A stretch of DNA of 64,000 nucleotides from Micromonospora nigra (GTDB taxonomy: Bacteria; Actinomycetota; Actinomycetes; Mycobacteriales; Micromonosporaceae): the NCBI RefSeq assembly GCF_900091585.1, contig NZ_FMHT01000003.1:4703501-4767500 (forward strand), in the 5' to 3' direction. Positions 1 through 64,000 of the stretch are shown here, piece after piece. The notes under the pieces were generated by a model. That model saw nothing but the letters and a program-made list of their open reading frames with translations, made no database searches and was not told the origin of the DNA. The position numbers were made by a program, and so were the translations under genes. How positions within the stretch are numbered: the stretch's first letter is position 1; every line of letters starts with the position of its first letter.

Positions 1-89
1 CCGGGGCGCACCACCCCGGCCCGGCCCGGCCATCCCGGCCCGGCCCTCCACCAGCACCAGCCCTCCCACCGGCACCGGTACCGGACCGC

Positions 90-95
90 TACGGT
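90..95 (+). promoter_or_regulatory. candidate -10 of a leaderless promoter (LigB-like gene)
   Basis: TACGGT ends 6 nt before the GTG start at 102 and the spacer (tgctcc) has no Shine-Dalgarno. The same geometry precedes seven other genes here. No -35 is recognisable. Inference from spacing only. Confidence 0.4.
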
Positions 96-101
96 TGCTC
101 C

Positions 102-821
102 GTGCCTCTGGTCGCCGCCGCCGTCTGCCCCCACCCGCCCCTGCTCGTGCCCGAGGTGGCCGGTGCCGCCGCCGCGGAACTGGACGACCTGCGCGCCGCC
201 TGCGACAGCGCGCTCACCCGTCTGCTCGCGGCGCAACCGGACGACCTGCTCCTCGTCGGCGCCGGCCCGGAGACGACGGCCTTCAGCGCGGCCGACCACG
301 GCTCGCTGCGGCCCTACGGCGTCGACCGGGCGGTCCGGCTGTGGAAGACCACCTGCGCCGGCTCCGAACGGCTCCCGCTCAGCCTCACCATCGGTGCCTG
401 GCTGGTCGGGCGCACCGGCACCGAGTTGCCCCGGCTGGCCCGGTCCGTGGCCGCCGACGCCCCGCCGTCGCAGTGCGCGGCGCTCGGCGCGGATCTCGTG
501 CACCGGGCCGAGCGCCGTACCGCCCTGCTGGTGCTCGGGGACGGGTCGGCCTGCCGGGGCGAGAAGTCCCCCGGCTACGCCGACCCGCGCGCCGAGGCGT
601 ACGACGACGGGGTCGCCCGGGCCCTGGCCGACGCGGACGCCGACGCCCTGCTCGGCCTGGACGAGGTTGTGTCGGCGCAGCTCAAGGCCGCCGGACGGGC
701 GCCCTGGCAGGTGCTGGCCGGCGCGGTCCGCGCGGTGGGTGGCGACTGGCGCGGCGAGTTGCTGCACCACACGGCGCCCTACGGCGTCGCCTACCTCGTG
801 GCCTGCTGGGAGCCGGCGTGA
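102..821 (+). CDS. LigB-like class III extradiol dioxygenase subunit B domain protein
   Basis: A 239-residue protein of the actinobacterial LigB-like family found next to miaA; M. tuberculosis has a counterpart in the same place. The family resembles subunit B of class III extradiol ring-cleavage dioxygenases, but its substrate is unknown. The N-terminus carries a CPHPP motif (residues 9-13) and the middle has a DGSACRGEKSPGYADPRA-type segment typical of this group. The GTG start at 102 lies 6 nt after a -10-like hexamer, suggesting a leaderless mRNA. Its stop overlaps the miaA start (GTGA), so the two are probably translationally coupled. The family call is good; a catalytic function is not established. 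Confidence 0.85.
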   Translation: MPLVAAAVCPHPPLLVPEVAGAAAAELDDLRAACDSALTRLLAAQPDDLLLVGAGPETTAFSAADHGSLRPYGVDRAVRLWKTTCAGSERLPLSLTIGAWLVGRTGTELPRLARSVAADAPPSQCAALGADLVHRAERRTALLVLGDGSACRGEKSPGYADPRAEAYDDGVARALADADADALLGLDEVVSAQLKAAGRAPWQVLAGAVRAVGGDWRGELLHHTAPYGVAYLVACWEPA

Positions 822-1759
822 CCGGCCCCACCGGGGCAGCCGTCGGGGGGCCGCCCACGGTCGTCGCCGTCGTCGGGCCGACCGCCGCCGGCAAGTCGGC
901 CCTGAGCATCGCCCTGGCGCACGCCCTGCACGGCGAGGTGGTCAACGCCGACTCGATGCAGCTCTACCGGGGCATGGACATCGGCACCGCCAAGCTCACC
1001 CCCGCCGAGCGCGGGGCCGTGCCCCACCATCTGCTCGACATCTGGGCGGTCACCGAGCCCGCCAGCGTCGCGCAGTACCAGCGGCTGGCCCGTGCGGCCA
1101 TCGACGACATCCTGCGTCGCGGGCGGGTGCCGCTGCTCGTCGGCGGCTCCGGTCTGTACGTGCGGGCCGTGCTGGAGCGGTTCGAGTTTCCGGGCACCGA
1201 CCCGGCCGTCCGCGAACGGCTGGAGCGCGAGCTGGCCGACGCCGGGCCGGCCCCGCTGTACGCCCGGCTGCGGGCTGCCGACCCGGACGCGGCGGCCGGC
1301 ATCCTGCCGGGCAACGGCCGGCGGATCGTCCGGGCGTTGGAGGTCATCGAGCTGACCGGGGCGCCGTTCACGGCGTCGCTGCCCGAGCCCGCGCCGCACT
1401 ACCCGGCGGTGCAGATCGGCGTCGACCTGGACACCGCGCTGCTCGACGAGCGGATCGCGCTGCGCGTCGACCGGATGTGGGCCGACGGCCTGGTCGCCGA
1501 GACCCGCGAGCTGGTCGGGCAGGGCCTGCCAGAGGGGCGTACCGCCAGCCGGGCCCTCGGGTACCAGCAGGTCCTGCGGTTCCTCGCCGGCGAGCTGACC
1601 GAGGCGCAGGCACACGACGAGACCGTCCGGGCCACCCGCCGCTTCGTCCGCCGGCAACGTTCCTGGTTCCGCCGCGACCCGCGGATCCACTGGTTCGACG
1701 CGGCCTCACCCACCCTGGTGACCGATGCCCTGAAGGTGGCTGAGGCCGCTACGCGATGA
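818..1759 (+). CDS. miaA: tRNA dimethylallyltransferase MiaA
   Basis: Transfers a dimethylallyl group to N6 of A37 in tRNAs that read UNN codons, the first step towards ms2i6A. The protein is 313 residues, normal for the family. It has the P-loop GPTAAGKS at residues 20-27, the NADSMQLYRGMDIGTAK substrate-loop region, HHLLD, GGSGLYVRA and the RRIVRALEV motif, followed by the C-terminal tRNA-binding part with RQRSWFRRD. The start is taken as GTG at 818, in a 4-nt GTGA overlap with the upstream stop; a longer open frame upstream is only a shadow of the LigB-like gene. dapF follows after 7 nt, so LigB-like, miaA and dapF are probably one transcript. Confidence 0.95.
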   Translation: MTGPTGAAVGGPPTVVAVVGPTAAGKSALSIALAHALHGEVVNADSMQLYRGMDIGTAKLTPAERGAVPHHLLDIWAVTEPASVAQYQRLARAAIDDILRRGRVPLLVGGSGLYVRAVLERFEFPGTDPAVRERLERELADAGPAPLYARLRAADPDAAAGILPGNGRRIVRALEVIELTGAPFTASLPEPAPHYPAVQIGVDLDTALLDERIALRVDRMWADGLVAETRELVGQGLPEGRTASRALGYQQVLRFLAGELTEAQAHDETVRATRRFVRRQRSWFRRDPRIHWFDAASPTLVTDALKVAEAATR

Positions 1760-1766
1760 TGGGGGC

Positions 1767-2615
1767 GTGGAGTTCACCAAGGGGCACGGCACCGGCAACG
1801 ACTTCGTGATCCTGCCCGACCCGGACGGCGCGCTCGATCTGAGCCCCGACCTGGTCGCGGCGATCTGTGACCGGCGACGCGGCATCGGTGCGGACGGCGT
1901 GCTGCGGGTGGTGAGGGCGGCCCGGCACCCCGAGGGGGTCGCCCTGGCGGGCGAGGCCGAGTGGTTCATGGACTACTGGAACTCCGACGGCTCGTTCGCC
2001 GAGATGTGCGGCAACGGCGCCCGGGTCTTCGTCCGCTACCTGCTGGAGACCGGGTCGGCCGCGCCGTCCGGTGCGGCGCTGCCGGTGGCCACCCGGGCCG
2101 GCGTCGTGCGCGCGCGGGTCGAGGGGGAGGGCGTCGCCGTGGAGATGCGTCACCCCCGGCTGTACGACACGTCCACCGCCACCCTCGGCCACCTGACCCT
2201 GGCCGGCACCGCAGTGGACGTGGGCAACCCGCACCTGGTGTGCCCGCTGCCGGCCGGGCTGGAGCTGACGGCGCTCGACCTGACCAGGCCGCCGGAGGTG
2301 GACACGGCGGTCTTCCCGGCCGGCGTCAACGTCGAGTTCACCGCACCGGGCGAGCCGGTCGACGGCACCGACCGCCACGTCCGCATGCGGGTGTACGAGC
2401 GGGGAAGTGCGGAGACGCTCTCCTGCGGCACCGGCGCCTGCGCGGTGGCCGCAGTGGCCCTGCGGGACGCGCACCGGGACACCGGCGTGGTCGCGGTCGA
2501 CGTTCCCGGCGGCCGCCTCACCGTGACGGTGACCGGTGACTCCTGCTGGCTCTCCGGCCCCGCCACCCTGGTCGCGACCGGCCACCTGACCCGCCCCGCG
2601 CTCTCCCGTCCCTGA
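1767..2615 (+). CDS. dapF: diaminopimelate epimerase DapF
   Basis: Interconverts LL- and meso-diaminopimelate in the lysine and peptidoglycan pathway; it is PLP-independent and uses two cysteines. At 282 residues it has the expected length. The two catalytic cysteines are Cys81 in MCGNGARVF and Cys220 in SCGTGACA. N-terminal KGHGTGNDFV and RRRGIGADG are the usual substrate-binding motifs. The GTG start at 1767 is 7 nt after miaA. The gene converges on the malic enzyme gene with one base between the stop codons. Confidence 0.97.
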   Translation: MEFTKGHGTGNDFVILPDPDGALDLSPDLVAAICDRRRGIGADGVLRVVRAARHPEGVALAGEAEWFMDYWNSDGSFAEMCGNGARVFVRYLLETGSAAPSGAALPVATRAGVVRARVEGEGVAVEMRHPRLYDTSTATLGHLTLAGTAVDVGNPHLVCPLPAGLELTALDLTRPPEVDTAVFPAGVNVEFTAPGEPVDGTDRHVRMRVYERGSAETLSCGTGACAVAAVALRDAHRDTGVVAVDVPGGRLTVTVTGDSCWLSGPATLVATGHLTRPALSRP

Positions 2616-2616
2616 C

Positions 2617-4089
2617 CTACGGCGTGGCGCTGGCGGTGGCGGCGACCTCGGGCAGGTCGGCGGGACCCGGGTCGGCGGCCGGCGGGATGGCCGCGCCCGG
2701 GTTCTGCGCGGCGGCGCGGACAGCCGCCGCGACCGCCGGGGCCACCCGCGGGTCGAACACACTGGGCACGATCACCGTCGGGTTGATCTTCTCCTCGCCG
2801 ACCACGTCCGCGATGGCGCGGGCGGCGGCGAGCGCCATCTCCTCGGTGAACTCCTCGGCGTGCGCGTCCAGCATGCCCCGGAACACGCCGGGGAAGGCGA
2901 GCACGTTGTTGATCTGGTTCGGCTGGTCGGAGCGGCCGGTGGCGACCACCGCGGCGTGCTTGCGCGCCTCCCGGGGATCCACCTCCGGGTCGGGGTTCGC
3001 CAGCGCGAACACGATCGCGTCCGGCGCCATCGTGGCGACGTCGTCACCGGTCAGCAGGTTCGGTGCGCTCACCCCGATGAAGACGTCCGCGCCGCGGACC
3101 GCCCCGGCCAGGTCGCCCGAGTAGTTGTCCCTGTTGGTGTTCTCGGCCAGCCACTGCCAGGCCGGGTTGAGCCCGGTCAGGCCGCGGTGCAGGGCGCCCT
3201 GCCGGTCGTACGCGACGATGTCGCCCACGCCCTGCCGCAGCAGCAGCTTCATGATCGCGGTGCCGGCCGCGCCCGCGCCGGACACCACCACCCGTACGTC
3301 CGCGAGTTGCTTGCCCACCACGCGCAGCGCATTGGTCAGCGCCGCGAGCACGCAGATCGCGGTGCCGTGCTGGTCGTCGTGGAAGACCGGGATGTCCAGC
3401 GCCTCGCGCAGCCGGGCCTCGATCTCGAAGCAGCGCGGCGCGGCGATGTCCTCCAGGTTGATCCCGCCGTACGCGGGCGCGATCGCCTTCACGATCGCCA
3501 CGATCTCGTCGGTGTCCTGGGTGTCGAGCACCACCGGCCAGGCGTCCACCCCGCCGAAGCGCTTGAACAGCGCCGCCTTGCCCTCCATCACGGGCAGCGA
3601 CGCGGCCGGACCGAGGTTGCCCAGGCCCAACACCGCCGAGCCGTCGCTGACCACCGCGACCGTGTTGCGCTTGATGGTCAGTCGACGGGCGTCGGCGGGG
3701 TTCTCCGCGATGGCCTGGCAGACCCGCGCCACCCCCGGGGTGTACGCCCGGGACAGTTCGTCCCGGTTGCGCAACGCCACCTTCGGGCTGACCTCGATCT
3801 TGCCGCCGAGGTGCAGCAGGAAGGTGCGGTCGGAGACCTTCCGCACGTCCACCCCGTCGAGGGCGGTGAGGGCGTCGACCACCTGGTCGGCGTGCCCCGC
3901 GTCGGCCGTGTCGCAGGTCAGGTCGACGATCACGTGGCTGGGGTCGGAGTCGACCACGTCCAGGGCGGTGACGATTGCCCCCGCCTCGCCGACGCAGGTG
4001 GTCAGTCGCCCGATGGAGGAGGCGTCGGCCGGCACCGCGATCCGGATCGTGATCGAGAATCCGGCGCTGGGCAGTCGGGTGATGGCCAC
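2617..4089 (-). CDS. NAD-dependent malic enzyme with N-terminal ACT domain
   Basis: Oxidative decarboxylation of malate to pyruvate in central carbon metabolism. The 490-residue protein begins with an ACT-type regulatory domain (about residues 8-85, with IRIAVPADASSIGRL and the matching IVDLTCDT strand). The malic domain follows, with the catalytic Tyr region SRAYTPGVA, Lys region EGKAALFKRFGG and metal-binding HDDQHGTA, then the NAD-binding fold with GAGAAGTA. GTG at 4089 was chosen because GGAGGG lies about 6 nt upstream; the longer open frame upstream lacks such a site. The C-terminal 35 or so residues are Ala/Pro-rich. The ACT domain implies a small-molecule effector, which the sequence does not identify. 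Confidence 0.92.
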   Translation of the reverse strand: MAITRLPSAGFSITIRIAVPADASSIGRLTTCVGEAGAIVTALDVVDSDPSHVIVDLTCDTADAGHADQVVDALTALDGVDVRKVSDRTFLLHLGGKIEVSPKVALRNRDELSRAYTPGVARVCQAIAENPADARRLTIKRNTVAVVSDGSAVLGLGNLGPAASLPVMEGKAALFKRFGGVDAWPVVLDTQDTDEIVAIVKAIAPAYGGINLEDIAAPRCFEIEARLREALDIPVFHDDQHGTAICVLAALTNALRVVGKQLADVRVVVSGAGAAGTAIMKLLLRQGVGDIVAYDRQGALHRGLTGLNPAWQWLAENTNRDNYSGDLAGAVRGADVFIGVSAPNLLTGDDVATMAPDAIVFALANPDPEVDPREARKHAAVVATGRSDQPNQINNVLAFPGVFRGMLDAHAEEFTEEMALAAARAIADVVGEEKINPTVIVPSVFDPRVAPAVAAAVRAAAQNPGAAIPPAADPGPADLPEVAATASATP

Positions 4090-4266
4090 GGTGTCCCTCC
4101 GTCGACGCTGAACGGCTCGCCTCGCATTTCTACTCGGCCCTTCCGCCCCGCCGGCATCCGCCCCCGCTACCGGCGGGTACGGCAGCGGGCATATACCGGG
4201 TGCGTCGGACGTTGGCACATGTCAGGATTGTTTTCTACGTGCCCCAGAGCGACAGGAGATGCGAGT

Positions 4267-5718
4267 TTGCGAGACCAGGAGACCTACGAACCGTTCGAGG
4301 ACGACGAGCTGACGGCCACCACGGGCGAGTTCGAGCTGTCGGAGCGGCAGGCGCTGCGGCGGGTCCCCGGCCTCTCGACCGAGCTCACCGACATCACCGA
4401 GGTCGAGTACCGGCAGCTCCGGCTGGAGCGGGTCGTGCTCGTCGGAGTGTGGACCGAGGGCACGCAGGACGACGCCGACAACTCGTTGGCCGAGCTGGCG
4501 GCGCTGGCCGAGACGGCCGGCTCGCAGGTGCTCGAGGGGCTGATCCAGCGGCGCAACCGGCCCGACCCGGCCACCTACGTCGGCCGGGGCAAGGTCGACG
4601 ACCTGGGCGCCGTGGTGCTGTCGACCGGCGCCGACACGGTGATCTGTGACGGTGAGCTGTCGCCGTCGCAGCTGCGCAACCTGGAGCAGCGCACCAAGGT
4701 CAAGGTGGTCGACCGCACCGCCCTGATCCTCGACATCTTCGCCCAGCACGCCAAGAGCAAGGAGGGTAAGGCGCAGGTCGAGCTGGCCCAGCTCGAATAC
4801 CTGCTGCCCCGCCTGCGCGGTTGGGGTGAGTCGCTGTCCCGGCAGACCGGTGGTTCCGGTCGCGGCGGCGGCGCCGGTGGCGGTGTGGGCCTGCGCGGTC
4901 CCGGTGAGACCAAGCTGGAGACCGACCGGCGGCGCATCCGCACCCGCATCGCGCGGCTGCGCCGGGAGATCAAGGGCATGCGGACGGTACGCGAGACCAA
5001 GCGCGCCCGCCGTGCCCGCAACGCGGTGCCCTCGGTCGCCATCGCCGGCTACACCAACGCCGGCAAGTCCAGCCTGCTCAACCGGCTCACCGGCGCGGGC
5101 GTCCTGGTGGAGAACGCGCTGTTCGCCACGCTCGACCCGACCACCCGCAAGGCCACCACGTCCGACGGGCGGCTCTACACCCTGTCGGACACGGTGGGCT
5201 TCGTCCGGCACCTGCCGCACCAGATCGTCGAGGCGTTCCGTTCGACGCTGGAGGAGGTCGCCGAGTCGGATCTTGTGGTGCACGTCGTCGACGGCACCCA
5301 TCCCGACCCCGAGGAGCAGGTCCGGGCGGTCCGCGAGGTGTTGGCCGAGGTCGGCGCCGACCGGCTGCCGGAGCTGCTGGTGGTCAACAAGACCGACGCC
5401 GCCGACGAGGAGACCCTGCTGCGGCTCAAGCGCCTGTGGCCGGAGGCGGTGTTCGTCTCCGCGCACAAGGGGCGGGGGCTCGCCGCGCTCCGCGACACGA
5501 TCGAGCAACGGCTGCCCCGCCCCGCGGTCGAGGTGCGCGCCGTGCTGCCCTACGACCGGGGCGACCTGGTGGCCCGGGTGCACCGGCAGGGCGAGGTGCT
5601 CAGCACCGCCCACCTGCCGGAAGGCACGCTGCTGCACGTGCGGGTGGGGGAGGCGCTCGCCGCCGAGCTGGCACCGTACCGGGCCGGCGCGGAGCAGCCG
5701 GTCACGGCCTCCGCGTAG
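4267..5718 (+). CDS. hflX: ribosome-associated GTPase HflX
   Basis: An Obg-related GTPase that binds the 50S subunit and is linked to splitting or rescue of stalled 70S ribosomes. The 483-residue protein has the HflX N-terminal domain (VGRGKVDDL and FAQHAKSKEGKAQVELAQL), a Gly-rich linker GGSGRGGGAGGGVG, the coiled-coil LRGPGETKLETDRRRI, and a G domain with G1 GYTNAGKSS (residues 261-269), G3 DTVGFV and G4 NKTD. TTG at 4267 follows AGGAGA by 7 nt; an in-frame ATG at 4219 would add 16 residues with no ribosome-binding site. It is divergent from the malic enzyme gene across 177 bp. Confidence 0.95.
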   Translation: MRDQETYEPFEDDELTATTGEFELSERQALRRVPGLSTELTDITEVEYRQLRLERVVLVGVWTEGTQDDADNSLAELAALAETAGSQVLEGLIQRRNRPDPATYVGRGKVDDLGAVVLSTGADTVICDGELSPSQLRNLEQRTKVKVVDRTALILDIFAQHAKSKEGKAQVELAQLEYLLPRLRGWGESLSRQTGGSGRGGGAGGGVGLRGPGETKLETDRRRIRTRIARLRREIKGMRTVRETKRARRARNAVPSVAIAGYTNAGKSSLLNRLTGAGVLVENALFATLDPTTRKATTSDGRLYTLSDTVGFVRHLPHQIVEAFRSTLEEVAESDLVVHVVDGTHPDPEEQVRAVREVLAEVGADRLPELLVVNKTDAADEETLLRLKRLWPEAVFVSAHKGRGLAALRDTIEQRLPRPAVEVRAVLPYDRGDLVARVHRQGEVLSTAHLPEGTLLHVRVGEALAAELAPYRAGAEQPVTASA

Positions 5719-5768
5719 CGGTCCCCAGCGTCACCCGGGCGAAACCTGAGGCATGCGACACTTGCAGG

Positions 5769-7496
5769 ATGCGCCGCGCTGTCTCCTCGGTCACCGTCGC
5801 CCTCGGCCTGTTCGGGGCGACGGTGGCGTACCCCGGTGCCGCCGCCGTCGCGGCACCGCTCCCGGCCGTGTCCTCGGTGTCGTTGTCGGCGTCGCTGCCG
5901 GTGGAGGCCCTGCCGGCCGCCGCACCGGGCAAGAAGCGGTGCGCGGTGACCGATCCCCGGCTGCGCGAGCTGTCGGGGCTCGTCGCCACCCGCGACGGCT
6001 ACGTCGTGGTCAACGACGGCACCGAGGTGGAGAACCGTAAGCGGGTCTTCTACCTCGACGCGGACTGCGAGGTCACCCGCGAGGTGCGCTACTCCGGGGC
6101 GGGTCCGTTCGACACGGAGGATCTGGCCCTTTCCCCCGACGGCAAGACGTTGTGGATCGCCGACACCGGCGACAACGCCCTGAGCCGGGAGCGCCGGGAA
6201 CGGGTGGCCCTGTGGAGCATGCCGGTCGCCGGCAGCCGGCAGCCCGTGCTGCACCGGTTGTCGTATCCGGAGAACAAGCCGCACGACGCCGAGGCGTTGC
6301 TGATCAACGGCGACGGCGCTCCGCTGATCATCACCAAGGTCACCGCCGGCACGGCCGAGATATACACCCCGGCCGCGGCGATGAAGCGCGGTGACACCGC
6401 GCCGGTGCCGATGAAGAAGGTCGGCGACATCGAACTGCCCCGCACGGAGACCGAGAACCCGCTGAGCACGTTCGGCCGGGTCGCGATCACCGGGGCCGCC
6501 CGGTCGCCCGACGGCTCCCGGGTGGTGCTGCGCACCTACGCCGACGCCTTCGAGTACGACGTCTCCGACGGCGACGTGGTCGCCGCGCTGACCACCGGCG
6601 AGCCCCGGGTGACCGCGCTGACCGACCCGTTCGGCGAGGCGATCAGCTACTCCCCCGACGGGAAGACCTTCCTGACGGTGTCGGAGGCGAGCCGGTTGGA
6701 GGACGACGAGCCGGTCGACATCCTGAGCTACACCCCCTCCACCGAGGGGGCGAAGCCGCTGAGCGGGGCGGCCGACGAGGAACGGAAGGCCGCCGGGCAG
6801 TCCTGGTTCGCCAGTCTCACGCTGGACGACATCACCTACCTGATCGCGGCCGTGGGGGTGCTCGGCGCGCTGCTGGTCGGCGCGGGGATCACCGGCATCG
6901 TCCGGGCCCGCCGCAGGCCGGCCCCGCTGTCCGACAAGCCCTCGGGTCGGGAGCCCGACGGCGGCGTCGACGGCCCTTTCCCGGTGGGCGACAACCGGCA
7001 GCGCGGCGGGGTCTACGGCGGCGGGTCGCCCGGTGGGACTGCTCCGGCAGGGGGCGGGGGAGCCGTGTACGGCGGTGCCCGCCCGGCCGGCGGCGGCGTC
7101 TACGGCGGCGCCCGCCCGGCCGGTGGAGCCGGCGTGTACGGCGGCGCAGGGCGCTCCGGCGGCGGACGCCAGGGCGGTGGCGTGGCCGGCGGTGGCGTGC
7201 CGGTGAGCGGTCGGGACGGTGCTCCGGGCGGTGGTCGTCGCGGTGACGCTCCGGGAGGCGCCCGTGGTGGCGCTCCGGTCCGTGGGCGGCCCTCCGGCGG
7301 CGTCTACGGCGGCGGCCGGCCCGCTGGCGACCAGCAGGGCGGCGGGTACGGCGGCGGCCGGGCGGAGCCTCCCCGTCGGGGGGGCCCGGAGCAGGACCCG
7401 AGGGGGCAGCGCCCGGCGCGTTGGCGCGAGGACGGCCGGCACGCGGACGTGCCCGACACCGGCGGCGGGTACGGCTACCAGGGCGACCGCTACTGA
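5769..7496 (+). CDS. secreted, membrane-anchored beta-propeller-like protein with Gly-rich VYGG tail
   Basis: A 575-residue actinobacterial protein of unknown function. Residues 1-29 look like a signal peptide. Residues about 55-340 have propeller-like repeats (LALSPDGKTLWIADTGDNA, ARSPDGSRVV, YSPDGKTFL). One membrane segment lies at about 355-378 and is followed by basic residues. The remaining 190 or so residues are a low-complexity tail built on Gly-Gly with repeated VYGG motifs, ending in Arg/Asp-rich sequence. The propeller would therefore lie outside the cell and the tail inside. The ATG is 50 bp downstream of hflX. It converges with lexA, with 12 bp between the genes. Confidence 0.8.
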   Translation: MRRAVSSVTVALGLFGATVAYPGAAAVAAPLPAVSSVSLSASLPVEALPAAAPGKKRCAVTDPRLRELSGLVATRDGYVVVNDGTEVENRKRVFYLDADCEVTREVRYSGAGPFDTEDLALSPDGKTLWIADTGDNALSRERRERVALWSMPVAGSRQPVLHRLSYPENKPHDAEALLINGDGAPLIITKVTAGTAEIYTPAAAMKRGDTAPVPMKKVGDIELPRTETENPLSTFGRVAITGAARSPDGSRVVLRTYADAFEYDVSDGDVVAALTTGEPRVTALTDPFGEAISYSPDGKTFLTVSEASRLEDDEPVDILSYTPSTEGAKPLSGAADEERKAAGQSWFASLTLDDITYLIAAVGVLGALLVGAGITGIVRARRRPAPLSDKPSGREPDGGVDGPFPVGDNRQRGGVYGGGSPGGTAPAGGGGAVYGGARPAGGGVYGGARPAGGAGVYGGAGRSGGGRQGGGVAGGGVPVSGRDGAPGGGRRGDAPGGARGGAPVRGRPSGGVYGGGRPAGDQQGGGYGGGRAEPPRRGGPEQDPRGQRPARWREDGRHADVPDTGGGYGYQGDRY

Positions 7497-7508
7497 GCCG
7501 GCGCGGGG

Positions 7509-8294
7509 TCAGATCCGGCGCAGCACCGCGACGACCCGGCCCATGATCACGGCGTCGTCGCCGGGGATCGGGTCGAAGGCCGGGTTCTGCGGCATCAGCC
7601 AGACGTGCCCGTCGCGCCGGCGGTAGGTCTTCACCGTGGCCTCGCCGTCGAGCATGGCGGCGACGATCTCACCGGAGTCGGCGGTCGGCTGTTGCCGCAC
7701 CACGACCCAGTCGCCGTCGCAGATCGCGGCGTCGAGCATCGAGTCACCCTTGACCTGGAGCATGAAGACCTCGCCCTCGCCGACCAGCTCGCGGGGCAGG
7801 GGGAAGACGTCCTCCACCGACTGCTCCGCGAGGATCGGGCCACCGGCGGCGATCCGGCCGAGCATCGGCACGTAGGCCGGGGTGGGCCGCTGGGAGCGGC
7901 TCAGCTCGTCGTCGACGTGGTCGTTGGGGGAGCGGACGTCCACCGCGCGCGGCCGGTTCGGGTCGCGGCGCAGGAAGCCCTTCTTCTCCAGCTCCTTGAG
8001 CTGGTAGGCGACGCTGGACGGCGACACGAGCCCGACGGCCTCGCCGATCTCGCGCACGCTCGGCGGGTAGCCGTGGCGCTCGACCCAGGTGCGGATGAAG
8101 TCGAGGATGCGGCGCTGCCGGGCGGTCAGGTCGACGGTCACCGGGTCGGGGAACGAACTGACCACCGGGGTGACGGCGCGGACGGCGGGCTGCCCGGCCC
8201 GGCTGCGCGCGGCGCTGCGGCGTCGGGTGGCCGGTGGACCCGCCTCGGTGATCTGCTGCGGGTTCTTCGGCCGGCTTGCCCGGTCGTCGGTCAC
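7509..8294 (-). CDS. lexA: SOS repressor LexA
   Basis: Represses DNA-damage genes and cleaves itself when RecA is activated. The 261-residue protein carries the LexA winged helix (about residues 55-112, with [12 protein letters not shown] as recognition region) and an S24 protease domain. The cleavage site is Ala150-Gly151 in RIAAGGPIL, the nucleophile Ser185 in KGDSM and the general base Lys222 in ATVKTY. An Arg-rich N-terminal extension of about 50 residues precedes the DNA-binding domain. GTG at 8294 is preceded by GGGAGGA; upstream in-frame codons have no such site. Two SOS boxes lie 180-230 bp upstream. Confidence 0.96.
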
Positions 8295-8473
8295 GTCCGT
8301 CCTCCCTGGTCGGCGCTGGGTGCCTCGGCGGCTCGTGGTGCACATGGTGGGTGGGGTCCGGCGAACCCCGTGGGGGGGCCGCGACCGGTTGATCCTGACC
8401 GTATCGGTGAGATCGGTCATTTTCAAACATCTGTACGACCTTGTCGGCGTGTCGGGTTGAAAACGCTGTTGTC

Positions 8474-8489
8474 TCGAACGGGTGTTCTG
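8474..8489. promoter_or_regulatory. SOS box 1 (LexA operator)
   Basis: TCGAACGGGTGTTCTG matches the actinobacterial LexA operator TCGAACNNNNGTTCGA at all but the last two positions. It lies about 180 bp upstream of the lexA start. Confidence 0.85.
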
Positions 8490-8506
8490 ATAAATGGTAC
8501 GTCGAC

Positions 8507-8522
8507 TCGAACGGGTGTTCCA
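8507..8522. promoter_or_regulatory. SOS box 2 (LexA operator)
   Basis: TCGAACGGGTGTTCCA is identical to box 1 over 14 bases and starts exactly 33 bp later, about three helical turns, so two LexA dimers could bind the same DNA face. Confidence 0.85.
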
Positions 8523-8678
8523 TGTCGCCCGATCGGCGGGTGACGCCGGCTGGGCGGACGGTAACCGGCGGCGGCGTGTCACGTTGGGCCCCTCGGGTCG
8601 CCCCGTGCGGGTGGACGCGGGTGACGCGCCGGACACGCCGGCCAACTTGACCGCCGTTCGCCGGCCGCTTACGGTCAA

Positions 8679-8726
8679 CCCCTAGATGTAGTAGTCACAC
8701 GGGCGTAAGTCGCCTACAGGTTGGGT
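8679..8726 (+). promoter_or_regulatory. candidate tandem NrdR boxes
   Basis: CCCCTAGATGTAGTAG (8679-8694) and CGCCTACAGGTTGGGT (8711-8726) each match about 9-10 of 16 positions of the general NrdR box ACACwATATATwGTGT. They are spaced 32 bp apart, as NrdR box pairs usually are. They lie 125-175 bp upstream of nrdR, fitting autoregulation and control of nrdJ. The match is imperfect. Confidence 0.4.
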
Positions 8727-8851
8727 TCGACTACCGACCGCACTCCCGTACCGTCGAACCGGCGGCCGTCCCTCGGGGCGGTTCCGCCGCGTCGTCGTGT
8801 GCCCGGGAGGCGGCCGATGCGGCCCACGGTCGACGGAGGAGGTCGGGCGAG

Positions 8852-9346
8852 ATGCGGTGTCCGTACTGCCGGCACGCCGACTCCCGGGTCGTCGACTCGC
8901 GGGAGGCCGACGACGGTCAGCTCATCCGGCGGCGGCGGTCCTGCCCGGAGTGCGGCAAGCGGTTCACCACCGTCGAGGAGGCGGTGCTCGCGGTGGTCAA
9001 GCGCAGCGGGGTGACGGAGCCGTTCAGCCGCACGAAGATCGTCGGCGGGGTGCGCAAGGCGTGCCAGGGCCGGCCGGTGGACGAGGACTCGATCGCTCTG
9101 CTCGCGCAGAAGGTCGAGGAGACCGTCCGGGCCAAGGGGGCCGCCGAGATCCCCAGCCACGAGGTGGGCCTGGCCATCCTGGGCCCCCTACGGGACCTGG
9201 ACGAGGTGGCCTACATGAGGTTCGCCAGCGTCTACCGGTCGTTCGACTCGCTCGCCGACTTCGAGCGCGAGATCGAGTCGTTGCGGGCCGCGGCCCGCGC
9301 CCGCGAGGGCGCCGGGGCGGCCGAGGCCGCCGGCCTCACCAGCTGA
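8852..9346 (+). CDS. nrdR: transcriptional repressor NrdR
   Basis: Senses ATP/dATP and represses ribonucleotide reductase genes. The 164-residue protein has the N-terminal zinc ribbon with Cys3, Cys6, Cys31 and Cys34 (CPYC and CPEC), then an ATP-cone domain at about residues 46-136. The C-terminal tail is Ala-rich. The ATG is preceded by a purine-rich GGAGGAGG stretch. nrdJ follows after 64 bp on the same strand, so repressor and target probably share a transcript. Confidence 0.96.
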
Positions 9347-9410
9347 AGTTCTTCGCAAGGCAATGACAGTCGGCGCGCGGGGCAACCGCGCGGATGAGGG
9401 GGCGGATGAG

Positions 9411-12293
9411 ATGTCGGGGGATGGTGTGACAACAAGCAGGGCACGCAGCAAGGCCGGCGCAGGGCTGAAGGTCGAGCGGGTCTGGACGACCGAGGGTGTG
9501 CACCCGTACGACGAGGTCGCCTGGGAACGGCGCGACGTCGTGATGACGAACTGGCGGGACGGCTCGATCAACTTCGAGCAGCGCGGGGTGGAGTTCCCCG
9601 AGACCTGGAGCGTCAACGCGGCGAACATCGTGACCACCAAGTACTTCCGGGGGGCCGTGGGCACCCCCGAGCGGGAGTGGTCGCTGCGGCAACTGATCGA
9701 CCGCGTGGTCACCACCTACCGCACGGCCGGCGAGGAGCACGGCTACTTCGCCTCCCCGGCCGACGCCGAGGTGTTCGGCCACGAACTGACCTGGATGCTG
9801 CTGCACCAGGTGTTCAGCTTCAACTCGCCGGTGTGGTTCAACGTCGGTACGCGGTCACCGCAGCAGGTCAGCGCGTGTTTCATCCTCGCCGTCGACGACT
9901 CGATGGACTCCATCCTGGACTGGTACAAGGAGGAGGGGCTGATCTTCAAGGGCGGTTCCGGCTCCGGGGTGAACCTGTCCCGGATCCGCTCGTCCCGGGA
10001 GCTGCTGTCCTCCGGCGGTAACGCCTCCGGTCCGGTCAGCTTCATGCGCGGTGCGGACGCCTCCGCCGGCACCATCAAGTCCGGCGGTGCCACCCGGCGC
10101 GCGGCGAAGATGGTCATCCTCGACGTGGACCACCCGGACATCCAGGAGTTCGTGGTCACCAAGGCGCGCGAGGAGGACAAGATCCGCGCGCTGCGTGACG
10201 CCGGGTTCGACATGGACCTCGGCGGCACCGACATCGTCAGCGTGCAGTACCAGAACGCCAACAACTCCGTCCGGGTCTCCGACGAGTTCATGACGGCGGT
10301 GGAGAACGGCGGCGGGTTCGACCTGCGGGGTCGGCTCGACGGGGCGACCATCGAGACGATCGACGCGAAGAAGCTGTTCCGCTCCATCTCCGAGGCCGCC
10401 TGGGAGTGCGCCGACCCCGGCCTGCAGTACGACGACACGATCAACGACTGGCACACCTGCCCGGAGACCGGCCGGATCACCGCGTCCAACCCGTGCTCGG
10501 AGTACCTGCACCTGGACAACTCCTCGTGCAACCTCGCCTCGCTCAACCTGATGAAGTTCCTCCGCGCCGACGGCGGCTTCGAGGTGGAGAAGTTCGTCCG
10601 CAGCGTCGAACTGGTCATCACCGCGATGGACATCTCGATCTGCTTCGCCGACTTCCCGACCGAGAAGATCGGCGAGACCACCCGCGCGTACCGGCAGCTC
10701 GGCATCGGGTACGCCAACCTCGGCGCGCTGCTGATGGCCTCGGGCCTGCCGTACGACTCGGAGCAGGGCCGTTCGGTCTCCGCAGCGATCACCTCGCTGA
10801 TGACCGGCACCGCGTACCGCCGCTCGGCCGAGCTCGCCGGCATCGTCGGCGCGTACGACGGCTACGCCCGCAACGCGGAGCCGCACAAGCGGGTCATGCG
10901 CAAGCACGCCGCCGCCAACGACGAGATCAGGCCGTCCGGCACGGTGGCGACCGCGATCGTCCGGGAGGCCACGAAGCAGTGGACCCAGGGCAACAAGATC
11001 GGTGACCGGTTCGGCTGGCGCAACTCGCAGGCCAGCGTGCTCGCCCCGACCGGCACCATCGGCCTGATGATGGACTGCGACACCACCGGCGTGGAGCCGG
11101 ACCTGGCGCTGGTCAAGTTCAAGAAGCTGGTCGGCGGCGGCTCGATGCAGATCGTCAACCAGACCGTGCCGCGTGCCCTGCGCAGCCTCGGCTACCCCGA
11201 GGAGCAGGTCGAGGCGATCGTCGAGCACATCGCCGACCACGGCCACGTCGTGGACGCCCCCGGTCTGAAGCCGGAGCACTACCCGGTCTTCGACTGTGCG
11301 ATGGGTGAGCGGTCCATCGCGCCGATGGGTCACGTGCGGATGATGGCGGCCGTCCAGCCGTTCATCTCGGGTGCCATCTCCAAGACGGTCAACATGCCCG
11401 AGGCGGCCACCGTCGAGGACGTCGAGAAGATCTACTTCGAGGGCTGGAAGCTCGGCCTGAAGGCCCTGGCCATCTACCGGGACAACTGCAAGGTCGGCCA
11501 GCCCCTGTCGGTGGCGAAGCCGAACAAGACCGCGTCGCCGGTCGAGGCCCCGGCCGCCGAGGTCGAGAAGGTCGTGGAGAAGGTCGTCGAGTACCGCCCG
11601 GTGCGCAAGCGGCTGCCGAAGAAGCGTCCCTCCGAGACCATCTCCTTCTCCGTCGGCGGGGCCGAGGGCTACCTGACCGCCTCGTCGTACCCGGACGACG
11701 GCCTCGGCGAGGTCTTCCTCAAGATGTCGAAGCAGGGTTCGACCCTGGCCGGCGTGATGGACGCCTTCTCGGTGGCCATCTCCATCGGCCTCCAGTACGG
11801 CGTCCCGCTGGAGACGTTCGTCAGCAAGTTCACCAACATGCGCTTCGAGCCGGCGGGCATGACCGACGACCCGGACGTGCGGATGGCCGCTTCGGTGATG
11901 GACTACATCTTCCGCCGGCTGGCGCTGGACTTCCTGCCGTACGAGCGCCGCGCGGAACTGGGCATCTTCACCGCCAGGGAGCGGGCCGCCCAGTTGGCGG
12001 CCGAGGCGGAGGCAGAGGCGAGCGGTGCGGACCTCACCGCGATGGCCGCCTCCGCCCCGGTCGAGGTGCCGGCCGAGTCGAAGACCGGCCCGGTCGCCCA
12101 GCCGGCCCAGGAGACCGCCGACATCGCCGCCGCCGCGCCGGCGCCGCCGGTGGGCTCCAGCACCGAGCTGCTGGAGGCCGTGATCGGCAAGGCCGCCGAC
12201 GCTCCGCTGTGCTTCACCTGCGGTACGAAGATGCGCCCGGCCGGCAGCTGCTACGTCTGTGAGGGCTGCGGCTCCACCAGCGGCTGTAGCTGA
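9411..12293 (+). CDS. nrdJ: vitamin B12-dependent (class II) ribonucleotide reductase NrdJ
   Basis: Reduces ribonucleotides to deoxyribonucleotides using adenosylcobalamin to generate the thiyl radical. About 960 residues, the long actinobacterial form. Visible landmarks are the SPVWFNVG and CFILAVDDSMDSI regions, the finger-loop NPCSEYLHLDNSSCNLASLNL area with its cysteines, and a C-terminal cysteine-rich zinc-ribbon tail (CFTC, CYVCEGCG). A Pro/Ala-rich linker precedes the tail. The start is uncertain: ATG 9411 follows GAGGGGG by about 9 nt, with ATG 9363 and GTG 9426 as alternatives. No NrdA/NrdB-type genes are in the window. A strong hairpin follows the gene. Confidence 0.95.
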   Translation: MSGDGVTTSRARSKAGAGLKVERVWTTEGVHPYDEVAWERRDVVMTNWRDGSINFEQRGVEFPETWSVNAANIVTTKYFRGAVGTPEREWSLRQLIDRVVTTYRTAGEEHGYFASPADAEVFGHELTWMLLHQVFSFNSPVWFNVGTRSPQQVSACFILAVDDSMDSILDWYKEEGLIFKGGSGSGVNLSRIRSSRELLSSGGNASGPVSFMRGADASAGTIKSGGATRRAAKMVILDVDHPDIQEFVVTKAREEDKIRALRDAGFDMDLGGTDIVSVQYQNANNSVRVSDEFMTAVENGGGFDLRGRLDGATIETIDAKKLFRSISEAAWECADPGLQYDDTINDWHTCPETGRITASNPCSEYLHLDNSSCNLASLNLMKFLRADGGFEVEKFVRSVELVITAMDISICFADFPTEKIGETTRAYRQLGIGYANLGALLMASGLPYDSEQGRSVSAAITSLMTGTAYRRSAELAGIVGAYDGYARNAEPHKRVMRKHAAANDEIRPSGTVATAIVREATKQWTQGNKIGDRFGWRNSQASVLAPTGTIGLMMDCDTTGVEPDLALVKFKKLVGGGSMQIVNQTVPRALRSLGYPEEQVEAIVEHIADHGHVVDAPGLKPEHYPVFDCAMGERSIAPMGHVRMMAAVQPFISGAISKTVNMPEAATVEDVEKIYFEGWKLGLKALAIYRDNCKVGQPLSVAKPNKTASPVEAPAAEVEKVVEKVVEYRPVRKRLPKKRPSETISFSVGGAEGYLTASSYPDDGLGEVFLKMSKQGSTLAGVMDAFSVAISIGLQYGVPLETFVSKFTNMRFEPAGMTDDPDVRMAASVMDYIFRRLALDFLPYERRAELGIFTARERAAQLAAEAEAEASGADLTAMAASAPVEVPAESKTGPVAQPAQETADIAAAAPAPPVGSSTELLEAVIGKAADAPLCFTCGTKMRPAGSCYVCEGCGSTSGCS

Positions 12294-12307
12294 CCCAGGT
12301 GCGGCAG

Positions 12308-12344
12308 GGGCGGGTGGACCGGTGAAACTCCGGTCCACCCGCCC
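12308..12344 (+). terminator. terminator hairpin after nrdJ
   Basis: A perfect 15-bp stem (12308-12322 with 12330-12344) and a 7-nt loop TGAAACT lie 14 bp after the nrdJ stop. There is no T-tract, as is common in high-GC actinobacteria. Confidence 0.8.
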
Positions 12345-12403
12345 TCGCTGTGCCGAGGCCGGGGGAGCGGCGCACCTCGCCGGCTCCCGGTCAGGTTCGG
12401 CCC

Positions 12404-12409
12404 TAGACT
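12404..12409 (+). promoter_or_regulatory. candidate -10 of a leaderless promoter (DUF5522 gene)
   Basis: TAGACT ends 6 nt before the GTG at 12416, and the spacer cgcccg has no Shine-Dalgarno. The same hexamer precedes dxs and the gene at 54110. Confidence 0.45.
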
Positions 12410-12415
12410 CGCCCG

Positions 12416-12670
12416 GTGAGTGGAGAGCGCCTGCCGCTGGCACCTCGGGCCCTGACCGAGCCGCATCCGTCCCGGCTGTCGCCCGAGCACCCCGACCAGG
12501 AGCGGATCCTCGCCGCGCACACCGCCGCGCTGGCCGCCGGCGACGCCGGTTACACCGACCCGGCCACCGGTCTGTTCGTGCTCACCGCCGGCTTCCTGGC
12601 CCGCCGGGGCACCTGCTGCGGGCGAGGATGCCGGCACTGCCCGTACGTCGACGACCCACCTGCGCGGTGA
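12416..12670 (+). CDS. DUF5522 small cysteine-rich protein
   Basis: An 84-residue protein. Its C-terminal half has the DUF5522 signature: a YTDPATGLFVLT segment, then RRGTCCGRGCRHCPY near the C-terminus, with four cysteines and a histidine in 11 residues. The cluster could bind a metal, but the function is unknown. The N-terminal third is Pro/Arg-rich and looks disordered. The gene stands alone between the nrdJ terminator and the convergent ideR. GTG at 12416 is favoured by the -10-like TAGACT just upstream. Confidence 0.8.
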   Translation: MSGERLPLAPRALTEPHPSRLSPEHPDQERILAAHTAALAAGDAGYTDPATGLFVLTAGFLARRGTCCGRGCRHCPYVDDPPAR

Positions 12671-12754
12671 ACCGTCGACCTACCCGGACCGACGCGGGGT
12701 GACGCAGCAACCCCGTGACAACTTCCGGCGCGGGGTGCAGCGGTCGCCCGCCGT

Positions 12755-12814
12755 GGTCACCTGGCGGCGACGAAGACCCGGGAGGGTCACCTGGCGGCGA
12801 CGAAGACCCGGGAG
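12755..12814. repeat. 30-bp tandem duplication across the ideR stop codon
   Basis: A 30-bp unit beginning GGTCACCTGGCGGCGACG occurs twice without mismatch (12755-12784 and 12785-12814). The second copy is the real 3' end of ideR with its stop; the first lies just beyond the stop and repeats it. Confidence 0.97.
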
Positions 12815-13476
12815 GCCACCTCGCGGGGCAGTCGGACCCGGTCACCGGAACGGTCGATGGAGACCCCGTCGCGCTCCTGCGCCACGGTGACCGTCGCGCC
12901 CGGGTCGACCCCGGCCGCGTGCAACTGCCGCAGCACGTCCGCGTCGGTCTGCACGCTCTCGCAGATCCGCCGCACCACGACCGGGCCGCTCAGGCCGGGG
13001 AAGGCCAGGTTGCGCTCCGTCTCGGCCGACTCGCTGCTGGCCGGCTCGGGCGAGCCCAGCTCCTCCAGCCCGGGGATCGGGTTGCCGTACGGCGAGCGGG
13101 TCGGCCGGTTGAGCAGGTCGTACACCCGCTTCTCGACCGCGTCGCTCATCACGTGCTCCCAGCGGCAGGCCTCCTCGTGGGCCTCCTCGTAGGGCATCCC
13201 GATCACGTTGACCAGCAGCAGTTCGGCGAGCCGGTGCTTGCGCATCACGGCGACGGCGGTGCCGCGGCCCAGCGGGGTCAGCGCAAGATGCCGGTCGCCC
13301 TCGACGGTGAGCAGACCGTCGCGCTCCATCCGGGCGACGGTCTGGCTGACGGTGGGGCCACTCTGGTGCAGTCGCTCGGCGATCCGGGCGCGCAGCGGCG
13401 GCACGCCCTCCTCCTCGAGTTCGAGGATGGTGCGCAAGTACATCTCGGTCGTGTCGACCAGGTCGTGAGACTTCAT
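12787..13476 (-). CDS. ideR: iron-dependent repressor IdeR (DtxR family)
   Basis: Fe(II)-activated repressor of iron uptake and activator of iron storage genes. At 229 residues it is the full three-domain form: winged helix (about 1-73, SGPTVSQTVARMERDGL), dimerisation/metal domain (74-140) and SH3-like domain. The metal ligands are all present two positions later than in M. tuberculosis IdeR: Met12, His81, Glu85, His100, Cys104, Glu107 and His108. The ATG at 13476 gives the conserved LVDTTEMYLRTI start region. The likely target in this window is the iron transporter at 24.4-28.1 kb. Confidence 0.96.
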   Translation of the reverse strand: MKSHDLVDTTEMYLRTILELEEEGVPPLRARIAERLHQSGPTVSQTVARMERDGLLTVEGDRHLALTPLGRGTAVAVMRKHRLAELLLVNVIGMPYEEAHEEACRWEHVMSDAVEKRVYDLLNRPTRSPYGNPIPGLEELGSPEPASSESAETERNLAFPGLSGPVVVRRICESVQTDADVLRQLHAAGVDPGATVTVAQERDGVSIDRSGDRVRLPREVASRVFVAAR

Positions 13477-13576
13477 TTTGTCAGCGGCCCTCCGGCCGTC
13501 GATGCTACCCCGCCGTGGACGATCGACCGCAGGTGAACCGCGGGGTGCCGTTGCGCGATGGTGTTGACTGGTCGGC

Positions 13577-14434
13577 ATGTCCGGAACCGACGATCCGCTG
13601 GTCGAGGCCGAAGACCTCGCGGCCGAGCTCGACCGTGCCGACCCGCCCACCCTGCTCGACGTCCGCTGGCGGCTCGCCGGGCCGCCCGGCGGCGAGGACT
13701 ACGCCGCCGGGCACCTGCCCGGCGCGGTCTTCGTCGACCTGGACACCGCCCTGTGCGGGCCGCCCGGCCCGGCCGGCCGGCACCCGCTGCCCGACCCGGC
13801 CGCGTTGCAGTCGGCGCTGCGGGCCGCCGGGGTGCGGACCGATCACCCCGTCGTCGTGTACGACGGCGGTGACGGCATGTCCGCCGCCCGTGCCTGGTGG
13901 ACGCTGCGCTGGGCCGGGCACCGGCCGGTGCGGCTGCTGCACGGTGGCTGGCCCGCCTGGGTGGCCGCCGGCCTGCCCACCTCCACGCGGGTCCTCGCCC
14001 CGGCCCCGGGCGACGTGCGGGTACGCCCCGGCGCGTTGCCCGTGCTCGACGCCGACCGGGCCGCCGCGCTCGCCGCGGCCGACGACGCCGTCCTGCTCGA
14101 CGTACGCGCCGCGGCCCGTTACCGGGGCGAGACCGAACCGGTCGATCCCGTCGCCGGGCACGTGCCCGGTGCGGTGAACCTGCCGGCCGGCGAGTACGTG
14201 GCCGACGGCCGGTTCCCGGCCGTCGGGGCGCTGCGGGAGCGGTTCGCCGCCGCCGGGGTCGTCGAGGGCCGTCCCGTGGGGGCGTACTGCGGGTCGGGGG
14301 TGACCGCCGCGCAGGCGGTGCTCGCCCTGCACCTGGCCGGTCGCCCCGACGCCGGGCTCTACGTCGGCTCGTGGAGCGAGTGGGTGGCCGACCCGGAGCG
14401 GCCGGTGGCGACGGGCCCGACAACCGGGTCGTGA
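13577..14434 (+). CDS. sulfurtransferase (two-domain rhodanese)
   Basis: A 285-residue thiosulfate/3-mercaptopyruvate sulfurtransferase. It has two rhodanese domains: an inactive N-terminal one (about 5-130, DVRWRLAG and GHLPGAVFVDLD) and a catalytic C-terminal one (about 155-275). The persulfide-forming residue is Cys238 in the loop CGSGVTA, which favours thiosulfate-type activity over the CGSGV/CGTGV mercaptopyruvate variants only weakly. It is divergent from ideR across 100 bp and followed by acuC after 36 bp. Confidence 0.9.
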   Translation: MSGTDDPLVEAEDLAAELDRADPPTLLDVRWRLAGPPGGEDYAAGHLPGAVFVDLDTALCGPPGPAGRHPLPDPAALQSALRAAGVRTDHPVVVYDGGDGMSAARAWWTLRWAGHRPVRLLHGGWPAWVAAGLPTSTRVLAPAPGDVRVRPGALPVLDADRAAALAAADDAVLLDVRAAARYRGETEPVDPVAGHVPGAVNLPAGEYVADGRFPAVGALRERFAAAGVVEGRPVGAYCGSGVTAAQAVLALHLAGRPDAGLYVGSWSEWVADPERPVATGPTTGS

Positions 14435-14470
14435 CCGGGGCGTTCCGGTTGTCCGTGCGACGATGGGCAG

Positions 14471-15652
14471 ATGTCCGACGACACGGTGGTGGTGTGGGAC
14501 GAGGCACTGCTCGCCTACGACCTCGGTGACCATCCGCTCGACCCGGTGCGGGTGGAGCTGACCGTCGCGCTCGCCCGGGAACTGGGCGTTCTGCAGCGGC
14601 CCGGGGTGCGGCTGGTCGTGCCCGAGCCGGCCGACGACGAGACTCTGGCCCGGGTGCACGACGTCCGCTACCTCGGCGCGGTGCGGATCGCGCCCCGCGA
14701 CCCGTTGTTCGCCGGGTTCGGCCTGGGCACCTCCGACAACCCGGTGTTCGACGGCATGCACGAGTCGAGCGCGCTGATCGCCGGCGCCAGCGTGGCCGCC
14801 GCCGAGGCGGTGTGGCGGGGCGAGGCCCGCCGCGCCGTCAACGTGGCCGGAGGGCTGCACCACGCCATGCCGGCCCGGGCGGCCGGGTTCTGCGTCTACA
14901 ACGACCCGGCGGTCGCCATCGCCCGGCTGCTCGACCTGGGCGCGCAGCGGGTCGCGTACGTCGACGTCGACGTGCACCACGGCGACGGGGTGCAGCAGAT
15001 CTTCTGGAACGACCCCCGGGTGCTCACCGTCAGCCTGCACGAGACGCCCCTGGCGCTGTTCCCCGGCACCGGGTTCCCCGACGAGACCGGCGGGCCGGGC
15101 GCGGAGGGCAGCGCGGTCAACGTGCCGCTGCCGCCGGGCATCGACGACGCCGGGTGGCAGCGCGCCTTCCACGCGATCGTCCCGTCGGTGCTGCGCGCGT
15201 TCCGGCCGCAGATCCTCGTCACCCAGTGCGGGGCGGACGCCCACCGCAACGATCCCCTGGCCGACCTGCACCTGTCGGTGGACGGGCAGCGCGCCACCTA
15301 CCTGGCCCTGCGGGCGCTGGCCGACGAGTTGTGCGAGGGCCGCTGGGTGGCCACCGGTGGCGGCGGGTACGCGCTGGTCGAGGTGGTGCCGAGAGCGTGG
15401 ACGCACCTGCTGGCCGTGGCGACCGGCGCACCGCTGGACCCGGCGACGCTGACCCCGCCGGCCTGGCGGGCGTTGGCGGCGGCCCGCCGGCCGGGCCACG
15501 AGGTGCCGTTGCGGATGACCGACGGGGTGGACCCCCGCCACGAGCCGTGGCAGCCGACGGGCGAACCCACGGCGGTGGACCGGGCCATCGCGGCGACCCG
15601 CAAGGCGGTGTTCCCGCTGCTCGGGCTCGACCCCCACGACCCGCGCGACTGA
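14471..15652 (+). CDS. acuC: acetoin utilization protein AcuC (class I histone-deacetylase family)
   Basis: A zinc-dependent lysine deacetylase; in Bacillus subtilis AcuC works with the acetyltransferase AcuA to control acetyl-CoA synthetase. The 393-residue protein has the HDAC fold with the active-site pair in GGLHHAMP, zinc ligands in DVDVHHGDG and the later Asp in QCGADAH, and the GGGGY motif. The neighbouring gene, 12 bp downstream, encodes a Pat-type acetyltransferase. That supports protein-acetylation control rather than acetoin use as such. Confidence 0.92.
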   Translation: MSDDTVVVWDEALLAYDLGDHPLDPVRVELTVALARELGVLQRPGVRLVVPEPADDETLARVHDVRYLGAVRIAPRDPLFAGFGLGTSDNPVFDGMHESSALIAGASVAAAEAVWRGEARRAVNVAGGLHHAMPARAAGFCVYNDPAVAIARLLDLGAQRVAYVDVDVHHGDGVQQIFWNDPRVLTVSLHETPLALFPGTGFPDETGGPGAEGSAVNVPLPPGIDDAGWQRAFHAIVPSVLRAFRPQILVTQCGADAHRNDPLADLHLSVDGQRATYLALRALADELCEGRWVATGGGGYALVEVVPRAWTHLLAVATGAPLDPATLTPPAWRALAAARRPGHEVPLRMTDGVDPRHEPWQPTGEPTAVDRAIAATRKAVFPLLGLDPHDPRD

Positions 15653-15664
15653 TCGGCGGATCCG

Positions 15665-18220
15665 GTGACCACGGTCGACCAGCCGGTGGACGTGCTGCTC
15701 AGCGACGGCACCACCGTCCAACTGCGACCCATCGACCCGTCCGACGGGCCGGGCGTCGTGGCCATGCACTCCCGGTTCTCGGAGCGCACCCGTTACCTGC
15801 GCTACTTCTCGCCGTACCCGCGCATCCCGGAGCGCGACCTGCACCGGTTCGTCAACGTCGACCACCGCGACCGGGAGGCGTTGGTGGTGCTCGCCGGCGA
15901 GCAGATCGTCGCCGTCGGTCGCTACGAGCGGCTCGGCCCCGCGGCCCCCGACGCCGAGGTGGCGTTCGTGGTGGAGGACGCCTACCAGGGGCGGGGCATC
16001 GGCTCGGTGCTGCTGGAACACCTGGCCGACGCGGCCCGGCGGCACGGCATCGTGAACTTCGTGGCCGAGGTGCTGCCCGCCAACGGGACGATGCTGCGGG
16101 TCTTCTCCGACTTCGGCTACCAGGTGCAACGTCAGTTCGCCGACGGGGTGGTGCACCTGACGTTCCCCATCGCGCCCACCGAGGCGACGCTGGAGGTGCA
16201 GCGCGGTCGGGAACACCGCACGGAGGCCCGTTCGATCGCCCGGCTGCTCGCCCCGCGTGGCGTGGCCGTCTACGGGGCCAGCGCCACCGGGCAGGGCGTC
16301 GGCGCGGCCGTGCTGGGGCATCTGCGGGACGGCGGTTTCGCCGGGGCGGTGGTGCCCGTGCACCCGACCGCGTCGACGGTGGCCGGGTTGCCCGCGTACC
16401 CGTCGGCGGTCGACGCGGGGTCCCCGGTCGACCTGGCCGTGGTGTCGGTGCCGCCCCGTGCCGTGGAGGGGGTGGTCGCCGACGCGGCCGCCGCCGGGGC
16501 GCACGGCCTGGTGGTGATCTCCGCGGGCTTCGCCGAGGCCGGTGGGGAGGGGGCCGCCGCGCAGCGGGCGCTGGTCCGGGCGGCCCACGCGGCGGGCATG
16601 CGGGTGGTCGGCCCGAACTGTCTGGGGGTGGCCAACACCGATCCGTCGGTACGCCTCAACGCCACGCTCGCCCCTCGGCTGCCGGCGCCCGGCCGGGTGG
16701 GCATCTTCAGCCAGTCGGGCGCGTTCGGGGTGGCGTTGCTGGCCGAGGCGGACCGGCGCGGGCTGGGCCTGTCCAGCTTCGTCTCGGCCGGCAACCGGGC
16801 TGACGTGTCCGGCAACGACCTGTTGCAGTACTGGCAGGACGACCCCGGCACAGACGTGATCATGTTGTACCTGGAGACGTTCGGCAACCCGCGCAAGTTC
16901 GCCCGGCTGGCCCGGCGCATCGGCCGGGACAAGCCGGTGCTGGCGCTGGCCTCGTCCGCCCGACCGCCCGGGGCGGGACAGGTCGCCGGCCCCGACGAGG
17001 TGGCGGTGAGTGCCCTGTTCGCCCAGTCGGGGGTGATCCGGGTGGACACGGTGGGCGAACTGCTCGACGTCGGGGTGCTGCTGGCCCACCAGCCGCTGCC
17101 GGCGGGCGACCGGGTCGGTGTGGTCGGCAACTCCTCGGCGCTGTGCGGGCTCGCCGCCACCGCCTGTGCCGCCCAGGGCCTCACGGTCGCCGCCGGTTAC
17201 CCGGTCGACGTGGGGCCCCGGGCCGGCGTCGCCGAGTACGCGGCCGCGCTCGCCGGGGCCGCCGCCGACGAGCGGGTGGACGCGCTCGTGGCCGTGTTCG
17301 CCCCGCCGCTGCCGGGGCAGCTCACCAGCGCCGAGGCCGACTTCACCGCCGCCCTGCCCGTCGCGTTCGCCGCCGGCAAGCCCACGGTGGCGACCTTCCT
17401 CGTCGGCCGCGCCCCGGCCGGGGTGCCCGCGTACCCCAGTGTGGAGGAGGCGGTGCGGGCCCTGGGCCGCGTCACCGCGTACGCCCGCTGGCTGCGCCGC
17501 CCCGCCGGGGTGCTGCCCGAGCTGCCCCGGGTCGACGCGGCGGCGGCGCAGGCCGCCCTGCGCCCCGAGTGCCTCGACCCGGCGGGGCTGCTCACGGCGT
17601 ACGGCGTCGACGTGGTCGAGTCGGTGCCCGCCAGCTCGGCCGACGGGGCGGTCGAGGCCGCGTACGACCTGGGTTTCCCCGTGGCGTTGAAGGCCGCTGC
17701 CGCCGGCCTGCGACACCGGCTCGACCTGGGTGCCGTGCGCCTCGACCTGCCCGACGCGGCGACGGTGCGCCGGGCGTACGCGGAGATGGCGGCGGTCTTC
17801 GGCGCGGACGTGCTGGTGCAGCCGATGGTGCCCCCCGGGGTGGCCTGCGTGGTGGAGCTGGTGGAGGATCCGGCGTTCGGGCCGGTGGTCGGTTTCGGGT
17901 TGGGTGGGGTCGCCACGGAACTGCTCGGGGACCGGGCGTGGCGGGCGGTGCCGCTGACCGACCTGGACGCCGCCGAGCTGGTCGACGAGCCGCGGGCCGC
18001 GCCGTTGCTGCGGGGGCATCGGGGTGCCGCGCCGGTGGACCGGGCGGCGCTGACCGACCTGCTGCTGCGGGTGGGGCGGCTCGCCGACGAGCAGCCCCGG
18101 GTGCGGGCGTTGACGTTGAATCCGGTGCTGGCCCGGCCGGACGGCATCTCGGTGTTGCACGCGACCGTGCGGATCGGTTCGGTCGTCGACCGTCCCGACA
18201 CGGGCCCCCGCCGCCTCTGA
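15665..18220 (+). CDS. Pat-like protein acetyltransferase: GNAT fused to a degenerate ADP-forming acyl-CoA synthetase domain
   Basis: An 851-residue fusion. Residues about 11-170 are a GNAT domain with the acetyl-CoA loop QGRGIGSVLLEHL. Residues about 180-600 resemble the CoA-binding and ligase parts of NDP-forming acyl-CoA synthetases (VAVYGASAT, GPNCLGVANT, FSQSGAFGV), and the C-terminus is ATP-grasp-like (FPVALKAAA, VQPMVPPGV). The phosphohistidine motif of active synthetases (SHTGSLAG-type) is replaced by AGPDEVA, so the large domain is probably regulatory, as in other Pat enzymes. The likely job is acetylation of acyl-CoA synthetases, reversed by AcuC. GTG start, 12 bp after acuC. Confidence 0.88.
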   Translation: MTTVDQPVDVLLSDGTTVQLRPIDPSDGPGVVAMHSRFSERTRYLRYFSPYPRIPERDLHRFVNVDHRDREALVVLAGEQIVAVGRYERLGPAAPDAEVAFVVEDAYQGRGIGSVLLEHLADAARRHGIVNFVAEVLPANGTMLRVFSDFGYQVQRQFADGVVHLTFPIAPTEATLEVQRGREHRTEARSIARLLAPRGVAVYGASATGQGVGAAVLGHLRDGGFAGAVVPVHPTASTVAGLPAYPSAVDAGSPVDLAVVSVPPRAVEGVVADAAAAGAHGLVVISAGFAEAGGEGAAAQRALVRAAHAAGMRVVGPNCLGVANTDPSVRLNATLAPRLPAPGRVGIFSQSGAFGVALLAEADRRGLGLSSFVSAGNRADVSGNDLLQYWQDDPGTDVIMLYLETFGNPRKFARLARRIGRDKPVLALASSARPPGAGQVAGPDEVAVSALFAQSGVIRVDTVGELLDVGVLLAHQPLPAGDRVGVVGNSSALCGLAATACAAQGLTVAAGYPVDVGPRAGVAEYAAALAGAAADERVDALVAVFAPPLPGQLTSAEADFTAALPVAFAAGKPTVATFLVGRAPAGVPAYPSVEEAVRALGRVTAYARWLRRPAGVLPELPRVDAAAAQAALRPECLDPAGLLTAYGVDVVESVPASSADGAVEAAYDLGFPVALKAAAAGLRHRLDLGAVRLDLPDAATVRRAYAEMAAVFGADVLVQPMVPPGVACVVELVEDPAFGPVVGFGLGGVATELLGDRAWRAVPLTDLDAAELVDEPRAAPLLRGHRGAAPVDRAALTDLLLRVGRLADEQPRVRALTLNPVLARPDGISVLHATVRIGSVVDRPDTGPRRL

Positions 18221-18279
18221 CGGCCGCCGCGTGGAGCCGGCGACGCCGGGTTCGGGCGCGGCGTGCTCCGGCTGCCGGG

Positions 18280-18690
18280 TCAGGCCCGCTCGGAGATCTG
18301 CTGGACGGCCCAGGCGTTGCCGTCGGGGTCGGTGAAGAAGACGAAGCCCACGTTGTCCAGTGGGTCGGGCACGGGCCGCGGGTTCTTCCCGACGACCTGG
18401 ATCTCGCTGACCTCGACGCCCCGGTCGACCAGTTCGGCCCGCGCCGCGCGCAGGTCCGGAACCACCAGCTGGAGGCCCTTGAGCGAGCCGGGAGGCATGT
18501 CCGGCACGGCCCCCTTGCCGATCACCACCGAGCAGCCGGAGCCGGGCGGGGTGAGCTGCACGATGCGGGTGTCGGCGTCGATCACGGTGTCATGGTCGAC
18601 GGTGAAGCCGAGCCGGTCGGCGTAGAACGCCTTGGCCCGGTCCACGTCGGAGACGGGCACGATCACCACTTCCAGTGTCCAGTTCACCAC
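18280..18690 (-). CDS. VOC-family (glyoxalase/bleomycin-resistance-like) protein
   Basis: A 136-residue single-module VOC protein with two beta-alpha-beta-beta-beta repeats (VVIVPVSDVDRAKAFYADRLGF and the second half GLQLVVPDLRAARAEL), ending FFTDPDGNAWAVQQ. The substrate cannot be read from the sequence; such proteins range from glyoxalases to resistance proteins. GTG at 18690 is followed directly by a second GTG. It converges with the Pat-like gene and is separated from sigB by a terminator hairpin. Confidence 0.85.
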   Translation of the reverse strand: MVNWTLEVVIVPVSDVDRAKAFYADRLGFTVDHDTVIDADTRIVQLTPPGSGCSVVIGKGAVPDMPPGSLKGLQLVVPDLRAARAELVDRGVEVSEIQVVGKNPRPVPDPLDNVGFVFFTDPDGNAWAVQQISERA

Positions 18691-18734
18691 GCCTGCCTAG
18701 TGGGACACCGCTGCGGGCACAAGGACCGACACGC

Positions 18735-18767
18735 GCGACGGCCCCGGCGAACCGCCGGGGCCGTCGC
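18735..18767 (-). terminator. terminator hairpin after sigB
   Basis: A perfect 14-bp stem (18735-18748 with 18754-18767), extendable by one pair, with a 3-nt loop. It lies 11 bp past the sigB stop. Confidence 0.8.
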
Positions 18768-18778
18768 GGGCGGACGCG

Positions 18779-19795
18779 TCAGCAGGCGTACGCCTCCAAC
18801 CGCTGGGCCCGCTCCGGGGCACGCAGCTTCAGCAGGGTGACCTTCTCGATCTGGCGGATCCGTTCCCGGGACAGACCGAACTCGCGGCCCACCTCGTCGA
18901 GGGTGCGCTGCCGGCCGTCGTCGAGGCCGAACCGCAGCCGGATCACGGCCTGCTCCCGCTGGGAGAGGGTGGCCAGCACGATGCTGACCTCGTTGCGCAG
19001 TTCTCCGTGCGCGGCGACCTCACCGGGTGCGGCTGCCGGGTCGACCGCGGCGACGAAGTCGCCGAGCGCGCTCTCCCCGTCCTCGCCGACCGCCTGGTCC
19101 AGGCTCACCGGCTCCCGGTCGTACGAGATCAGCTCGATCACCTGGAACTCGGGAACGTCCAACGCCCGGGCCACCTCCGCGACGGTCGGCTCCCGGCCCA
19201 GCGTCACCGACAGTTCCCGGCGGGCGCGGACCATCCGGTTGACCTGCTCGACCATGTGGACGGGGATGCGGATGGTGCGGGCCTGGTCGGCCATGGCGCG
19301 GGTGATGGCCTGGCGGATCCACCAGGTGGCGTAGGTGGAGAACTTGTAGCCCTTGGTGTAGTCGAACTTCTCGACGGCGCGGATCAGGCCGAGGTTGCCT
19401 TCCTGGATCAGGTCGAGGAAGGCCATGCCGCGTCCCGTGTACCGCTTGGCGATGCTGACCACCAGCCGCAGGTTCGCCTCCAGCAGGTGGTTCTTCGCGG
19501 CCCGCCCCTGCGCGGCGACGAGTTCGAGGTCGGCGCGCAGGCCGGCGGAGACCGGGGTGCAGGTGGTCAGCTTCTCCTCGGCGAACAGCCCGGCCTCGAT
19601 CCGCTTGGCCAGGTCGACCTCCTGTGCCGCCGTCAGCAGCTTCGTGCGACCGATTCCGTTGAGGTATGCCCGGACCAGGTCGGTGGAGACGCCGCGCTCG
19701 TCGGTGGCGTCCAGGTCGGTCAGGGTGTCGGTGCCGAGCTCGGCCTCGGTGGTGCCGGCCGGGCGCATCCGGTGCTCCATCATCTGCAGGGCCAT
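18779..19795 (-). CDS. sigB: RNA polymerase sigma factor SigB (group 2 sigma70)
   Basis: A non-essential principal-like sigma factor. The 338-residue protein has region 1.2 ([16 protein letters not shown]), region 2 ([30 protein letters not shown]), region 3 and region 4 ([17 protein letters not shown]), but lacks the long Lys/Ala-rich N-terminus of the primary sigma factor at 36.3 kb. ATG at 19795 follows GGGGAGA by about 7 nt. A 204-bp stretch coding for region 2 is identical at DNA level to the primary sigma gene. As in M. tuberculosis, sigB lies near ideR, though five genes intervene here. Confidence 0.94.
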
Positions 19796-20075
19796 CTCTG
19801 TTCTCCCCGTGTCCACGTCTGTGCCGCGTCTTTGCCGGCCCAGTGGTGCCGGTATGACAGACAGCTTGGCGGTCCGGGCGTGAAACGGGAGTGAGGCGAT
19901 CGCAGAGTTGACAGGAACTTGCGTCTTCGGGGCCGGCCCTGCGGCGCGGGCGGGCCCGCGGCGGGTCGGGCGGCGGCCCTTGTCAGGGGCGGATACCGTG
20001 CCAGCGGCCGGCCGACCGGGCCGGCGCGGACCGCCCGCACGGGCGGCCGGGTGAACGGACGACGGAGGAGTGATC

Positions 20076-20864
20076 GTGGTCTTCAAGCGGCTCATGCAGG
20101 CGATGGGCGTGGGCGGCCCGTCGGTGGAGACGGTGCTGGCCAACCCGAACTGCCGCCCAGGTGGCCAGTTGGAGGGCACCGTCCAGGTGGCCGGTGGCGA
20201 CCACGCCGTCGACGTGACCTACGTGGCTCTCGGGCTGGTCACCCGGGTCGAGGTGGAGAGCGGCGACGACGACTACCAGACCACGCAGGAGTTCCACCGG
20301 CAGCACGCCACCGGCGCGTTCCGGTTGGAGGCGGGCCAGCGGTACGACATCCCGTTCCGCTTCGACGTGCCGTGGGAGACCCCGCTGACCGAGCTGTACG
20401 GGCAGCACCTGCACGGGATGACCATGGGTCTGCGCACCGAACTGGAGGTGGCGAAGGCCGTCGACAAGGGTGACCTGGACGCGGTCGCGGTGCATCCGTT
20501 GCCCGCCCAGGAACGGATCCTGGACGCGTTCCTGCGGTTGGGTTTCCGGTTCGCCCGCGCCGACGTCGAACGTGGCCACATCTACGGCGTACACCAGAGC
20601 CTGCCCTTCTACCAGGAGATCGAGTTCGCGCCCGCGCCGCAGTACGCCGGAGCGATCAACCAGCTGGAGGTCACCTTCGTGGCCGACCCGCAGCAGATGC
20701 AGGTGGTGCTGGAGCTGGACAAGCGCGGTGGCTTGCTCACCGAGGGCCGGGACACCTTCGGCCGGTTCACGGTGCAGCACGCCACGGCCGAGGGGACGGA
20801 CTGGACGGCTCAGCTGGACGCCTGGCTGCGCCAGTCCCTCCAGCGCCGGGGACTGTTCGGCTGA
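20076..20864 (+). CDS. sporulation-control (Spo0M-like) protein
   Basis: A 262-residue arrestin-fold protein of the Spo0M family, which affects sporulation or stress responses in Bacillus and is widespread in actinobacteria. It shows the family N-terminus ([19 protein letters not shown]), the [16 protein letters not shown] strand and the conserved [14 protein letters not shown] segment. GTG at 20076 is preferred over GTG 20070 because GGAGGA ends about 7 nt upstream of it and only 1 nt upstream of the other. It is a single gene, divergent from sigB across 280 bp. Confidence 0.87.
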
Positions 20865-20873
20865 CGTCGTCCG

Positions 20874-20908
20874 ACCCGCCCCGCCCGGCTCGACCCGGCG
20901 GGGCGGGT
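20874..20908. terminator. bidirectional terminator between spo0M-like gene and dtd
   Basis: A perfect 12-bp stem (20874-20885 with 20897-20908) and an 11-nt loop lie between two convergent genes. Confidence 0.75.
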
Positions 20909-20915
20909 GAGGTGC

Positions 20916-21338
20916 TCAGAGGTCCAGCAGGAGGGTGCGGGGACCCACGTTGACGCTCTCCACCAGCATGTGGGCGCGGAAGCGGCCGGTCTCGACCGTC
21001 GCGCCGCGCTCCCGCAGCACCCGGACCACCTCGTCGACCAGGGGTTCGGCGATCTCGGCGGGGGCGGCGGCCGTCCAGCTCGGCCGGCGCCCCTTGCGGG
21101 CGTCGCCGTAGAGGGTGAACTGGCTGACCACCAGCAGCGGTGCGCCGCTGTCGGCGGCGGACCGCTGCTCGTCGAGGATGCGCAGTTCGTGCACCTTGCG
21201 GGCCATGGTGCGGGCGATGTCCACCGTGTCGGCGTGAGTCACCCCGAGCAGCACCAGCAACCCGTCGGTGATCGCGCCGACCACCTCGCCGTCGACCGTG
21301 ACGCTCGCCCGCGCGACGGTCTGCACCACCGCCCGCAT
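20916..21338 (-). CDS. dtd: D-aminoacyl-tRNA deacylase Dtd
   Basis: Hydrolyses D-amino acids, and glycine mischarged on tRNA-Ala, from tRNA. The 140-residue protein has the signature SQFTLYGD (residues 72-79) and the C-terminal motif ending in VNVGP, which places the Gly-cisPro loop in the neighbouring subunit of the dimer. The ATG start [13 protein letters not shown] is typical. The methyltransferase gene is upstream on the same strand with 25 bp between, so the two may be cotranscribed. Confidence 0.95.
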
Positions 21339-21363
21339 CAGCGCACCACCGCCCCGGCCCCCG

Positions 21364-22848
21364 TCACGCCCGCACCGGTTCGACGAAGCCGCGCTCGACC
21401 AGGTGCGCCACGATCGGGCCGGCGGCCTCCGCCAGCTCAGCCGGCGGGACGTCGTGTGCGGCGGCGAGCAACGCCAACTGGTCGCGCAGCGGCAACCGGC
21501 CGTCGGCGCCCCCTACCAGCGCCAGCACCAGCGGGTCGATCTCCTCGCTCCAGCGCAGCCCGTGCGGCATGGCCAGGACCTGCCGGTCCACCGCCCAACC
21601 CTCCTCGCCCATGGTCGCCTCCTGACGTAGCTGGAGCCCCTCGGCGGCCTGGTAGCGCGCGTCGAGCAGCTCGTCGGTGTCCCGGGCCCGCAGCCAGTCC
21701 TGACGGTCGAACCAGCCGGCGACCCGGTCGCCCATCGGCGCCTCCACCCGCTGGCGCAGCTCCTCCACCCGCACGGGCGGGTCGTCGTGGCCGGCCCGGC
21801 GCAGCGAGACGATGCCGAAACCGACCGCTTCCACTTTGTGCGCGTCGAACCAGTCCAGCCAGTCGGCCATCCGCCGGGGGTCGGCGGCCTCGCCGACGTC
21901 GGTGAGCCACAGGTTGACGTACGCCATCGGGTCGGCGACCTCGCGCTGGACGACCCAGGCGTCCAGGCCGGTGCCGGTGAACCAGCCCGCCACCCGCTCG
22001 TCCCAGTCCTCGCCGGTCACGTGCACCCAGTTGGCCAGGTACTGCATGGTGCCGCCCTCGGTGAGCAGGCCGGGGGCGGCGGCGGCCAGTTCGGCGCCGA
22101 TGGCGTCACCGACCCGCCCCGAGTCGCGGTAGACGTGCGTGGTGGTGCCGGGGCCCACGACGAACGGCGGGTTGCTCACCACCAGGTCGAAGCGTCGGCC
22201 GGCGACGGGGGCGACCATGTCTCCGCGCAGCAGCTCCCAGTCCTGTCCGTTGAGGGCGGCGGTGGTGGCGGCGAAGCGCAGCGCCCGGGCGGACAGGTCG
22301 GTGGCGGTGACGTGGCGGGCGTGGGTGGCCAGGTGCAGGGCCTGTACGCCGGAGCCGGTGCCCAGGTCGAGCGCGGTGTCGACGGGACGTCGGACGGTGG
22401 CCCCGATCAGCGTCTGGGTCGCCCCGCCGATGCCGAGCACGTGTTCGGCGTGCAACGGCTGGCCCGGCCGGGCGCTGGCCGGTACGTCGGCGAGCACCCA
22501 CCAGTCGTCGCCGTACGGTTCGAGGTCCAGACCCATGCGCAGCCCGTCGCTGTGCCGCTGGACCAGGCCGGCGGCGAGGGCGTCCTCGATCGACAGGGGC
22601 GCGAGCGCGGCGGCGACCGCGGCCTCCGGTTCGGTCTGCTCGCAGATGAACACCCTGATCAGGGTGGCGAGCGGGTCGCGGTCCCCGGTCGCGCGCAGCG
22701 CTGCCCGGAAGTCGTTGCGGGCGACTCCGCCGGTGGCCGGTGGCCCGAGCCGCAGGGCGATGCCGTTCGAGGTGAAGTTCGCTGCGACCAGCGCGGCCCG
22801 GAGCGCCTCCACCCCGGCGGGGGGCAGCAACATGTCGTGTTCGTCCAC
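21364..22848 (-). CDS. class I SAM-dependent methyltransferase with actinobacterial N- and C-terminal extensions
   Basis: A 494-residue protein. The central Rossmann methyltransferase domain (about 150-330) has the SAM motif [12 protein letters not shown] and the NPPF catalytic motif typical of N-methyltransferases of amides or bases, such as HemK/PrmC or RsmC types. The N-terminal 130 residues resemble the DUF7059-type region seen in actinobacterial homologues, and the C-terminal 150 residues are a further helical part. The target, rRNA or a protein glutamine, is not known. GTG at 22848 is the only sensible start, with a poorly spaced GGAG just before it. Confidence 0.85.
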
Positions 22849-23030
22849 GGCTCCATCCTGCCTGGTGCACCTCGGCGGGGGGCACGCTCCCCCGTGACAC
22901 CCGCCAGAATTCGAAGCCTATCGCTGTCATGTCCATCTATGTAGCGCTAGCATCTGATCCACGTTCATCGATGGAAGCGGTTCTCCGGGCCAGGAGTCCG
23001 GTGGGCACGCTCCGGTTATGGAGACACACG

Positions 23031-24251
23031 ATGCGATCTGGGTCCACCGCACGGCGGCGCCTCGTCCGCGCGCTCGCCGTCGTCGCCGCCGCGGCAGTTG
23101 TCTCGGCGGCCAGCACGACCCCCGTCCTCGCCGCGCCCACCGGGGAGATCCGCGGCGAGTTCGCCCCGAACGCGATCAGCGGCAGCTACCTCGTCGTCCT
23201 GCGGAGCGAGGCGGTCGGCTCCGCCGGCACCTTCGCCGCCCGCACCTCGGTGCCGAACCGGGCCAACGCCCTGGTCAAGCGGTACGGCGGCAGCGTCGCC
23301 GACGTCTACAGCGCCGCGTTGACCGGCTTCGCCGCCACGATGAACGCCGGCCAGGCGAAGCGGCTCGCCGCCGACCCGGCTGTCGCGTACGTGGAGCAGG
23401 ACCAGGTGGTCACCGTCCAGGGCACGCAGAGCAACCCGACCTGGGGGCTGGACCGCATCGACCAGCGCAACCTGCCGCTGAGCCGCAGCTTCACCTACCC
23501 GAACACGGCCTCGAACGTGCGGGCGTACATCATCGACACCGGCATCCGGACCAGCCACAGCCAGTTCGGCGGCTGGGCCACCTGGGGCACCAACACGGTG
23601 GACAGCAACAACACCGACTGCAACGGTCACGGCACGCACGTCGCCGGCACGGTCGGCGGCAGCACCCACGGGGTGGCCAAGCAGGTCCGCCTGGTGGCGG
23701 TGAAGGTGCTCAGCTGCTCCGGCAGCGGCAGCATCACCGGTGTGGTCAACGGCGTGAACTGGGTGACCGCCAACGCGGTCAAGCCGGCCGTGGCGAACAT
23801 GAGCCTCGGCGGCGGGGCCAGCACCGCGCTCGACAACGCGGTGGCCAACTCGATCAACTCGGGCATCACGTACGCGCTGGCGGCCGGCAACTCCACCGCC
23901 AACGCCTGCAACACCTCGCCGGCCCGGACCCGGGCGGCGCTCACCGTCGGCTCCACCACCAGCACCGACGCCCGCTCGTCGTTCTCCAACTACGGCACCT
24001 GCCTGGACATCTTCGCCCCCGGGTCGAGCATCACGTCGGCCTGGCACACCAGCGACACCGCGACCAACACGATCAGCGGCACCTCGATGGCCGCGCCGCA
24101 CGTGGCCGGCGCCGCCGCCCTCGTGCTCTCGGCCAACCCGTCCTACACCCCGGCCCAGGTCGGCAGCTACCTGACCGGCAACGCGACGACCGGCAAGGTG
24201 ACCAACGCGGGCACCGGTTCACCGAACCGGCTGCTGTTCGTGGTCAACTGA
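23031..24251 (+). CDS. secreted subtilisin-like serine protease (S8 family)
   Basis: A 406-residue extracellular protease. The signal peptide spans about residues 1-35, ending near VLAAP. An inhibitor_I9 propeptide follows (about 45-130, with SYLVVLR and VAYVEQDQVV). The peptidase domain has the triad Asp169 (IIDTGI), His200 (GHGTHVAG) and Ser352 (GTSMAAPHVAG), plus the oxyanion-region AAGNS motif. It has no extra C-terminal domain. The ATG has GGAGA 6 nt upstream; in-frame ATGs further up would place sequence before the signal peptide. A very stable terminator follows. Confidence 0.95.
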   Translation: MRSGSTARRRLVRALAVVAAAAVVSAASTTPVLAAPTGEIRGEFAPNAISGSYLVVLRSEAVGSAGTFAARTSVPNRANALVKRYGGSVADVYSAALTGFAATMNAGQAKRLAADPAVAYVEQDQVVTVQGTQSNPTWGLDRIDQRNLPLSRSFTYPNTASNVRAYIIDTGIRTSHSQFGGWATWGTNTVDSNNTDCNGHGTHVAGTVGGSTHGVAKQVRLVAVKVLSCSGSGSITGVVNGVNWVTANAVKPAVANMSLGGGASTALDNAVANSINSGITYALAAGNSTANACNTSPARTRAALTVGSTTSTDARSSFSNYGTCLDIFAPGSSITSAWHTSDTATNTISGTSMAAPHVAGAAALVLSANPSYTPAQVGSYLTGNATTGKVTNAGTGSPNRLLFVVN

Positions 24252-24269
24252 CCCGCGTTCCCAGCGCCT

Positions 24270-24301
24270 GACTTCCCAGCGGCCCGACTTTCCAGCGGCC
24301 C
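24270..24301. repeat. 16-bp tandem repeat after the S8 protease gene
   Basis: GACTTCCCAGCGGCCC (24270-24285) is followed directly by GACTTTCCAGCGGCCC (24286-24301), one mismatch, between the protease stop and its terminator. Confidence 0.85.
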
Positions 24302-24332
24302 GGCGGGCGGGATCCACCCGCCCGCCGGGCCG
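24296..24332. terminator. terminator hairpin between S8 protease and iron ABC genes
   Basis: A perfect 16-bp GC-rich stem (24296-24311 with 24317-24332) and a 5-nt loop ATCCA. It sits between convergent genes and can serve both. Confidence 0.85.
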
Positions 24333-24409
24333 CCGGCCGCAGACCACGGTGGCGCCAGCACGATCCGGATCTGGCGCGACGCGTCGGCCGTCGTCTCCGC
24401 CGAGGCGAC

Positions 24410-25474
24410 CTACCCGACCCGCAGCTCCGCCGGCACGACCTGCCCGGAAGCGGAGGGGAACGCCCGAGCGCTGCCCACCACGTGCACGACGACGTCGCCG
24501 CCGACCGGCACCGGGACGGCGTCGTCGAGGATCCGGGCGGTGACCCGAGTGCCGTCCGCCAGCCGCAGCCCCACCAGCGCGTCGTGGCCGTGGAAGTCGT
24601 GCCGCAGCACCGTCGCCGGCACCGCGCCCGGCACCGGGTCGAGGCGGACCTGCTCGGGCCGGACCAGGACGGTCACCGGGCCGTCCGGCACCGCGCCGGA
24701 GATCGGCACCGGCCCGAGGGCGGTGCGCGCCGTGCCGGCCTCGGCGACGGCCGGCAGCAGCACGGCGTCGCCGACGAAGCTGGCCACCCACGCGTCCACG
24801 GGCTCCCGGTAGACGGTCGTGGGGTGCGCCGACTGCACCACCCGGCCGGCGCGCAGCACCACCACCCGGTCGGCGACGGACAACGCCTCACCCTGGTCGT
24901 GGGTGACCAGCACACCGGTGGCCCCGTCGGTGCGCAGCGCCTCCCGGACGTCGTGGCGCAGCCCGGCCCGCAACCCCGCGTCCAACGCGCTGAACGGTTC
25001 GTCGAGCAGCACCACCGACGGCCGGGGCGCCAGAGCCCGGGCCACCGCGACCCGCTGCTGCTGCCCGCCGGAGAGCTGGTGCGGCATCCGGTCGCCGTAC
25101 CCGGCGAGGCCGACCAGGGCCAGCACCTCCTCGACCCGGTCGCCGCGCCGGGCGGCCCGGTCCAGGCCGTAGCCGACGTTGTCGGCGACGCTGAGGTGCG
25201 GGAACAACGCCCCCTCCTGGGGCACCACCGCGATCCGGCGGCGGTGCGCGGGCAGGTGCCGGCCGCCGCTGGCGACGGGTACACCGTCGATGCTGATCTC
25301 ACCGGCGTCGACGCGTTCGAAGCCGGCGAGGCAGCGCAACAGTGTCGTCTTGCCACAGCCGGAGGGCCCGAGGACGGCGGTGAGCAGCCCGGACGGCACG
25401 GTGAGGTCCACCCCGGCCAGGGCGGTCACCGGGCCGTACCGCTTCACCACGCCGGTCAGCGTGACCTCGCTCAT
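24410..25474 (-). CDS. iron(III) ABC transporter ATP-binding protein (FbpC-like)
   Basis: The ATPase subunit of a ferric-iron importer. The 354-residue protein has Walker A GPSGCGKTT (residues 36-44), Q-loop VPQEGALFPHLS, signature LSGGQQQR, Walker B VVLLDEP and H-loop VTHD. A C-terminal TOBE/OB-type regulatory domain (about 240-354) with LVRPEQVRL is typical of FbpC and MalK-like subunits. ATG at 25474 overlaps the permease stop by one nucleotide. It is the last gene of the three-gene operon under the IdeR box at 28166. Confidence 0.92.
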   Translation of the reverse strand: MSEVTLTGVVKRYGPVTALAGVDLTVPSGLLTAVLGPSGCGKTTLLRCLAGFERVDAGEISIDGVPVASGGRHLPAHRRRIAVVPQEGALFPHLSVADNVGYGLDRAARRGDRVEEVLALVGLAGYGDRMPHQLSGGQQQRVAVARALAPRPSVVLLDEPFSALDAGLRAGLRHDVREALRTDGATGVLVTHDQGEALSVADRVVVLRAGRVVQSAHPTTVYREPVDAWVASFVGDAVLLPAVAEAGTARTALGPVPISGAVPDGPVTVLVRPEQVRLDPVPGAVPATVLRHDFHGHDALVGLRLADGTRVTARILDDAVPVPVGGDVVVHVVGSARAFPSASGQVVPAELRVG

Positions 25475-27075
25475 CAGCGGTCCTCCTTGTCGAGCAGGCC
25501 GCTGCGGGCCACCAGCAGCCAGGTGGGCAGTGCCGAGATGGCGACGAGCAACGCCGCGTACGGGGCCGCCGCCGCGTACGCGCCCACGGCCGTGCTGGTC
25601 CACAGCTCCGTGGCCAGGGTGTCCGTGCCGGTGGGCCGCAGCAGCAGGGTGGCGGGCAGTTCCTTCATGCCGGTCAGGAAGACCAGGGCCGCGCCCGCGC
25701 CGATTCCGGGCAGGGTCAGCGGCAGGGTGACCGTCCGCAGCACGGTCAACGGTCCCCGGCCCAGCGACCGGGCGACCTCCTCCAGGCCGGGCGGGGACTG
25801 GGCCGCGGCACCCGCCACCGCGCCGACGGCGAGGGGCAGGAAGAGCGTGGCGTAGGCCAGGGCCAGCAGCCACCGGGTCTGGTACAGCGGATACGCGACG
25901 GTGATCCCGAAGAAGATCAGGGACAGCCCGATCACCACGCCGGGCAGAGCGTGGGCCAGGTACGCCAGCCGGTCCAGCGCGGTGGCCAGCGGCCCGGCGG
26001 CGCGGGCGGTCAGCAGCCCCAGTGGCAACGCCAGAAGCATGGTCAACGCGGCGCCGGCCAGCGAGATGGTCAGCGAGTTGCCGGCGGCGGTGAGCACCTC
26101 GGGCAGCGCCCCGGGACGGGACACCCCGGTCGCGAGCCGCCGGGCCAGGCTGAGCGCGGGCACGCCGAGCGCGAGCGCGGCCACGCCGGCCAGCGCCGCC
26201 ACGGCGGGCCAGCGGGCCACGCCGAGCCGCAGCCGCAGGGCAGGTCGACGGGCGCCGCCGAGGCGGGCGTACCGGGCCCCCCGACGGCGGGTGGCGGTCT
26301 CGCCGGTCAGCAGCAGCACGGTCAGCGCCACCAGCACACAGGACAGCACCAGTGCCCCGGTGCGGTCGAAGCCCAGGTCGAAGGCGACGAAGATGGCCCG
26401 GGTGAAGGTGTCGGCGCGCAGGATCGACACGGCACCGAAGTCGGAGAGCACGTAGAGCGCGACCAGCAGCGCGCCGGCTGCGGTGGCCGGGCGGATCTGC
26501 CGCAGGGTCACGGCGGTGAAGGTCTGCCACCCGGTGCGCCCCAGCGACCGCGAGACCTCCTCCTGGGCCGGGTCCGCGCCGCGCAGCGCCGCCGCGACGG
26601 GCAGCAGCACGTACGGGTACGAGCAGAGGGTCAGCACCAGGGCCGCCGGCCAGAAACCCTCCAGCCTGGGCGCGGCGGACACCCAGGCGAACGCGGCGAT
26701 GTAGGTGGGCACGGCCAGCGGCAGCGCGGCGAGTACGGCGAAGGTGCGTCGGCCGGGCAGGTCGGTGCGGGTGACCAGGAACCCGGTGCCGACGCCGAGC
26801 AGCACACAGGCGGTGGTGACCACGGTGGCCAGGCCGAGGCTGCGCACGGCGAGCAGGCCGACGCGGGCGGTCCACAGTTCCGCGACGATCCGGTCGGTGC
26901 CGGCCTCGGCGGTGCGTACCGCGAGATAGGCCAGGGGGATCAGGGCCACGGCCACCGCGGCGGTCGAGGCGGCGAGCAGCGCGGGCCTCGGCGCCAGCCG
27001 TCGGGCCCGCCCGCGTACGCCGGACAGGGCCGACCCGGGACGGGACGGCCCTGCGGTGGTCGTGGGAGCGGTCAG
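25474..27075 (-). CDS. iron(III) ABC transporter permease (fused FbpB type), apparent CTG start
   Basis: A 533-residue inner-membrane permease with two binding-protein-dependent transport domains in one chain, about 12 membrane segments. Each half has an EAA-like loop (EEVSRSLGRTGWQTF and EEVARSLGRGPLTVL) that docks on the ATPase. Between the upstream stop and the middle of the first membrane segment there is no in-frame ATG, GTG or TTG. CTG at 27075 lies in a CTGA overlap with the stop of the binding protein, the same geometry as ATGA/GTGA junctions, and is taken as the start. The nearest GTG would cut into membrane segment 1. Confidence 0.88.
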   Translation of the reverse strand: MTAPTTTAGPSRPGSALSGVRGRARRLAPRPALLAASTAAVAVALIPLAYLAVRTAEAGTDRIVAELWTARVGLLAVRSLGLATVVTTACVLLGVGTGFLVTRTDLPGRRTFAVLAALPLAVPTYIAAFAWVSAAPRLEGFWPAALVLTLCSYPYVLLPVAAALRGADPAQEEVSRSLGRTGWQTFTAVTLRQIRPATAAGALLVALYVLSDFGAVSILRADTFTRAIFVAFDLGFDRTGALVLSCVLVALTVLLLTGETATRRRGARYARLGGARRPALRLRLGVARWPAVAALAGVAALALGVPALSLARRLATGVSRPGALPEVLTAAGNSLTISLAGAALTMLLALPLGLLTARAAGPLATALDRLAYLAHALPGVVIGLSLIFFGITVAYPLYQTRWLLALAYATLFLPLAVGAVAGAAAQSPPGLEEVARSLGRGPLTVLRTVTLPLTLPGIGAGAALVFLTGMKELPATLLLRPTGTDTLATELWTSTAVGAYAAAAPYAALLVAISALPTWLLVARSGLLDKEDR

Positions 27076-28127
27076 GGCACCAGCCCCGAGTTCTTGATCA
27101 TCGTGACGGTGGCGTCCAGCGTGTCCAGGTCGTTCAGGTCGATCGCCGGCACCTTCAGGTCGGCCAGCGGCGGCACGTACGCCGGGCCGGTGACGCCGGC
27201 CACGACCGGGTACTCGAACGTCTGCTCGGCGAAGTACTTCTGGGCCTCGGCACCGAGCAGGAAGTCGACGAACTTCTGCGCGTCGCCGTCGCCGGCGGAG
27301 CCCGTGAGCACGCCCACGCCCGCGACGTTCACCAGCGCGCCGGTGTCGCCGCCGGGGAAGAAGTGCAGCTTCGCCTTCATCTCCTGCGGGGTGGTGCCCT
27401 GCTCCTGGGCGATCTCGCCGAGGTAGTAGTGGTTGACCAGGCCCACCGGGACCGCGCCGCTGTTCACGTCCTCGACGATCTTGATGTTGTTCTCCCGGAT
27501 CTGCGGGTCGTTGGCCTTCAGCCCGGCCAGGAACTGCTCGGCCTTCGCGTCGCCGTGCTGCACCCGGATCGCGGTGACGAACGCCTGGAACGAGGCGTTG
27601 GTCGGAGCGACTGCGACCTTGCCCTTCCAGGCCGGGCCGGTCAGGTCGAACACCGACGCGGGCAACTGGTCGGCCGGCACCAGGTCGGCGTGGTAGGTCA
27701 GCACCCGGGCGCGGGCGCTGACGCCCACCCACTGACCGTTGCCGGCCCGGTAGGTCTGCGGCACCTTCGCGAGGGTCGCCTCGGGCAGGGCGGCGAACAT
27801 GTCCCGCTTGGCCACGGTGCCCAGCGCGCCCGCGTCCTGGGCGAGGAACACGTCGGCGGGGGACCGGTCGCCCTCCTCGACCAGCTGCGCGGCGAGCTGC
27901 GAGGTGCTGGCGTACCGGGGCCGGACGGTGATGCCGGTCTGCTCGGTGAACTTCTCCAGCAGTGGCTTGATCAGCTGCTCGTTGCGCCCACTGTAGACGG
28001 TGATCTGCTGGTCGTCGGGCTTGCCGGGGTCCGCGGCGCCGTCCTCGTCGGAGCCGCAGGCGACCAGCCCGAACGAGAGCAGGCTTGCGGCGAGCACAGC
28101 GGCGGCGCTGCGGCGGGTGACAGACAC
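27072..28127 (-). CDS. iron(III) ABC transporter substrate-binding lipoprotein
   Basis: A 351-residue ferric-binding protein of the FbpA/FutA group. The signal peptide ends in the lipobox LVAC (Cys24), so it should be lipid-anchored outside the membrane. The mature part begins with ITVYSGRNEQLIKPLLEKF, typical of Fe(III)-binding proteins, and contains the tandem tyrosines of NHYYLGE that bind iron in FbpA. GTG at 28127 follows GGAGGAGAGG. The gene heads the operon; an IdeR operator lies 39 bp upstream of the start. Confidence 0.93.
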   Translation of the reverse strand: MSVTRRSAAAVLAASLLSFGLVACGSDEDGAADPGKPDDQQITVYSGRNEQLIKPLLEKFTEQTGITVRPRYASTSQLAAQLVEEGDRSPADVFLAQDAGALGTVAKRDMFAALPEATLAKVPQTYRAGNGQWVGVSARARVLTYHADLVPADQLPASVFDLTGPAWKGKVAVAPTNASFQAFVTAIRVQHGDAKAEQFLAGLKANDPQIRENNIKIVEDVNSGAVPVGLVNHYYLGEIAQEQGTTPQEMKAKLHFFPGGDTGALVNVAGVGVLTGSAGDGDAQKFVDFLLGAEAQKYFAEQTFEYPVVAGVTGPAYVPPLADLKVPAIDLNDLDTLDATVTMIKNSGLVP

Positions 28128-28165
28128 GGTGACCTCTCCTCCACGGTCGGACGACCGAGCCGAAG

Positions 28166-28184
28166 TTAGCACAGGCTAACCTCA
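28166..28184 (-). promoter_or_regulatory. IdeR/DtxR iron box upstream of the iron transporter operon
   Basis: TTAGCACAGGCTAACCTCA matches 15 of 19 positions of the iron-box consensus TTAGGTTAGGCTAACCTAA. It lies 39-57 bp upstream of the binding-protein start, where it would overlap the promoter. Confidence 0.82.
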
Positions 28185-28301
28185 CCGCTAACGCGAGCCG
28201 GGCACAGGTCACAGCTCCCGGCCCCGCCCGTGCGGGGGTCGCGCCGGGGGGATCCGGTGTGCCGGCGGCGCCGGTCGTCGCCGAGCCGGCAGGATGGTGC
28301 C

Positions 28302-28883
28302 ATGACGCTGTCGCTGCCCATCGAGCCCGCGGCCAACGACCTGCTGCACCGCGATCCGCTCGCCCTGCTGCTCGGGATGACCCTCGACCAGCAGGTGCCG
28401 ATGGAGAAGGCGTTCTCCTCGCCGTACGTGCTGACCCGGCGGCTCGGTCACGACCTCGACGCCCGGGAGTTGGCCGCGTACGACCCGCAAGCCCTGGTCG
28501 AGATCTTCGCCCGCCCACCCGCCCTGCACCGGTTCCCGAAGGCCATGGCGGCCCGGGTGCAGGAGGTGTGCCGGGTGCTGGTGGAGCGCTACGACGGCGA
28601 CGCGGCGCGGCTGTGGTCCGACGCGGCCGACGGTCGGGAGTTGCTGGCCCGCATCGGGGCGTTGCCCGGATTCGGCAGGCAGAAGGCGCAGATCCTGCTG
28701 GCGCTGCTCGGCAAGCGTTTCGACGTACGGCCCGACGGTTGGCGCGAGGCGGCCGGCGGCTACGGCGAGCCGGACGCGTACCGCTCCGTCGCCGATGTCA
28801 CCGATAACGAGTCGCTGCGTCTCGTGCGGGAGTACAAACAGCAGGTGAAGGCGGCCGCGAGGGCGAACGCCGCCACGGACTGA
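28302..28883 (+). CDS. HhH-GPD-type base-excision repair protein
   Basis: A 193-residue protein of the short actinobacterial HhH-GPD DNA-glycosylase-like family. It contains LALLLGMTLDQQVPMEKAF near the N-terminus and the helix-hairpin-helix region ARIGALPGFGRQKAQILLALL followed by KRFDVRPDGW. The damaged base it acts on is unknown. ATG at 28302 follows AGGA by 7 nt; an upstream frame extension lacks a site. It is divergent from the iron operon, sharing the 174-bp spacer with the IdeR box, so iron control of this gene is possible but unproven. Confidence 0.88.
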   Translation: MTLSLPIEPAANDLLHRDPLALLLGMTLDQQVPMEKAFSSPYVLTRRLGHDLDARELAAYDPQALVEIFARPPALHRFPKAMAARVQEVCRVLVERYDGDAARLWSDAADGRELLARIGALPGFGRQKAQILLALLGKRFDVRPDGWREAAGGYGEPDAYRSVADVTDNESLRLVREYKQQVKAAARANAATD

Positions 28884-28916
28884 CGCTCCCGCTCCCAGGG
28901 GCGGTACGGGGGTGTG

Positions 28917-30146
28917 ATGGCGGGCGAACGCGGCGCGGCGTTGCTGCGGCCGGCGGGCAGCCACCCCCGGGCCACCTTCCTGGAGCTGTTCTTCGACCTG
29001 GTGTTCGTCTTCGCGCTGACCCGGGTCTCCCAGCGGCTCATCGACGACATCGCCGGAGGGCCCTTCCTCCTCGGCGTCGTGCACACCCTGATGCTGCTCC
29101 TCGCGCTGTGGCTGGTCTGGTCGATCACCACCTGGGTGACCAGCCGGTACGAGCCGGATCGCCTGGTCATCCAGGGTGTCGTGGTCGGCACCATGTTCGG
29201 TGCCCTGGTGATGGCGGTGGCTCTGCCCAGGGCGTTCGAGGAACGGTCGGTGTGGTTCGCCGGTGCGTACCTGACCGTGATGATCGGCCGTCCGCTGGTC
29301 GTCGCGGCGGCCCTGGGCGGTCATCCGCGCCGGGAGGTGCCGCTGCGCCTCGCGGCCTGGGCGTCGGCCGGCGGGGTGCCCTGGCTGGTGGGCGCGTTCG
29401 GCCCCGAGGAGTTGCGCCTGCCGTTGTGGGTGGTGGCGCTGGCGGTCGACTCGACCGGGGCGCTGCTCGGCTGGCCGCTGCCCCGGTGGGGGCCGGCCCG
29501 CACGTCGGGCTGGCGGATCGCGGGGGAGCACCTCGCCGAGCGGTACCAGCAGATCTTCCTCATCTCGCTCGGCGAGACGATCCTGGTCATCGGCCTGACC
29601 TTCAGCGGCAGGGCGTTCTCGGGGCCGCACGCCGGGGCGTTCGCCGTGGCGTTCGTGACCACGGCCCTGCTGTGGCGGATCTACTTCCACCGGGCCGGTC
29701 ACCTGCTCGCCGAGGCGTTGCGGCTGGCCCGCTCGCCGGGCCACCTGGGCGCCTCGGCCGGGCGCACCCACCTGTTCATCATCCTCGGGGTGCTGAGCAC
29801 CGGCGTGGGCTACGAGTTGGTGATCGTCCACCCGTTCGGTCGGATCGACGCGACCTGGCTGGTCTTCATCGTCGGCGGGCCCGCCATCTTCCTGCTCGCG
29901 CGGGCCCGGTTCGAGTACGAGATCTTCAACCGGGTCTCGGTGTCCCGGGTGGTCGCGGTGCTGGTGCTCGCGCTGGTCGGCCCGGTGCTGGCGCTGGGCA
30001 CGCCGATGCTCGCCCTGACGGTGGTCGCGGTGGTGCTGACCGGGGTGGCGGTGACGGACGCGGTGCGCAGCCGGGGCCGGCCACCCGAGCGGGCCGCCTC
30101 GCCGCTGGGGCGTACCGACAGCCCTCGCGGCAGGTTCAGCCCCTGA
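28917..30146 (+). CDS. low-temperature-requirement protein A (LtrA) family membrane protein
   Basis: A 409-residue polytopic membrane protein of the LtrA family, named from Listeria; the molecular role is unknown. It has the N-terminal signature HPRATFLELFFDLVFVFAL, about 12 predicted membrane segments and the conserved internal HLAERYQQIFLISLGETIL. The ATG at 28917 directly follows a GTG at 28914 that could also be used. It starts 33 bp after the HhH-GPD gene on the same strand. Confidence 0.9.
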   Translation: MAGERGAALLRPAGSHPRATFLELFFDLVFVFALTRVSQRLIDDIAGGPFLLGVVHTLMLLLALWLVWSITTWVTSRYEPDRLVIQGVVVGTMFGALVMAVALPRAFEERSVWFAGAYLTVMIGRPLVVAAALGGHPRREVPLRLAAWASAGGVPWLVGAFGPEELRLPLWVVALAVDSTGALLGWPLPRWGPARTSGWRIAGEHLAERYQQIFLISLGETILVIGLTFSGRAFSGPHAGAFAVAFVTTALLWRIYFHRAGHLLAEALRLARSPGHLGASAGRTHLFIILGVLSTGVGYELVIVHPFGRIDATWLVFIVGGPAIFLLARARFEYEIFNRVSVSRVVAVLVLALVGPVLALGTPMLALTVVAVVLTGVAVTDAVRSRGRPPERAASPLGRTDSPRGRFSP

Positions 30147-30318
30147 GTGCCGGTCAGACGGCGGGGGAGTGGGCCAGGCGTCGGCGGCGGCGCGTACCCG
30201 CTCGTAGGTCTCCAGCGGCAGCCGGACCGAGCGGCTGACCGTCGGGGTGCCGCTGTCGGGGGCCGGGTGGCGGCACCGCCGGGGTTCTCGCATCGCTGCG
30301 TCGAATCTCGTCGCTCAC
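30147..30318 (-). pseudogene. possible frameshifted and truncated small gene (RHH-like fragment)
   Basis: The spacer between the LtrA and DUF3099 genes has protein-like sequence split over two minus-strand frames. From GTG 30318 one frame reads MSDEIRRSDARTPAVPPPGP; another then reads SRSVRLPLETYERVRAAADA, which resembles the first strand and helix of CopG/RHH DNA-binding proteins. A single frameshift near 30260 would join them. The sequence then runs into the LtrA 3' end with no further match. A decayed antitoxin-like gene is the simplest reading, but the case rests on about 45 residues. Confidence 0.3.
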
Positions 30319-30361
30319 CCGGTGCGGGTGACAGGATGGGAACAACCCCGAGGAGGTCCGC

Positions 30362-30718
30362 GTGAAGCGTCAGGCGTACCAGCCGATCCTCATCACCGAC
30401 GCCGCACGCAGCCAGGACGACCAGCTCACCAGTCGCCAGCGGCGGTACGTGGTGATGATGGGCGTCCGGGTCGCCTGCGTGATCGTCGGCGCGATCCTGG
30501 TCGGCGTCAAGGCCCCGCTGCTCTGGCTGTGGCTGCCGCTGGTCGGCCTGGGCATGATCCTCATTCCCTGGCTGGCGGTGCTGCTGGCCAACGACCGGCC
30601 GCCCAAGGAACAGCACCGCATGGCCGGCAAGATCGCTTCCCGGCGGCGCGACGAGGCCCCGCCGATGAGCCTGACCGCCGAGGAGCGCCCGCACCGCGTC
30701 ATCGACGCCGAGCCCTGA
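30362..30718 (+). CDS. DUF3099 small membrane protein
   Basis: A 118-residue actinobacterial protein of unknown function. It has the DUF3099 N-terminus (PILITDAARSQDDQLTSRQRRY) and two membrane segments (about residues 36-55 and 57-78), then a charged C-terminal tail. GTG at 30362 is preceded by GAGGAGG. M. tuberculosis carries a DUF3099 gene next to sigB, so this belongs to the conserved neighbourhood. Confidence 0.85.
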   Translation: MKRQAYQPILITDAARSQDDQLTSRQRRYVVMMGVRVACVIVGAILVGVKAPLLWLWLPLVGLGMILIPWLAVLLANDRPPKEQHRMAGKIASRRRDEAPPMSLTAEERPHRVIDAEP

Positions 30719-30748
30719 CCGTCCCACCGCCGGGCCCTGACCGTTCCG

Positions 30749-31648
30749 TCAACCCGTCGGCCGGGCCCCCAACTGGGAGACCGCCGAGGCGCCCAGGTCG
30801 CCGGCACGGGCCAGCACGACCTCGGGCCGCGCGCCAGCCAGCCAGGCCGCGAGCAGCCCGGCGGCGAACGCGTCGCCCGCCCCGGTCACGTCGACCACCG
30901 CCACCCGCCGGGCCGGCGCGTCGACGACCCGGCCGTCCCGCTGCACCCACACCGCGCCCGCCGCCCCCCGCTTCACCACGACCCGTCGCGCAGTGGCCGT
31001 CAGGGCCCGCCCCTGCGCCGCCGGGTCCAGCCCGCCGGCCAGGACCGTCGCCTCGTCCGCGTTCACCAGCAGCAGGTCGACGTCGCGTACCCAGGTCAGG
31101 AAGGCCGCCGAGCCCGCCCGCCGCAGCGGCGCCGTGGAGGCCGCGTCCACGCTGGTGGTGAGCCCGCGTCCGCGTGCCACGGCCAGCGCGTGCAGCCCGG
31201 CCGGTCGCGACGCGGCGTCCAGCAGGGTGTACGCGGACAGGTGCAGATGCCCCGCCTCGGGCGCGGCGGCGAACGCCGCGTCGACGTGCGCGTCGGTCAA
31301 CCGCAGGTTCGCGCCCCGTTCGGTGATCATGGTCCGTTCCCGGTCGGTGGCCAGCACGATGACCGTGCCGGTCGACTGACCGGGGAGCCGGGCCACCGCG
31401 CAGTCCACCCCGGCGCGGGTCAGCTCGGCCACCCGGTCACGGCCGGCGTCGTCGGCGCCCACCGCCCCGACCAGCGTCACCGGCACCCCCTGGGCGGCCA
31501 GCCAGGCGGCGGTGTTGGCCGCCTGGCCGCCGCCGGTGAACCGGATCCGCGCCGGGGTGTCCGAGCCGACCGCCGGCGGCCCCGCCAGCACGGCCACCAC
31601 ATCGGTGATCACGTCGCCGACGACGAGGACGCGACCCGGCCCGGTCAT
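30749..31648 (-). CDS. psuK: PfkB-family carbohydrate kinase, probable pseudouridine kinase
   Basis: A 299-residue ribokinase-fold kinase with the PfkB motifs [16 protein letters not shown] (N-terminal) and [20 protein letters not shown] (catalytic Asp and anion hole). Its ATG overlaps the stop of psuG by 4 nt (ATGA). In the pseudouridine salvage pathway PsuK phosphorylates pseudouridine and PsuG splits the product into uracil and ribose 5-phosphate. The assignment as PsuK rather than another PfkB kinase rests on this coupling. Confidence 0.88.
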
Positions 31649-32577
31649 GCCGAGGCGGCGCGGCGGGTGGCCGCCGCCACCGCGATCCGGGCGGCCAGGT
31701 CGGCGTTGCGCAGGATGATCCGCACGTTGACCGCGAGGCTCGCGCCCTCGGTCGTCGAGTGGAAGTGCGCCAGCAGGTACGGGGTCACCGCCTTGCCGGT
31801 CACCCCGTCGCGCTCCAGCAGGGCCAGCCCGTCGGCCAGCGTACGGTCGTGCAGGTCCCGGTCCAGTTGCTCGTCGACGGGCAGCGGGTTGGCCACGATC
31901 AGCCCGCCGGGGTGCACGCCGTGCTGCTCGCGGGCGGTCAGCACGTCGGCGGCCTGCTCGGGGGAGTCGACCTGCCAGTCCAGGTCGAAGCCGCCGTCGG
32001 TGACGAAGAAGCCGGGGAACCGGCGGGTGCGGTAGCCCACCACCTGAACGCCCAGGGTCTCCAGGCGCTCCAGGGTCGCGCCCACGTCGAGGATCGACTT
32101 GACCCCGGCGCACACCACCGCGATCGGCGTCCGGGCCAGGGTGACCAGGTCGGCCGACTCGTCGAAGCTCTGCGCGGCCTCCCGGTGCACGCCACCCAGA
32201 CCGCCGGTGGCGAACACCGTGATCCCGGCCGCGGCGGCCACCGCGCTGGTGGCGGCGACCGTGGTGGCGCCGTCCGCGCCGGTCGCCGCCGCCACCGCGA
32301 GGTCGCGGACGGAGAGTTTCGTCACGCCATCGACGGTTGCCAGTCGACTCAGCTGAGCGTCGTCCAGGCCCACCACGAGCCGCCCGCCGACCATGCCGAT
32401 GGTGGCCGGCACGGCACCCGCGTCCCGGACGGCCCGCTCGATCTCCCGGGCCACCCGCAGGTTGTCCGGCCGGGGCAGGCCGTGCGAGACGATGGTGCTC
32501 TCCAGGGCGACGACGGGACGACCGGCGCGCAGCGCCTCGGCGACCTCGGAACCGTAGTGAAGGTGAAAGGTGGTCAC
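31645..32577 (-). CDS. psuG: pseudouridine-5'-phosphate glycosidase PsuG
   Basis: Cleaves the C-C glycosidic bond of pseudouridine 5'-phosphate reversibly. About 310 residues with family motifs [41 protein letters not shown] and [11 protein letters not shown]. Two GTG codons open the frame, at 32586 and 32577. The second is preferred because TACGGT (32590-32585) ends 7 nt upstream as a leaderless-type -10, whereas the first GTG abuts that hexamer. psuK follows with a 4-nt overlap. No nucleoside transporter gene is adjacent. Confidence 0.93.
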
Positions 32578-32584
32578 GGTGGTC

Positions 32585-32590
32585 ACCGTA
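32585..32590 (-). promoter_or_regulatory. candidate -10 of a leaderless promoter (psuG)
   Basis: On the minus strand TACGGT ends 7 nt before the GTG at 32577. No Shine-Dalgarno is seen. Confidence 0.35.
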
Positions 32591-32664
32591 CGCCCGCCGG
32601 CCCGGCGGCCTCAGGTGGACCGGAACCGGGTGACCTGCCAAACTTGCGGGTTGGAGGTGCAGAC

Positions 32665-32883
32665 GTGAGCGCACAGGTTCTCGAGCGTCCGGAGCTGAAG
32701 GACGCCGACACCGGTCCCGAGATGTTCCACTACGTCCGGAAGGAGAAGATCGCCGAGAGTGCCGTCATGGGCACCTTCGTCGTGGCCCTCTGCGGCGAGA
32801 CCTTCCCGGTCACGAAGACCCCGAAACCGGGCTCGCCGGTCTGCCCGAAGTGCAAGGAGATCTACGACTCCTACAAGCAGTGA
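32665..32883 (+). CDS. DUF3039 small zinc-ribbon-like protein
   Basis: A 72-residue protein. It has the DUF3039 pattern TGPEMFHYVRKEKIAESAVM followed by VALCGETF and VCPKCKEIYD, with a CxxC that probably forms part of a metal site together with the earlier cysteine and histidine. The function is unknown. GTG at 32665 follows GGAGG by 7 nt. A much longer open frame upstream is a shadow of psuG. It is one of the small genes conserved near sigB in actinobacteria. Confidence 0.88.
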   Translation: MSAQVLERPELKDADTGPEMFHYVRKEKIAESAVMGTFVVALCGETFPVTKTPKPGSPVCPKCKEIYDSYKQ

Positions 32884-32911
32884 GCCGGGGCGGCCCGCGC
32901 GGTCGCCTGCG

Positions 32912-32917
32912 TAGCCT
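32912..32917 (+). promoter_or_regulatory. candidate -10 of a leaderless promoter (TRIC-type channel gene)
   Basis: TAGCCT ends 6 nt before the GTG at 32924; the spacer gcggcg carries no Shine-Dalgarno. Confidence 0.4.
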
Positions 32918-32923
32918 GCGGCG

Positions 32924-33535
32924 GTGACCACCTCCACCGCCCTGCTCCTCGCCGACCTCACCGGCGTGGCGGTCTTCGCCGCCTCCGGTGCCTCCGCCGC
33001 GGTGGTCAAGCGGCTGGACCTCTTCGGCGTCGTCTTCGTCGGGTTCGTCGCCGCCCTCGGCGGTGGGATCCTGCGGGACCTGGTGATCGACGAGGTGCCG
33101 CCGTTGGCCTTCGCCGACTGGCGGTACGTGACGACCGCCGCCGTGACCGCCGGCGCGGTGTTCTGGCTGCACCCCCAACTGGCGAGGTTGCGCACCTGCG
33201 TGCTGGTGCTGGACGCCGCCGGCCTCGGCCTGTTCACCGTCACCGGCACCCTCAAGGCCCTCGACGCCCAGGTGCCGGCGGTCGGCGCCTGTCTCGTCGG
33301 CATGCTCACCGCCATCGGTGGTGGCCTCGCCCGGGACCTGCTCACCGCCGAGATCCCCGTGGTGCTGCGCAGCGAGATCTACGCGGTCGCCGCGCTCGTC
33401 GGCGCGGTGCTGGTGACGGTGCTGGAGGCGTTCGGGCACGCCGACGCGACCGGGCTGACGGTGGCGGCGGCCTTCGTGTTCCTGGTCCGGCTGGTGGCAC
33501 TACGCCGCCGCTGGTCCGTGCCCGTGCCGACGTGA
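32924..33535 (+). CDS. trimeric intracellular cation (TRIC)-type channel family membrane protein
   Basis: A 203-residue membrane protein of the bacterial TRIC family (formerly UPF0126), homotrimeric potassium/sodium-permeable channels. It has two internal repeats of three membrane segments plus a seventh. Each repeat has the characteristic kinked-helix motif: GGGILRD at residues 46-52 and GGGLARD at 132-138. GTG at 32924 is probably leaderless. The gene begins 40 bp after DUF3039. Confidence 0.9.
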   Translation: MTTSTALLLADLTGVAVFAASGASAAVVKRLDLFGVVFVGFVAALGGGILRDLVIDEVPPLAFADWRYVTTAAVTAGAVFWLHPQLARLRTCVLVLDAAGLGLFTVTGTLKALDAQVPAVGACLVGMLTAIGGGLARDLLTAEIPVVLRSEIYAVAALVGAVLVTVLEAFGHADATGLTVAAAFVFLVRLVALRRRWSVPVPT

Positions 33536-33618
33536 CCACCCGCTCGACGGATCCCGGTGCGTGGCGCCCGGGGCGGGTGGGGGGCGTGGCGTCGGTGGGG
33601 GCGCAGAGCGGCGCTGGT

Positions 33619-33624
33619 TATGCT
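33619..33624 (+). promoter_or_regulatory. candidate -10 for the helicase gene
   Basis: TATGCT within an otherwise GC-rich spacer, about 120 bp upstream of the helicase start. No clear -35. Confidence 0.3.
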
Positions 33625-33744
33625 GGGGCGGCCTTCGCGGCACCTTCTGCGCGGAGGCGTTTTCATGGGCGGCGCCAACCCGTGGCCCAGCCCCGGCCCG
33701 CAGTGTGCGGTCGACGATTCGTGCGGTCGGAGAGGAGCCAACGC

Positions 33745-35481
33745 ATGGCAGCCCGGACGCCGACGCTCGACACGTTCCCGGCCCTGCGGGCCTGGCAACG
33801 CAAGGCCCTGGTGGAGTACCTCCGCCGACGCAGCGAGGACTTCACCGCGGTCGCCACCCCCGGCGCCGGCAAGACCACCTTCGCGCTGCGGATCGCGGCC
33901 GAGCTGCTCGCCGACGGGACCGTCGAGGCCGTCACGGTCGTGGCGCCCACCGAGCACCTCAAGACCCAGTGGGCCGCCTCGGCGGCGCGGGTGGGCATTC
34001 AGCTCGACTCGGCCTTCCGCAACGCCGACCTGCACTCCTCGGCGGACTTCCACGGGGCCGTGGTCACCTACGCCCAGGTCGGCATGGCGCCCCAGGTGCA
34101 CCGGCGACGCACCATGACCCGCCGCACCCTGGTCATCCTGGACGAGATCCACCACGCGGGCGACTCCCGCACCTGGGGCGACGGAGTGAAGGCGGCATTC
34201 GAACCCGCGGTACGCCGCCTCATGCTCACCGGGACCCCGTTCCGCTCCGACGACAACCCCATCCCGTTCGTCACCTACGAGCGGGGCGGGGACGGGCTGC
34301 TGCGCTCCCGCGCCGACTCCGTGTACGGCTACGCCGACGCGCTGCGCGAGGGCGTGGTGCGGCCGGTGCTGTTCCTGGCGTACTCCGGGGAGACCCGTTG
34401 GCGGACCAACGCGGGGGAGGAACTGGCGGCCCGGCTGGGCGAGCCCATGACGCAGGATCTCGTCGCGCAGGCCTGGCGGACCGCACTCGACCCGGCCGGG
34501 GACTGGATGCCGCAGGTGCTGCGCGCCGCCGACGCCCGACTCAGCGTGCTCCGCGACGCCGGCATGCCCGACGCCGGCGGGCTGGTCATCGCCAGCGACC
34601 AGCAGACCGCCCGCTCGTACGCCAAGCTCATCGAGCAGTTGACGGGCGAACGGGCGGCTGTGGTGCTCTCCGACGACGTCGGGGCCTCCGCCCGGATCGC
34701 CGCGTTCGCCGAGTCACAGCAGCGCTGGCTGGTGGCGGTGCGGATGGTCTCGGAGGGCGTCGACATTCCCCGGCTGGCCGTCGGGGTGTACGCCACCAGT
34801 GCCAGCACCCCGCTGTACTTCGCCCAGGCGATCGGCCGGTTCGTGCGTGCCCGACGGCCCGGGGAGACCGCGTCGGTCTTCCTGCCGAGCGTGCCGCACC
34901 TGCTCGGCCTGGCCAGCGAGATGGAGGCCGAACGCGACCACGTGCTCGGCAAGCCGAAGGACCGCGAGGGCTTCGACGACGATCTGCTGGAACGCGCCCA
35001 GCGTGACGATCAGGCCAGCGGTGAGCTGGAGAAGCGGTTCGCGGCGCTGTCGGCCACCGCCGAGCTGGACCAGGTGATCTTCGACGGTGCCTCCTTCGGC
35101 ACCGCGGCCCAGGCGGGCACCCCCGAGGAGGAGGAGTACCTCGGCCTTCCCGGCCTGCTCACCGCCGACCAGGTGGCGATGCTGCTCAGCAAGCGGCAGG
35201 CCGAGCAGCTCGCGGCGCAGCGTCGGCGGGTGACCGACCGGGCCGCCGGCGAGGCGGCGTCCGCCCCGGTGCAGGCACCGCCCGCGCCGATGAGTGCCGC
35301 CCAGCGTCGCGTGGCGCTGCGTCGTCAGCTCAACGCCCTGGTGGCCGCGCGGCACCATCGGACCGGCCAACCGCACGGCAAGATCCACGCGGAGCTGCGC
35401 CGGTTGTGTGGCGGCCCGCCGAGCGCCCAGGCCACCATCGAGCAACTCGAAGAGCGCATCGCCACCGTCCAGACGCTCTGA
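33745..35481 (+). CDS. DEAD/DEAH-box helicase (XPB/SF2-like)
   Basis: A 578-residue superfamily 2 helicase. Domain 1 carries Walker A TPGAGKTT, motif Ia VVAPTEHLKTQW, motif II DEIHHAGD and motif III LTGTPFRSD. Domain 2 carries SEGVDIPRL and the Arg-finger motif QAIGRFVRARRPGE. The last 150 residues are an Ala/Gln/Arg-rich coiled region. This form is common in actinobacteria near sigA, and its substrate is unknown. ATG at 33745 follows GGAG by about 7 nt; the open frame upstream has GC-rich non-coding character. Confidence 0.9.
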   Translation: MAARTPTLDTFPALRAWQRKALVEYLRRRSEDFTAVATPGAGKTTFALRIAAELLADGTVEAVTVVAPTEHLKTQWAASAARVGIQLDSAFRNADLHSSADFHGAVVTYAQVGMAPQVHRRRTMTRRTLVILDEIHHAGDSRTWGDGVKAAFEPAVRRLMLTGTPFRSDDNPIPFVTYERGGDGLLRSRADSVYGYADALREGVVRPVLFLAYSGETRWRTNAGEELAARLGEPMTQDLVAQAWRTALDPAGDWMPQVLRAADARLSVLRDAGMPDAGGLVIASDQQTARSYAKLIEQLTGERAAVVLSDDVGASARIAAFAESQQRWLVAVRMVSEGVDIPRLAVGVYATSASTPLYFAQAIGRFVRARRPGETASVFLPSVPHLLGLASEMEAERDHVLGKPKDREGFDDDLLERAQRDDQASGELEKRFAALSATAELDQVIFDGASFGTAAQAGTPEEEEYLGLPGLLTADQVAMLLSKRQAEQLAAQRRRVTDRAAGEAASAPVQAPPAPMSAAQRRVALRRQLNALVAARHHRTGQPHGKIHAELRRLCGGPPSAQATIEQLEERIATVQTL

Positions 35482-35620
35482 CGGCGGGCCGGAGGGTCCG
35501 GGTCCGCGGTTCCCGTGGTGCAGCCAGGTCGCCCGGCTGGGCCGACGGTGAGCGCTGCCGGCCGTGGGATGCCCCTACCGGCCCGCTGGGCGCCCGGTGG
35601 GGCCACCGGGTGGCTTCACA

Positions 35621-35700
35621 CTCCCGGCGGGCCACAGCGGGCTCCTGCGGGCCACAGCGGGCCACAGCGGGATCCTGCGGGCTTCTGGCGGCCGCACAGC
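35621..35700. repeat. array of 10-bp repeat units
   Basis: GCCACAGCGG occurs in register at 35631, 35651 and 35661, interleaved with GCTCCTGCGG (35641) and GATCCTGCGG (35671). Flanking decamers are more diverged but keep the 10-bp period. Confidence 0.8.
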
Positions 35701-35798
35701 GGTCGCCGGGGCCCGCCGCTGTGCGGGGCCGTCCCGGCGTCCGGGACGGTCGCCTGCCGCGCCCGGAGGCCCGCCGGACGGGCCGGACGAGGCGAGAA

Positions 35799-35838
35799 AG
35801 CCGGCCGGAGACACCCCCACGGGTGTCTCCGGCCGGCT
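35799..35838 (-). terminator. terminator after the DUF7455 gene
   Basis: A perfect 18-bp stem (35799-35816 with 35821-35838) with a 4-nt loop. On the minus strand it is followed by a short T run (GCTTTCTC), so it points to the DUF7455 gene, which ends 16 bp before it. Confidence 0.9.
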
Positions 35839-35854
35839 ATGTCGAGTTGCGGAT

Positions 35855-36088
35855 TCAGTTCGCCATCAGATCGGCGCCACGCCAACTGAACTCCGGGTCC
35901 GCCGCGAACCGCACGGTGATCTTCACGAGATCCTCCGCGTACTTGTTCGCGTGGTGCCCACAGAACACCAGCTCGCTCCCACCCGCCAGAGTGATCCGGA
36001 GCTTGCCGGCAGCGTTGCAGCGGTCGCACCGTTCATCGGCGGCCGGGGGGCTCACCGTTTCGGGCGGCGGCGTGAGGGTCGGGGTCAT
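35855..36088 (-). CDS. DUF7455 small zinc-finger-like protein
   Basis: A 77-residue protein with a Pro/Thr-rich N-terminus and a C-terminal domain ERCDRCNAAGKLRITL...LVFCGHHANKYAEDL. The CxxC plus Cys-x-His-His arrangement looks like a single zinc-binding site. The family is found next to sigA in actinobacteria and has no known role. ATG at 36088 is preceded by GGAGG about 6 nt upstream; an in-frame upstream ATG at 36121 lacks such a site. Confidence 0.85.
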   Translation of the reverse strand: MTPTLTPPPETVSPPAADERCDRCNAAGKLRITLAGGSELVFCGHHANKYAEDLVKITVRFAADPEFSWRGADLMAN

Positions 36089-36334
36089 CGCCTTCCTCCT
36101 CTGGTCGTCACCGATGAACACGTTCTTCGGTCGTTACTCACCTATCGTGCAACACCCTTACCGAGCCTTGCCTTCCCTGTGTGCCCGCGGGGGACCGAGG
36201 TCACACATGGCTGCGGACAGTGTGCCGTGCAACAAGGGTGCCACGTCAACGATCACAATCGTGCATCCACGCGATCACCATCTGATGATGCACGCCAGGT
36301 GATCAAAACGACACGTACGGTTGACGAATGCGGA

Positions 36335-37945
36335 TCAGTCGAGGTAGTCCCGCAGCACCTGTGAGCGCGACGGGTGTCGCAGCTTCGACATCGTCTTGGA
36401 CTCGATCTGCCGGATCCGCTCCCGCGTGACCCCGTAGACCTGCCCGATCTCGTCCAGCGTGCGCGGCTGCCCGTCGGTGAGGCCGAAACGCAGGCGTACC
36501 ACGCCCGCCTCACGCTCGGACAACGTCTGGAGCACCTGCTGGAGCTGATCCTGGAGCAGGGAGAACGAGACCGCGTCGACGGCGACCACGGCCTCCGAGT
36601 CCTCGATGAAGTCACCGAGCTGGCTGTCGCCCTCGTCGCCGATGGTCTGGTCGAGCGAGATGGGCTCCCGAGCGTACTGCTGGATCTCCAGCACCTTCTC
36701 GGGTGTGATGTCCATCTCCTTCGCCAGCTCCTCCGGCGTGGGCTCGCGGCCCAGGTCCTGGAGCAGCTCGCGCTGGATCCGGCCGAGTTTGTTGATCACC
36801 TCGACCATGTGGACGGGGATGCGGATGGTGCGGGCCTGGTCGGCCATGGCGCGGGTGATGGCCTGGCGGATCCACCAGGTGGCGTAGGTGGAGAACTTGT
36901 AGCCCTTGGTGTAGTCGAACTTCTCGACGGCGCGGATCAGGCCGAGGTTGCCTTCCTGGATCAGGTCGAGGAAGGCCATGCCGCGTCCCGTGTACCGCTT
37001 GGCCAGCGAGACCACCAGCCGCAGGTTCGCCTCCAGCAGGTGGTTCTTGGCCCGTTCGCCGTCGCGGGAGATCCAGAGCAGGTCGCGCTGCATCTCGCGG
37101 GTGAGCTTGTCCTCGCCCTCCTCGGCGGCGCGCAGCTGCTCCGCCGCGTACAGGCCGGCCTCGATCCGCTTCGCCAGCTCGACCTCCTGCTCGGCGTTGA
37201 GCAGGGGGACCTTGCCGATCTGCTTCAGGTACGCCCGGACCGAGTCCGCCGAGGCGGTCAGCTCCGCGTCCCGGCGGGCCTGCTTGAGCGCCTCGGACTC
37301 CTCGTCGTCCCACTCGAAGTCGTTGTCGGTGGCGGAGCTGGCGGCGTCGGCCTCGGCGGCCCGGGTCAGCTCGGCCGGCTCCTCGACGACCACGTCCTCG
37401 ACCTCGGCGGCCAACTCCTCCGGGTCGACATCGCCCTCCGCGGCGTCGCCCTTGGCCTTGCCGCCGGCCTTGGTGGTCTTCGCGGCTCCGGTCGCGGCCG
37501 CGACGGTGGCCTTGGTGGCCCGCGTGGCCTTCTTGGCCGGCGCGGCGGCCGTGGCCGCCACCTCGGCCGTGGTGCCGGTGGCCTTGCGGGCGGTCGCCTT
37601 GCGCGGGGCGGGGGCCGGGGCCTCCTCCGCGGCGGGCGCCTGCTTCGGGGCGGGCGCGGCGGCCTTCCTGGTCGTCTTGGCGGTGGTGGCCCGGGAGGCG
37701 GGGGTGGCCGAGCGGGCGGCGGCGACCCGGCGTCGGGTGGTGGCCGAGCCGTCCACGACCACCGTCACGCCGGCCTCGGAGAGCGCCCGCAGGATCTTCT
37801 TGGCCTGGGCCGGAGTCACCTCGGCGGACTCGACGGTGCGCGCGAGCTGGGCCGACGTGAGCTGGCCGCCGGCGCTCTGCGCGTGGGCGATCAGGGTGTC
37901 GGTGAGCGAGCGAACGTCGGCGCCGTTCTGGCGGGGTTCTGTCAC
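36335..37945 (-). CDS. sigA: primary RNA polymerase sigma factor SigA (RpoD/HrdB)
   Basis: The housekeeping sigma factor. The 536-residue protein has an N-terminal region 1.1-like part ([20 protein letters not shown]), a long Ala/Lys/Thr-rich spacer (about residues 80-190), an acidic stretch, then regions 1.2 ([15 protein letters not shown]), 2 ([30 protein letters not shown]), 3 and 4 ([19 protein letters not shown]). GTG at 37945 follows GGAAGG by 6 nt. It shares 204 identical bases with sigB over region 2. It is divergent from the inositol monophosphatase gene, as in M. tuberculosis where suhB, cei and sigA are neighbours. Confidence 0.96.
36800..37003. repeat. 204-bp perfect identity with sigB (19247-19450)
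   Basis: These 204 bases of sigA are identical, including all synonymous sites, to 19247-19450 of sigB. Identity stops at both ends. After 7 mostly different bases a further stretch of about 40 identical bases follows on the downstream side in plus-strand coordinates. Confidence 0.97.
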
Positions 37946-38088
37946 GAATGACCTTCCGGAGGCGAAGAGCGAGCACGGCCGGGGTGCCGGCGCAGCGTGG
38001 GGCGTCACGCCGGGCGATGTGGTTGAGGAACCCCCGCGTCCCGGGCCGGCCGGTCGGTCGACCGCCCGTGGCGCGTGGGCAGGGGTGA

Positions 38089-38094
38089 ATTGTA
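38089..38094 (-). promoter_or_regulatory. candidate -10 of sigA
   Basis: On the minus strand TACAAT stands out in GC-rich sequence about 145 bp upstream of the sigA GTG. The -35 position is not convincing. Confidence 0.35.
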
Positions 38095-38233
38095 ACGCCG
38101 TCTGCGGCGATCATCCTGCGCCGCACGGCGGACCGGCGGTGGGGACCGCCGATTCGGCGCAGATGTGGACTTTGTAAGGATGATACCCGCGCGTGACCCG
38201 GAACACCCCGGTCGTGCGGGAAGGGGACGGACG

Positions 38234-39055
38234 ATGGACCGCACGGCGGCACCGCCTCGGGAACTGTTGGAGATCGCGATCGACGTGGCCCGGGACGCGG
38301 CGACGACGGCATACCGGATGCGGGCCGAGGGGGTCTCGGTCGCCGCGACCAAGAGCACCGTCACCGACGTGGTGACCGCCGCCGACCGGGCGGTGGAGCG
38401 GCAGGTGGTCGAGGCCCTGCGCCGCCGCCGGCCGGACGACGCGGTGCTGGGGGAGGAGTTCGGCGCGGCGGAGCACGTTGCCGCCGGGCCGGATCGGGTC
38501 CGGTGGATCGTCGACCCGATCGACGGCACCGTCAACTACCTGTACGGGCTGGCGCACTGCGGGGTGTCGCTGGCCGCGGAGGTCGACGGCGAGGTGGTGG
38601 CCGGCGTGGTCCGCAACGCCTTCACCGGCGAGGAGTGGACCGCCACGGCCGGCAGCGGGGCCTGGCGCGACGGTCGGCGGCTGCGTTGCTCCACCGAGAC
38701 CGACCTCGGTCAGGCACTGGTCGCCACCGGCTTCGGCTACGACCCCGGCCGGCGGGCCCACCAGGCGCGGGTGCTGGCCGGGCTGATCGCCGACGTGCGT
38801 GACATCCGCCGGCTCGGCGCGGCGGCGCTGGACCTCTGCCTCACCGCGGAGGGGCGGGTCGACGCGTACTTCGAGAAGGGCCTCGCCCCCTGGGACCTGG
38901 CGGCCGGCGGACTGATCGCCAGGGAGGCGGGGCTGCGCGTCGCCGGACTGGCGGGCCTGCCGCCCGGGGCGGACATGGTGGTCGCGGCCCCGCCGGCGCT
39001 GTTCGGGCCCCTGCACGCCCGCCTCGTCGACCTGGACGCGTCGGGCGGGCCGTGA
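38234..39055 (+). CDS. suhB: inositol monophosphatase family protein (SuhB-like)
   Basis: A Mg-dependent phosphatase of the inositol monophosphatase/fructose bisphosphatase superfamily. The 273-residue protein has all three metal motifs: GEEFG, WIVDPIDGTVNYLYG and APWDLAAGGLIAREAG. Its position beside sigA and the LytR_C gene matches suhB of M. tuberculosis. The real substrate could be inositol phosphate or another sugar phosphate. ATG at 38234 is chosen over an upstream ATG at 38165 because homologues start near MDRT and the extra stretch is not protein-like. Confidence 0.9.
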   Translation: MDRTAAPPRELLEIAIDVARDAATTAYRMRAEGVSVAATKSTVTDVVTAADRAVERQVVEALRRRRPDDAVLGEEFGAAEHVAAGPDRVRWIVDPIDGTVNYLYGLAHCGVSLAAEVDGEVVAGVVRNAFTGEEWTATAGSGAWRDGRRLRCSTETDLGQALVATGFGYDPGRRAHQARVLAGLIADVRDIRRLGAAALDLCLTAEGRVDAYFEKGLAPWDLAAGGLIAREAGLRVAGLAGLPPGADMVVAAPPALFGPLHARLVDLDASGGP

Positions 39056-39092
39056 GGCTCACCCGCCGGGGACCGGGCCGTGCGGCTCACCC
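39047..39092. repeat. 18-bp repeat over the suhB stop codon
   Basis: GGGCCGTGAGGCTCACCC (39047-39064) recurs at 39075-39092 with one mismatch, period 28 bp. The first copy contains the suhB TGA. Confidence 0.85.
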
Positions 39093-39150
39093 CCGGGGGC
39101 CTGGGGACGCCTCCGGCGGGTGTCGCTCAGGGCGGGCGCCCGCCCGGGCC

Positions 39151-39198
39151 GCGACCCCGTCCGGCGGCGACCCCGTCCGGTGGCGACCCCGTCCGGTG
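39151..39198. repeat. 16-bp triple tandem repeat
   Basis: GCGACCCCGTCCGGYG occurs three times end to end (39151, 39167, 39183), with a single C/T difference, in the spacer between two convergent genes. Confidence 0.95.
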
Positions 39199-39217
39199 GG
39201 CTCGCGGCCTGGCGGGG

Positions 39218-39246
39218 CGGACCGGTCAGTTGCGGACCGGTCAGTT
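39218..39246. repeat. 14-bp repeat over the LytR_C gene stop codon
   Basis: CGGACCGGTCAGTT occurs at 39218-39231 and 39233-39246. The second copy contains the stop codon of the minus-strand gene (39241-39243). Confidence 0.92.
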
Positions 39247-39768
39247 CTCGACCGGCATCGGGCAGGAACCCGGCGGGGCCACGGGTGACCCCAGGTCGCC
39301 GAGCGACTGGTTGACCTCGGTGGTGGTGGCGAGCTGCTGGAAACTCTCGCCCAGCACCACGTCGACCACGTCGTCGTCGCGTTCGGCGTCGTACTCGACC
39401 ACGGCGTTGTTGAGGAAGTAGGCGCGCAGCAGGTGCGCCGAGCCGACCCCCTTGGGGCCGTACCGCAGCACCGCGACGTCGTCGGTCTTCTTCTTGGTCT
39501 CCGCGACCTTCTGCACCTGGAACTTGCGGTTGCTGAAGTCGTCGGCGACGCCGCGCGCCCGGCCGCTCTGCTCGGTGCCGTTCAGCACGTTGATCTTGAC
39601 GTCCTTGGGTTCGCGCAGGGTGACGTCCGCGCGTGGCCACTCCGCGGGGCAGCTCTCGGCCACCGCCTCGCCCTGGGTGTCGCGGACCAGGGCGACGACG
39701 ACGAAGACCAGAGCGACCACCGCCAGCAGGCCGACGACAACGAGTGCTCGCACTCGCGCAAAGCTCAT
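39241..39768 (-). CDS. cei: LytR C-terminal-domain envelope protein, Cei-like
   Basis: A 175-residue protein with one N-terminal membrane segment (about residues 8-29) and an extracellular LytR_C domain (about 55-150, KINVLNGTEQSGRARGVADDF and VAVLRYGPKG). Its place between the inositol monophosphatase and DUF4193 genes matches Rv2700 (Cei), needed for cell-envelope integrity in M. tuberculosis. The symbol is given by that synteny and domain match. The C-terminal tail carries a cysteine (GSCPMPVEN) which could pair with Cys40 outside the cell. Confidence 0.87.
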   Translation of the reverse strand: MSFARVRALVVVGLLAVVALVFVVVALVRDTQGEAVAESCPAEWPRADVTLREPKDVKINVLNGTEQSGRARGVADDFSNRKFQVQKVAETKKKTDDVAVLRYGPKGVGSAHLLRAYFLNNAVVEYDAERDDDVVDVVLGESFQQLATTTEVNQSLGDLGSPVAPPGSCPMPVEN

Positions 39769-40187
39769 CAGGGCGCTCCCGGACAGTGTTGGGTGGCGGC
39801 GGGCGGCCGACGGTCGTGTGCCGCCCGACGGCCGCCGGGTACGCCGCTGAGGTTATCGGTTGTCCGGCGGACGCGTGGAAACAGTCGGACATGCCGGCGC
39901 GCCATCCGGGAAGCGGGTACTACTACCCCTATCTTCGTGTCGCCTGAGTCACATTGGGAACAACTTCGCGTGCAGGGGCGTACATCTCAGCCACAAGGGC
40001 GGTATACATGCCTCGCCCAAAGGGGGGGTAAGGTTCCGCGCTCGCCGGGGAGATCCTCCGGCGGCACCGGCCCGCCCGGTCGTCGGGTCGGGTGACCGAC
40101 ACTTGTGGTGACCGGCCAGCGGAACCGAAACAGCGTCGTCCGGCGTTACAACCGGCAGCGACAACATCGAAATGGGAGAGTGAACCG
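39769..40187. other. 419-bp divergent spacer between cei and DUF4193 genes
   Basis: No protein gene is supported. Candidate -10 hexamers are TAACCT on the minus strand (39855-39850), about 80 bp upstream of cei, and TATACA on the plus strand (40003-40008), which would give DUF4193 a leader of about 170 nt. The region around 39910-40010 is noticeably AT-richer than its surroundings. No riboswitch or known RNA was recognised. Confidence 0.5.
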
Positions 40188-40484
40188 ATGGCCACCGACT
40201 ACGACGCCCCGCGTCGCGACGAGGTCGACCTCGGCGAGGACAGCCTGGAAGAGCTCAAGGCCCGACGGGTCGACTCACAGTCGGGTGCCGTCGACGTCGA
40301 CGAGGCCGAGGTGGCCGAGAGTTTCGAGCTGCCCGGGGCCGACCTGGCCGACGAGGAACTCACGGTCAAGGTCCTGCCGATGCAGCAGGACGAGTTCCGG
40401 TGCGCCCGCTGCTTCCTCGTGCACCACCGCAGCCAGCTGGCGACCCAGCGCAACGGCGAGTTGATCTGCCGCGAGTGCGTCTGA
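40188..40484 (+). CDS. DUF4193 acidic zinc-ribbon protein
   Basis: A 98-residue actinobacterial protein. The N-terminal two-thirds is strongly acidic (EVDLGEDSLEELKARR and similar). The C-terminal third holds a CARC...CREC pair, an apparent four-cysteine zinc ribbon. Homologues sit beside the dut and sigA genes in mycobacteria, and the function is unknown. ATG at 40188 follows GGGAGAG by 7 nt. A GC-rich hairpin (40503-40530) lies 18 bp after the stop. Confidence 0.9.
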   Translation: MATDYDAPRRDEVDLGEDSLEELKARRVDSQSGAVDVDEAEVAESFELPGADLADEELTVKVLPMQQDEFRCARCFLVHHRSQLATQRNGELICRECV

Positions 40485-40502
40485 ACCCGTAGGCGACCAC
40501 CG

Positions 40503-40530
40503 GCGGCGGCTCCCCCGGTGGAGCCGCCGC
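40503..40530 (+). terminator. terminator after the DUF4193 gene
   Basis: An 11-bp perfect stem (40503-40513 with 40520-40530) and a 6-nt loop. Confidence 0.7.
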
Positions 40531-40615
40531 TGCCCGCTCGTCGTGCGGCACGGCGGTGTTCCTGCTTGACTCGTGATCCTGGGCCGCGGGGGCGGCCACC
40601 ACCGGGAGGTCCGAC

Positions 40616-41425
40616 ATGGGCGAGGGCGGCACCGATCCTGGTACCGGGCAGCAACTGGGCGAGACCGTCGCGGCGTTGACCGCCGACGACGTCGCGCCGG
40701 CCCGGCGCCGGCAACTGCTCGGCCGGCTGGTCGGGCAGGCCCGCGCGCGCGGCGTCGGTGACCTGTTCAAGCCGCGCGGGGTCGTGCGGTGGATGGTGGA
40801 GACCGTCGCCGAGGTCGCCCCGCACGTGCCCGTCCGCGACCTGGCCACCCTGCGCCGGCACTTCCCCGGGCTCGACGGCGACGAGTTGGCCGATCGGCTG
40901 ACCCGCAACGCGGCCCGGGCGACCGCCGGTGTGGGAGCGGCCGGCGGCGGTGCCTCCGCCGTGCAGTGGACCGTCGCGCCCGCCCTGCTCTCCGCGCCCG
41001 TGCTGCTGGCCGCCGAGACGGTCGCGGTGGTCGCGGTCGAACTCAAACTCGTCGGTGAGCTGCACGAGGTGTACGGCGTACCCCTGCCCACCAGCGGCAG
41101 CCAGCGGGCCGTGGCGCTGGTGCAGTCCTGGGCCAGCCAGCGCGGCATCAACCCGATGATGCCGGGGGTCGGGGTCGGCGCGGTGCTGGGCACCGCCGCC
41201 CGCCAGGAACTGCGGGACACTCTGCTCAAACGCTTCGGGCGGAACCTGACCACGCTGGGGCCGTTCCTCACCGGCGCGGCCGTGGCCGGCTACCTCAACC
41301 GGCGGGCCACCCGCGCGCTGGCCGACGAACTGCGCACCGACCTGCGCCGCCAGGCGAAGGCCCTGCCGGGCGTCCCGCCCGGCCCGCCCGCCCTGCCCAC
41401 CGGTCCCGGCGACCCGTCCAGCTAG
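40616..41425 (+). CDS. conserved hypothetical membrane protein
   Basis: A 269-residue protein I do not recognise. It has a helical, charged N-terminal half (residues 1-100), an Ala/Val-rich hydrophobic stretch at about 117-145 (PALLSAPVLLAAETVAVVAV), a middle part with a VALVQSWASQRGINPMMPG motif, a second hydrophobic stretch near 212-232 and a Pro-rich tail. The layout suggests a membrane-associated protein with two hairpin helices. The ATG at 40616 has a weak GGGAGG upstream. It converges with the DUF3093 gene, with 15 bp between. Confidence 0.8.
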   Translation: MGEGGTDPGTGQQLGETVAALTADDVAPARRRQLLGRLVGQARARGVGDLFKPRGVVRWMVETVAEVAPHVPVRDLATLRRHFPGLDGDELADRLTRNAARATAGVGAAGGGASAVQWTVAPALLSAPVLLAAETVAVVAVELKLVGELHEVYGVPLPTSGSQRAVALVQSWASQRGINPMMPGVGVGAVLGTAARQELRDTLLKRFGRNLTTLGPFLTGAAVAGYLNRRATRALADELRTDLRRQAKALPGVPPGPPALPTGPGDPSS

Positions 41426-41440
41426 GGACCGGAACGGGGG

Positions 41441-41944
41441 TCAGCGGGCCGCGTCGCGGGCGGCGAGCAGCGCCTCGGCCAGCTCGACCGGGTGGCGGGT
41501 GCTGACCACCCAGAAGGGGGTCGGGTCGGCGGGGTCGTCGAGCACCACCTGGACCGCCCCGGCGACCCACGGCCGCTGGACCACGAACGCCAGCGGGTCC
41601 GCCCCGACGCCGAGCGCCTCGCGGCGGCCGGCGGCGTCGAGCGGGATCACGTCGGCGACGAACCGCGCGGGCAGCCGGGCGTCGTCCACCCACAGCTCGC
41701 CGTCGCGCACCGAGACCCGGATCCGGCCCAGCCAGAGCATCGCGGCCAGGGCGCCGGGCAGCAGCACCACGAACGGCAGCCAGGCGCGCACACCGGGCGC
41801 GCCCATCCACACCTCGACGGCGAGCATCGTCGCCGCCGCGAACCCCGCCAGCCACAGCCACCAGGGCAGGAAGAGGCGTTCCGCGTGCGCCGCGGGGACT
41901 GCGGCGGACGGCGCGGACGGCGACTTCGACGGCGACTGGCTCAC
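41441..41944 (-). CDS. DUF3093 membrane protein
   Basis: A 167-residue protein with a Ser/Pro-rich N-terminus, two membrane segments (about residues 25-43 and 54-72) and a cytosolic DUF3093 domain ([20 protein letters not shown], then [29 protein letters not shown]). It lies opposite dut, as in M. tuberculosis. The function is unknown. GTG at 41944 is the only in-frame start near the N-terminus, but AGGA abuts it directly, so the true start may be further upstream at a rarer codon. Confidence 0.85.
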
Positions 41945-42031
41945 TCCTGCCAGGGTACGGCGCGTCGCGGGTCGGGCACCGGGCAGGATGGCAGGGTCAC
42001 CCCTGGAAAATTCGGACGGAAGTGGGTAACC

Positions 42032-42538
42032 GTGACCGACGTCGTGACCGTGCCGGTGCGGCAGCTCGACCCCGAGCTGCCGCTGCCGGCGTACGCCCAG
42101 CCCGGTGACGCGGGTGCCGACCTGGTGGCCGCCGCGGACGTGGAGCTGCCGCCCGGCGGGCGGGCCCTGGTGCCGACCGGGGTGGCGGTCGCGTTGCCGC
42201 AGGGCTACGTCGGTCTGGTCCACCCCCGGTCAGGGCTGGCGGCGAGGCTCGGCGTGACGGTGCTCAACGCGCCCGGTACGGTCGACGCCGGCTACCGGGG
42301 TGAGATCCTGGTCAACCTGATCAACCATGATCGGGACGCGCCGGCGAAGATCTCCCGGGGCGACCGCATCGCGCAGCTCGTGGTGCAGCGGGTCGAGCGG
42401 GCGGTGTTCCAGCCGGTGGCCGAGCTGCCGGCGTCGCGGCGCGGCACCGGCGGGCACGGTTCCACCGGCGGGCACGCCGGGCTGGTGCCGCCGTCGGCGC
42501 AGTCGCCGGGCGGGTGGACGGAAGAGGTGACAGGGTGA
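42032..42538 (+). CDS. dut: dUTP diphosphatase Dut
   Basis: Hydrolyses dUTP to dUMP, supplying the thymidylate precursor and keeping uracil out of DNA. The 168-residue trimeric dUTPase has all five motifs: [39 protein letters not shown] and the C-terminal [11 protein letters not shown] 25-residue extension follows the last motif. The GTG at 42032 follows GGAAG. DUF3710, OB-fold and DUF3159 genes follow on the same strand. Confidence 0.96.
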
Positions 42539-42563
42539 GTGCGAACAGCGGAGGGTGGGCGCA

Positions 42564-43229
42564 GTGATCTTCTCCCGTAAGCGGGCCGACGCGGCACGCG
42601 ACGGCCGTGACGAGCGCGGTGGGGTCGTCGACACCGCCGGCGCGGACGGCGCGACCGCGGCGGCTCCGGCACGCGGGCCGTACGACGTCAGCGAGGCGCC
42701 GGGCGGGGTCCAGCGGCTCGACCTGGGCAGCCTGCAGATCCCCGCCGTGGCCGACGTCGAGGTGCGGGTACAGGCCGACCCGCAGGGCGTCGTCCAGCAG
42801 GTGGTGCTGGTACACGGCCCGAACGCCCTGCAGCTGGGGGTGTTCGCCGCGCCGCGCTCCGAGGGCATCTGGGACGAGGTGCGCGAGGAGATCCGCCAGT
42901 CGCTGCTCGGCGACGGTGCCGCCGCGCAGGAGGTCGACGGGGAGTACGGCATTGAGCTGCACGCCCGGGTACGCACCCAGGACGGCCCGACCGACCTGCG
43001 GTTCGTGGGCGTGGACGGGCCGCGCTGGATGGTCCGGGGCGTCTTCCAGGGCGCCGCCGCCACCGACCCGGCCGCCGCCGGTCCGCTCGCCCAGTGCCTG
43101 GAGGGCCTGGTCGTCGACCGGGGCCAGGAGGCGAAGCCCGTGCGGGAGCCGCTGCCGCTGCGGCTGCCCCGCGAGGTCGCCGAGCAGGGCGGGGCGGCTG
43201 ACGCCGCCTCCGGACCGGTCGAGGTCTGA
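42564..43229 (+). CDS. DUF3710 protein
   Basis: A 221-residue actinobacterial protein downstream of dut. It starts with IFSRKR, has a disordered acidic/Ala-rich stretch and then the DUF3710 domain (GPYDVSEAPGGVQRLDLGSL, EGIWDEVREEIRQSL, RFVGVDGPRWMVRGVF). The function is unknown. GTG 42564 is chosen because GGAGGG lies 8 nt upstream; GTG 42555 would overlap that site. The gap to dut is 25 bp. Confidence 0.9.
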   Translation: MIFSRKRADAARDGRDERGGVVDTAGADGATAAAPARGPYDVSEAPGGVQRLDLGSLQIPAVADVEVRVQADPQGVVQQVVLVHGPNALQLGVFAAPRSEGIWDEVREEIRQSLLGDGAAAQEVDGEYGIELHARVRTQDGPTDLRFVGVDGPRWMVRGVFQGAAATDPAAAGPLAQCLEGLVVDRGQEAKPVREPLPLRLPREVAEQGGAADAASGPVEV

Positions 43230-43357
43230 GCAGGCACCCTGTCACCGGCCCACCCCGGACCGGGCCCGTCGGCGTACGCTGGCTCCGACGGTCCCGGGTG
43301 CCGGGGCCGGCGGAGCCGGCGCGGGCCGGCCGGTGTGGAGAGGGTGACACGGAGGTC

Positions 43358-43738
43358 ATGACGACCGACGAGGGCCGGGGACCGCTGCGGCGGATGCTGC
43401 GACGCCTGACCGCGAGCGAGGCCGAGATCGAGGCGGACGAGCTGCGTCAGGAGAGTGCCCGGTGCGGTGGCGTGCCGGCCCGGCAGTGCGTGCGCGGCCA
43501 GGTCGTGTCGGTCGCCGGCCGGCTGCGCACGGTGGTCTACACCCCCCGCACCAACCTGCCGACGCTGGAGGCGGACCTCTACGACGGCAGTGACGTCGTG
43601 ACGCTGGTCTGGCTGGGCCGGCGGCACATCGCCGGCATCGAGCCGGGGCGGCACCTGACCGCCCGGGGGCGGGTGGCGGTACGCGACGATCGTAAGGTCA
43701 TCTACAACCCGTACTACGAGCTGGAGACTTCCAAGTGA
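43358..43738 (+). CDS. OB-fold nucleic-acid-binding domain protein
   Basis: A 126-residue protein consisting of a basic helical N-terminus (GPLRRMLRRLTASEAEIEADEL) and a single OB fold (about 45-120, RGQVVSVAGRLRTVVY, DVVTLVWLGRRHIAGI, LTARGRVAV). It is similar to the nucleic-acid-binding OB domains of RecG or aspartyl-tRNA synthetase. The ligand is unknown. The stop overlaps the DUF3159 start (GTGA), indicating translational coupling. Confidence 0.88.
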   Translation: MTTDEGRGPLRRMLRRLTASEAEIEADELRQESARCGGVPARQCVRGQVVSVAGRLRTVVYTPRTNLPTLEADLYDGSDVVTLVWLGRRHIAGIEPGRHLTARGRVAVRDDRKVIYNPYYELETSK

Positions 43739-44448
43739 CGCCAGTGGGCCCGGCGGACGGCAGGCCGGCCATGACCCCTTCGGAGTCGGCCACCCCGGCG
43801 GAGAGCCTCGGCGCCGAGGACGAGCGGCTGCCCACCCTCGCCGAGCAGATGGCCGACCAGCTCGGCGGCTGGCGGGGCCTGGTCGAGTCCAGCATCCCCG
43901 TCGTCGTCTTCGTGGTCGCCAACATCGTCGGGGAGCTGCGCCCGGCGGTGATCGCCTCGGTGTCGGTGGCCCTGGCCATCGCGGGGCTGCGGCTGGCCCA
44001 GCGGCGGCCGGTCCGGCACGCGGTCAACGGGCTGTTCGGCATCGGCATCGGCGCGGCGATCGCCTGGCGCACCGGCGACGAACGGGACTTCTACCTCCCC
44101 GGCATCCTCTACGGCATCGGCTACGGCCTGGCGCTGCTGGTGTCGGCGGTCGTCCGGCAGCCGCTGGTGGGCTGGATCTGGTCGGTGCTGGTGGCCAAGG
44201 GGCGCTCCGAGTGGCGCGACGACCCGCGTCTGGTGCGCACCTTCACCGGCCTGACCGTGCTGTGGGGCGTGGTGTGGCTGGCGAAGGTGGGCGTGCAGGC
44301 CGCGCTCTACCTCGCCCAGCAGGACACGGCTCTGGGCATCGCGCGGCTGGCGCTGGGCTACCCGCCGTACGTGCTGCTGCTGCTGATCACGGTCTGGACG
44401 GTGCGTCGGGTGACCCGCGAGCAGCAGGCGGAGGCGCAGGCCGGCTGA
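43735..44448 (+). CDS. DUF3159 membrane protein
   Basis: A 237-residue protein with a soluble acidic N-terminus (about 45 residues, LPTLAEQMADQLGGWRG) and five or six membrane segments (from residue 50 on), ending in a charged tail. DUF3159 proteins accompany the OB-fold gene in actinobacteria; the role is unknown, and a transporter-like one is plausible from the topology. The GTG at 43735 is in a 4-nt overlap with the upstream stop; ATG 43771 is an alternative. Short tandem duplications surround the stop codon. Confidence 0.87.
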   Translation: MTPVGPADGRPAMTPSESATPAESLGAEDERLPTLAEQMADQLGGWRGLVESSIPVVVFVVANIVGELRPAVIASVSVALAIAGLRLAQRRPVRHAVNGLFGIGIGAAIAWRTGDERDFYLPGILYGIGYGLALLVSAVVRQPLVGWIWSVLVAKGRSEWRDDPRLVRTFTGLTVLWGVVWLAKVGVQAALYLAQQDTALGIARLALGYPPYVLLLLITVWTVRRVTREQQAEAQAG

Positions 44449-44479
44449 GCCGCGTACGACGGGCGCAGGCCGGCTGAGC
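44433..44479. repeat. 18-bp duplication of the DUF3159 gene end
   Basis: GGCGCAGGCCGGCTGAGC occurs at 44433-44450 (with the stop TGA) and again without mismatch at 44462-44479. Confidence 0.95.
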
Positions 44480-44510
44480 GGCACCCGGGCCGCTGAGCGG
44501 CACACGGGCC
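44473..44510. repeat. 19-bp tandem repeat abutting the ceoC stop
   Basis: GCTGAGCGGCACCCGGGCC (44473-44491) is followed directly by a copy with one change (44492-44510). The array ends at the stop codon of the convergent gene. Confidence 0.92.
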
Positions 44511-45200
44511 TCAGCGCGACTCGCGGGTCCGCTCGACGCTGTCGGGGCCGAGCACGACGGCCCGCACCGCGTCCTCCATCTCGGCCGTGCAGACGAAGAC
44601 CAGTTCGTCGCCGGCCTCGATCGGGTCGTCGGGGCTGGGCACCAGCACCCGCTTCCCGCGCAGGATCGCCACCAGGGCGGCGTCGCGGGGCAACGGCACC
44701 GCGTGCAGGGGTTGCCCGACGTACGGGGCCGTGGGTGGCAGGGTGATCTCGACCAGGTTGGCCTCGCCCTGCCGGAAGGTCATCAGACGGACCAGGTCGC
44801 CGACGGTCACGGCCTCCTCGACCAGGGCGGCCATCACCCGTGGCTTGCTGACCGCGACGTCGACGCCCCACTGCTCGGTGAACAGCCACTCGTTCTCGGC
44901 CCGGTTGACCCGGGCGACCACCCGGGGCACCGCGAACTCGGTCTTGGCCAGCAACGAGACCACCAGGTTGACCTTGTCGTCGCCCGTGGCGGCGACCACG
45001 ACGTCGCAGCCGGCGATCTCGGCCTCCTCCAGGCTGGTCAGCTCGCAGGCGTCGGCCAGCACCCACTCCGCGTCGGGCACCCGTTCCGGCCGCAGCTGCC
45101 GGGGCTGCCGCTCGATGAGCATCACCTGGTGGCCGTTGTCGATCAGCTCCTGGGCGATCGAGCGACCCACGTTGCCGGCGCCGGCGATGGCGATCCGCAT
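44511..45200 (-). CDS. ceoC: TrkA-type potassium uptake regulatory protein (CeoC-like)
   Basis: A 229-residue RCK protein: N-terminal Rossmann domain with the NAD-binding motif AGAGNVGRSIAQEL and the acid VMLIER, then a C-terminal RCK_C/TrkA_C domain (about 140-220, LVEITLPPTAPYVGQPL, EAGDELVFVC). Such proteins gate potassium channels or transporters by nucleotide binding. It follows ceoB with 2 nt between, matching ceoBC of M. tuberculosis. No TrkH/KtrB membrane subunit is next to it; the nearest potassium transporter candidate is the divergent KimA-like gene. Confidence 0.9.
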   Translation of the reverse strand: MRIAIAGAGNVGRSIAQELIDNGHQVMLIERQPRQLRPERVPDAEWVLADACELTSLEEAEIAGCDVVVAATGDDKVNLVVSLLAKTEFAVPRVVARVNRAENEWLFTEQWGVDVAVSKPRVMAALVEEAVTVGDLVRLMTFRQGEANLVEITLPPTAPYVGQPLHAVPLPRDAALVAILRGKRVLVPSPDDPIEAGDELVFVCTAEMEDAVRAVVLGPDSVERTRESR

Positions 45201-45202
45201 GC

Positions 45203-45865
45203 TCAGTGCCCCCCTTCGGGCGTCGCCGCGACACCGGTCACGGACGCGGCGATGTCGTCGGTCACCAGCATGAAGATCTGGTCACCCTCCTGGATCACCG
45301 TCGAGCGGGTGGGCAGGGTGCCGATGCCGAAGCGGATCAGGTACGCCACCCGGGCTCCGGTGGCCGTCTCCAGGGCGGGCACCGGCCGGCCGACCCAGTC
45401 CTTGTGCACGGGCACCTCGATGATCGACACGGTGCTGGTGGGGTCGCGGAAGATCTCCACGTTGCCCTCGGGCACCAGGTGCCGCAGCATCCGGTCGGCG
45501 GTCCACCGCACGGTGGCCACGGTGGGGATGCCCAGGCGCTCGTAGACCTGCGCGCGGCGCTGGTCGTAGATGCGGGCCGCGACCCGGTGCACGCCGAACG
45601 TCTCCCGTGCCAGCCGGGCGGAGATGATGTTGGAGTTGTCGCCGCTGGAGACCGCCGCGAAGGCGTCGGCGCGCTCGATGCCGGCCTGGCGCAGCACGTC
45701 GCCGTCGAATCCGGCGCCGGTGACGATGATGCCCGCGAACTCCGGTCGGAGCCGACGGAACGCGTCGGCGTCCTGGTCGATCACGGCCACCGAGTGCCCC
45801 CGGGACTCCAGGCTGTGGGCCAGGGTGGAACCCACCCGGCCACAGCCCATGATCACCACATGCAC
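45203..45865 (-). CDS. ceoB: TrkA-type potassium uptake regulatory protein (CeoB-like)
   Basis: A 220-residue RCK protein with the NAD-binding motif MGCGRVGSTLAHSLESRG, acid VAVIDQD and a TrkA_C domain near residues 135-215 (IIEVPVHKDWVGRPV, IQEGDQIFMLV). It pairs with ceoC 2 nt downstream. GTG at 45865 follows GGGAGGG by 4-5 nt; a longer frame upstream is not supported. It is divergent from kimA across 158 bp, so the two units may be co-regulated. Confidence 0.9.
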   Translation of the reverse strand: MHVVIMGCGRVGSTLAHSLESRGHSVAVIDQDADAFRRLRPEFAGIIVTGAGFDGDVLRQAGIERADAFAAVSSGDNSNIISARLARETFGVHRVAARIYDQRRAQVYERLGIPTVATVRWTADRMLRHLVPEGNVEIFRDPTSTVSIIEVPVHKDWVGRPVPALETATGARVAYLIRFGIGTLPTRSTVIQEGDQIFMLVTDDIAASVTGVAATPEGGH

Positions 45866-46009
45866 GCTGCCCTCCCACGGTGCGTACCCGCTGCGTCGGT
45901 CCCTCGCCTGCGAGCCTGTCACGTCCGGGCCCGGGGCGGGCACCGACGCTACTCCGCCGTGCCGGCGGGCCGGCGGTCGGCCACCGGCACTTCCACCGGC
46001 CGGTGGCCG

Positions 46010-46015
46010 TACCCT
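46010..46015 (+). promoter_or_regulatory. candidate -10 of a leaderless promoter (kimA)
   Basis: TACCCT ends 8 nt before the GTG at 46024. A 9-bp hairpin (45979-45987 with 46000-46008) lies directly upstream of the hexamer. Confidence 0.35.
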
Positions 46016-46023
46016 TGGCGGTT

Positions 46024-48099
46024 GTGGCCAGATCCACCTCGCTGCTGAAGCGGCTGCTCGTCGGTCGACCGTTCCGGTCCGACCGGCTCCAACACACTCT
46101 CCTGCCGAAGCGCATCGCGCTGCCGGTGTTCGCCTCCGACGCCCTGTCCAGCGTGGCGTACGCCCCGGACGAGATCCTGCTGATGCTGTCCATCGCCGGG
46201 GCGTCCGCGTTCGTCTTCTCGCCCTGGGTCGCCCTCGCGGTGGTCGTGGTGATGCTGACGGTGGTGGCCAGCTACCGGCAGAACGTGCACGCCTACCCGT
46301 CCGGCGGCGGCGACTACGAGGTGGCCACGGTCAACCTCGGCCCGCGCGCCGGGGTCGGGGTGGCCAGTGCCCTGCTGGTCGACTACGTGCTGACCGTGGC
46401 GGTGTCGGTCACCTCCGGGGTGGCCAACCTCGGTTCCGTGATCCCGTTCGTGGCCACCCACAAGGTGCTCATCGCGGTCTCCGCGGTGGTGCTGCTCACC
46501 GCGGTCAACCTGCGCGGTATCAAGGAGTCGGGGCGGGCGTTCGCCATCCCCACCTACGGCTTCATCATCGTCATCATCGGGATGATCGCCACCGGGCTGG
46601 TCCGGGTGCTCGTGCTCGGGCAGGATCTGCGCGCCCCCAGCGCCGACCTGGTGATCGCCGCCGAGTGGCACGACACGACCGGCTGGGCGATGGCGTTCCT
46701 GCTGCTGCGCAGCTTCTCCTCCGGCTGTGCCGCGCTGACCGGTGTGGAGGCCATCTCCAACGGGGTGCCGGCGTTCAAGGCGCCAAAGAGCCGCAACGCC
46801 GCCACCACCCTGCTGCTGCTCGGGGTCGTGGCGGTGACCATGCTGGTCGGCATCGTCTGGCTGGCCCGGCTGACCGGTCTGCAGTTCGTCGAGAACCCCC
46901 GGCTGCAGATCGTCGGGGGCCCCGAGGGCTACGTGCAGAAGACCGTCACCGCCCAGCTCGGGGAGACCGTCTTCGGCTCCGGTTCGCTGCTGTTGTTCCT
47001 GGTGGTCGGCGTGACGGCCCTGATCCTGTTCCTGGCCGCGAACACCGCCTTCAGCGGTTTCCCGGTGCTCGGGTCGATCCTCGCCCAGGACCGCTACCTG
47101 CCCCGGCAACTGCACACCCGGGGCGACCGGCTGGCCTTCTCCAACGGGATCCTGTTCCTCGCCGTGTTCGCGAGCCTGCTGATCATCGGGTTCGAGGCCG
47201 AGGTGACCAAGCTCATCCAGCTCTACATCGTGGGCGTCTTCGTGTCGTTCACCCTGTCCCAGGCGGGCATGATCCGGCACTGGAACCGACACCTGGGCAC
47301 CGAGCGCGACCCGCAGGTCCGTCGCCGGATGCTGCGGTCGCGGGCCATCAACGCGTTCGGCATGGCCATGACCGGGACGGTGCTGGTGATCGTGCTGGTC
47401 ACCAAGTTCCTGCTCGGGGCCTGGATCGCCATCGCGGCGATGGGCGTGATCTACGTGCTGATGCTGGCCATCCGCCGGCACTACGACCGGGTCGCCGTCG
47501 AACTGACCCCCGACGACGGACGGCCCGTGCTGCCGGCCCGCAACCACGCCGTCGTGCTGGTCAGCAAACTGCACCAGCCCACCCTGCGGGCGGTGGCCTA
47601 CGCCCAGGCCACCCGGCCGGACACGGTGACCGCCGTGACCGTCAACGTCGACGACAAGGACACCCGGCAGTTGCAGGCCGACTGGGAGCGCCGGGGCGTG
47701 CCGATCCCGCTGACGGTCATCGACTCGCCGTACCGGGAGATCACCCGGCCGATCCTCAACTACGTCGCCGGGGTCCGCCGGGAGTCGCCGCGCGACGTGG
47801 TCACCGTCTTCATCCCGGAGTACGTCGTGGGGCGCTGGTGGGAGAACCTGCTGCACAACCAGAGCGCGTTGCGGCTCAAGGGCCGGCTGCTGTTCGAGCC
47901 GGGGGTGATGGTGACCAGCGTGCCGTGGCAGCTCGCCTCGACCGCCACCAAGAACCTCGACCGGCTCGACGCCACGCTGACCCGCAGCCCGGTGCGGGGC
48001 CCCCGGGTGGTGCCGCGCAGCACCCTGCCGCCCCGCGTCCCGCCGGTGGGGTCCACCCCGTCCGGCGAGACCGACCGGGTCGACGGGGGTGACCGGTGA
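46024..48099 (+). CDS. kimA: KimA-like APC-superfamily potassium importer
   Basis: A 691-residue transporter: 12 membrane segments (about 30-480) and a cytosolic C-terminal domain of about 200 residues. From memory the sequence follows Bacillus subtilis KimA closely: FASDALSSVAYAPDEILLML, SYRQNVHAYPSGGGDYEVA, FSSGCAALTGVEAISNGVPAFK, GDRLAFSNGILFLA, and in the tail LLHNQSALRLKGRLLF. KimA is a high-affinity proton/potassium symporter. The two RCK genes opposite support a potassium role. The C-terminal end is a Pro-rich extension not found in the short form. Its stop overlaps the next gene (GTGA). Confidence 0.85.
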   Translation: MARSTSLLKRLLVGRPFRSDRLQHTLLPKRIALPVFASDALSSVAYAPDEILLMLSIAGASAFVFSPWVALAVVVVMLTVVASYRQNVHAYPSGGGDYEVATVNLGPRAGVGVASALLVDYVLTVAVSVTSGVANLGSVIPFVATHKVLIAVSAVVLLTAVNLRGIKESGRAFAIPTYGFIIVIIGMIATGLVRVLVLGQDLRAPSADLVIAAEWHDTTGWAMAFLLLRSFSSGCAALTGVEAISNGVPAFKAPKSRNAATTLLLLGVVAVTMLVGIVWLARLTGLQFVENPRLQIVGGPEGYVQKTVTAQLGETVFGSGSLLLFLVVGVTALILFLAANTAFSGFPVLGSILAQDRYLPRQLHTRGDRLAFSNGILFLAVFASLLIIGFEAEVTKLIQLYIVGVFVSFTLSQAGMIRHWNRHLGTERDPQVRRRMLRSRAINAFGMAMTGTVLVIVLVTKFLLGAWIAIAAMGVIYVLMLAIRRHYDRVAVELTPDDGRPVLPARNHAVVLVSKLHQPTLRAVAYAQATRPDTVTAVTVNVDDKDTRQLQADWERRGVPIPLTVIDSPYREITRPILNYVAGVRRESPRDVVTVFIPEYVVGRWWENLLHNQSALRLKGRLLFEPGVMVTSVPWQLASTATKNLDRLDATLTRSPVRGPRVVPRSTLPPRVPPVGSTPSGETDRVDGGDR

Positions 48100-49322
48100 C
48101 CGGCGGTGTGGAGGAGGCCGGGCGGGTCGAGCTGACCGTCGACGCGGTCGCGCCCGGTGGGCACTGCGTGGCCCGGGTGGACGGCCAGGTGGTGTTCGTC
48201 CGGCACGCGTTGCCCGGCGAGCGGGTGGTGGCCGAGGTCACCGAGGTGCACAAGGGATTCGTCCGGGCCGACGCTGTGACCGTGCTGGCGGCGGCACCCG
48301 AGCGGGTCACCCCGCCCTGCCCGTACGCGGCACCCGGCCGCTGCGGCGGCTGCGATCTGCAACACGTCGCCCCCGCAGCCCAGCTCGACTGGAAGACCGC
48401 GGTGGTCCGCGAGCAACTCGTCCGCCTCGGTGGCCTCACCGACGTGCAGTGCGACGCCCTCGGCGTCCGGGTCGAAGCGCTGCCCGGCGGCCAGCTGGGC
48501 TGGCGGTCCCGGGTCCGGTACGCGGTGGACGCGGCCGGCCGGGCGGGGCTGCTCAAGCACCGCTCGCACGAGGTGGTGCCGGTCGACCGCTGCCTGATCG
48601 CCCACCCGGCCGGGCGTGACCTGCCCGTGCTGGCGGTGACGGGGGTGCGCTGGCCGGACGCCGAGGCCGTCGAGGTGGTCGTCGCGACGGGTGGCGACGT
48701 CACGGTGACCGCACTCACCGGCGGCCGGTCGCGCACCGTCAGTGGCCCGGACCGGGTGCGGGAGCGGGCCGCCGGCCGGGAGTGGACCCTGCCCGCCTCG
48801 TCCTTCTGGCAGGTCCACCCGGCCGCCGCCGACACCCTGGTCGGGGCGGTGCTGGCGTTGACCGACCCGCAGCCGGGGGAGACCGCCTGGGACCTCTACG
48901 GCGGGGCGGGCCTGTTCGCTGCCGCGCTCGCCGGGCGGGTCGGCGACGCCGGCCGGGTCACCCTGGTCGAGGCGGCCGGCGACGGCGTCACGGCAGCCCG
49001 GGAGAACCTGCGTGACCTGCCCGGGGTGGAGGTGGTCGCGGCCCGGGTGGAGACCGCGCTGGCCCGCCGCCGGATCACCGGCCCGGTCGACGTGGTGGTG
49101 CTCGACCCGCCCCGCGCCGGGGCGGGTGCCCGGGTGGTACGCGAGATCGTGGCGGCCGACCCGCGCGCGGTCGCGTACGTGGCCTGCGACCCGGCCGCCT
49201 TCGCCAGGGACGTACGTACGTTCACCGGGCTCGGCTGGCGGCTCGCCGCGCTGCGCGGGTACGACCTGTTCCCGATGACCCAGCACGTCGAGCTGGTCGG
49301 GCTGCTGCTGCCGCCCGCCTGA
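48096..49322 (+). CDS. class I SAM-dependent RNA methyltransferase (TrmA/RlmD family)
   Basis: A 408-residue m5U-type RNA methyltransferase. It has an N-terminal TRAM domain (about 1-65), an iron-sulfur site CPYAAPGRCGGCDLQH with a fourth Cys in DRCLIAH, and a catalytic domain with DLYGGAGLFAAAL (SAM), VLDPPRAGAG and the nucleophile region ACDPAAFARD. It cannot be decided from sequence whether tRNA or 23S rRNA is the target. Translation is coupled to kimA by a GTGA overlap, an unexpected pairing of function that is also syntenic in mycobacteria. Confidence 0.92.
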   Translation: MTGGVEEAGRVELTVDAVAPGGHCVARVDGQVVFVRHALPGERVVAEVTEVHKGFVRADAVTVLAAAPERVTPPCPYAAPGRCGGCDLQHVAPAAQLDWKTAVVREQLVRLGGLTDVQCDALGVRVEALPGGQLGWRSRVRYAVDAAGRAGLLKHRSHEVVPVDRCLIAHPAGRDLPVLAVTGVRWPDAEAVEVVVATGGDVTVTALTGGRSRTVSGPDRVRERAAGREWTLPASSFWQVHPAAADTLVGAVLALTDPQPGETAWDLYGGAGLFAAALAGRVGDAGRVTLVEAAGDGVTAARENLRDLPGVEVVAARVETALARRRITGPVDVVVLDPPRAGAGARVVREIVAADPRAVAYVACDPAAFARDVRTFTGLGWRLAALRGYDLFPMTQHVELVGLLLPPA

Positions 49323-49377
49323 CCGGTGTCTCGCCGTCCGCCGCGCGGCCACCGGGGGGTGTGTCGGTCTCCGGGGG

Positions 49378-49417
49378 CTGCCCGGTCCCGTGTCGGGCTG
49401 CCCGGTTCCGTGTCGGG
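49378..49417. repeat. 20-bp tandem duplication upstream of anmK
   Basis: CTGCCCGGTCCCGTGTCGGG (49378-49397) is followed directly by a copy with one change (49398-49417), in the spacer between the methyltransferase gene and anmK. Confidence 0.92.
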
Positions 49418-49450
49418 CCGCCGGCCGGCACCGACCGGCGCGGGGGCGCG

Positions 49451-49456
49451 TAACCT
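49451..49456 (+). promoter_or_regulatory. candidate -10 of a leaderless promoter (anmK)
   Basis: TAACCT ends 6 nt before the GTG at 49463; the spacer ggcgcg has no Shine-Dalgarno. Confidence 0.45.
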
Positions 49457-49462
49457 GGCGCG

Positions 49463-50662
49463 GTGCGGATCGTCGGGTTGATGTCGGGCACCTCCCACGA
49501 CGGTGTGGACGTGGCCGCCGCCGAGTTCACGGTCGAGGGTGACACCCTGTGGCTGCGCCCGCTGGGCCACCGGGAGCTGCGCCACGACGCCGACCTGCGT
49601 GCCGAGATCACAGCGGTGCTGCCCCCGGCGGCCACCACGGTCGAGGCGGTCTGCCGGCTGGACAACCGTCTCGGGGAGGTCTTCGCCGAGGCGGCGGCGG
49701 TCGGCGTCGGGCTGGCCGGAGGTACCGTCGACGCGGTGGTCTCGCCCGGTCAGACGGTCTTCCACTGGATCGACGGCGGTCGGGCCCGGGGCACCCTGCA
49801 ACTGGGGTCGGCGGCACGGGTGGCCGCGCGGGTCGGCGTACCGGTGCTGTCGGACCTGCGCGCGGCGGACGTCGCGGCCGGCGGGCAGGGCGCGCCCCTG
49901 GTGCCGGCCTTCGACGCCCTGCTGCTGGCCGACGCCCGGGGCGGGGCGCGAGCCGCGCTCAACCTGGGCGGCATCGCCAACCTCACCGTGGTCGCGCCGG
50001 GCGCGCCCGTGCTCGGGTACGACGTGGGCCCGGCCAACGCCCTGCTCGACGCGGCGGCCCGCCGCCTGCTCGACGCCCCCTGCGACGTCGACGGAGCCCG
50101 CGCGGCGGCCGGCCGGGTGCACCCCGGACTGCTGGCGGAGCTGCTCGCCGAGCCCTACTACGCCGTGCCGCCGCCCAAGTCGACCGGCAAGGAGCTGTTC
50201 CACGCCGGCTACCTCGACGCCCGGCTGGCCGCCCTCGCCGCCGGCCCGGTCGCCGGGGCCGACGGGGGTGGCGGTGGCCCGGTGCCGGTCGACGACGTGC
50301 TGGCCACGCTGACCGAGCTGACCGCCCGGGTGGTGGCCGACGCCTGCGACCGGCACGGCGTGGTCGAGGTGGTGGCGGCCGGCGGGGGAGTGCGCAACCC
50401 GACCCTGTGGCGGCGGCTCGGCGCGCTCGGTGCGGGCCGCTGGCGGCTGCGAACCACCGACGAGCTGGGGATTCCCGCCCAGGCCAAGGAGGCGTACGCG
50501 TTCGCGCTGCTGGGGTGGCTGTCCTGGCACGGCCTGCCGGGCGCGCTGCCCTCGGTGACCGGCGCCACCCGGGCGTCGGTGCTCGGCTCCTGGACCCCCG
50601 CCGGGCCGGCGTTCGGGGGCCCCACGCCGGTCCCGCCCCGCCGGATGCGGGTCGCCACCTGA
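49463..50662 (+). CDS. anmK: anhydro-N-acetylmuramic acid kinase AnmK
   Basis: Phosphorylates and opens 1,6-anhydro-MurNAc to MurNAc 6-phosphate in peptidoglycan recycling. The 399-residue protein has the ATP-binding N-terminus [61 protein letters not shown] and the C-terminal [14 protein letters not shown]. The MSGTS motif carries His where many family members have Leu or Met. No murQ or nagA is nearby. The start is GTG at 49463, probably leaderless; dxs follows 71 bp downstream with its own promoter signal. Confidence 0.93.
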
Positions 50663-50719
50663 CCGTCGGGTCAACGCCGGGGGGTTCTCGGCCCACGATG
50701 CGGACTGGGCGCAGGCCGA

Positions 50720-50725
50720 TAGACT
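50720..50725 (+). promoter_or_regulatory. candidate -10 of a leaderless promoter (dxs)
   Basis: TAGACT ends 8 nt before the ATG at 50734. The spacer cttcgttc has no Shine-Dalgarno, so transcription could begin at the start codon. Confidence 0.5.
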
Positions 50726-50733
50726 CTTCGTTC

Positions 50734-52668
50734 ATGAGTGTTGAAGAGGACACGGCCGTCCACGGCCGGCTGCTGGCCACGGTGCGCGGTCCCCAGGACG
50801 TCAAGCGGCTCACGGCCGGCGAGCTGGGCATCCTCGCCGCCGAGATCCGGGACTTCCTGGTCGCCAAGGTGTCCCGCACCGGCGGGCACATCGGCCCCAA
50901 CCTCGGTGTGGTGGAGCTGACCCTGGCCATGCACCGGGTCTTCGACTCCCCGCGCGACCGGCTCCTGTTCGACACCGGCCACCAGGCGTACGTACACAAG
51001 ATCCTCACCGGCCGGCAGGACGGGTTCGACAGGCTGCGCCAGCGCGGCGGCCTGTCGGGCTACCCCAGCCAGGCCGAGAGCGAGCACGACCTCATCGAGA
51101 ACTCCCACGCCTCCACCGCCCTGTCGTACGCCGACGGGTTGGCCAAGGCGTACGCGCTGCGCGGCGAGCAGCGCAGCGTGGTCGCGGTGGTCGGCGACGG
51201 CGCGCTGACCGGCGGCATGTGCTGGGAGGCGCTGAACAACATCGCCACCGCCGGCAACCCCCTGGTCATCGTGGTCAACGACAACGGCCGATCGTACGCG
51301 CCGACGATCGGCGGCCTGGCCGACCACCTGTCGTCGCTGCGGCTCAACCCCGGCTACGAGAAGGTGCTCGACAGCGTCAAGGAGGCCCTCGGCTCGACCC
51401 CGCTGGTCGGCAGGCCGATGTACGAGGTGCTGCACGCCGTCAAGAAGGGCATCAAGGACGCGGTCGCCCCGCAGGCGATGTTCGAGGACCTGGGCATCAA
51501 GTACGTCGGCCCGGTCGACGGCCACGACGTCGGCGCGGTCGAGGTGGCGCTGCGGGCGGCGAAGAACTTCGGCGGCCCGGTGATAGTGCACGCGGTCACT
51601 CGTAAGGGCTACGGCTACCGTCCCGCCGAGGAGGACGAGGCGGACTGCTTCCACGGCCCCGGCGCCTTCGACATCGCCACCGGCAAGGCCACCGCCGCGT
51701 CCGCCGTCAAGTGGACCCACGTCTTCGCCGACGAGCTGGTCGCGATCGCCGACGAGCGGCCCGACGTGGTCGGCATCACCGCCGCCATGGCCGAGCCGAC
51801 CGGCATCGCGAAGCTGGCCCGCAAGTACCCGGAGCGCACGTACGACGTGGGCATCGCCGAGCAGCACGCCGCCACCTCGGCGGCCGGCCTGGCGCTGGGC
51901 GGGCTGCACCCGGTGGTGGCGGTCTACGCCACCTTCCTCAACCGCGCCTTCGACCAGGTCCTGCTGGACGTGGCGATGCACAAGCTGCCGGTCACCTTCG
52001 TGCTGGACCGGGCCGGCATCACCGGCCCCGACGGGCCGAGCCACTACGGCATCTGGGACATGTCGGTCTTCGGGGTGGTGCCGGGCCTGCGCATCGCCGC
52101 GCCCCGCGACGCTGCCACCCTGCGCGAGGAGCTGCGCGAGGCGGTCGCCGTCGACGACGGCCCGACCGTCGTGCGCTTCCCGACCGGTGCGGTCGCCGCC
52201 GACCTGCCGGCCCTGCGTCGGGTCGGCCCGGTCGACGTGCTGGCCGAGTCGGCACGTAAGGACGTGCTGCTGGTCGCCGTCGGCTCCTTCGGGCAGCTCG
52301 GCATGGAGGTGGCCACCCGGGTCGCCGAGCAGGGCTACGGGGTGACCGTGGTCGACCCGCGCTGGGTGCGGCCGGTCCCCGCCGAACTGGTCGAGCTGGC
52401 CGCCGCGCACCGCCTCGTGGTCACCGTCGAGGACGGCGTCCGGGTCGGTGGGGTCGGCGACGCCCTCGCCCAGGCGATGCGCGACGCCGACGTCCGGGTG
52501 CCGCTGCGTGACCTGGGCGTGCCCGCCGCCTGGCACCCGCACGGCTCCCGCACGCAGATCCTGGCCGACCTGGGCCTCACCGCGCAGGACGTGGCCCGCG
52601 ACGTCACCGGCTGGATCTCCCAGCTCGACGGCGAGCGGACCGAGTCGGTCCGCGTCCCCCAGAACTGA
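50734..52668 (+). CDS. dxs: 1-deoxy-D-xylulose-5-phosphate synthase Dxs
   Basis: First enzyme of the MEP pathway to isoprenoids: condenses pyruvate and glyceraldehyde 3-phosphate with thiamine diphosphate. The 644-residue protein has the substrate-site histidine in [21 protein letters not shown], the TPP/Mg motif [16 protein letters not shown], the transketolase pyrimidine domain with DVGIAEQHA and [15 protein letters not shown], and the C-terminal transketolase domain. The ATG at 50734 has no ribosome-binding site and sits 8 nt after TAGACT. A terminator hairpin follows the gene. Confidence 0.96.
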
Positions 52669-52673
52669 CCCGC

Positions 52674-52705
52674 CCGGCGTGGGCCCCGTCCGGGGCCCAC
52701 GCCGG
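52674..52705. terminator. terminator between dxs and the lipoprotein gene
   Basis: A perfect 14-bp stem (52674-52687 with 52692-52705) and a 4-nt loop GTCC, starting 5 bp after the dxs stop and located between convergent genes. Confidence 0.85.
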
Positions 52706-52743
52706 CCGGCCCCGCCGCGTCCACCCGCGGGCCCCGGCCGGGG

Positions 52744-53940
52744 TCAGGAGCCGCCGGCGGACCGGTAGTGGGTCTTCTCGGCCGCCGCGAGGCTGAAGGT
52801 CTCACTGCGCTCGGGGCGCGGGACGACCACCAGACCGGGCCGGTCCACCAGGCGCAGGGTTCCCGGCGGAGCGGACAGCGTGCTGTCCTTCGCGGCCCGC
52901 CAGGTCAGCACCACCAGCGGCTGACCGGGGACCGGCAGGTCGTACACCTGTAGGGGCGTGGTGCGGTCGGCTGGGGAGAACACCGCCGCCGCGCCGTCGG
53001 CCGGCCGGTAGAGCACCGCGCTCATGGTGCCGTCGGCCGTGTCCCAGCTCAGCTGCTGCAACTCGGCCGGCTCGCCGCCGCCCAGGGCCACCTCGCCCAG
53101 CGTCTTCACGCTCAGGCCCGCCATCGGCCAGGAGGCGGGTACCGAGTGGGGGGCGTCCCGGTCGCCGATGCGACGCGGGATGCTGCCGAACGGGCCGTCC
53201 TCACCGGCGAGCAGGCAGGTGTCCAGGCCCTGCAACGCGCGTCTGCCGGAACTGCTCTCGTCGCGGACGAGCGGGTAGCGCGGGTCGGTCGTGCCGGTGC
53301 CCAGGTCGAGCAGGCGGTCGGCGGCACGCCCCCGGGGCAGCGACTCGGTGGCCCGCAGGGTGACCGTGAGCGGAACCGCCCGGCAGGCCGGCACGTCGAC
53401 CGGTTCGGTCAGGCCCTCCGCGTCGGCCAGTGCCCGTCCGTCGGGGCCGAGCAGCCGCTCGACGCGTTCCGAGGTGAGGTACCGCCGCCCGTCGGGGGTC
53501 TGCACCGGCAGCACGTCGGAGTAGACCAGGTAGCCCGGGTTGGTGTATTCGGTGGCCCGCTCGACGTTCCACCGCTGACCGTCCCGGGCGAGTTGCAGCA
53601 GCCAGGAGGCGCTCTCACCCGGGACGCTGGCGGCGACCAGCGCCAGCGGGCTGCCGTCGACCTCGCCCGACCAGAGGATGCCGGACGACGGCAGGTGCAC
53701 CCGGTCGTCGACCGGCGAACGCCAGTCCCGCACCGCCTCGGTGACCGCAGCCGCCGCGTCGTCGCTGCGGGCCAGGTCGCCGCGCGGCGGCCACACCCGC
53801 AGCGTGCCGTCGAGGCTGTCGAAGCCCGTACGGAGGACTCCCGGTTCACGCTCGGCGACCGGACCGCACCCGGCGGCGGCGACCAGCAGCGGGGCCAGCA
53901 GGGCGGCGGCCGTCACACCGCGCCGACGGACTGGAGCCAC
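52744..53940 (-). CDS. hypothetical lipoprotein
   Basis: A 398-residue protein with a basic N-terminus, hydrophobic core and lipobox ending AAAGC (Cys about 25), so probably a lipid-anchored extracytoplasmic protein. The mature part is rich in beta-type segments and tryptophans but has no motif I recognise. GTG at 53940 follows GGGAGG by 7 nt; ATG 53985 would put 15 extra basic residues before the signal. It converges with dxs and is divergent from the membrane-protein cluster at 54110, which hints at an envelope role. Confidence 0.78.
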   Translation of the reverse strand: MAPVRRRGVTAAALLAPLLVAAAGCGPVAEREPGVLRTGFDSLDGTLRVWPPRGDLARSDDAAAAVTEAVRDWRSPVDDRVHLPSSGILWSGEVDGSPLALVAASVPGESASWLLQLARDGQRWNVERATEYTNPGYLVYSDVLPVQTPDGRRYLTSERVERLLGPDGRALADAEGLTEPVDVPACRAVPLTVTLRATESLPRGRAADRLLDLGTGTTDPRYPLVRDESSSGRRALQGLDTCLLAGEDGPFGSIPRRIGDRDAPHSVPASWPMAGLSVKTLGEVALGGGEPAELQQLSWDTADGTMSAVLYRPADGAAAVFSPADRTTPLQVYDLPVPGQPLVVLTWRAAKDSTLSAPPGTLRLVDRPGLVVVPRPERSETFSLAAAEKTHYRSAGGS

Positions 53941-54094
53941 CTGTACGCCTCCCGATCGCCTCGGCCGTCGTGCGGAAAGCGCCATCGTACGAGATGTCCC
54001 GCCGCGTGATCGCGTCGCCTCACGCTGCGTCGCCCAGGTCACCACTCGCCACAGCGGACCGTCGCGTCGACTTTGGGGCATATACCCATTCGGG

Positions 54095-54100
54095 TAGACT
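54095..54100 (+). promoter_or_regulatory. candidate -10 of a leaderless promoter (first GT-C-like gene)
   Basis: TAGACT ends 9 nt before the GTG at 54110; the spacer has no Shine-Dalgarno. Confidence 0.45.
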
Positions 54101-54109
54101 CCGCCGACT

Positions 54110-56137
54110 GTGACGCCTGCCGAGACCCGCGCCGACTCCCCGCCGGCAACCGACGCCGCCGCCGGCACCGCGTCCCGCACCGTCACTCGTGGTGAGGGTA
54201 CGGCCGCCGCCTCGGACCGTCCCGTCGGGACGGCCTCCGCCGCGACGGCCCCGGCCGCGACCGCCCCGGCCGCGACCGTCGCGGAGTCCGGCGCGGTCAC
54301 CGACGGCACCCGCCCCGCAGACGACATCGCCGTGGGACGCCAGGACGGCAGCGGGGCGACGCCGTCGGCCGACGGCAGGTCGTCCAGGTGGCGACGGTTC
54401 CGCTGGACCCCCCGCCGCCGCGACCTGGCCGTCCTCGGTGGATTCCTGCTGACCGCGGTGTGGGTGACCAGCCAGATCTGGGTGGATCCGGCCGGCCGGG
54501 TGGCCTCGCTCTACAGCAGCGACCCGGCGCAGGTGCAGTTCTTCCTCGCCCACTCCGTGCGGGTGGTGCTGCACGGGGAGTTTCCCTTCTTCACCGAGCA
54601 GTTCAACTACCCCGACGGGGTGAACCTGATGGCCAACACGGCCATCCTCGCGCTCGGCATCCCGATGGTGCCGGTGACCCTGCTGTTCGGGCCGGCCGTG
54701 ACCTTCGTGCTGCTGGTGACGCTCGGACTCGCCGGCACCGCCTCGGCGTGGTACTACGTGCTGTCCCGGCACGTCGTCCGCACCCCGCTGGCCGCGATCG
54801 TCGGTGGCTGGTTGTGCGGCTTCTCCCCGGCGATGCTGTCGCACGCCAGTTGGCACCCCAACATCATCAGCCAGTTCCTGTTGCCGTTCATCGTGTGGCG
54901 GGTGCTGGTCATCACCCGCTCCACCCGGCCCTACCGGGACGGGGCCCTGCTCGCCCTGCTGGTCACCACCCAGGCGTTCATCAACGAGGAGATCCTGCTC
55001 TTCACGGCCATGGCCTGCGGGATCTTCCTGTTGGCCGTGGTGGCGCAACGCCCGGCGACGTGGTCGGCGGCGTGGCGGCCGATGGCGAAGGCGCTGGGCA
55101 CCTGCACGGTGATCGCCGGGTCGCTGCTGGCGTACCCCCTCTACGTCCAGTTCGCCGGGCCGATGGCGTACCACGGCCTCAGCGACGCCGTCCGCGACTA
55201 CGGCAACGACATCGCGGCGTTCTTCGCCCCCGGTTCGCCGACCCTCGGCGGCGACCAGCGGGCCAACATCAACCTGGCGCCGAACTACTCGGAGGAGAAC
55301 GCCTTCTTCGGCTGGAGTCTCGCCCTGATCGTGGTCGGCATCGTGGTGTGGCTGCGCCGCGAACTGCTGGTGCGGGCCCTCGCCGTGACGGCGGTGTTCT
55401 TCGCGGTGCTCTCGTTGGGCGAGCGGATCTCCTGGTGGGACCGGGAGTTGGTGACGGGGCCGTGGGAGTGGCTGGTGCGGCTGCCGCTGCTCGACGCCGT
55501 GGTGCCGACCCGGTTCGGCCTGATCACCAGCGTGGTGGTGGCGGTGCTGCTGGCGTTGGCCATCGACCGCACCCGCGAACTCGACCTGCCCCGGCCCGCC
55601 GTGCGCACGTTGACCGTGGCGGGGCTGGTGCTCGCCCTGCTGCCGATCCTGCCGATGCCGCTGCCGATGACCTCCCGCCCGCCGGTGCCGAAGTTCATCA
55701 CCGCCGACCGGTGGCGGCCCTACGTCGGGCCGGACCAGACGCTGGTGCCGATCCCGGTGCCGAGCATGGGCAACGCACACGGCATGCGCTGGGCGGCCGC
55801 CACCAACCTCGACTTCAAGATCCCCGGCGGGTACTTCCTCGCCCCCCGCAACGGCAACACCGGCGACCCCGGGCGCTTCGGGGGCCGGCCCAGCGGGATG
55901 GGCGCGCTGCTGGAGGAGGTGGCCAGCACCGGGCGTACCCCGAAGCTGGACGACCGGCAGCGCCGCCGCTGCCTCGACGAGCTGCGGCAGTGGCGGGCCG
56001 CCATCCTGGTGCTGCCTGTGCGTCAGCACCACGCCGAGCCGCTGCGGCAGACCGTCGAGCAACTCGTCGGCCCCGGCCGGCAGGAACTGGACGTCTGGGT
56101 GTGGGACGTCCGGACACTGACCGACCCGTCGGCCTGA
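54110..56137 (+). CDS. polytopic membrane protein, GT-C-like, paralogue 1
   Basis: A 675-residue protein. The first 100 residues are a disordered Ala/Thr/Pro-rich cytosolic stretch. About 11-12 membrane segments follow, then a soluble C-terminal domain of about 170 residues. The first large external loop has the motif FNYPDGVNLMANTAIL with Asp169; later come SHASWHPNIISQFLLP, QAFINEEILLF and NYSEENAFFGW. One long loop with an early acidic residue followed by many helices is the general plan of GT-C glycosyltransferases, but I know no characterised member. Two further paralogues follow. GTG start with a leaderless-type promoter. Confidence 0.72.
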   Translation: MTPAETRADSPPATDAAAGTASRTVTRGEGTAAASDRPVGTASAATAPAATAPAATVAESGAVTDGTRPADDIAVGRQDGSGATPSADGRSSRWRRFRWTPRRRDLAVLGGFLLTAVWVTSQIWVDPAGRVASLYSSDPAQVQFFLAHSVRVVLHGEFPFFTEQFNYPDGVNLMANTAILALGIPMVPVTLLFGPAVTFVLLVTLGLAGTASAWYYVLSRHVVRTPLAAIVGGWLCGFSPAMLSHASWHPNIISQFLLPFIVWRVLVITRSTRPYRDGALLALLVTTQAFINEEILLFTAMACGIFLLAVVAQRPATWSAAWRPMAKALGTCTVIAGSLLAYPLYVQFAGPMAYHGLSDAVRDYGNDIAAFFAPGSPTLGGDQRANINLAPNYSEENAFFGWSLALIVVGIVVWLRRELLVRALAVTAVFFAVLSLGERISWWDRELVTGPWEWLVRLPLLDAVVPTRFGLITSVVVAVLLALAIDRTRELDLPRPAVRTLTVAGLVLALLPILPMPLPMTSRPPVPKFITADRWRPYVGPDQTLVPIPVPSMGNAHGMRWAAATNLDFKIPGGYFLAPRNGNTGDPGRFGGRPSGMGALLEEVASTGRTPKLDDRQRRRCLDELRQWRAAILVLPVRQHHAEPLRQTVEQLVGPGRQELDVWVWDVRTLTDPSA

Positions 56138-57978
56138 TGGTCAGCGGCACCACCACCAGCGACGAGGACGTCGAGACCCGGCGACGCCCGCCGCGGCTGC
56201 CGGGCCGGGCACCCGCCGCGCTGGTGGTCGGCGGCTACCTCGCCCTGGCGGCGTGGCTGACCAGCGGGCAGTGGGGCCGCCCCGACCGGCTGTTCCATCA
56301 GGCCGGCGACCAGATCCTGTTCGAGTGGATGCTGGCGCGCGCCGCCCGCGCGGTGGTCGACGCCGACGATCCGCTGTGGAGCGACGCCCTGAACGCCCCC
56401 GACGGGGTGAACCTCATGGCCAACACGTCGGTGCTCGGCCTGGGCGTGCCGCTGACCCCGGTGACCCTGCTGTTCGGTTCGCAGGTGTCCTTCCTGGTCG
56501 CGGTGGTCGCCTGCCTCGCCGGCACCGCCACCGCCTGGTACGTGCTGCTGCGCCGCCGGCTCGCCGTGTCCCGGGCGGCCGCGGCTGTCGGTGGCCTCGT
56601 CTGCGGCTTCGCCCCGGGAATGGTCGCCCAGGCGGGGGCCCACCTGCACATGGCGGCCCAGTTCCTGGTGCCGGTGATCCTGGGCCTGGTGCTGCGTCCC
56701 GACACCGACCGGGTGCGGCGGCACGGGGTGCTGCTCGGGCTGGTCGTCGCCTACCAGGCGTTCCTCGGCGAGGAGTTGCTGGTCTTCGTGGCGCTCGCCG
56801 GGGCCGTGTTCGTGGCGGCGTACGCGCTCGCCGATCCGGCCACCGCCCGCCGGTTGGCACCCGCCACGGCCGGCCGCCTCGCCGTCGGGGCCGTGGTGGC
56901 CGGGGTGCTGCTGGCGTACCCGTTGTGGTTCCAGTTCCTCGGGCCCGGCCACTACCGGGGAATGCCGTTCCACACCCACGCCTACCCGCTCGACGTCGTG
57001 TCGTTCGTCGTCCCGGCCCGGCAGACCATCCTCGGCGACGACCACCTGCCGGGGCTGTTGGCACCCAATCCCACGGAGGAGAACTCGTTCTTCGGCCCCG
57101 GGCTGCTGGTGCTGGCCGTCGTCGTGGTGGCCTGGCTGTGGCACCGGCCACTGGTGCGGGCGCTGGCTGCGGTCGGGGTGCTGTTCGCCCTGCTGTCCCT
57201 CGGCTCCTCGGTGCGGGTGCGCGGCACCGACACGGGGCTGCCCGGACCGTACCGGCTGCTGGCCGACCTGCCGCTGCTCGACCTGGCGGTGCCGGCCCGG
57301 TTCCCGCTGGTCTGCGTGCCGGTGCTGGGTGTCCTGGTCGCCCTCTCCCTGGACCGGGTCCGCGCCGCCGCGTCGGCCGCGCAGCCCGTCGCGCCCGGTG
57401 GTGCCCGGGCCGCGCATCCGGTCGCACCCGGTGGCGACCCGGGCGGGGTGCCGGTACGGCTGCTGTGGGCCGGTGCCGTGGCCGCCGCGCTGCTGCCGCT
57501 GATCCCCACACCGATCCGCACCGTGCCGGCGTGGCGCGTGCCGGCCTTCGTCGCCGACGGCGGCTGGCGGGCGCACGTGCCGCCGGGACGCACCGTGGTG
57601 CCCGTGCCGCCGGTGACCAACGCGGGACGCAGCCCGGCGATGCTGTGGTCGGCGCGGACGGGGTTGGCCTTCGACGCGCCGGGCGGCTACTTCATCGGAC
57701 CGAGCGCCCCCGACGACCCGACGGCCCGCTGGGGCGCTCCCGACCGGCCCACCTCACTGCTGCTGCGCCGGGTCGCCGACACGGGGCAGGTGCCGCCGAT
57801 CACCGACGTCGAGCGCCGGCAGGCGGTGCAGGACCTGCGGCACTGGCGCGCGGCGGTGGTCGTCCTGGGCGGGCTGCACCACGGCGATCCCGTCCGGCGG
57901 GCCGTCGAGGAACTGCTCGGCCCGGCCCGGGAGATCGACGGTGCGCTCGTCTGGGACGTCCGTCCCCTCGTCGGCTGA
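56137..57978 (+). CDS. polytopic membrane protein, GT-C-like, paralogue 2
   Basis: A 613-residue paralogue of the preceding protein, starting at an ATG that shares one base with its stop (TGATG). It keeps the loop motif NAPDGVNLMANTSVLG (Asp89), AGAHLHMAAQFLVP, QAFLGEELLVF, YPLWFQFLGPGHYRG, NPTEENSFFG and the C-terminal GGYFIGP...DLRHWRAAVVVL...VWDVRPL. It lacks the long disordered N-terminus of paralogue 1. A region near residue 415-430 contains two HPVAPGG-type repeats in a loop. Probably acts with its neighbours on a lipid-linked substrate, which is inference only. Confidence 0.72.
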   Translation: MVSGTTTSDEDVETRRRPPRLPGRAPAALVVGGYLALAAWLTSGQWGRPDRLFHQAGDQILFEWMLARAARAVVDADDPLWSDALNAPDGVNLMANTSVLGLGVPLTPVTLLFGSQVSFLVAVVACLAGTATAWYVLLRRRLAVSRAAAAVGGLVCGFAPGMVAQAGAHLHMAAQFLVPVILGLVLRPDTDRVRRHGVLLGLVVAYQAFLGEELLVFVALAGAVFVAAYALADPATARRLAPATAGRLAVGAVVAGVLLAYPLWFQFLGPGHYRGMPFHTHAYPLDVVSFVVPARQTILGDDHLPGLLAPNPTEENSFFGPGLLVLAVVVVAWLWHRPLVRALAAVGVLFALLSLGSSVRVRGTDTGLPGPYRLLADLPLLDLAVPARFPLVCVPVLGVLVALSLDRVRAAASAAQPVAPGGARAAHPVAPGGDPGGVPVRLLWAGAVAAALLPLIPTPIRTVPAWRVPAFVADGGWRAHVPPGRTVVPVPPVTNAGRSPAMLWSARTGLAFDAPGGYFIGPSAPDDPTARWGAPDRPTSLLLRRVADTGQVPPITDVERRQAVQDLRHWRAAVVVLGGLHHGDPVRRAVEELLGPAREIDGALVWDVRPLVG

Positions 57979-58036
57979 CGGGCAGCCCGAGCGCCCGGAG
58001 CGGGCCGACGGGCGGCGCGGCCTGGCCGGTGGGCGG

Positions 58037-59989
58037 CTAGGCCGGCGGCACCAGCGGGCGCACGTCCCAGAGCCAGACGTCGTCGACCCGTCGCGGCTCG
58101 CCGAGCAGGCCGGTCATCAGCTCCCGCAGCACGGCCTCCCGCGGGTGGGCGCCCAGCACCACCACCGATGCCCGCCAGAAGCGCAGGTCCTCCACCGCCT
58201 GGCGGCGGTTCTCCGCCGTCAACGGCGGCACCGTGCCCGCGTCCATGGTGGAGTAGATCAGGCTGCTGGTCGGCCGGTTCGGCGCGCCGAAGACGCCGTC
58301 GCCGTCGAGGTTCGGGCCGATGAAGTAGCCGCCCGGGATGGGGAACGCGTGCTGGGTCAGCGCGCTCCACCGCAGCGTGGACAGGCCGTGCACGTTGCTG
58401 GGAATCGGCACCGGCACGAGGGTGCGCCCCTCGGGCACGTACGGTCGCCAGGCCCCGGAGGTGATGAAGGACGGTGGCGGTGCGACGGGCATGGCCGGCA
58501 GCGGCCGGGGGAACAGCGGCAGCAGAGCCGCGGCGATGGCGGCGTACCCCACGACCCGCTGCCAGGCGGGCCGTCGCCCCGCCCCCTCGCGGTCCTGGCC
58601 GCCCTCGATGGGCCGGCCCTCGCCGGCCGTGTCGTCGCGGCCTTCGGTGGCCTCGGTGTCGTCGCGGTCCTCGGTCGCCGGCCCCTCGCGGCCCCCGGTG
58701 GCCGCCGGTCCGTCCTGCCGCCGCCGGAGATCGGCCACCGCGTCCCAGGCAAGCGCCAGCAGCACGCCGAGCGCGGCGGTCGTCACCAGGGCGAGCCGGG
58801 TCGGCATCATCATCTCGACCAGCGGCACGTCGGGTGGGATGTAGGCCCACGGCCCGTCGGTCTCCGTGACCTCCCCGTCGATCCGGATCTTCGGCCCGAG
58901 CGCCGCGACGGAGAACAGCACCGCCAGCACGGCCAGGATCCGGGCCACCAGCGACCGGCGGACCAGCAGCACCAGCGCCACCACCGCCAGGATCACCAGC
59001 GGCCAGCCGAACCAGGTGTTCTGCTCGGTCAGCCCGATGGTCCGCTCGACCGCCTCGTCCCCGGCGAGCGAGTCGCGGGGGAAGGTGACGAAAGCAGCCA
59101 GGTCCTCACCCCAACTGTGGAACACCCCGCCCTGTAGACCCCGGTAGGACTGCGGACCGTTGAACTGGAACCAGATCGGGTAGGCGGCCAGCGCCAGCGC
59201 CAGCGCCCCGCCGAGGCCGAGGCCCGCCGCGAAGGTGCCGGCCCGTGCCCAGGCGGCGCGCGGGCGCATGACCGCGTACGCGACCACGATGACCAGGCAG
59301 GCCATCGCCGTGAGCAGCAGCATCTCCTCGTTGATGAAGATCTGGTACGCCACCAGCAGGCCGAGCACGATGCCGTTGCGCCGCCAGCGACCCGGCTCCG
59401 CCAACCGGAACACCCGCACCACGATCAGCGGGAGCAGGAAGTTGGAGACGAAGTTGGGCTGCCCGTTGGCGTGGTGCACGACGCCCGGCGCGAAACCCAG
59501 GAACGCGCCGCCGACGAACGCCGCGGCGCGCGAGCGCACCAGGTGCCGCGACAACATCCAGTACGAGGTGCCGGCCGTGGCGGCCAGCGCGGCACCCAGG
59601 TAGAGGGCGTACATCACCTGCGGGCCGAGCAGCCAGGTGAGCGGGGCCAACGGCAGGGTCACCCCGAGCAGCGAGGTGTTGGCCATCATGTTCACCCCGT
59701 CGGGGGCGTTCTGCCGCTCGGTGAACAGCGGGTTCTCCAGGTGCCGCAGGGAGTACGCGCCGTGCGAGAACAGCCACTCGAACCAGCTGTGGTCGGTCGG
59801 CAGGTGGGAGGAGACCCGGTTGTGCACGTCCGCCCAGTAGTTGAGGCACACGAAGACGCCCAGGAGCACGTACGCTCCGATGGCCAGCGCGTCGGCGCGG
59901 GCCACCCGCCGGTGCGGCCCTCGCGACGACGGCGTCGCGACGGGCTCGGGGACGGTCTTCAGCGAGGGATCAACCACCGGCACAGCCAC
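58037..59989 (-). CDS. polytopic membrane protein, GT-C-like, paralogue 3
   Basis: A 650-residue paralogue on the opposite strand. It keeps NAPDGVNMMANTSLLG (Asp97), HHANGQPNFVSNFLLP, QIFINEEMLLLTAM, YPIWFQFNGPQSYRG, TEQNTWFGWP and the C-terminal PGGYFIGPN...DLRFWRASVVVLG...LWDVRPL. Between the last membrane segments there is a charged insert of about 45 residues rich in Glu, Asp and Arg, not found in the other two. GTG 59989 is the chosen start; GTG 59983 is also possible. It converges on paralogue 2 with 58 bp between. Confidence 0.72.
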   Translation of the reverse strand: MAVPVVDPSLKTVPEPVATPSSRGPHRRVARADALAIGAYVLLGVFVCLNYWADVHNRVSSHLPTDHSWFEWLFSHGAYSLRHLENPLFTERQNAPDGVNMMANTSLLGVTLPLAPLTWLLGPQVMYALYLGAALAATAGTSYWMLSRHLVRSRAAAFVGGAFLGFAPGVVHHANGQPNFVSNFLLPLIVVRVFRLAEPGRWRRNGIVLGLLVAYQIFINEEMLLLTAMACLVIVVAYAVMRPRAAWARAGTFAAGLGLGGALALALAAYPIWFQFNGPQSYRGLQGGVFHSWGEDLAAFVTFPRDSLAGDEAVERTIGLTEQNTWFGWPLVILAVVALVLLVRRSLVARILAVLAVLFSVAALGPKIRIDGEVTETDGPWAYIPPDVPLVEMMMPTRLALVTTAALGVLLALAWDAVADLRRRQDGPAATGGREGPATEDRDDTEATEGRDDTAGEGRPIEGGQDREGAGRRPAWQRVVGYAAIAAALLPLFPRPLPAMPVAPPPSFITSGAWRPYVPEGRTLVPVPIPSNVHGLSTLRWSALTQHAFPIPGGYFIGPNLDGDGVFGAPNRPTSSLIYSTMDAGTVPPLTAENRRQAVEDLRFWRASVVVLGAHPREAVLRELMTGLLGEPRRVDDVWLWDVRPLVPPA

Positions 59990-60124
59990 GACGGGCCATC
60001 GTACAGGCGTCCGCCGTCCCGTCCGGCTGGCCCGTGGCGGGCGCGGCGGGACAGTCCTGGCGGTGCTGGCTGGTCGCGGGACGGGCAGACCGCCGAACGT
60101 GGGCGCGGCGACGGGAAGGACGAC

Positions 60125-61417
60125 GTGACGCTGATCGACCTCGGTGACATGGACGGCAACACCGACGCGCGTGCGCTGCCCCCGCCGTCGCGAGCCGTCG
60201 GCCGGCCCGTGCGGGTGGCACTGACGGTGCTGCTCGTGCTGGTGACGTTGACGGCCTCCGCCGGGCCGGTGGTCCAGAGCCGGGCGACCGTGCCGGCGGC
60301 TGCGGGTGCGGCCGTCTTCCTCTCCGGGGAGCGGCTGTTCGTCGTGCAGCCGCCACCCACCAGGGCCGACGACGGCCGGTCGGAGCTGGTGACGTACCCG
60401 GTGCCGCAGCGGGCGGCGCCGGGTTGGCAGCGGCCCGAACCACTGTGGCGGGTTCCGCTGCCCCCGGGAAGTCGGAGCTGGCGGGTCGAGGTGGTGTCCG
60501 CCGGGGTGCTGGTGTCGGTGTCCGGGCGGGAGCAGACGACCCTGCTGCTCGACGCCGACACCGGTCGGACCCGGTGGACGGCCCCGGGGATCGCCATCAC
60601 CGACGGCTCCGACCAGGTCCTGCTGCAGACCCTGGCGAACCAGCCGACGCTGCGGGCGGTGGAGCTGGCGACGGGCCGCGAACGGTGGGCCGTGCCGGTG
60701 CCGATGACGGGGGTGGACCAGCGCTTCCGCGACGGCGTGATCGACCGCGTGGTACGCGCGCTGCCCGGCGGCCCCGTGGAGGTGCTCGACAGCCGCACGG
60801 GATCGGTGCTGCACCAGCTCGACCCGTCGGCCGGGCAACGGCCCATCCACCATCAGGTCCAGGTGGCCGGTGACCTGGTGCTGATGGTCCGCAGCCGGCC
60901 GGCCACCCTCGTCGCGTACGAGGTGGACGGCCTGCGCCAGCGGTGGTCGACGGCGCTGCCCAGGGTGGGACGGGTCACGCCGTGCGGTGTGCTGTTGTGC
61001 GTCGTCGGGCAGACCGGGGGCGTGCGGGCTCTCGATCCCGCCACCGGGGCGGTGCGCTGGTACGCCGACGAACTCCGGGCGGTGCTCAGTGTCGCCGGCG
61101 GTCCGCTCGTCGGGATCCGGCCGAGCGACGACGGCGACCGGATCCAGGTGCTCGACCCGGCCACCGGCCGGGTCACGGCCGACCTCGGCACCTGGCAGCT
61201 GGTGCCGTGGGCCGACCGTGACCAGCCGCTGCTCGTCACCCGCGGCGCGGCCGGGGGCGGGCTGGTGCTCGCCGAGGTGATCGACTCGGCCGGCGGGGTG
61301 CGGATCCGCGAGGTCATGCACGACGCCGTCGGCGGTTGCGTCACCGGTGGTGGCGCGGTCGCCTGCCTGCTGCGCGAGGACACCGGTGGGGGTGTCGGCG
61401 TGTGGCAGCTCGACTGA
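60125..61417 (+). CDS. membrane-anchored PQQ-type beta-propeller protein
   Basis: A 430-residue protein with one N-terminal membrane segment or signal anchor (about residues 30-50) and an extracellular propeller of PQQ/BamB-like repeats (LLLDADTGRTRW, RAVELATGRERW, VLDSRTGSVLHQL, RALDPATGAVRWY, QVLDPATGRVTADL). Such repeats form protein-binding scaffolds; no catalytic motif is visible. It is divergent from paralogue 3 across 135 bp and precedes the two-component genes. GTG at 60125 follows GGAAGGA. Confidence 0.83.
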   Translation: MTLIDLGDMDGNTDARALPPPSRAVGRPVRVALTVLLVLVTLTASAGPVVQSRATVPAAAGAAVFLSGERLFVVQPPPTRADDGRSELVTYPVPQRAAPGWQRPEPLWRVPLPPGSRSWRVEVVSAGVLVSVSGREQTTLLLDADTGRTRWTAPGIAITDGSDQVLLQTLANQPTLRAVELATGRERWAVPVPMTGVDQRFRDGVIDRVVRALPGGPVEVLDSRTGSVLHQLDPSAGQRPIHHQVQVAGDLVLMVRSRPATLVAYEVDGLRQRWSTALPRVGRVTPCGVLLCVVGQTGGVRALDPATGAVRWYADELRAVLSVAGGPLVGIRPSDDGDRIQVLDPATGRVTADLGTWQLVPWADRDQPLLVTRGAAGGGLVLAEVIDSAGGVRIREVMHDAVGGCVTGGGAVACLLREDTGGGVGVWQLD

Positions 61418-61519
61418 CCACACCGCGTTCGCCGGCGTTGCCGCCCCGGCGACGGTGGGTGACTCCGGTTTGGCGGCCGGCACTAGGTTGTCGGATGGTC
61501 ACGGCGAGGAGGTCGCGGT

Positions 61520-62188
61520 ATGCGGGTGCTGGTGGTGGAGGACGAACGTAATCTCGCCGACGCTATCGTCCGGGGGTTGCGCAAGCGCGGGATGGCGGTG
61601 GACGTCGCGTACGACGGCGACAGCGGCCACGAGATGGCCTTCGTGACCCGGTACGACGTGGTGGTGCTCGACCGGGACCTGCCCGGCATGCACGGCGACC
61701 AGATCTGTGCCGAGCTGGCCGCCTCCGGCGCACTGACCCGGGTGCTGATGCTGACCGCCAGCGGCACCGTCGCCGACCGGGTGGAGGGGTTGCAGCTCGG
61801 TGCGGACGACTACCTGCCCAAGCCGTTCGCCTTCGACGAGCTGGTCGCCCGGGTGCAGGCGTTGGGCCGCCGGGCCACCCCCGCCGCGCCGCCGGTGCTC
61901 GCCCTGGCCGACCTGGAACTCGACCCGGCCCGCCGGGTCGTCACCCGGGGCGGTCAGCCGGTCGACCTGACCAACAAGGAGTTCGGCGTGCTGTGCGAGT
62001 TGCTGAAGGCGCGCGGCGCGGTCGTCTCCAGCGAGGAACTGCTGGAACGCGTCTGGGACGCCAACACCGACCCGTTCACCACGATCGTCCGGGTTACGGT
62101 GATGACGCTGCGCAAGAAGCTGGGCGACCCGCAGCTGATCGAGACGGTGGTGGGCGCGGGCTACCGCACGGCCGGGGTGGTTTCGTGA
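61520..62188 (+). CDS. OmpR-family response regulator
   Basis: A 222-residue response regulator. The receiver domain (1-118) has the acidic pair EDE, phosphoacceptor Asp51 (VVVLDRDLPG), the LMLTAS switch threonine and Lys in LPKPFAF. A winged-helix Trans_reg_C domain (about 128-220) ends with VRVTVMTLRKKLGDP and the GAGYRT motif. The ATG at 61520 follows GAGGAGG. The stop lies inside the first copy of a 59-bp repeat, in a GTGA overlap that starts a short open frame instead of the kinase directly. Confidence 0.95.
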   Translation: MRVLVVEDERNLADAIVRGLRKRGMAVDVAYDGDSGHEMAFVTRYDVVVLDRDLPGMHGDQICAELAASGALTRVLMLTASGTVADRVEGLQLGADDYLPKPFAFDELVARVQALGRRATPAAPPVLALADLELDPARRVVTRGGQPVDLTNKEFGVLCELLKARGAVVSSEELLERVWDANTDPFTTIVRVTVMTLRKKLGDPQLIETVVGAGYRTAGVVS

Positions 62189-62247
62189 GCGTGAGGAGTG
62201 AGCCGGTGTTGCGAGCCCCGCAGTCGCGAACCGGGGTGGTTTCGTGA
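62185..62247 (+). CDS. 20-codon ORF 1 inside the 59-bp repeat array
   Basis: A GTG start overlapping the response-regulator stop (GTGA) opens a 20-residue frame beginning MSVRSEPVLRAPQSR and ending GVVS, the same four residues that end the regulator. Its stop overlaps the GTG of the second short ORF. It has no known homologue that I can name and may serve only to pass ribosomes on. Expression is inference. Confidence 0.4.
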   Translation: MSVRSEPVLRAPQSRTGVVS

Positions 62248-62306
62248 GCGTGAGGAGTGAGCCGGTGTTGCGAGCCCCGCAGTCGCGAGCCGGGGTGGTT
62301 TCGTGA
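62244..62306 (+). CDS. 20-codon ORF 2 inside the 59-bp repeat array
   Basis: Same structure as the previous short ORF, with one amino-acid change (Ala for Thr at position 16). It starts in the GTGA at 62244 and ends in the GTGA that provides the kinase start at 62303. Together the junctions would let a ribosome re-initiate three times in succession. Confidence 0.4.
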   Translation: MSVRSEPVLRAPQSRAGVVS

Positions 62307-63553
62307 GCGTGAGGAGTGAGCCGGTGTTGCGAGCCCCGCAGTCGCGAACCGGGGGTGACCTGGCGGCCGGTTCGCCCCGGCTGCGGCCGACGTTACGGCT
62401 GCGGCTCACGCTGCTCAACGGCGTCCTGCTGGTGGGTGCGGGCGCGATCCTGGTGCTGCTGGCCTGGCTGCTGGTCCGCGACGCCCTGCGCCCCACAGAC
62501 GAGCTGCTGCCCGGCACGACGGTGGTGCTGGCCGACGGTCGCACGCTGGACGCCGCGCAGTGGCAGCGGCAGCTGGCCGACTCCGCGTCGGGGGAACTGC
62601 TGGCCAAGGGGCTCGGTGCGCTGTTGGCGATCAGCGCGGTCGGGGTGGTCGGCGCGTACGCGGTCGCCGGCCGGGCGCTGCGCCCGCTGCACCAGGTCAC
62701 CGCCACCGCCCGCCGGCTCGGCGAGACGACGCTGGACCAGCGCATCGGCTACTCGGGCGCGGACGACGAGGTGGCCGAGCTGGCCGACACCTTCGACGCG
62801 ATGCTGGATCGGATCACCGCCGCCTTCGCGGCGCAGAAGCGGTTCGTCGCCAACGCCTCACACGAGCTGCGCACCCCGCTCGCCGTCATGCGAACCGAGA
62901 TCGACGTGACGCTCAGCGACGACGAGGCGGACACGGACGAGTACCGCCGGATGGCCACGGTGGTGCGTGACGCCTCCGAGCGGGCCAACGGGCTGGTCGA
63001 CGCGCTGCTGGTACTCGCCCGTAGTGAGGCGCAGACGGGCCGGCGGCTCGGCCGGCGTACCGAATGCGACCTGGCCGTCGGCACCGCCAACGCGTTGTCG
63101 GCGGTACGCCGCGAGGTGGAGCGGATCAAGCTGCGGGTGCAGACCTCGTTGGAGTCCGCGCCGGTGGTCGGCGATCCCGGACTGCTCGACCGGCTGGCCG
63201 GCAACCTCGTCGAGAACGCGGTCCGCTACAACCACCTGCACGGACGGATCTGGGTGCGGACCGGCTCCGACGGATCCCGGTCCTGGCTGGTGGTGGGCAA
63301 CACCGGTTTCGAGGTGGACCAGGCCGACGTGCCGGGGCTGTTCGAGCCGTTCCGGCGGGGCGGGCAGGAACGCACGGGCGCCCGGGGCTCCGGGCTGGGG
63401 CTCTCCATCGTCCGGGCGGTCTGCGACGCGCACGGCGGCACCGTCAAGGTGCTCGCCCAACCGGGCGGTGGACTGGAGGTCACCGTGACCCTGCCCTGCG
63501 CCGACAACCTTCCGGCGGTGGCCGCCAGCGCCAAACGGCGAGCCGGACCGTAG
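62303..63553 (+). CDS. sensor histidine kinase
   Basis: The 416-residue partner of the response regulator. Two membrane segments (about 30-52 and 92-115) flank a short external sensor of about 40 residues. A HAMP domain follows, then HisKA with the phospho-His in ASHELRTPLAVMRTE and a HATPase domain with N box LAGNLVENAVRYN, and GARGSGLGLSIVRAV. The first 16 residues are encoded by the third 59-bp repeat copy. GTG at 62303 overlaps the stop of short ORF 2. An inverted repeat lies about 100 bp after the stop. Confidence 0.94.
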   Translation: MSVRSEPVLRAPQSRTGGDLAAGSPRLRPTLRLRLTLLNGVLLVGAGAILVLLAWLLVRDALRPTDELLPGTTVVLADGRTLDAAQWQRQLADSASGELLAKGLGALLAISAVGVVGAYAVAGRALRPLHQVTATARRLGETTLDQRIGYSGADDEVAELADTFDAMLDRITAAFAAQKRFVANASHELRTPLAVMRTEIDVTLSDDEADTDEYRRMATVVRDASERANGLVDALLVLARSEAQTGRRLGRRTECDLAVGTANALSAVRREVERIKLRVQTSLESAPVVGDPGLLDRLAGNLVENAVRYNHLHGRIWVRTGSDGSRSWLVVGNTGFEVDQADVPGLFEPFRRGGQERTGARGSGLGLSIVRAVCDAHGGTVKVLAQPGGGLEVTVTLPCADNLPAVAASAKRRAGP

Positions 63554-63649
63554 CCGCCACGGGCTGGGCCGGAATGCCCAGGCCCGACAAGGCCCCTGCC
63601 GCGACACGCCTCGGTTACCGCTGACCGCCCCGTCGGTGCCCGGACGCGG

Positions 63650-63713
63650 CGGGCCCCCGGCCACACGTCCTCCGGCAGCAGGCAGCGGGTGGAGTCGAGG
63701 TGGCGGGGGCCCG
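63650..63713. terminator. inverted repeat between the kinase gene and the right-edge gene
   Basis: CGGGCCCCCG (63650-63659) pairs with CGGGGGCCCG (63704-63713), extended by 4 bp after one bulged base, around a 35-nt loop. It lies between convergent genes and probably ends transcription from one or both sides. Confidence 0.5.
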
Positions 63714-63727
63714 GTCTGGTCGTCGCG

Positions 63728-64000
63728 TCAGCCCCGCTGTTGCACCTGGGCGCGGATGGTCGCGAACTCCCTGGCGGCTTCCGGGCCGGAGGAGAAGTAG
63801 ACGACGAACAGGGCCAGGCTGCCCCGGTCCGCCCAGACGCAGACGCCCAGGGGCACGTTGTCGGTCTTGCCGTCGGCGCACCGCGCCTCGCCGCCGAGCG
63901 GCCCCGCGTCGATGGTGCGGATGTCGCGGACGGCCAGTTCCTTGGACAGCGCCGAAATGGCGTCGACCAGTTCCTGGTTCGGGTTGAGGATCAGCCCCGA
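63728..64000 (-). CDS. hypothetical protein, C-terminal part (cut by the window edge)
   Basis: The last 90 residues of a minus-strand gene whose start lies beyond the window. Visible sequence includes NPNQELVDAISALSKELAV, GGEARCADGKTD and VCVWADRGSLALFVVYFS, ending REFATIRAQVQQRG. The two cysteines (ARCADG and VCVWAD) could form a disulfide, which would suit an exported protein. Codon use matches the neighbours. I do not recognise the family. Confidence 0.75.
   Translation of the reverse strand, partial: SGLILNPNQELVDAISALSKELAVRDIRTIDAGPLGGEARCADGKTDNVPLGVCVWADRGSLALFVVYFSSGPEAAREFATIRAQVQQRG

Follow-up and report, generated by a model that had tools for sequence, protein, structure and literature searches.

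What is a run of near-identical 59-bp repeats doing between a response regulator and a histidine kinase, and is it the private property of this operon or one outpost of something wider? The question is raised by the window (the whole stretch of 64,000 nucleotides that was analysed), and the initial annotation had already offered an answer, namely that the number of copies might tune the ratio of kinase to regulator; what it observed we can confirm, and its interpretation is, overall, partly supported. Our own answer, to which we would attach a probability of roughly 0.8, is that the 59-bp unit is a dispersed, MIRU-like element of the Micromonosporaceae that inserts at xTGA overlaps and bridges the resulting gap with a short frame of its own, so that coupling is kept. 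We consider its dispersal, its sense placement at junctions, the occurrence of empty junctions, repeated gain or loss, frame closure and differences in copy number between species to be established.

The layout in the window is as follows (Table 1). The repeat is entered at the regulator's stop, TGA 62186-62188, which overlaps GTG 62185, and a frame trace leads from the regulator through two frames of 20 aa to the kinase without a break, every step being a 4-nt GTGA overlap, exactly as had been described; each copy is indeed a complete stop-start module. Copies of 66 nt begin at 62171, 62230 and 62289, with a spacing of 59 bp and an identity of 97-100%, and the array's TRF score of 359 exceeds those of the other 39 rows for the window. 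Matches to a 19-mer and a 20-mer from the unit (up to three mismatches) are confined within the window to the three copies, shuffles leading one to expect 0.15 and 0.03. The bounds of the array needed correction: it had been placed at 62172-62348, but 62172 is still within the final codons of the regulator, and the unit itself begins at the GTGA at 62185. The regulator's final bases, GCCGGGGTGGTTTC, are found again at the end of unit 1, where 13 of 14 match, and of unit 2, where 14 of 14 do, which makes 62171-62184 a candidate for a duplicated target that includes the SD-like GGGGTGG. Other short tandem arrays, with periods of 28 bp and 16 bp, are found at 39046-39199 of the window and are apparently unrelated to the 59-bp unit.

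Table 1. Features of the regulator-kinase junction (positions in the window)
Feature	Position	Strand	Basis or remark
OmpR-type response regulator	61520-62188	+	Pfam Response_reg and Trans_reg_C, ORF list; upstream gene
Regulator's final bases, GCCGGGGTGGTTTC	62171-62184	+	Sequence; repeat-family start at 62171
Repeat unit 1, 59 bp, begins GTGAGCG	62185-62243	+	Sequence, profile
Short frame 1, 20 aa	62185-62247	+	GTG overlaps regulator stop; TGA overlaps GTG 62244
Repeat unit 2, 59 bp	62244-62302	+	Sequence repeats, profile
Short frame 2, 20 aa	62244-62306	+	4-nt overlap with each neighbour; TGA overlaps GTG 62303
Repeat unit 3, tail diverged or lost	62303-62354	+	Gives kinase start codon and first ~17 residues
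GAGGAG, 7-nt gap, GTG 62324	62311-62326	+	Possible independent kinase start within unit 3; in frame with kinase
HAMP histidine kinase, 416 aa from GTG 62303	62303-63553	+	Pfam HAMP, HisKA, HATPase_c

The third unit differs from the others in an instructive way. It is without the usual tail and the kinase is read directly from it, so that the element has taken over the kinase start, and the kinase of the window now depends on it. Indeed, the only ATG, GTG or TTG codons in the kinase frame ahead of the first membrane helix, whose position was judged by eye, are those at 62303, 62309, 62324 and 62327, all of them within unit 3. A GTGACC at 62355 resembles the kinase start of relatives (GTGACCCGG...) and is out of frame here; it looks like the ancestral start of the kinase.

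One might ask whether all this is an ordinary local tandem duplication with no wider meaning, and the near-identity of the copies within the site is just what such an event would leave. The answer is almost certainly no, and we leave this explanation next to no probability, since the family is dispersed, sits at junctions and occurs in every genome of the genus that was searched. Searching the 6.36-Mb window genome with a 17-nt core of the unit (at most one mismatch) finds 26 matches, several of them in tandem and mostly 57 or 59 bp apart, compared with a single match for the reversed pattern, and a sequence-only profile (R1, from alignment A1 of 24 units, 15 of them from the window genome) gives 45 matches there at E≤0.1 and 39 at E≤0.001. 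These figures refute a purely local duplication, and bear out the earlier suggestion that the unit belongs to a dispersed repeat family. Within the genus, 37 of 37 genomes have matches, with 16-79 in each of the 36 besides the window's own in the search of relatives, while the profile found none in 24 genomes from other families of the order. Sampling the family gave a match in at least 124 of 250 genomes and at least 25 of 44 genera, both being lower bounds because 24 candidates were scored per genome. Broader samples gave 45 of 298 genomes in the order, all Micromonosporaceae, and 2 of 396 in the phylum, both of the genus; so few candidates were scored per genome in these two (20 and 15, respectively) that diverged copies would be missed. 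In two species, a single unit lies between what we take, from motifs, to be gapA and pgk (L011:1485-1545, minus strand, and L229, near 1539).

Where do the copies sit? We assembled 152 sites, 22 from the window genome, 37 and 42 from the relatives G008 and G032, and 51 from other relatives, these last being the best-scoring loci rather than a random draw. The first detected unit begins with xTGA at 130 of the 152, and at 107 of these 130 an upstream coding frame ends exactly at the unit's TGA, a count that omits the 22 sites with no xTGA at the first detected unit, several of which have a truncated first unit. Downstream, the coding strand is forward at 128 of 130 sites, as called by a simple model of positional base frequency for which three window genes served as the training set. 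Taken together, an upstream frame that ends at the xTGA and a forward strand beyond the unit make this mainly a sense-oriented junction element. Flanks were compared at 48 single-unit sites, L249, L143 and L146 having turned out to contain further units that detection had missed. The octamer preceding the first xTGA and that preceding the downstream start share 4.02 bases on average, compared with 2.89 ± 0.16, and a maximum of 3.46 in 5000 trials, for shuffled controls. The duplication of flanks is thus clear but small, so that the insertions are for the most part old or else do not as a rule involve duplication.

The strongest regularity concerns length. From the start codon of the last unit to that of the gene the distance is 2 mod 3 at 100 of 128 sites, 0 at 26 and 1 at only 2, the class being set solely by the called frame of the downstream gene and not by the choice of start, and the count omitting 24 of the 152 sites (5 with the downstream gene reversed, 7 with no start within 40 nt and 12 whose last unit has no xTGA). 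At 96 of the 128 the overlap is of exactly 4 nt, and the 26 in class 0 are in-frame fusions. The three whole genomes taken alone give 66, 14 and 2 of 82 sites for classes 2, 0 and 1, and counting each distinct junction once gives 60, 11 and 0 of 71, with 51 of the 152 sites omitted for want of a clean upstream frame or start. The commonest lengths at the 128 sites are 59 (68 sites), 62 (17), 60 (13) and 56 (9). These are built from separate parts: the 5' part before the core falls into three main classes of 28, 26 and 23 nt, and the commonest tails are of 12 or 15 nt with the first of these and of 14 nt with the other two. The sum of 5' part and tail is 2 mod 3 in 97 of the 121 sites with a recognisable core (7 of the 128 being omitted), compared with 60.2 ± 4.1, and at most 76 in 5000 trials, when tails are shuffled. 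The 5' length classes do not share one reading frame for their peptides (an instance is ...SEPGLRAPQSRT... versus ...SAAERSPAVANE...); since the peptides differ in frame while the totals match, it is closure that is kept and not the peptide.

Closure as such should not be overrated. The chain from upstream to downstream gene, by 4-nt overlaps or fusions, is unbroken at 101 of 106 sites and does not close at 5; when inserts are shuffled at the same length, 55% of 5050 trials still close, and of 101 inserts 34 remain closed after one base is taken out of the middle and 78 after the loss of two, mostly as fusions. A closed chain is therefore not rare by itself, and it is the length classes that carry the weight. 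Fixed-length subfamilies and common ancestry mean that the sites are not independent, and some of the pattern could come from a handful of ancient subfamilies, each with its own fixed length. The spacings within tandem arrays are mixed (39, 25 and 6 of 70 are 2, 0 and 1 mod 3), so that short frames do not form a strict chain everywhere. With these qualifications, the comparison of sequences provides clear evidence that closure of the reading frame is preserved across the family.

Might the unit work instead through RNA structure, or by loading ribosomes or starting transcription on its own account? A search of 61400-63600 against Rfam gave nothing over the repeat at E≤1. There is a conserved foldback in which a 5' block pairs with a 3' block in 98.4% of cells, compared with 27-46% for slid controls, the structure having been drawn from a set of units that overlaps the tested one. 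Only one pair has changed on both sides, in 7 distinct sequences; such a pair also arises in 210 of 500 shuffles, but with fewer sequences, none reaching 7. We rejected the idea that the unit serves mainly as a stable RNA hairpin, since the pairing is conserved but four of five units fold with no better energy than shuffles. On the minus strand at 63036-63107, antisense within the kinase, there is a weak Rfam match to the nhaA-II RNA, far below the gathering score and probably due to chance.

A second idea is that each unit is a self-contained module for loading ribosomes, whereby the GAGGAG ahead of GTG 62324 would start the kinase independently of the regulator. This has its attractions, as the GAGGAG lies in a block that is invariant or nearly so over 24 units and the GTG is in the kinase frame, but the family consensus at that spot reads CCGGGnCTGCG, without a GTG, the 3' block has part of the GAGGAG region as its partner in the conserved foldback, and closure of the frame at the far start would be unneeded if the kinase were loaded independently. 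On balance we think it rather unlikely. That the repeat is a promoter or another transcriptional signal for the kinase seems to us very improbable: while there is a precedent in the promoter activity of the MIRU-containing senX3-regX3 spacer, as reported in PMC4213456, a simple scan of 61900-62700 for a single promoter type (sigma-70-like) and for terminators found no signal of either kind, and the length classes and the placement at xTGA would be left unexplained.

The same junction in other genomes is particularly informative. The orthologous regulator-kinase pair was compared in 80 named contigs, the best 80 of the 208 relatives found. In 64 of the 80 the junction is free of the element, and in 63 of these 64 the kinase start directly overlaps the regulator stop as an xTGA, the sole exception being L075. 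Recognisable units are present in nine relatives, seven in L059, three in L029, two in each of L028, L072, L074 and L101, and one in each of L030, L042 and L071; decayed remains, assigned by eye, are present in another six. The chain is closed in all nine of the former and all six of the latter, as well as in the window and in a Phytohabitans relative (L106) to which we return below, which makes 17 of the 17 junctions that carry a repeat, intact or decayed. The frames between the two genes measure 15 to 140 aa; L071 and L054 have a direct fusion instead. The kinase frame does, then, withstand the gain and loss of copies, as had been proposed. The ancestral state had been put, as probable, at one copy; the empty junctions point to zero, and the ancestral junction probably had no copies and a direct xTGA overlap. 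On a quick tree of regulator and kinase, presence of the element changes 9-10 times, at least six of them by well-supported branches, and the label is no more clustered than when shuffled (138 of 500 shuffles are as low), so that gain and loss cannot be told apart; judging from the tree, this junction has been invaded, or emptied, many times.

Copy number is thus far from fixed at three: 0, 1, 2, 3 and 7 units are seen here over 81 sequences, and elsewhere the number differs at 11 of the 16 junctions common to at least two sites. Is it, however, a heritable dial, in which each step of re-initiation loses ribosomes and more copies mean less kinase per regulator? The variation just described and the closed chain in all 17 versions speak for it, but several observations make us consider it unlikely. 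In Micromonospora deserti (L059:1364-1782) the seven units are spaced by 60 bp and, because 60 is a multiple of 3, are read as one frame of 140 aa; the same overlap at every junction, as seen in the window, is consequently not general, and in arrays of this kind adding a copy does not always add a step. Moreover, 64 of the 80 relatives manage with no unit at this junction, and the family occurs at many unrelated junctions in each genome, which suggests tolerance rather than a device specific to one operon.

How, then, might the element behave, on the reading that we prefer, as a MIRU-like unit that inserts at stop/start overlaps and bridges them? We picture it entering in the sense direction just after an xTGA where the stop of one gene overlaps the start of the next, an event that would duplicate the overlap and part of the ribosome-binding region that precedes it. 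The element would bring or regenerate a second xTGA at its far end, its own short frame spanning the gap, and in the window a ribosome finishing the regulator would restart at the GTG of the unit, translate some 20 codons, stop, restart and in this way reach the kinase. Insertion would be cheap for the operon, and tolerated, because the bridge keeps translational coupling. Selection would then hold the total length at 2 mod 3, or at 0 mod 3 where an in-frame fusion results, rather than the peptide, and, once units are present, slippage or unequal crossing-over might lengthen or shorten the tandem array. The foldback, for its part, could make the start of the unit inaccessible to free ribosomes.

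Is there anything comparable? REP/RAYT and other hairpin repeats are short, dispersed, imperfect palindromes, and the 59-bp unit is all of these things, but unlike them it sits at stop/start overlaps with a conserved frame. The closer likeness is to the MIRUs, which, according to a 2025 review, PMC12548453 (citing Supply et al. 1997), appear to be mobile, insert at start codons and have an internal ORF coupled to the gene at -4 nt. PMC4213456 places three MIRUs of 77 bp in the senX3-regX3 spacer of one strain and two of 77 bp with one of 53 bp in that of another, and credits this spacer with promoter activity. Both lengths are 2 mod 3, in the operon of a two-component system, and the same is true of our 59-bp unit; neither operon nor codon terms occur in a further MIRU paper, PMC7481465. 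The family also resembles MIRU in being a short, dispersed repeat with many copies per genome, in its sense placement at junctions with a -4 nt overlap (with the exact overlaps and fusions counted above), and in the dozens of scattered sites per genome, with junctions both filled and empty, that make it look mobile. Its tandem copy number varies between species, that of MIRU between two strains. Given the same placement, the same coupling and lengths of 2 mod 3, the 59-bp repeat works like MIRU as far as anatomy can tell. It is set apart by its length, mostly 56-62 bp, apparently by a sequence of its own, the profile of which matched only Micromonosporaceae genomes in the samples of order and phylum described above, and by some units that fuse with the downstream gene and supply its start codon. 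The listings and abstract openings of the open-access literature yielded no description of such a repeat in Micromonospora, and we regard it, from this comparison with MIRU by description, as a previously undescribed family of the MIRU-like kind in the Micromonosporaceae.

A second case comes from Phytohabitans suffuscus, where the same regulator-kinase junction (L106:2460-2930) is filled by a different repeat, two tandem copies of ~235 bp, each made up of two related halves of ~120 bp. The chain runs from the regulator through frames of 80 aa and 77 aa to the kinase, each step again by a 4-nt GTGA overlap, so that junction and architecture are those of the 59-bp family; the unit of ~120 bp is about twice as long, however, and by eye has only the GTGAGCG start in common with ours. 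It is apparently of independent origin. At least 31 matches to it are present in the P. suffuscus genome (40 candidates scored), and among nine distinct loci (12 were fetched, L279-L290) seven start at or adjoining a GTGA that forms the end of a frame open over at least 270 codons, the exceptions being L286, with only 17 codons open, and L281, with no xTGA at that place.

It is tempting to generalise from these cases, and we do so tentatively, holding it possible though distinctly short of probable that mobile elements in actinobacteria repeatedly settle at stop/start overlaps, a niche on which at least three families of distinct sequence have converged, using sacrificial frames and bringing with them dependence of the kinase and a ratio set by copy number. 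If this were true, the MIRU, the 59-bp Micromonospora unit and the ~120-bp Phytohabitans unit would all insert at xTGA, duplicate the overlap and pass ribosomes onward, a host gene such as the kinase of the window would have come to depend on the start codon of an element, and copy number would set a protein ratio. What we can offer already is the extension of a kind of element known from mycobacteria to another family, in two apparently separate versions, together with a natural experiment on translational coupling, in which dozens of junctions per genome are either filled or empty, with 0-7 units, and keep their reading-frame class rather than their peptide. This makes two questions testable in soil bacteria that are harmless, namely whether short coupled frames act as carriers of ribosomes and how elements find stop/start overlaps.

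As to how such elements might travel, the junctions of L101 (2841-2955) and the window (62185-62354) share a variant of the unit (GCGTGAGG, CCGGTGTTGCG) despite the distant placement of the two species, which may reflect horizontal transfer, retention or chance. No family match was found in 50,697 phage records, and of 72,556 plasmid records one has a match, the small plasmid pLB1 of M. terminaliae (L291). The copy is flanked there by a gene annotated as lysophospholipid acyltransferase and another annotated as glycerol-3-phosphate dehydrogenase, and in the public annotation one gene ends at a GTGA and the next starts 59 bp on, at the following GTGA. The same stretch of pLB1 holds the acyltransferase twice, under the same protein accession.
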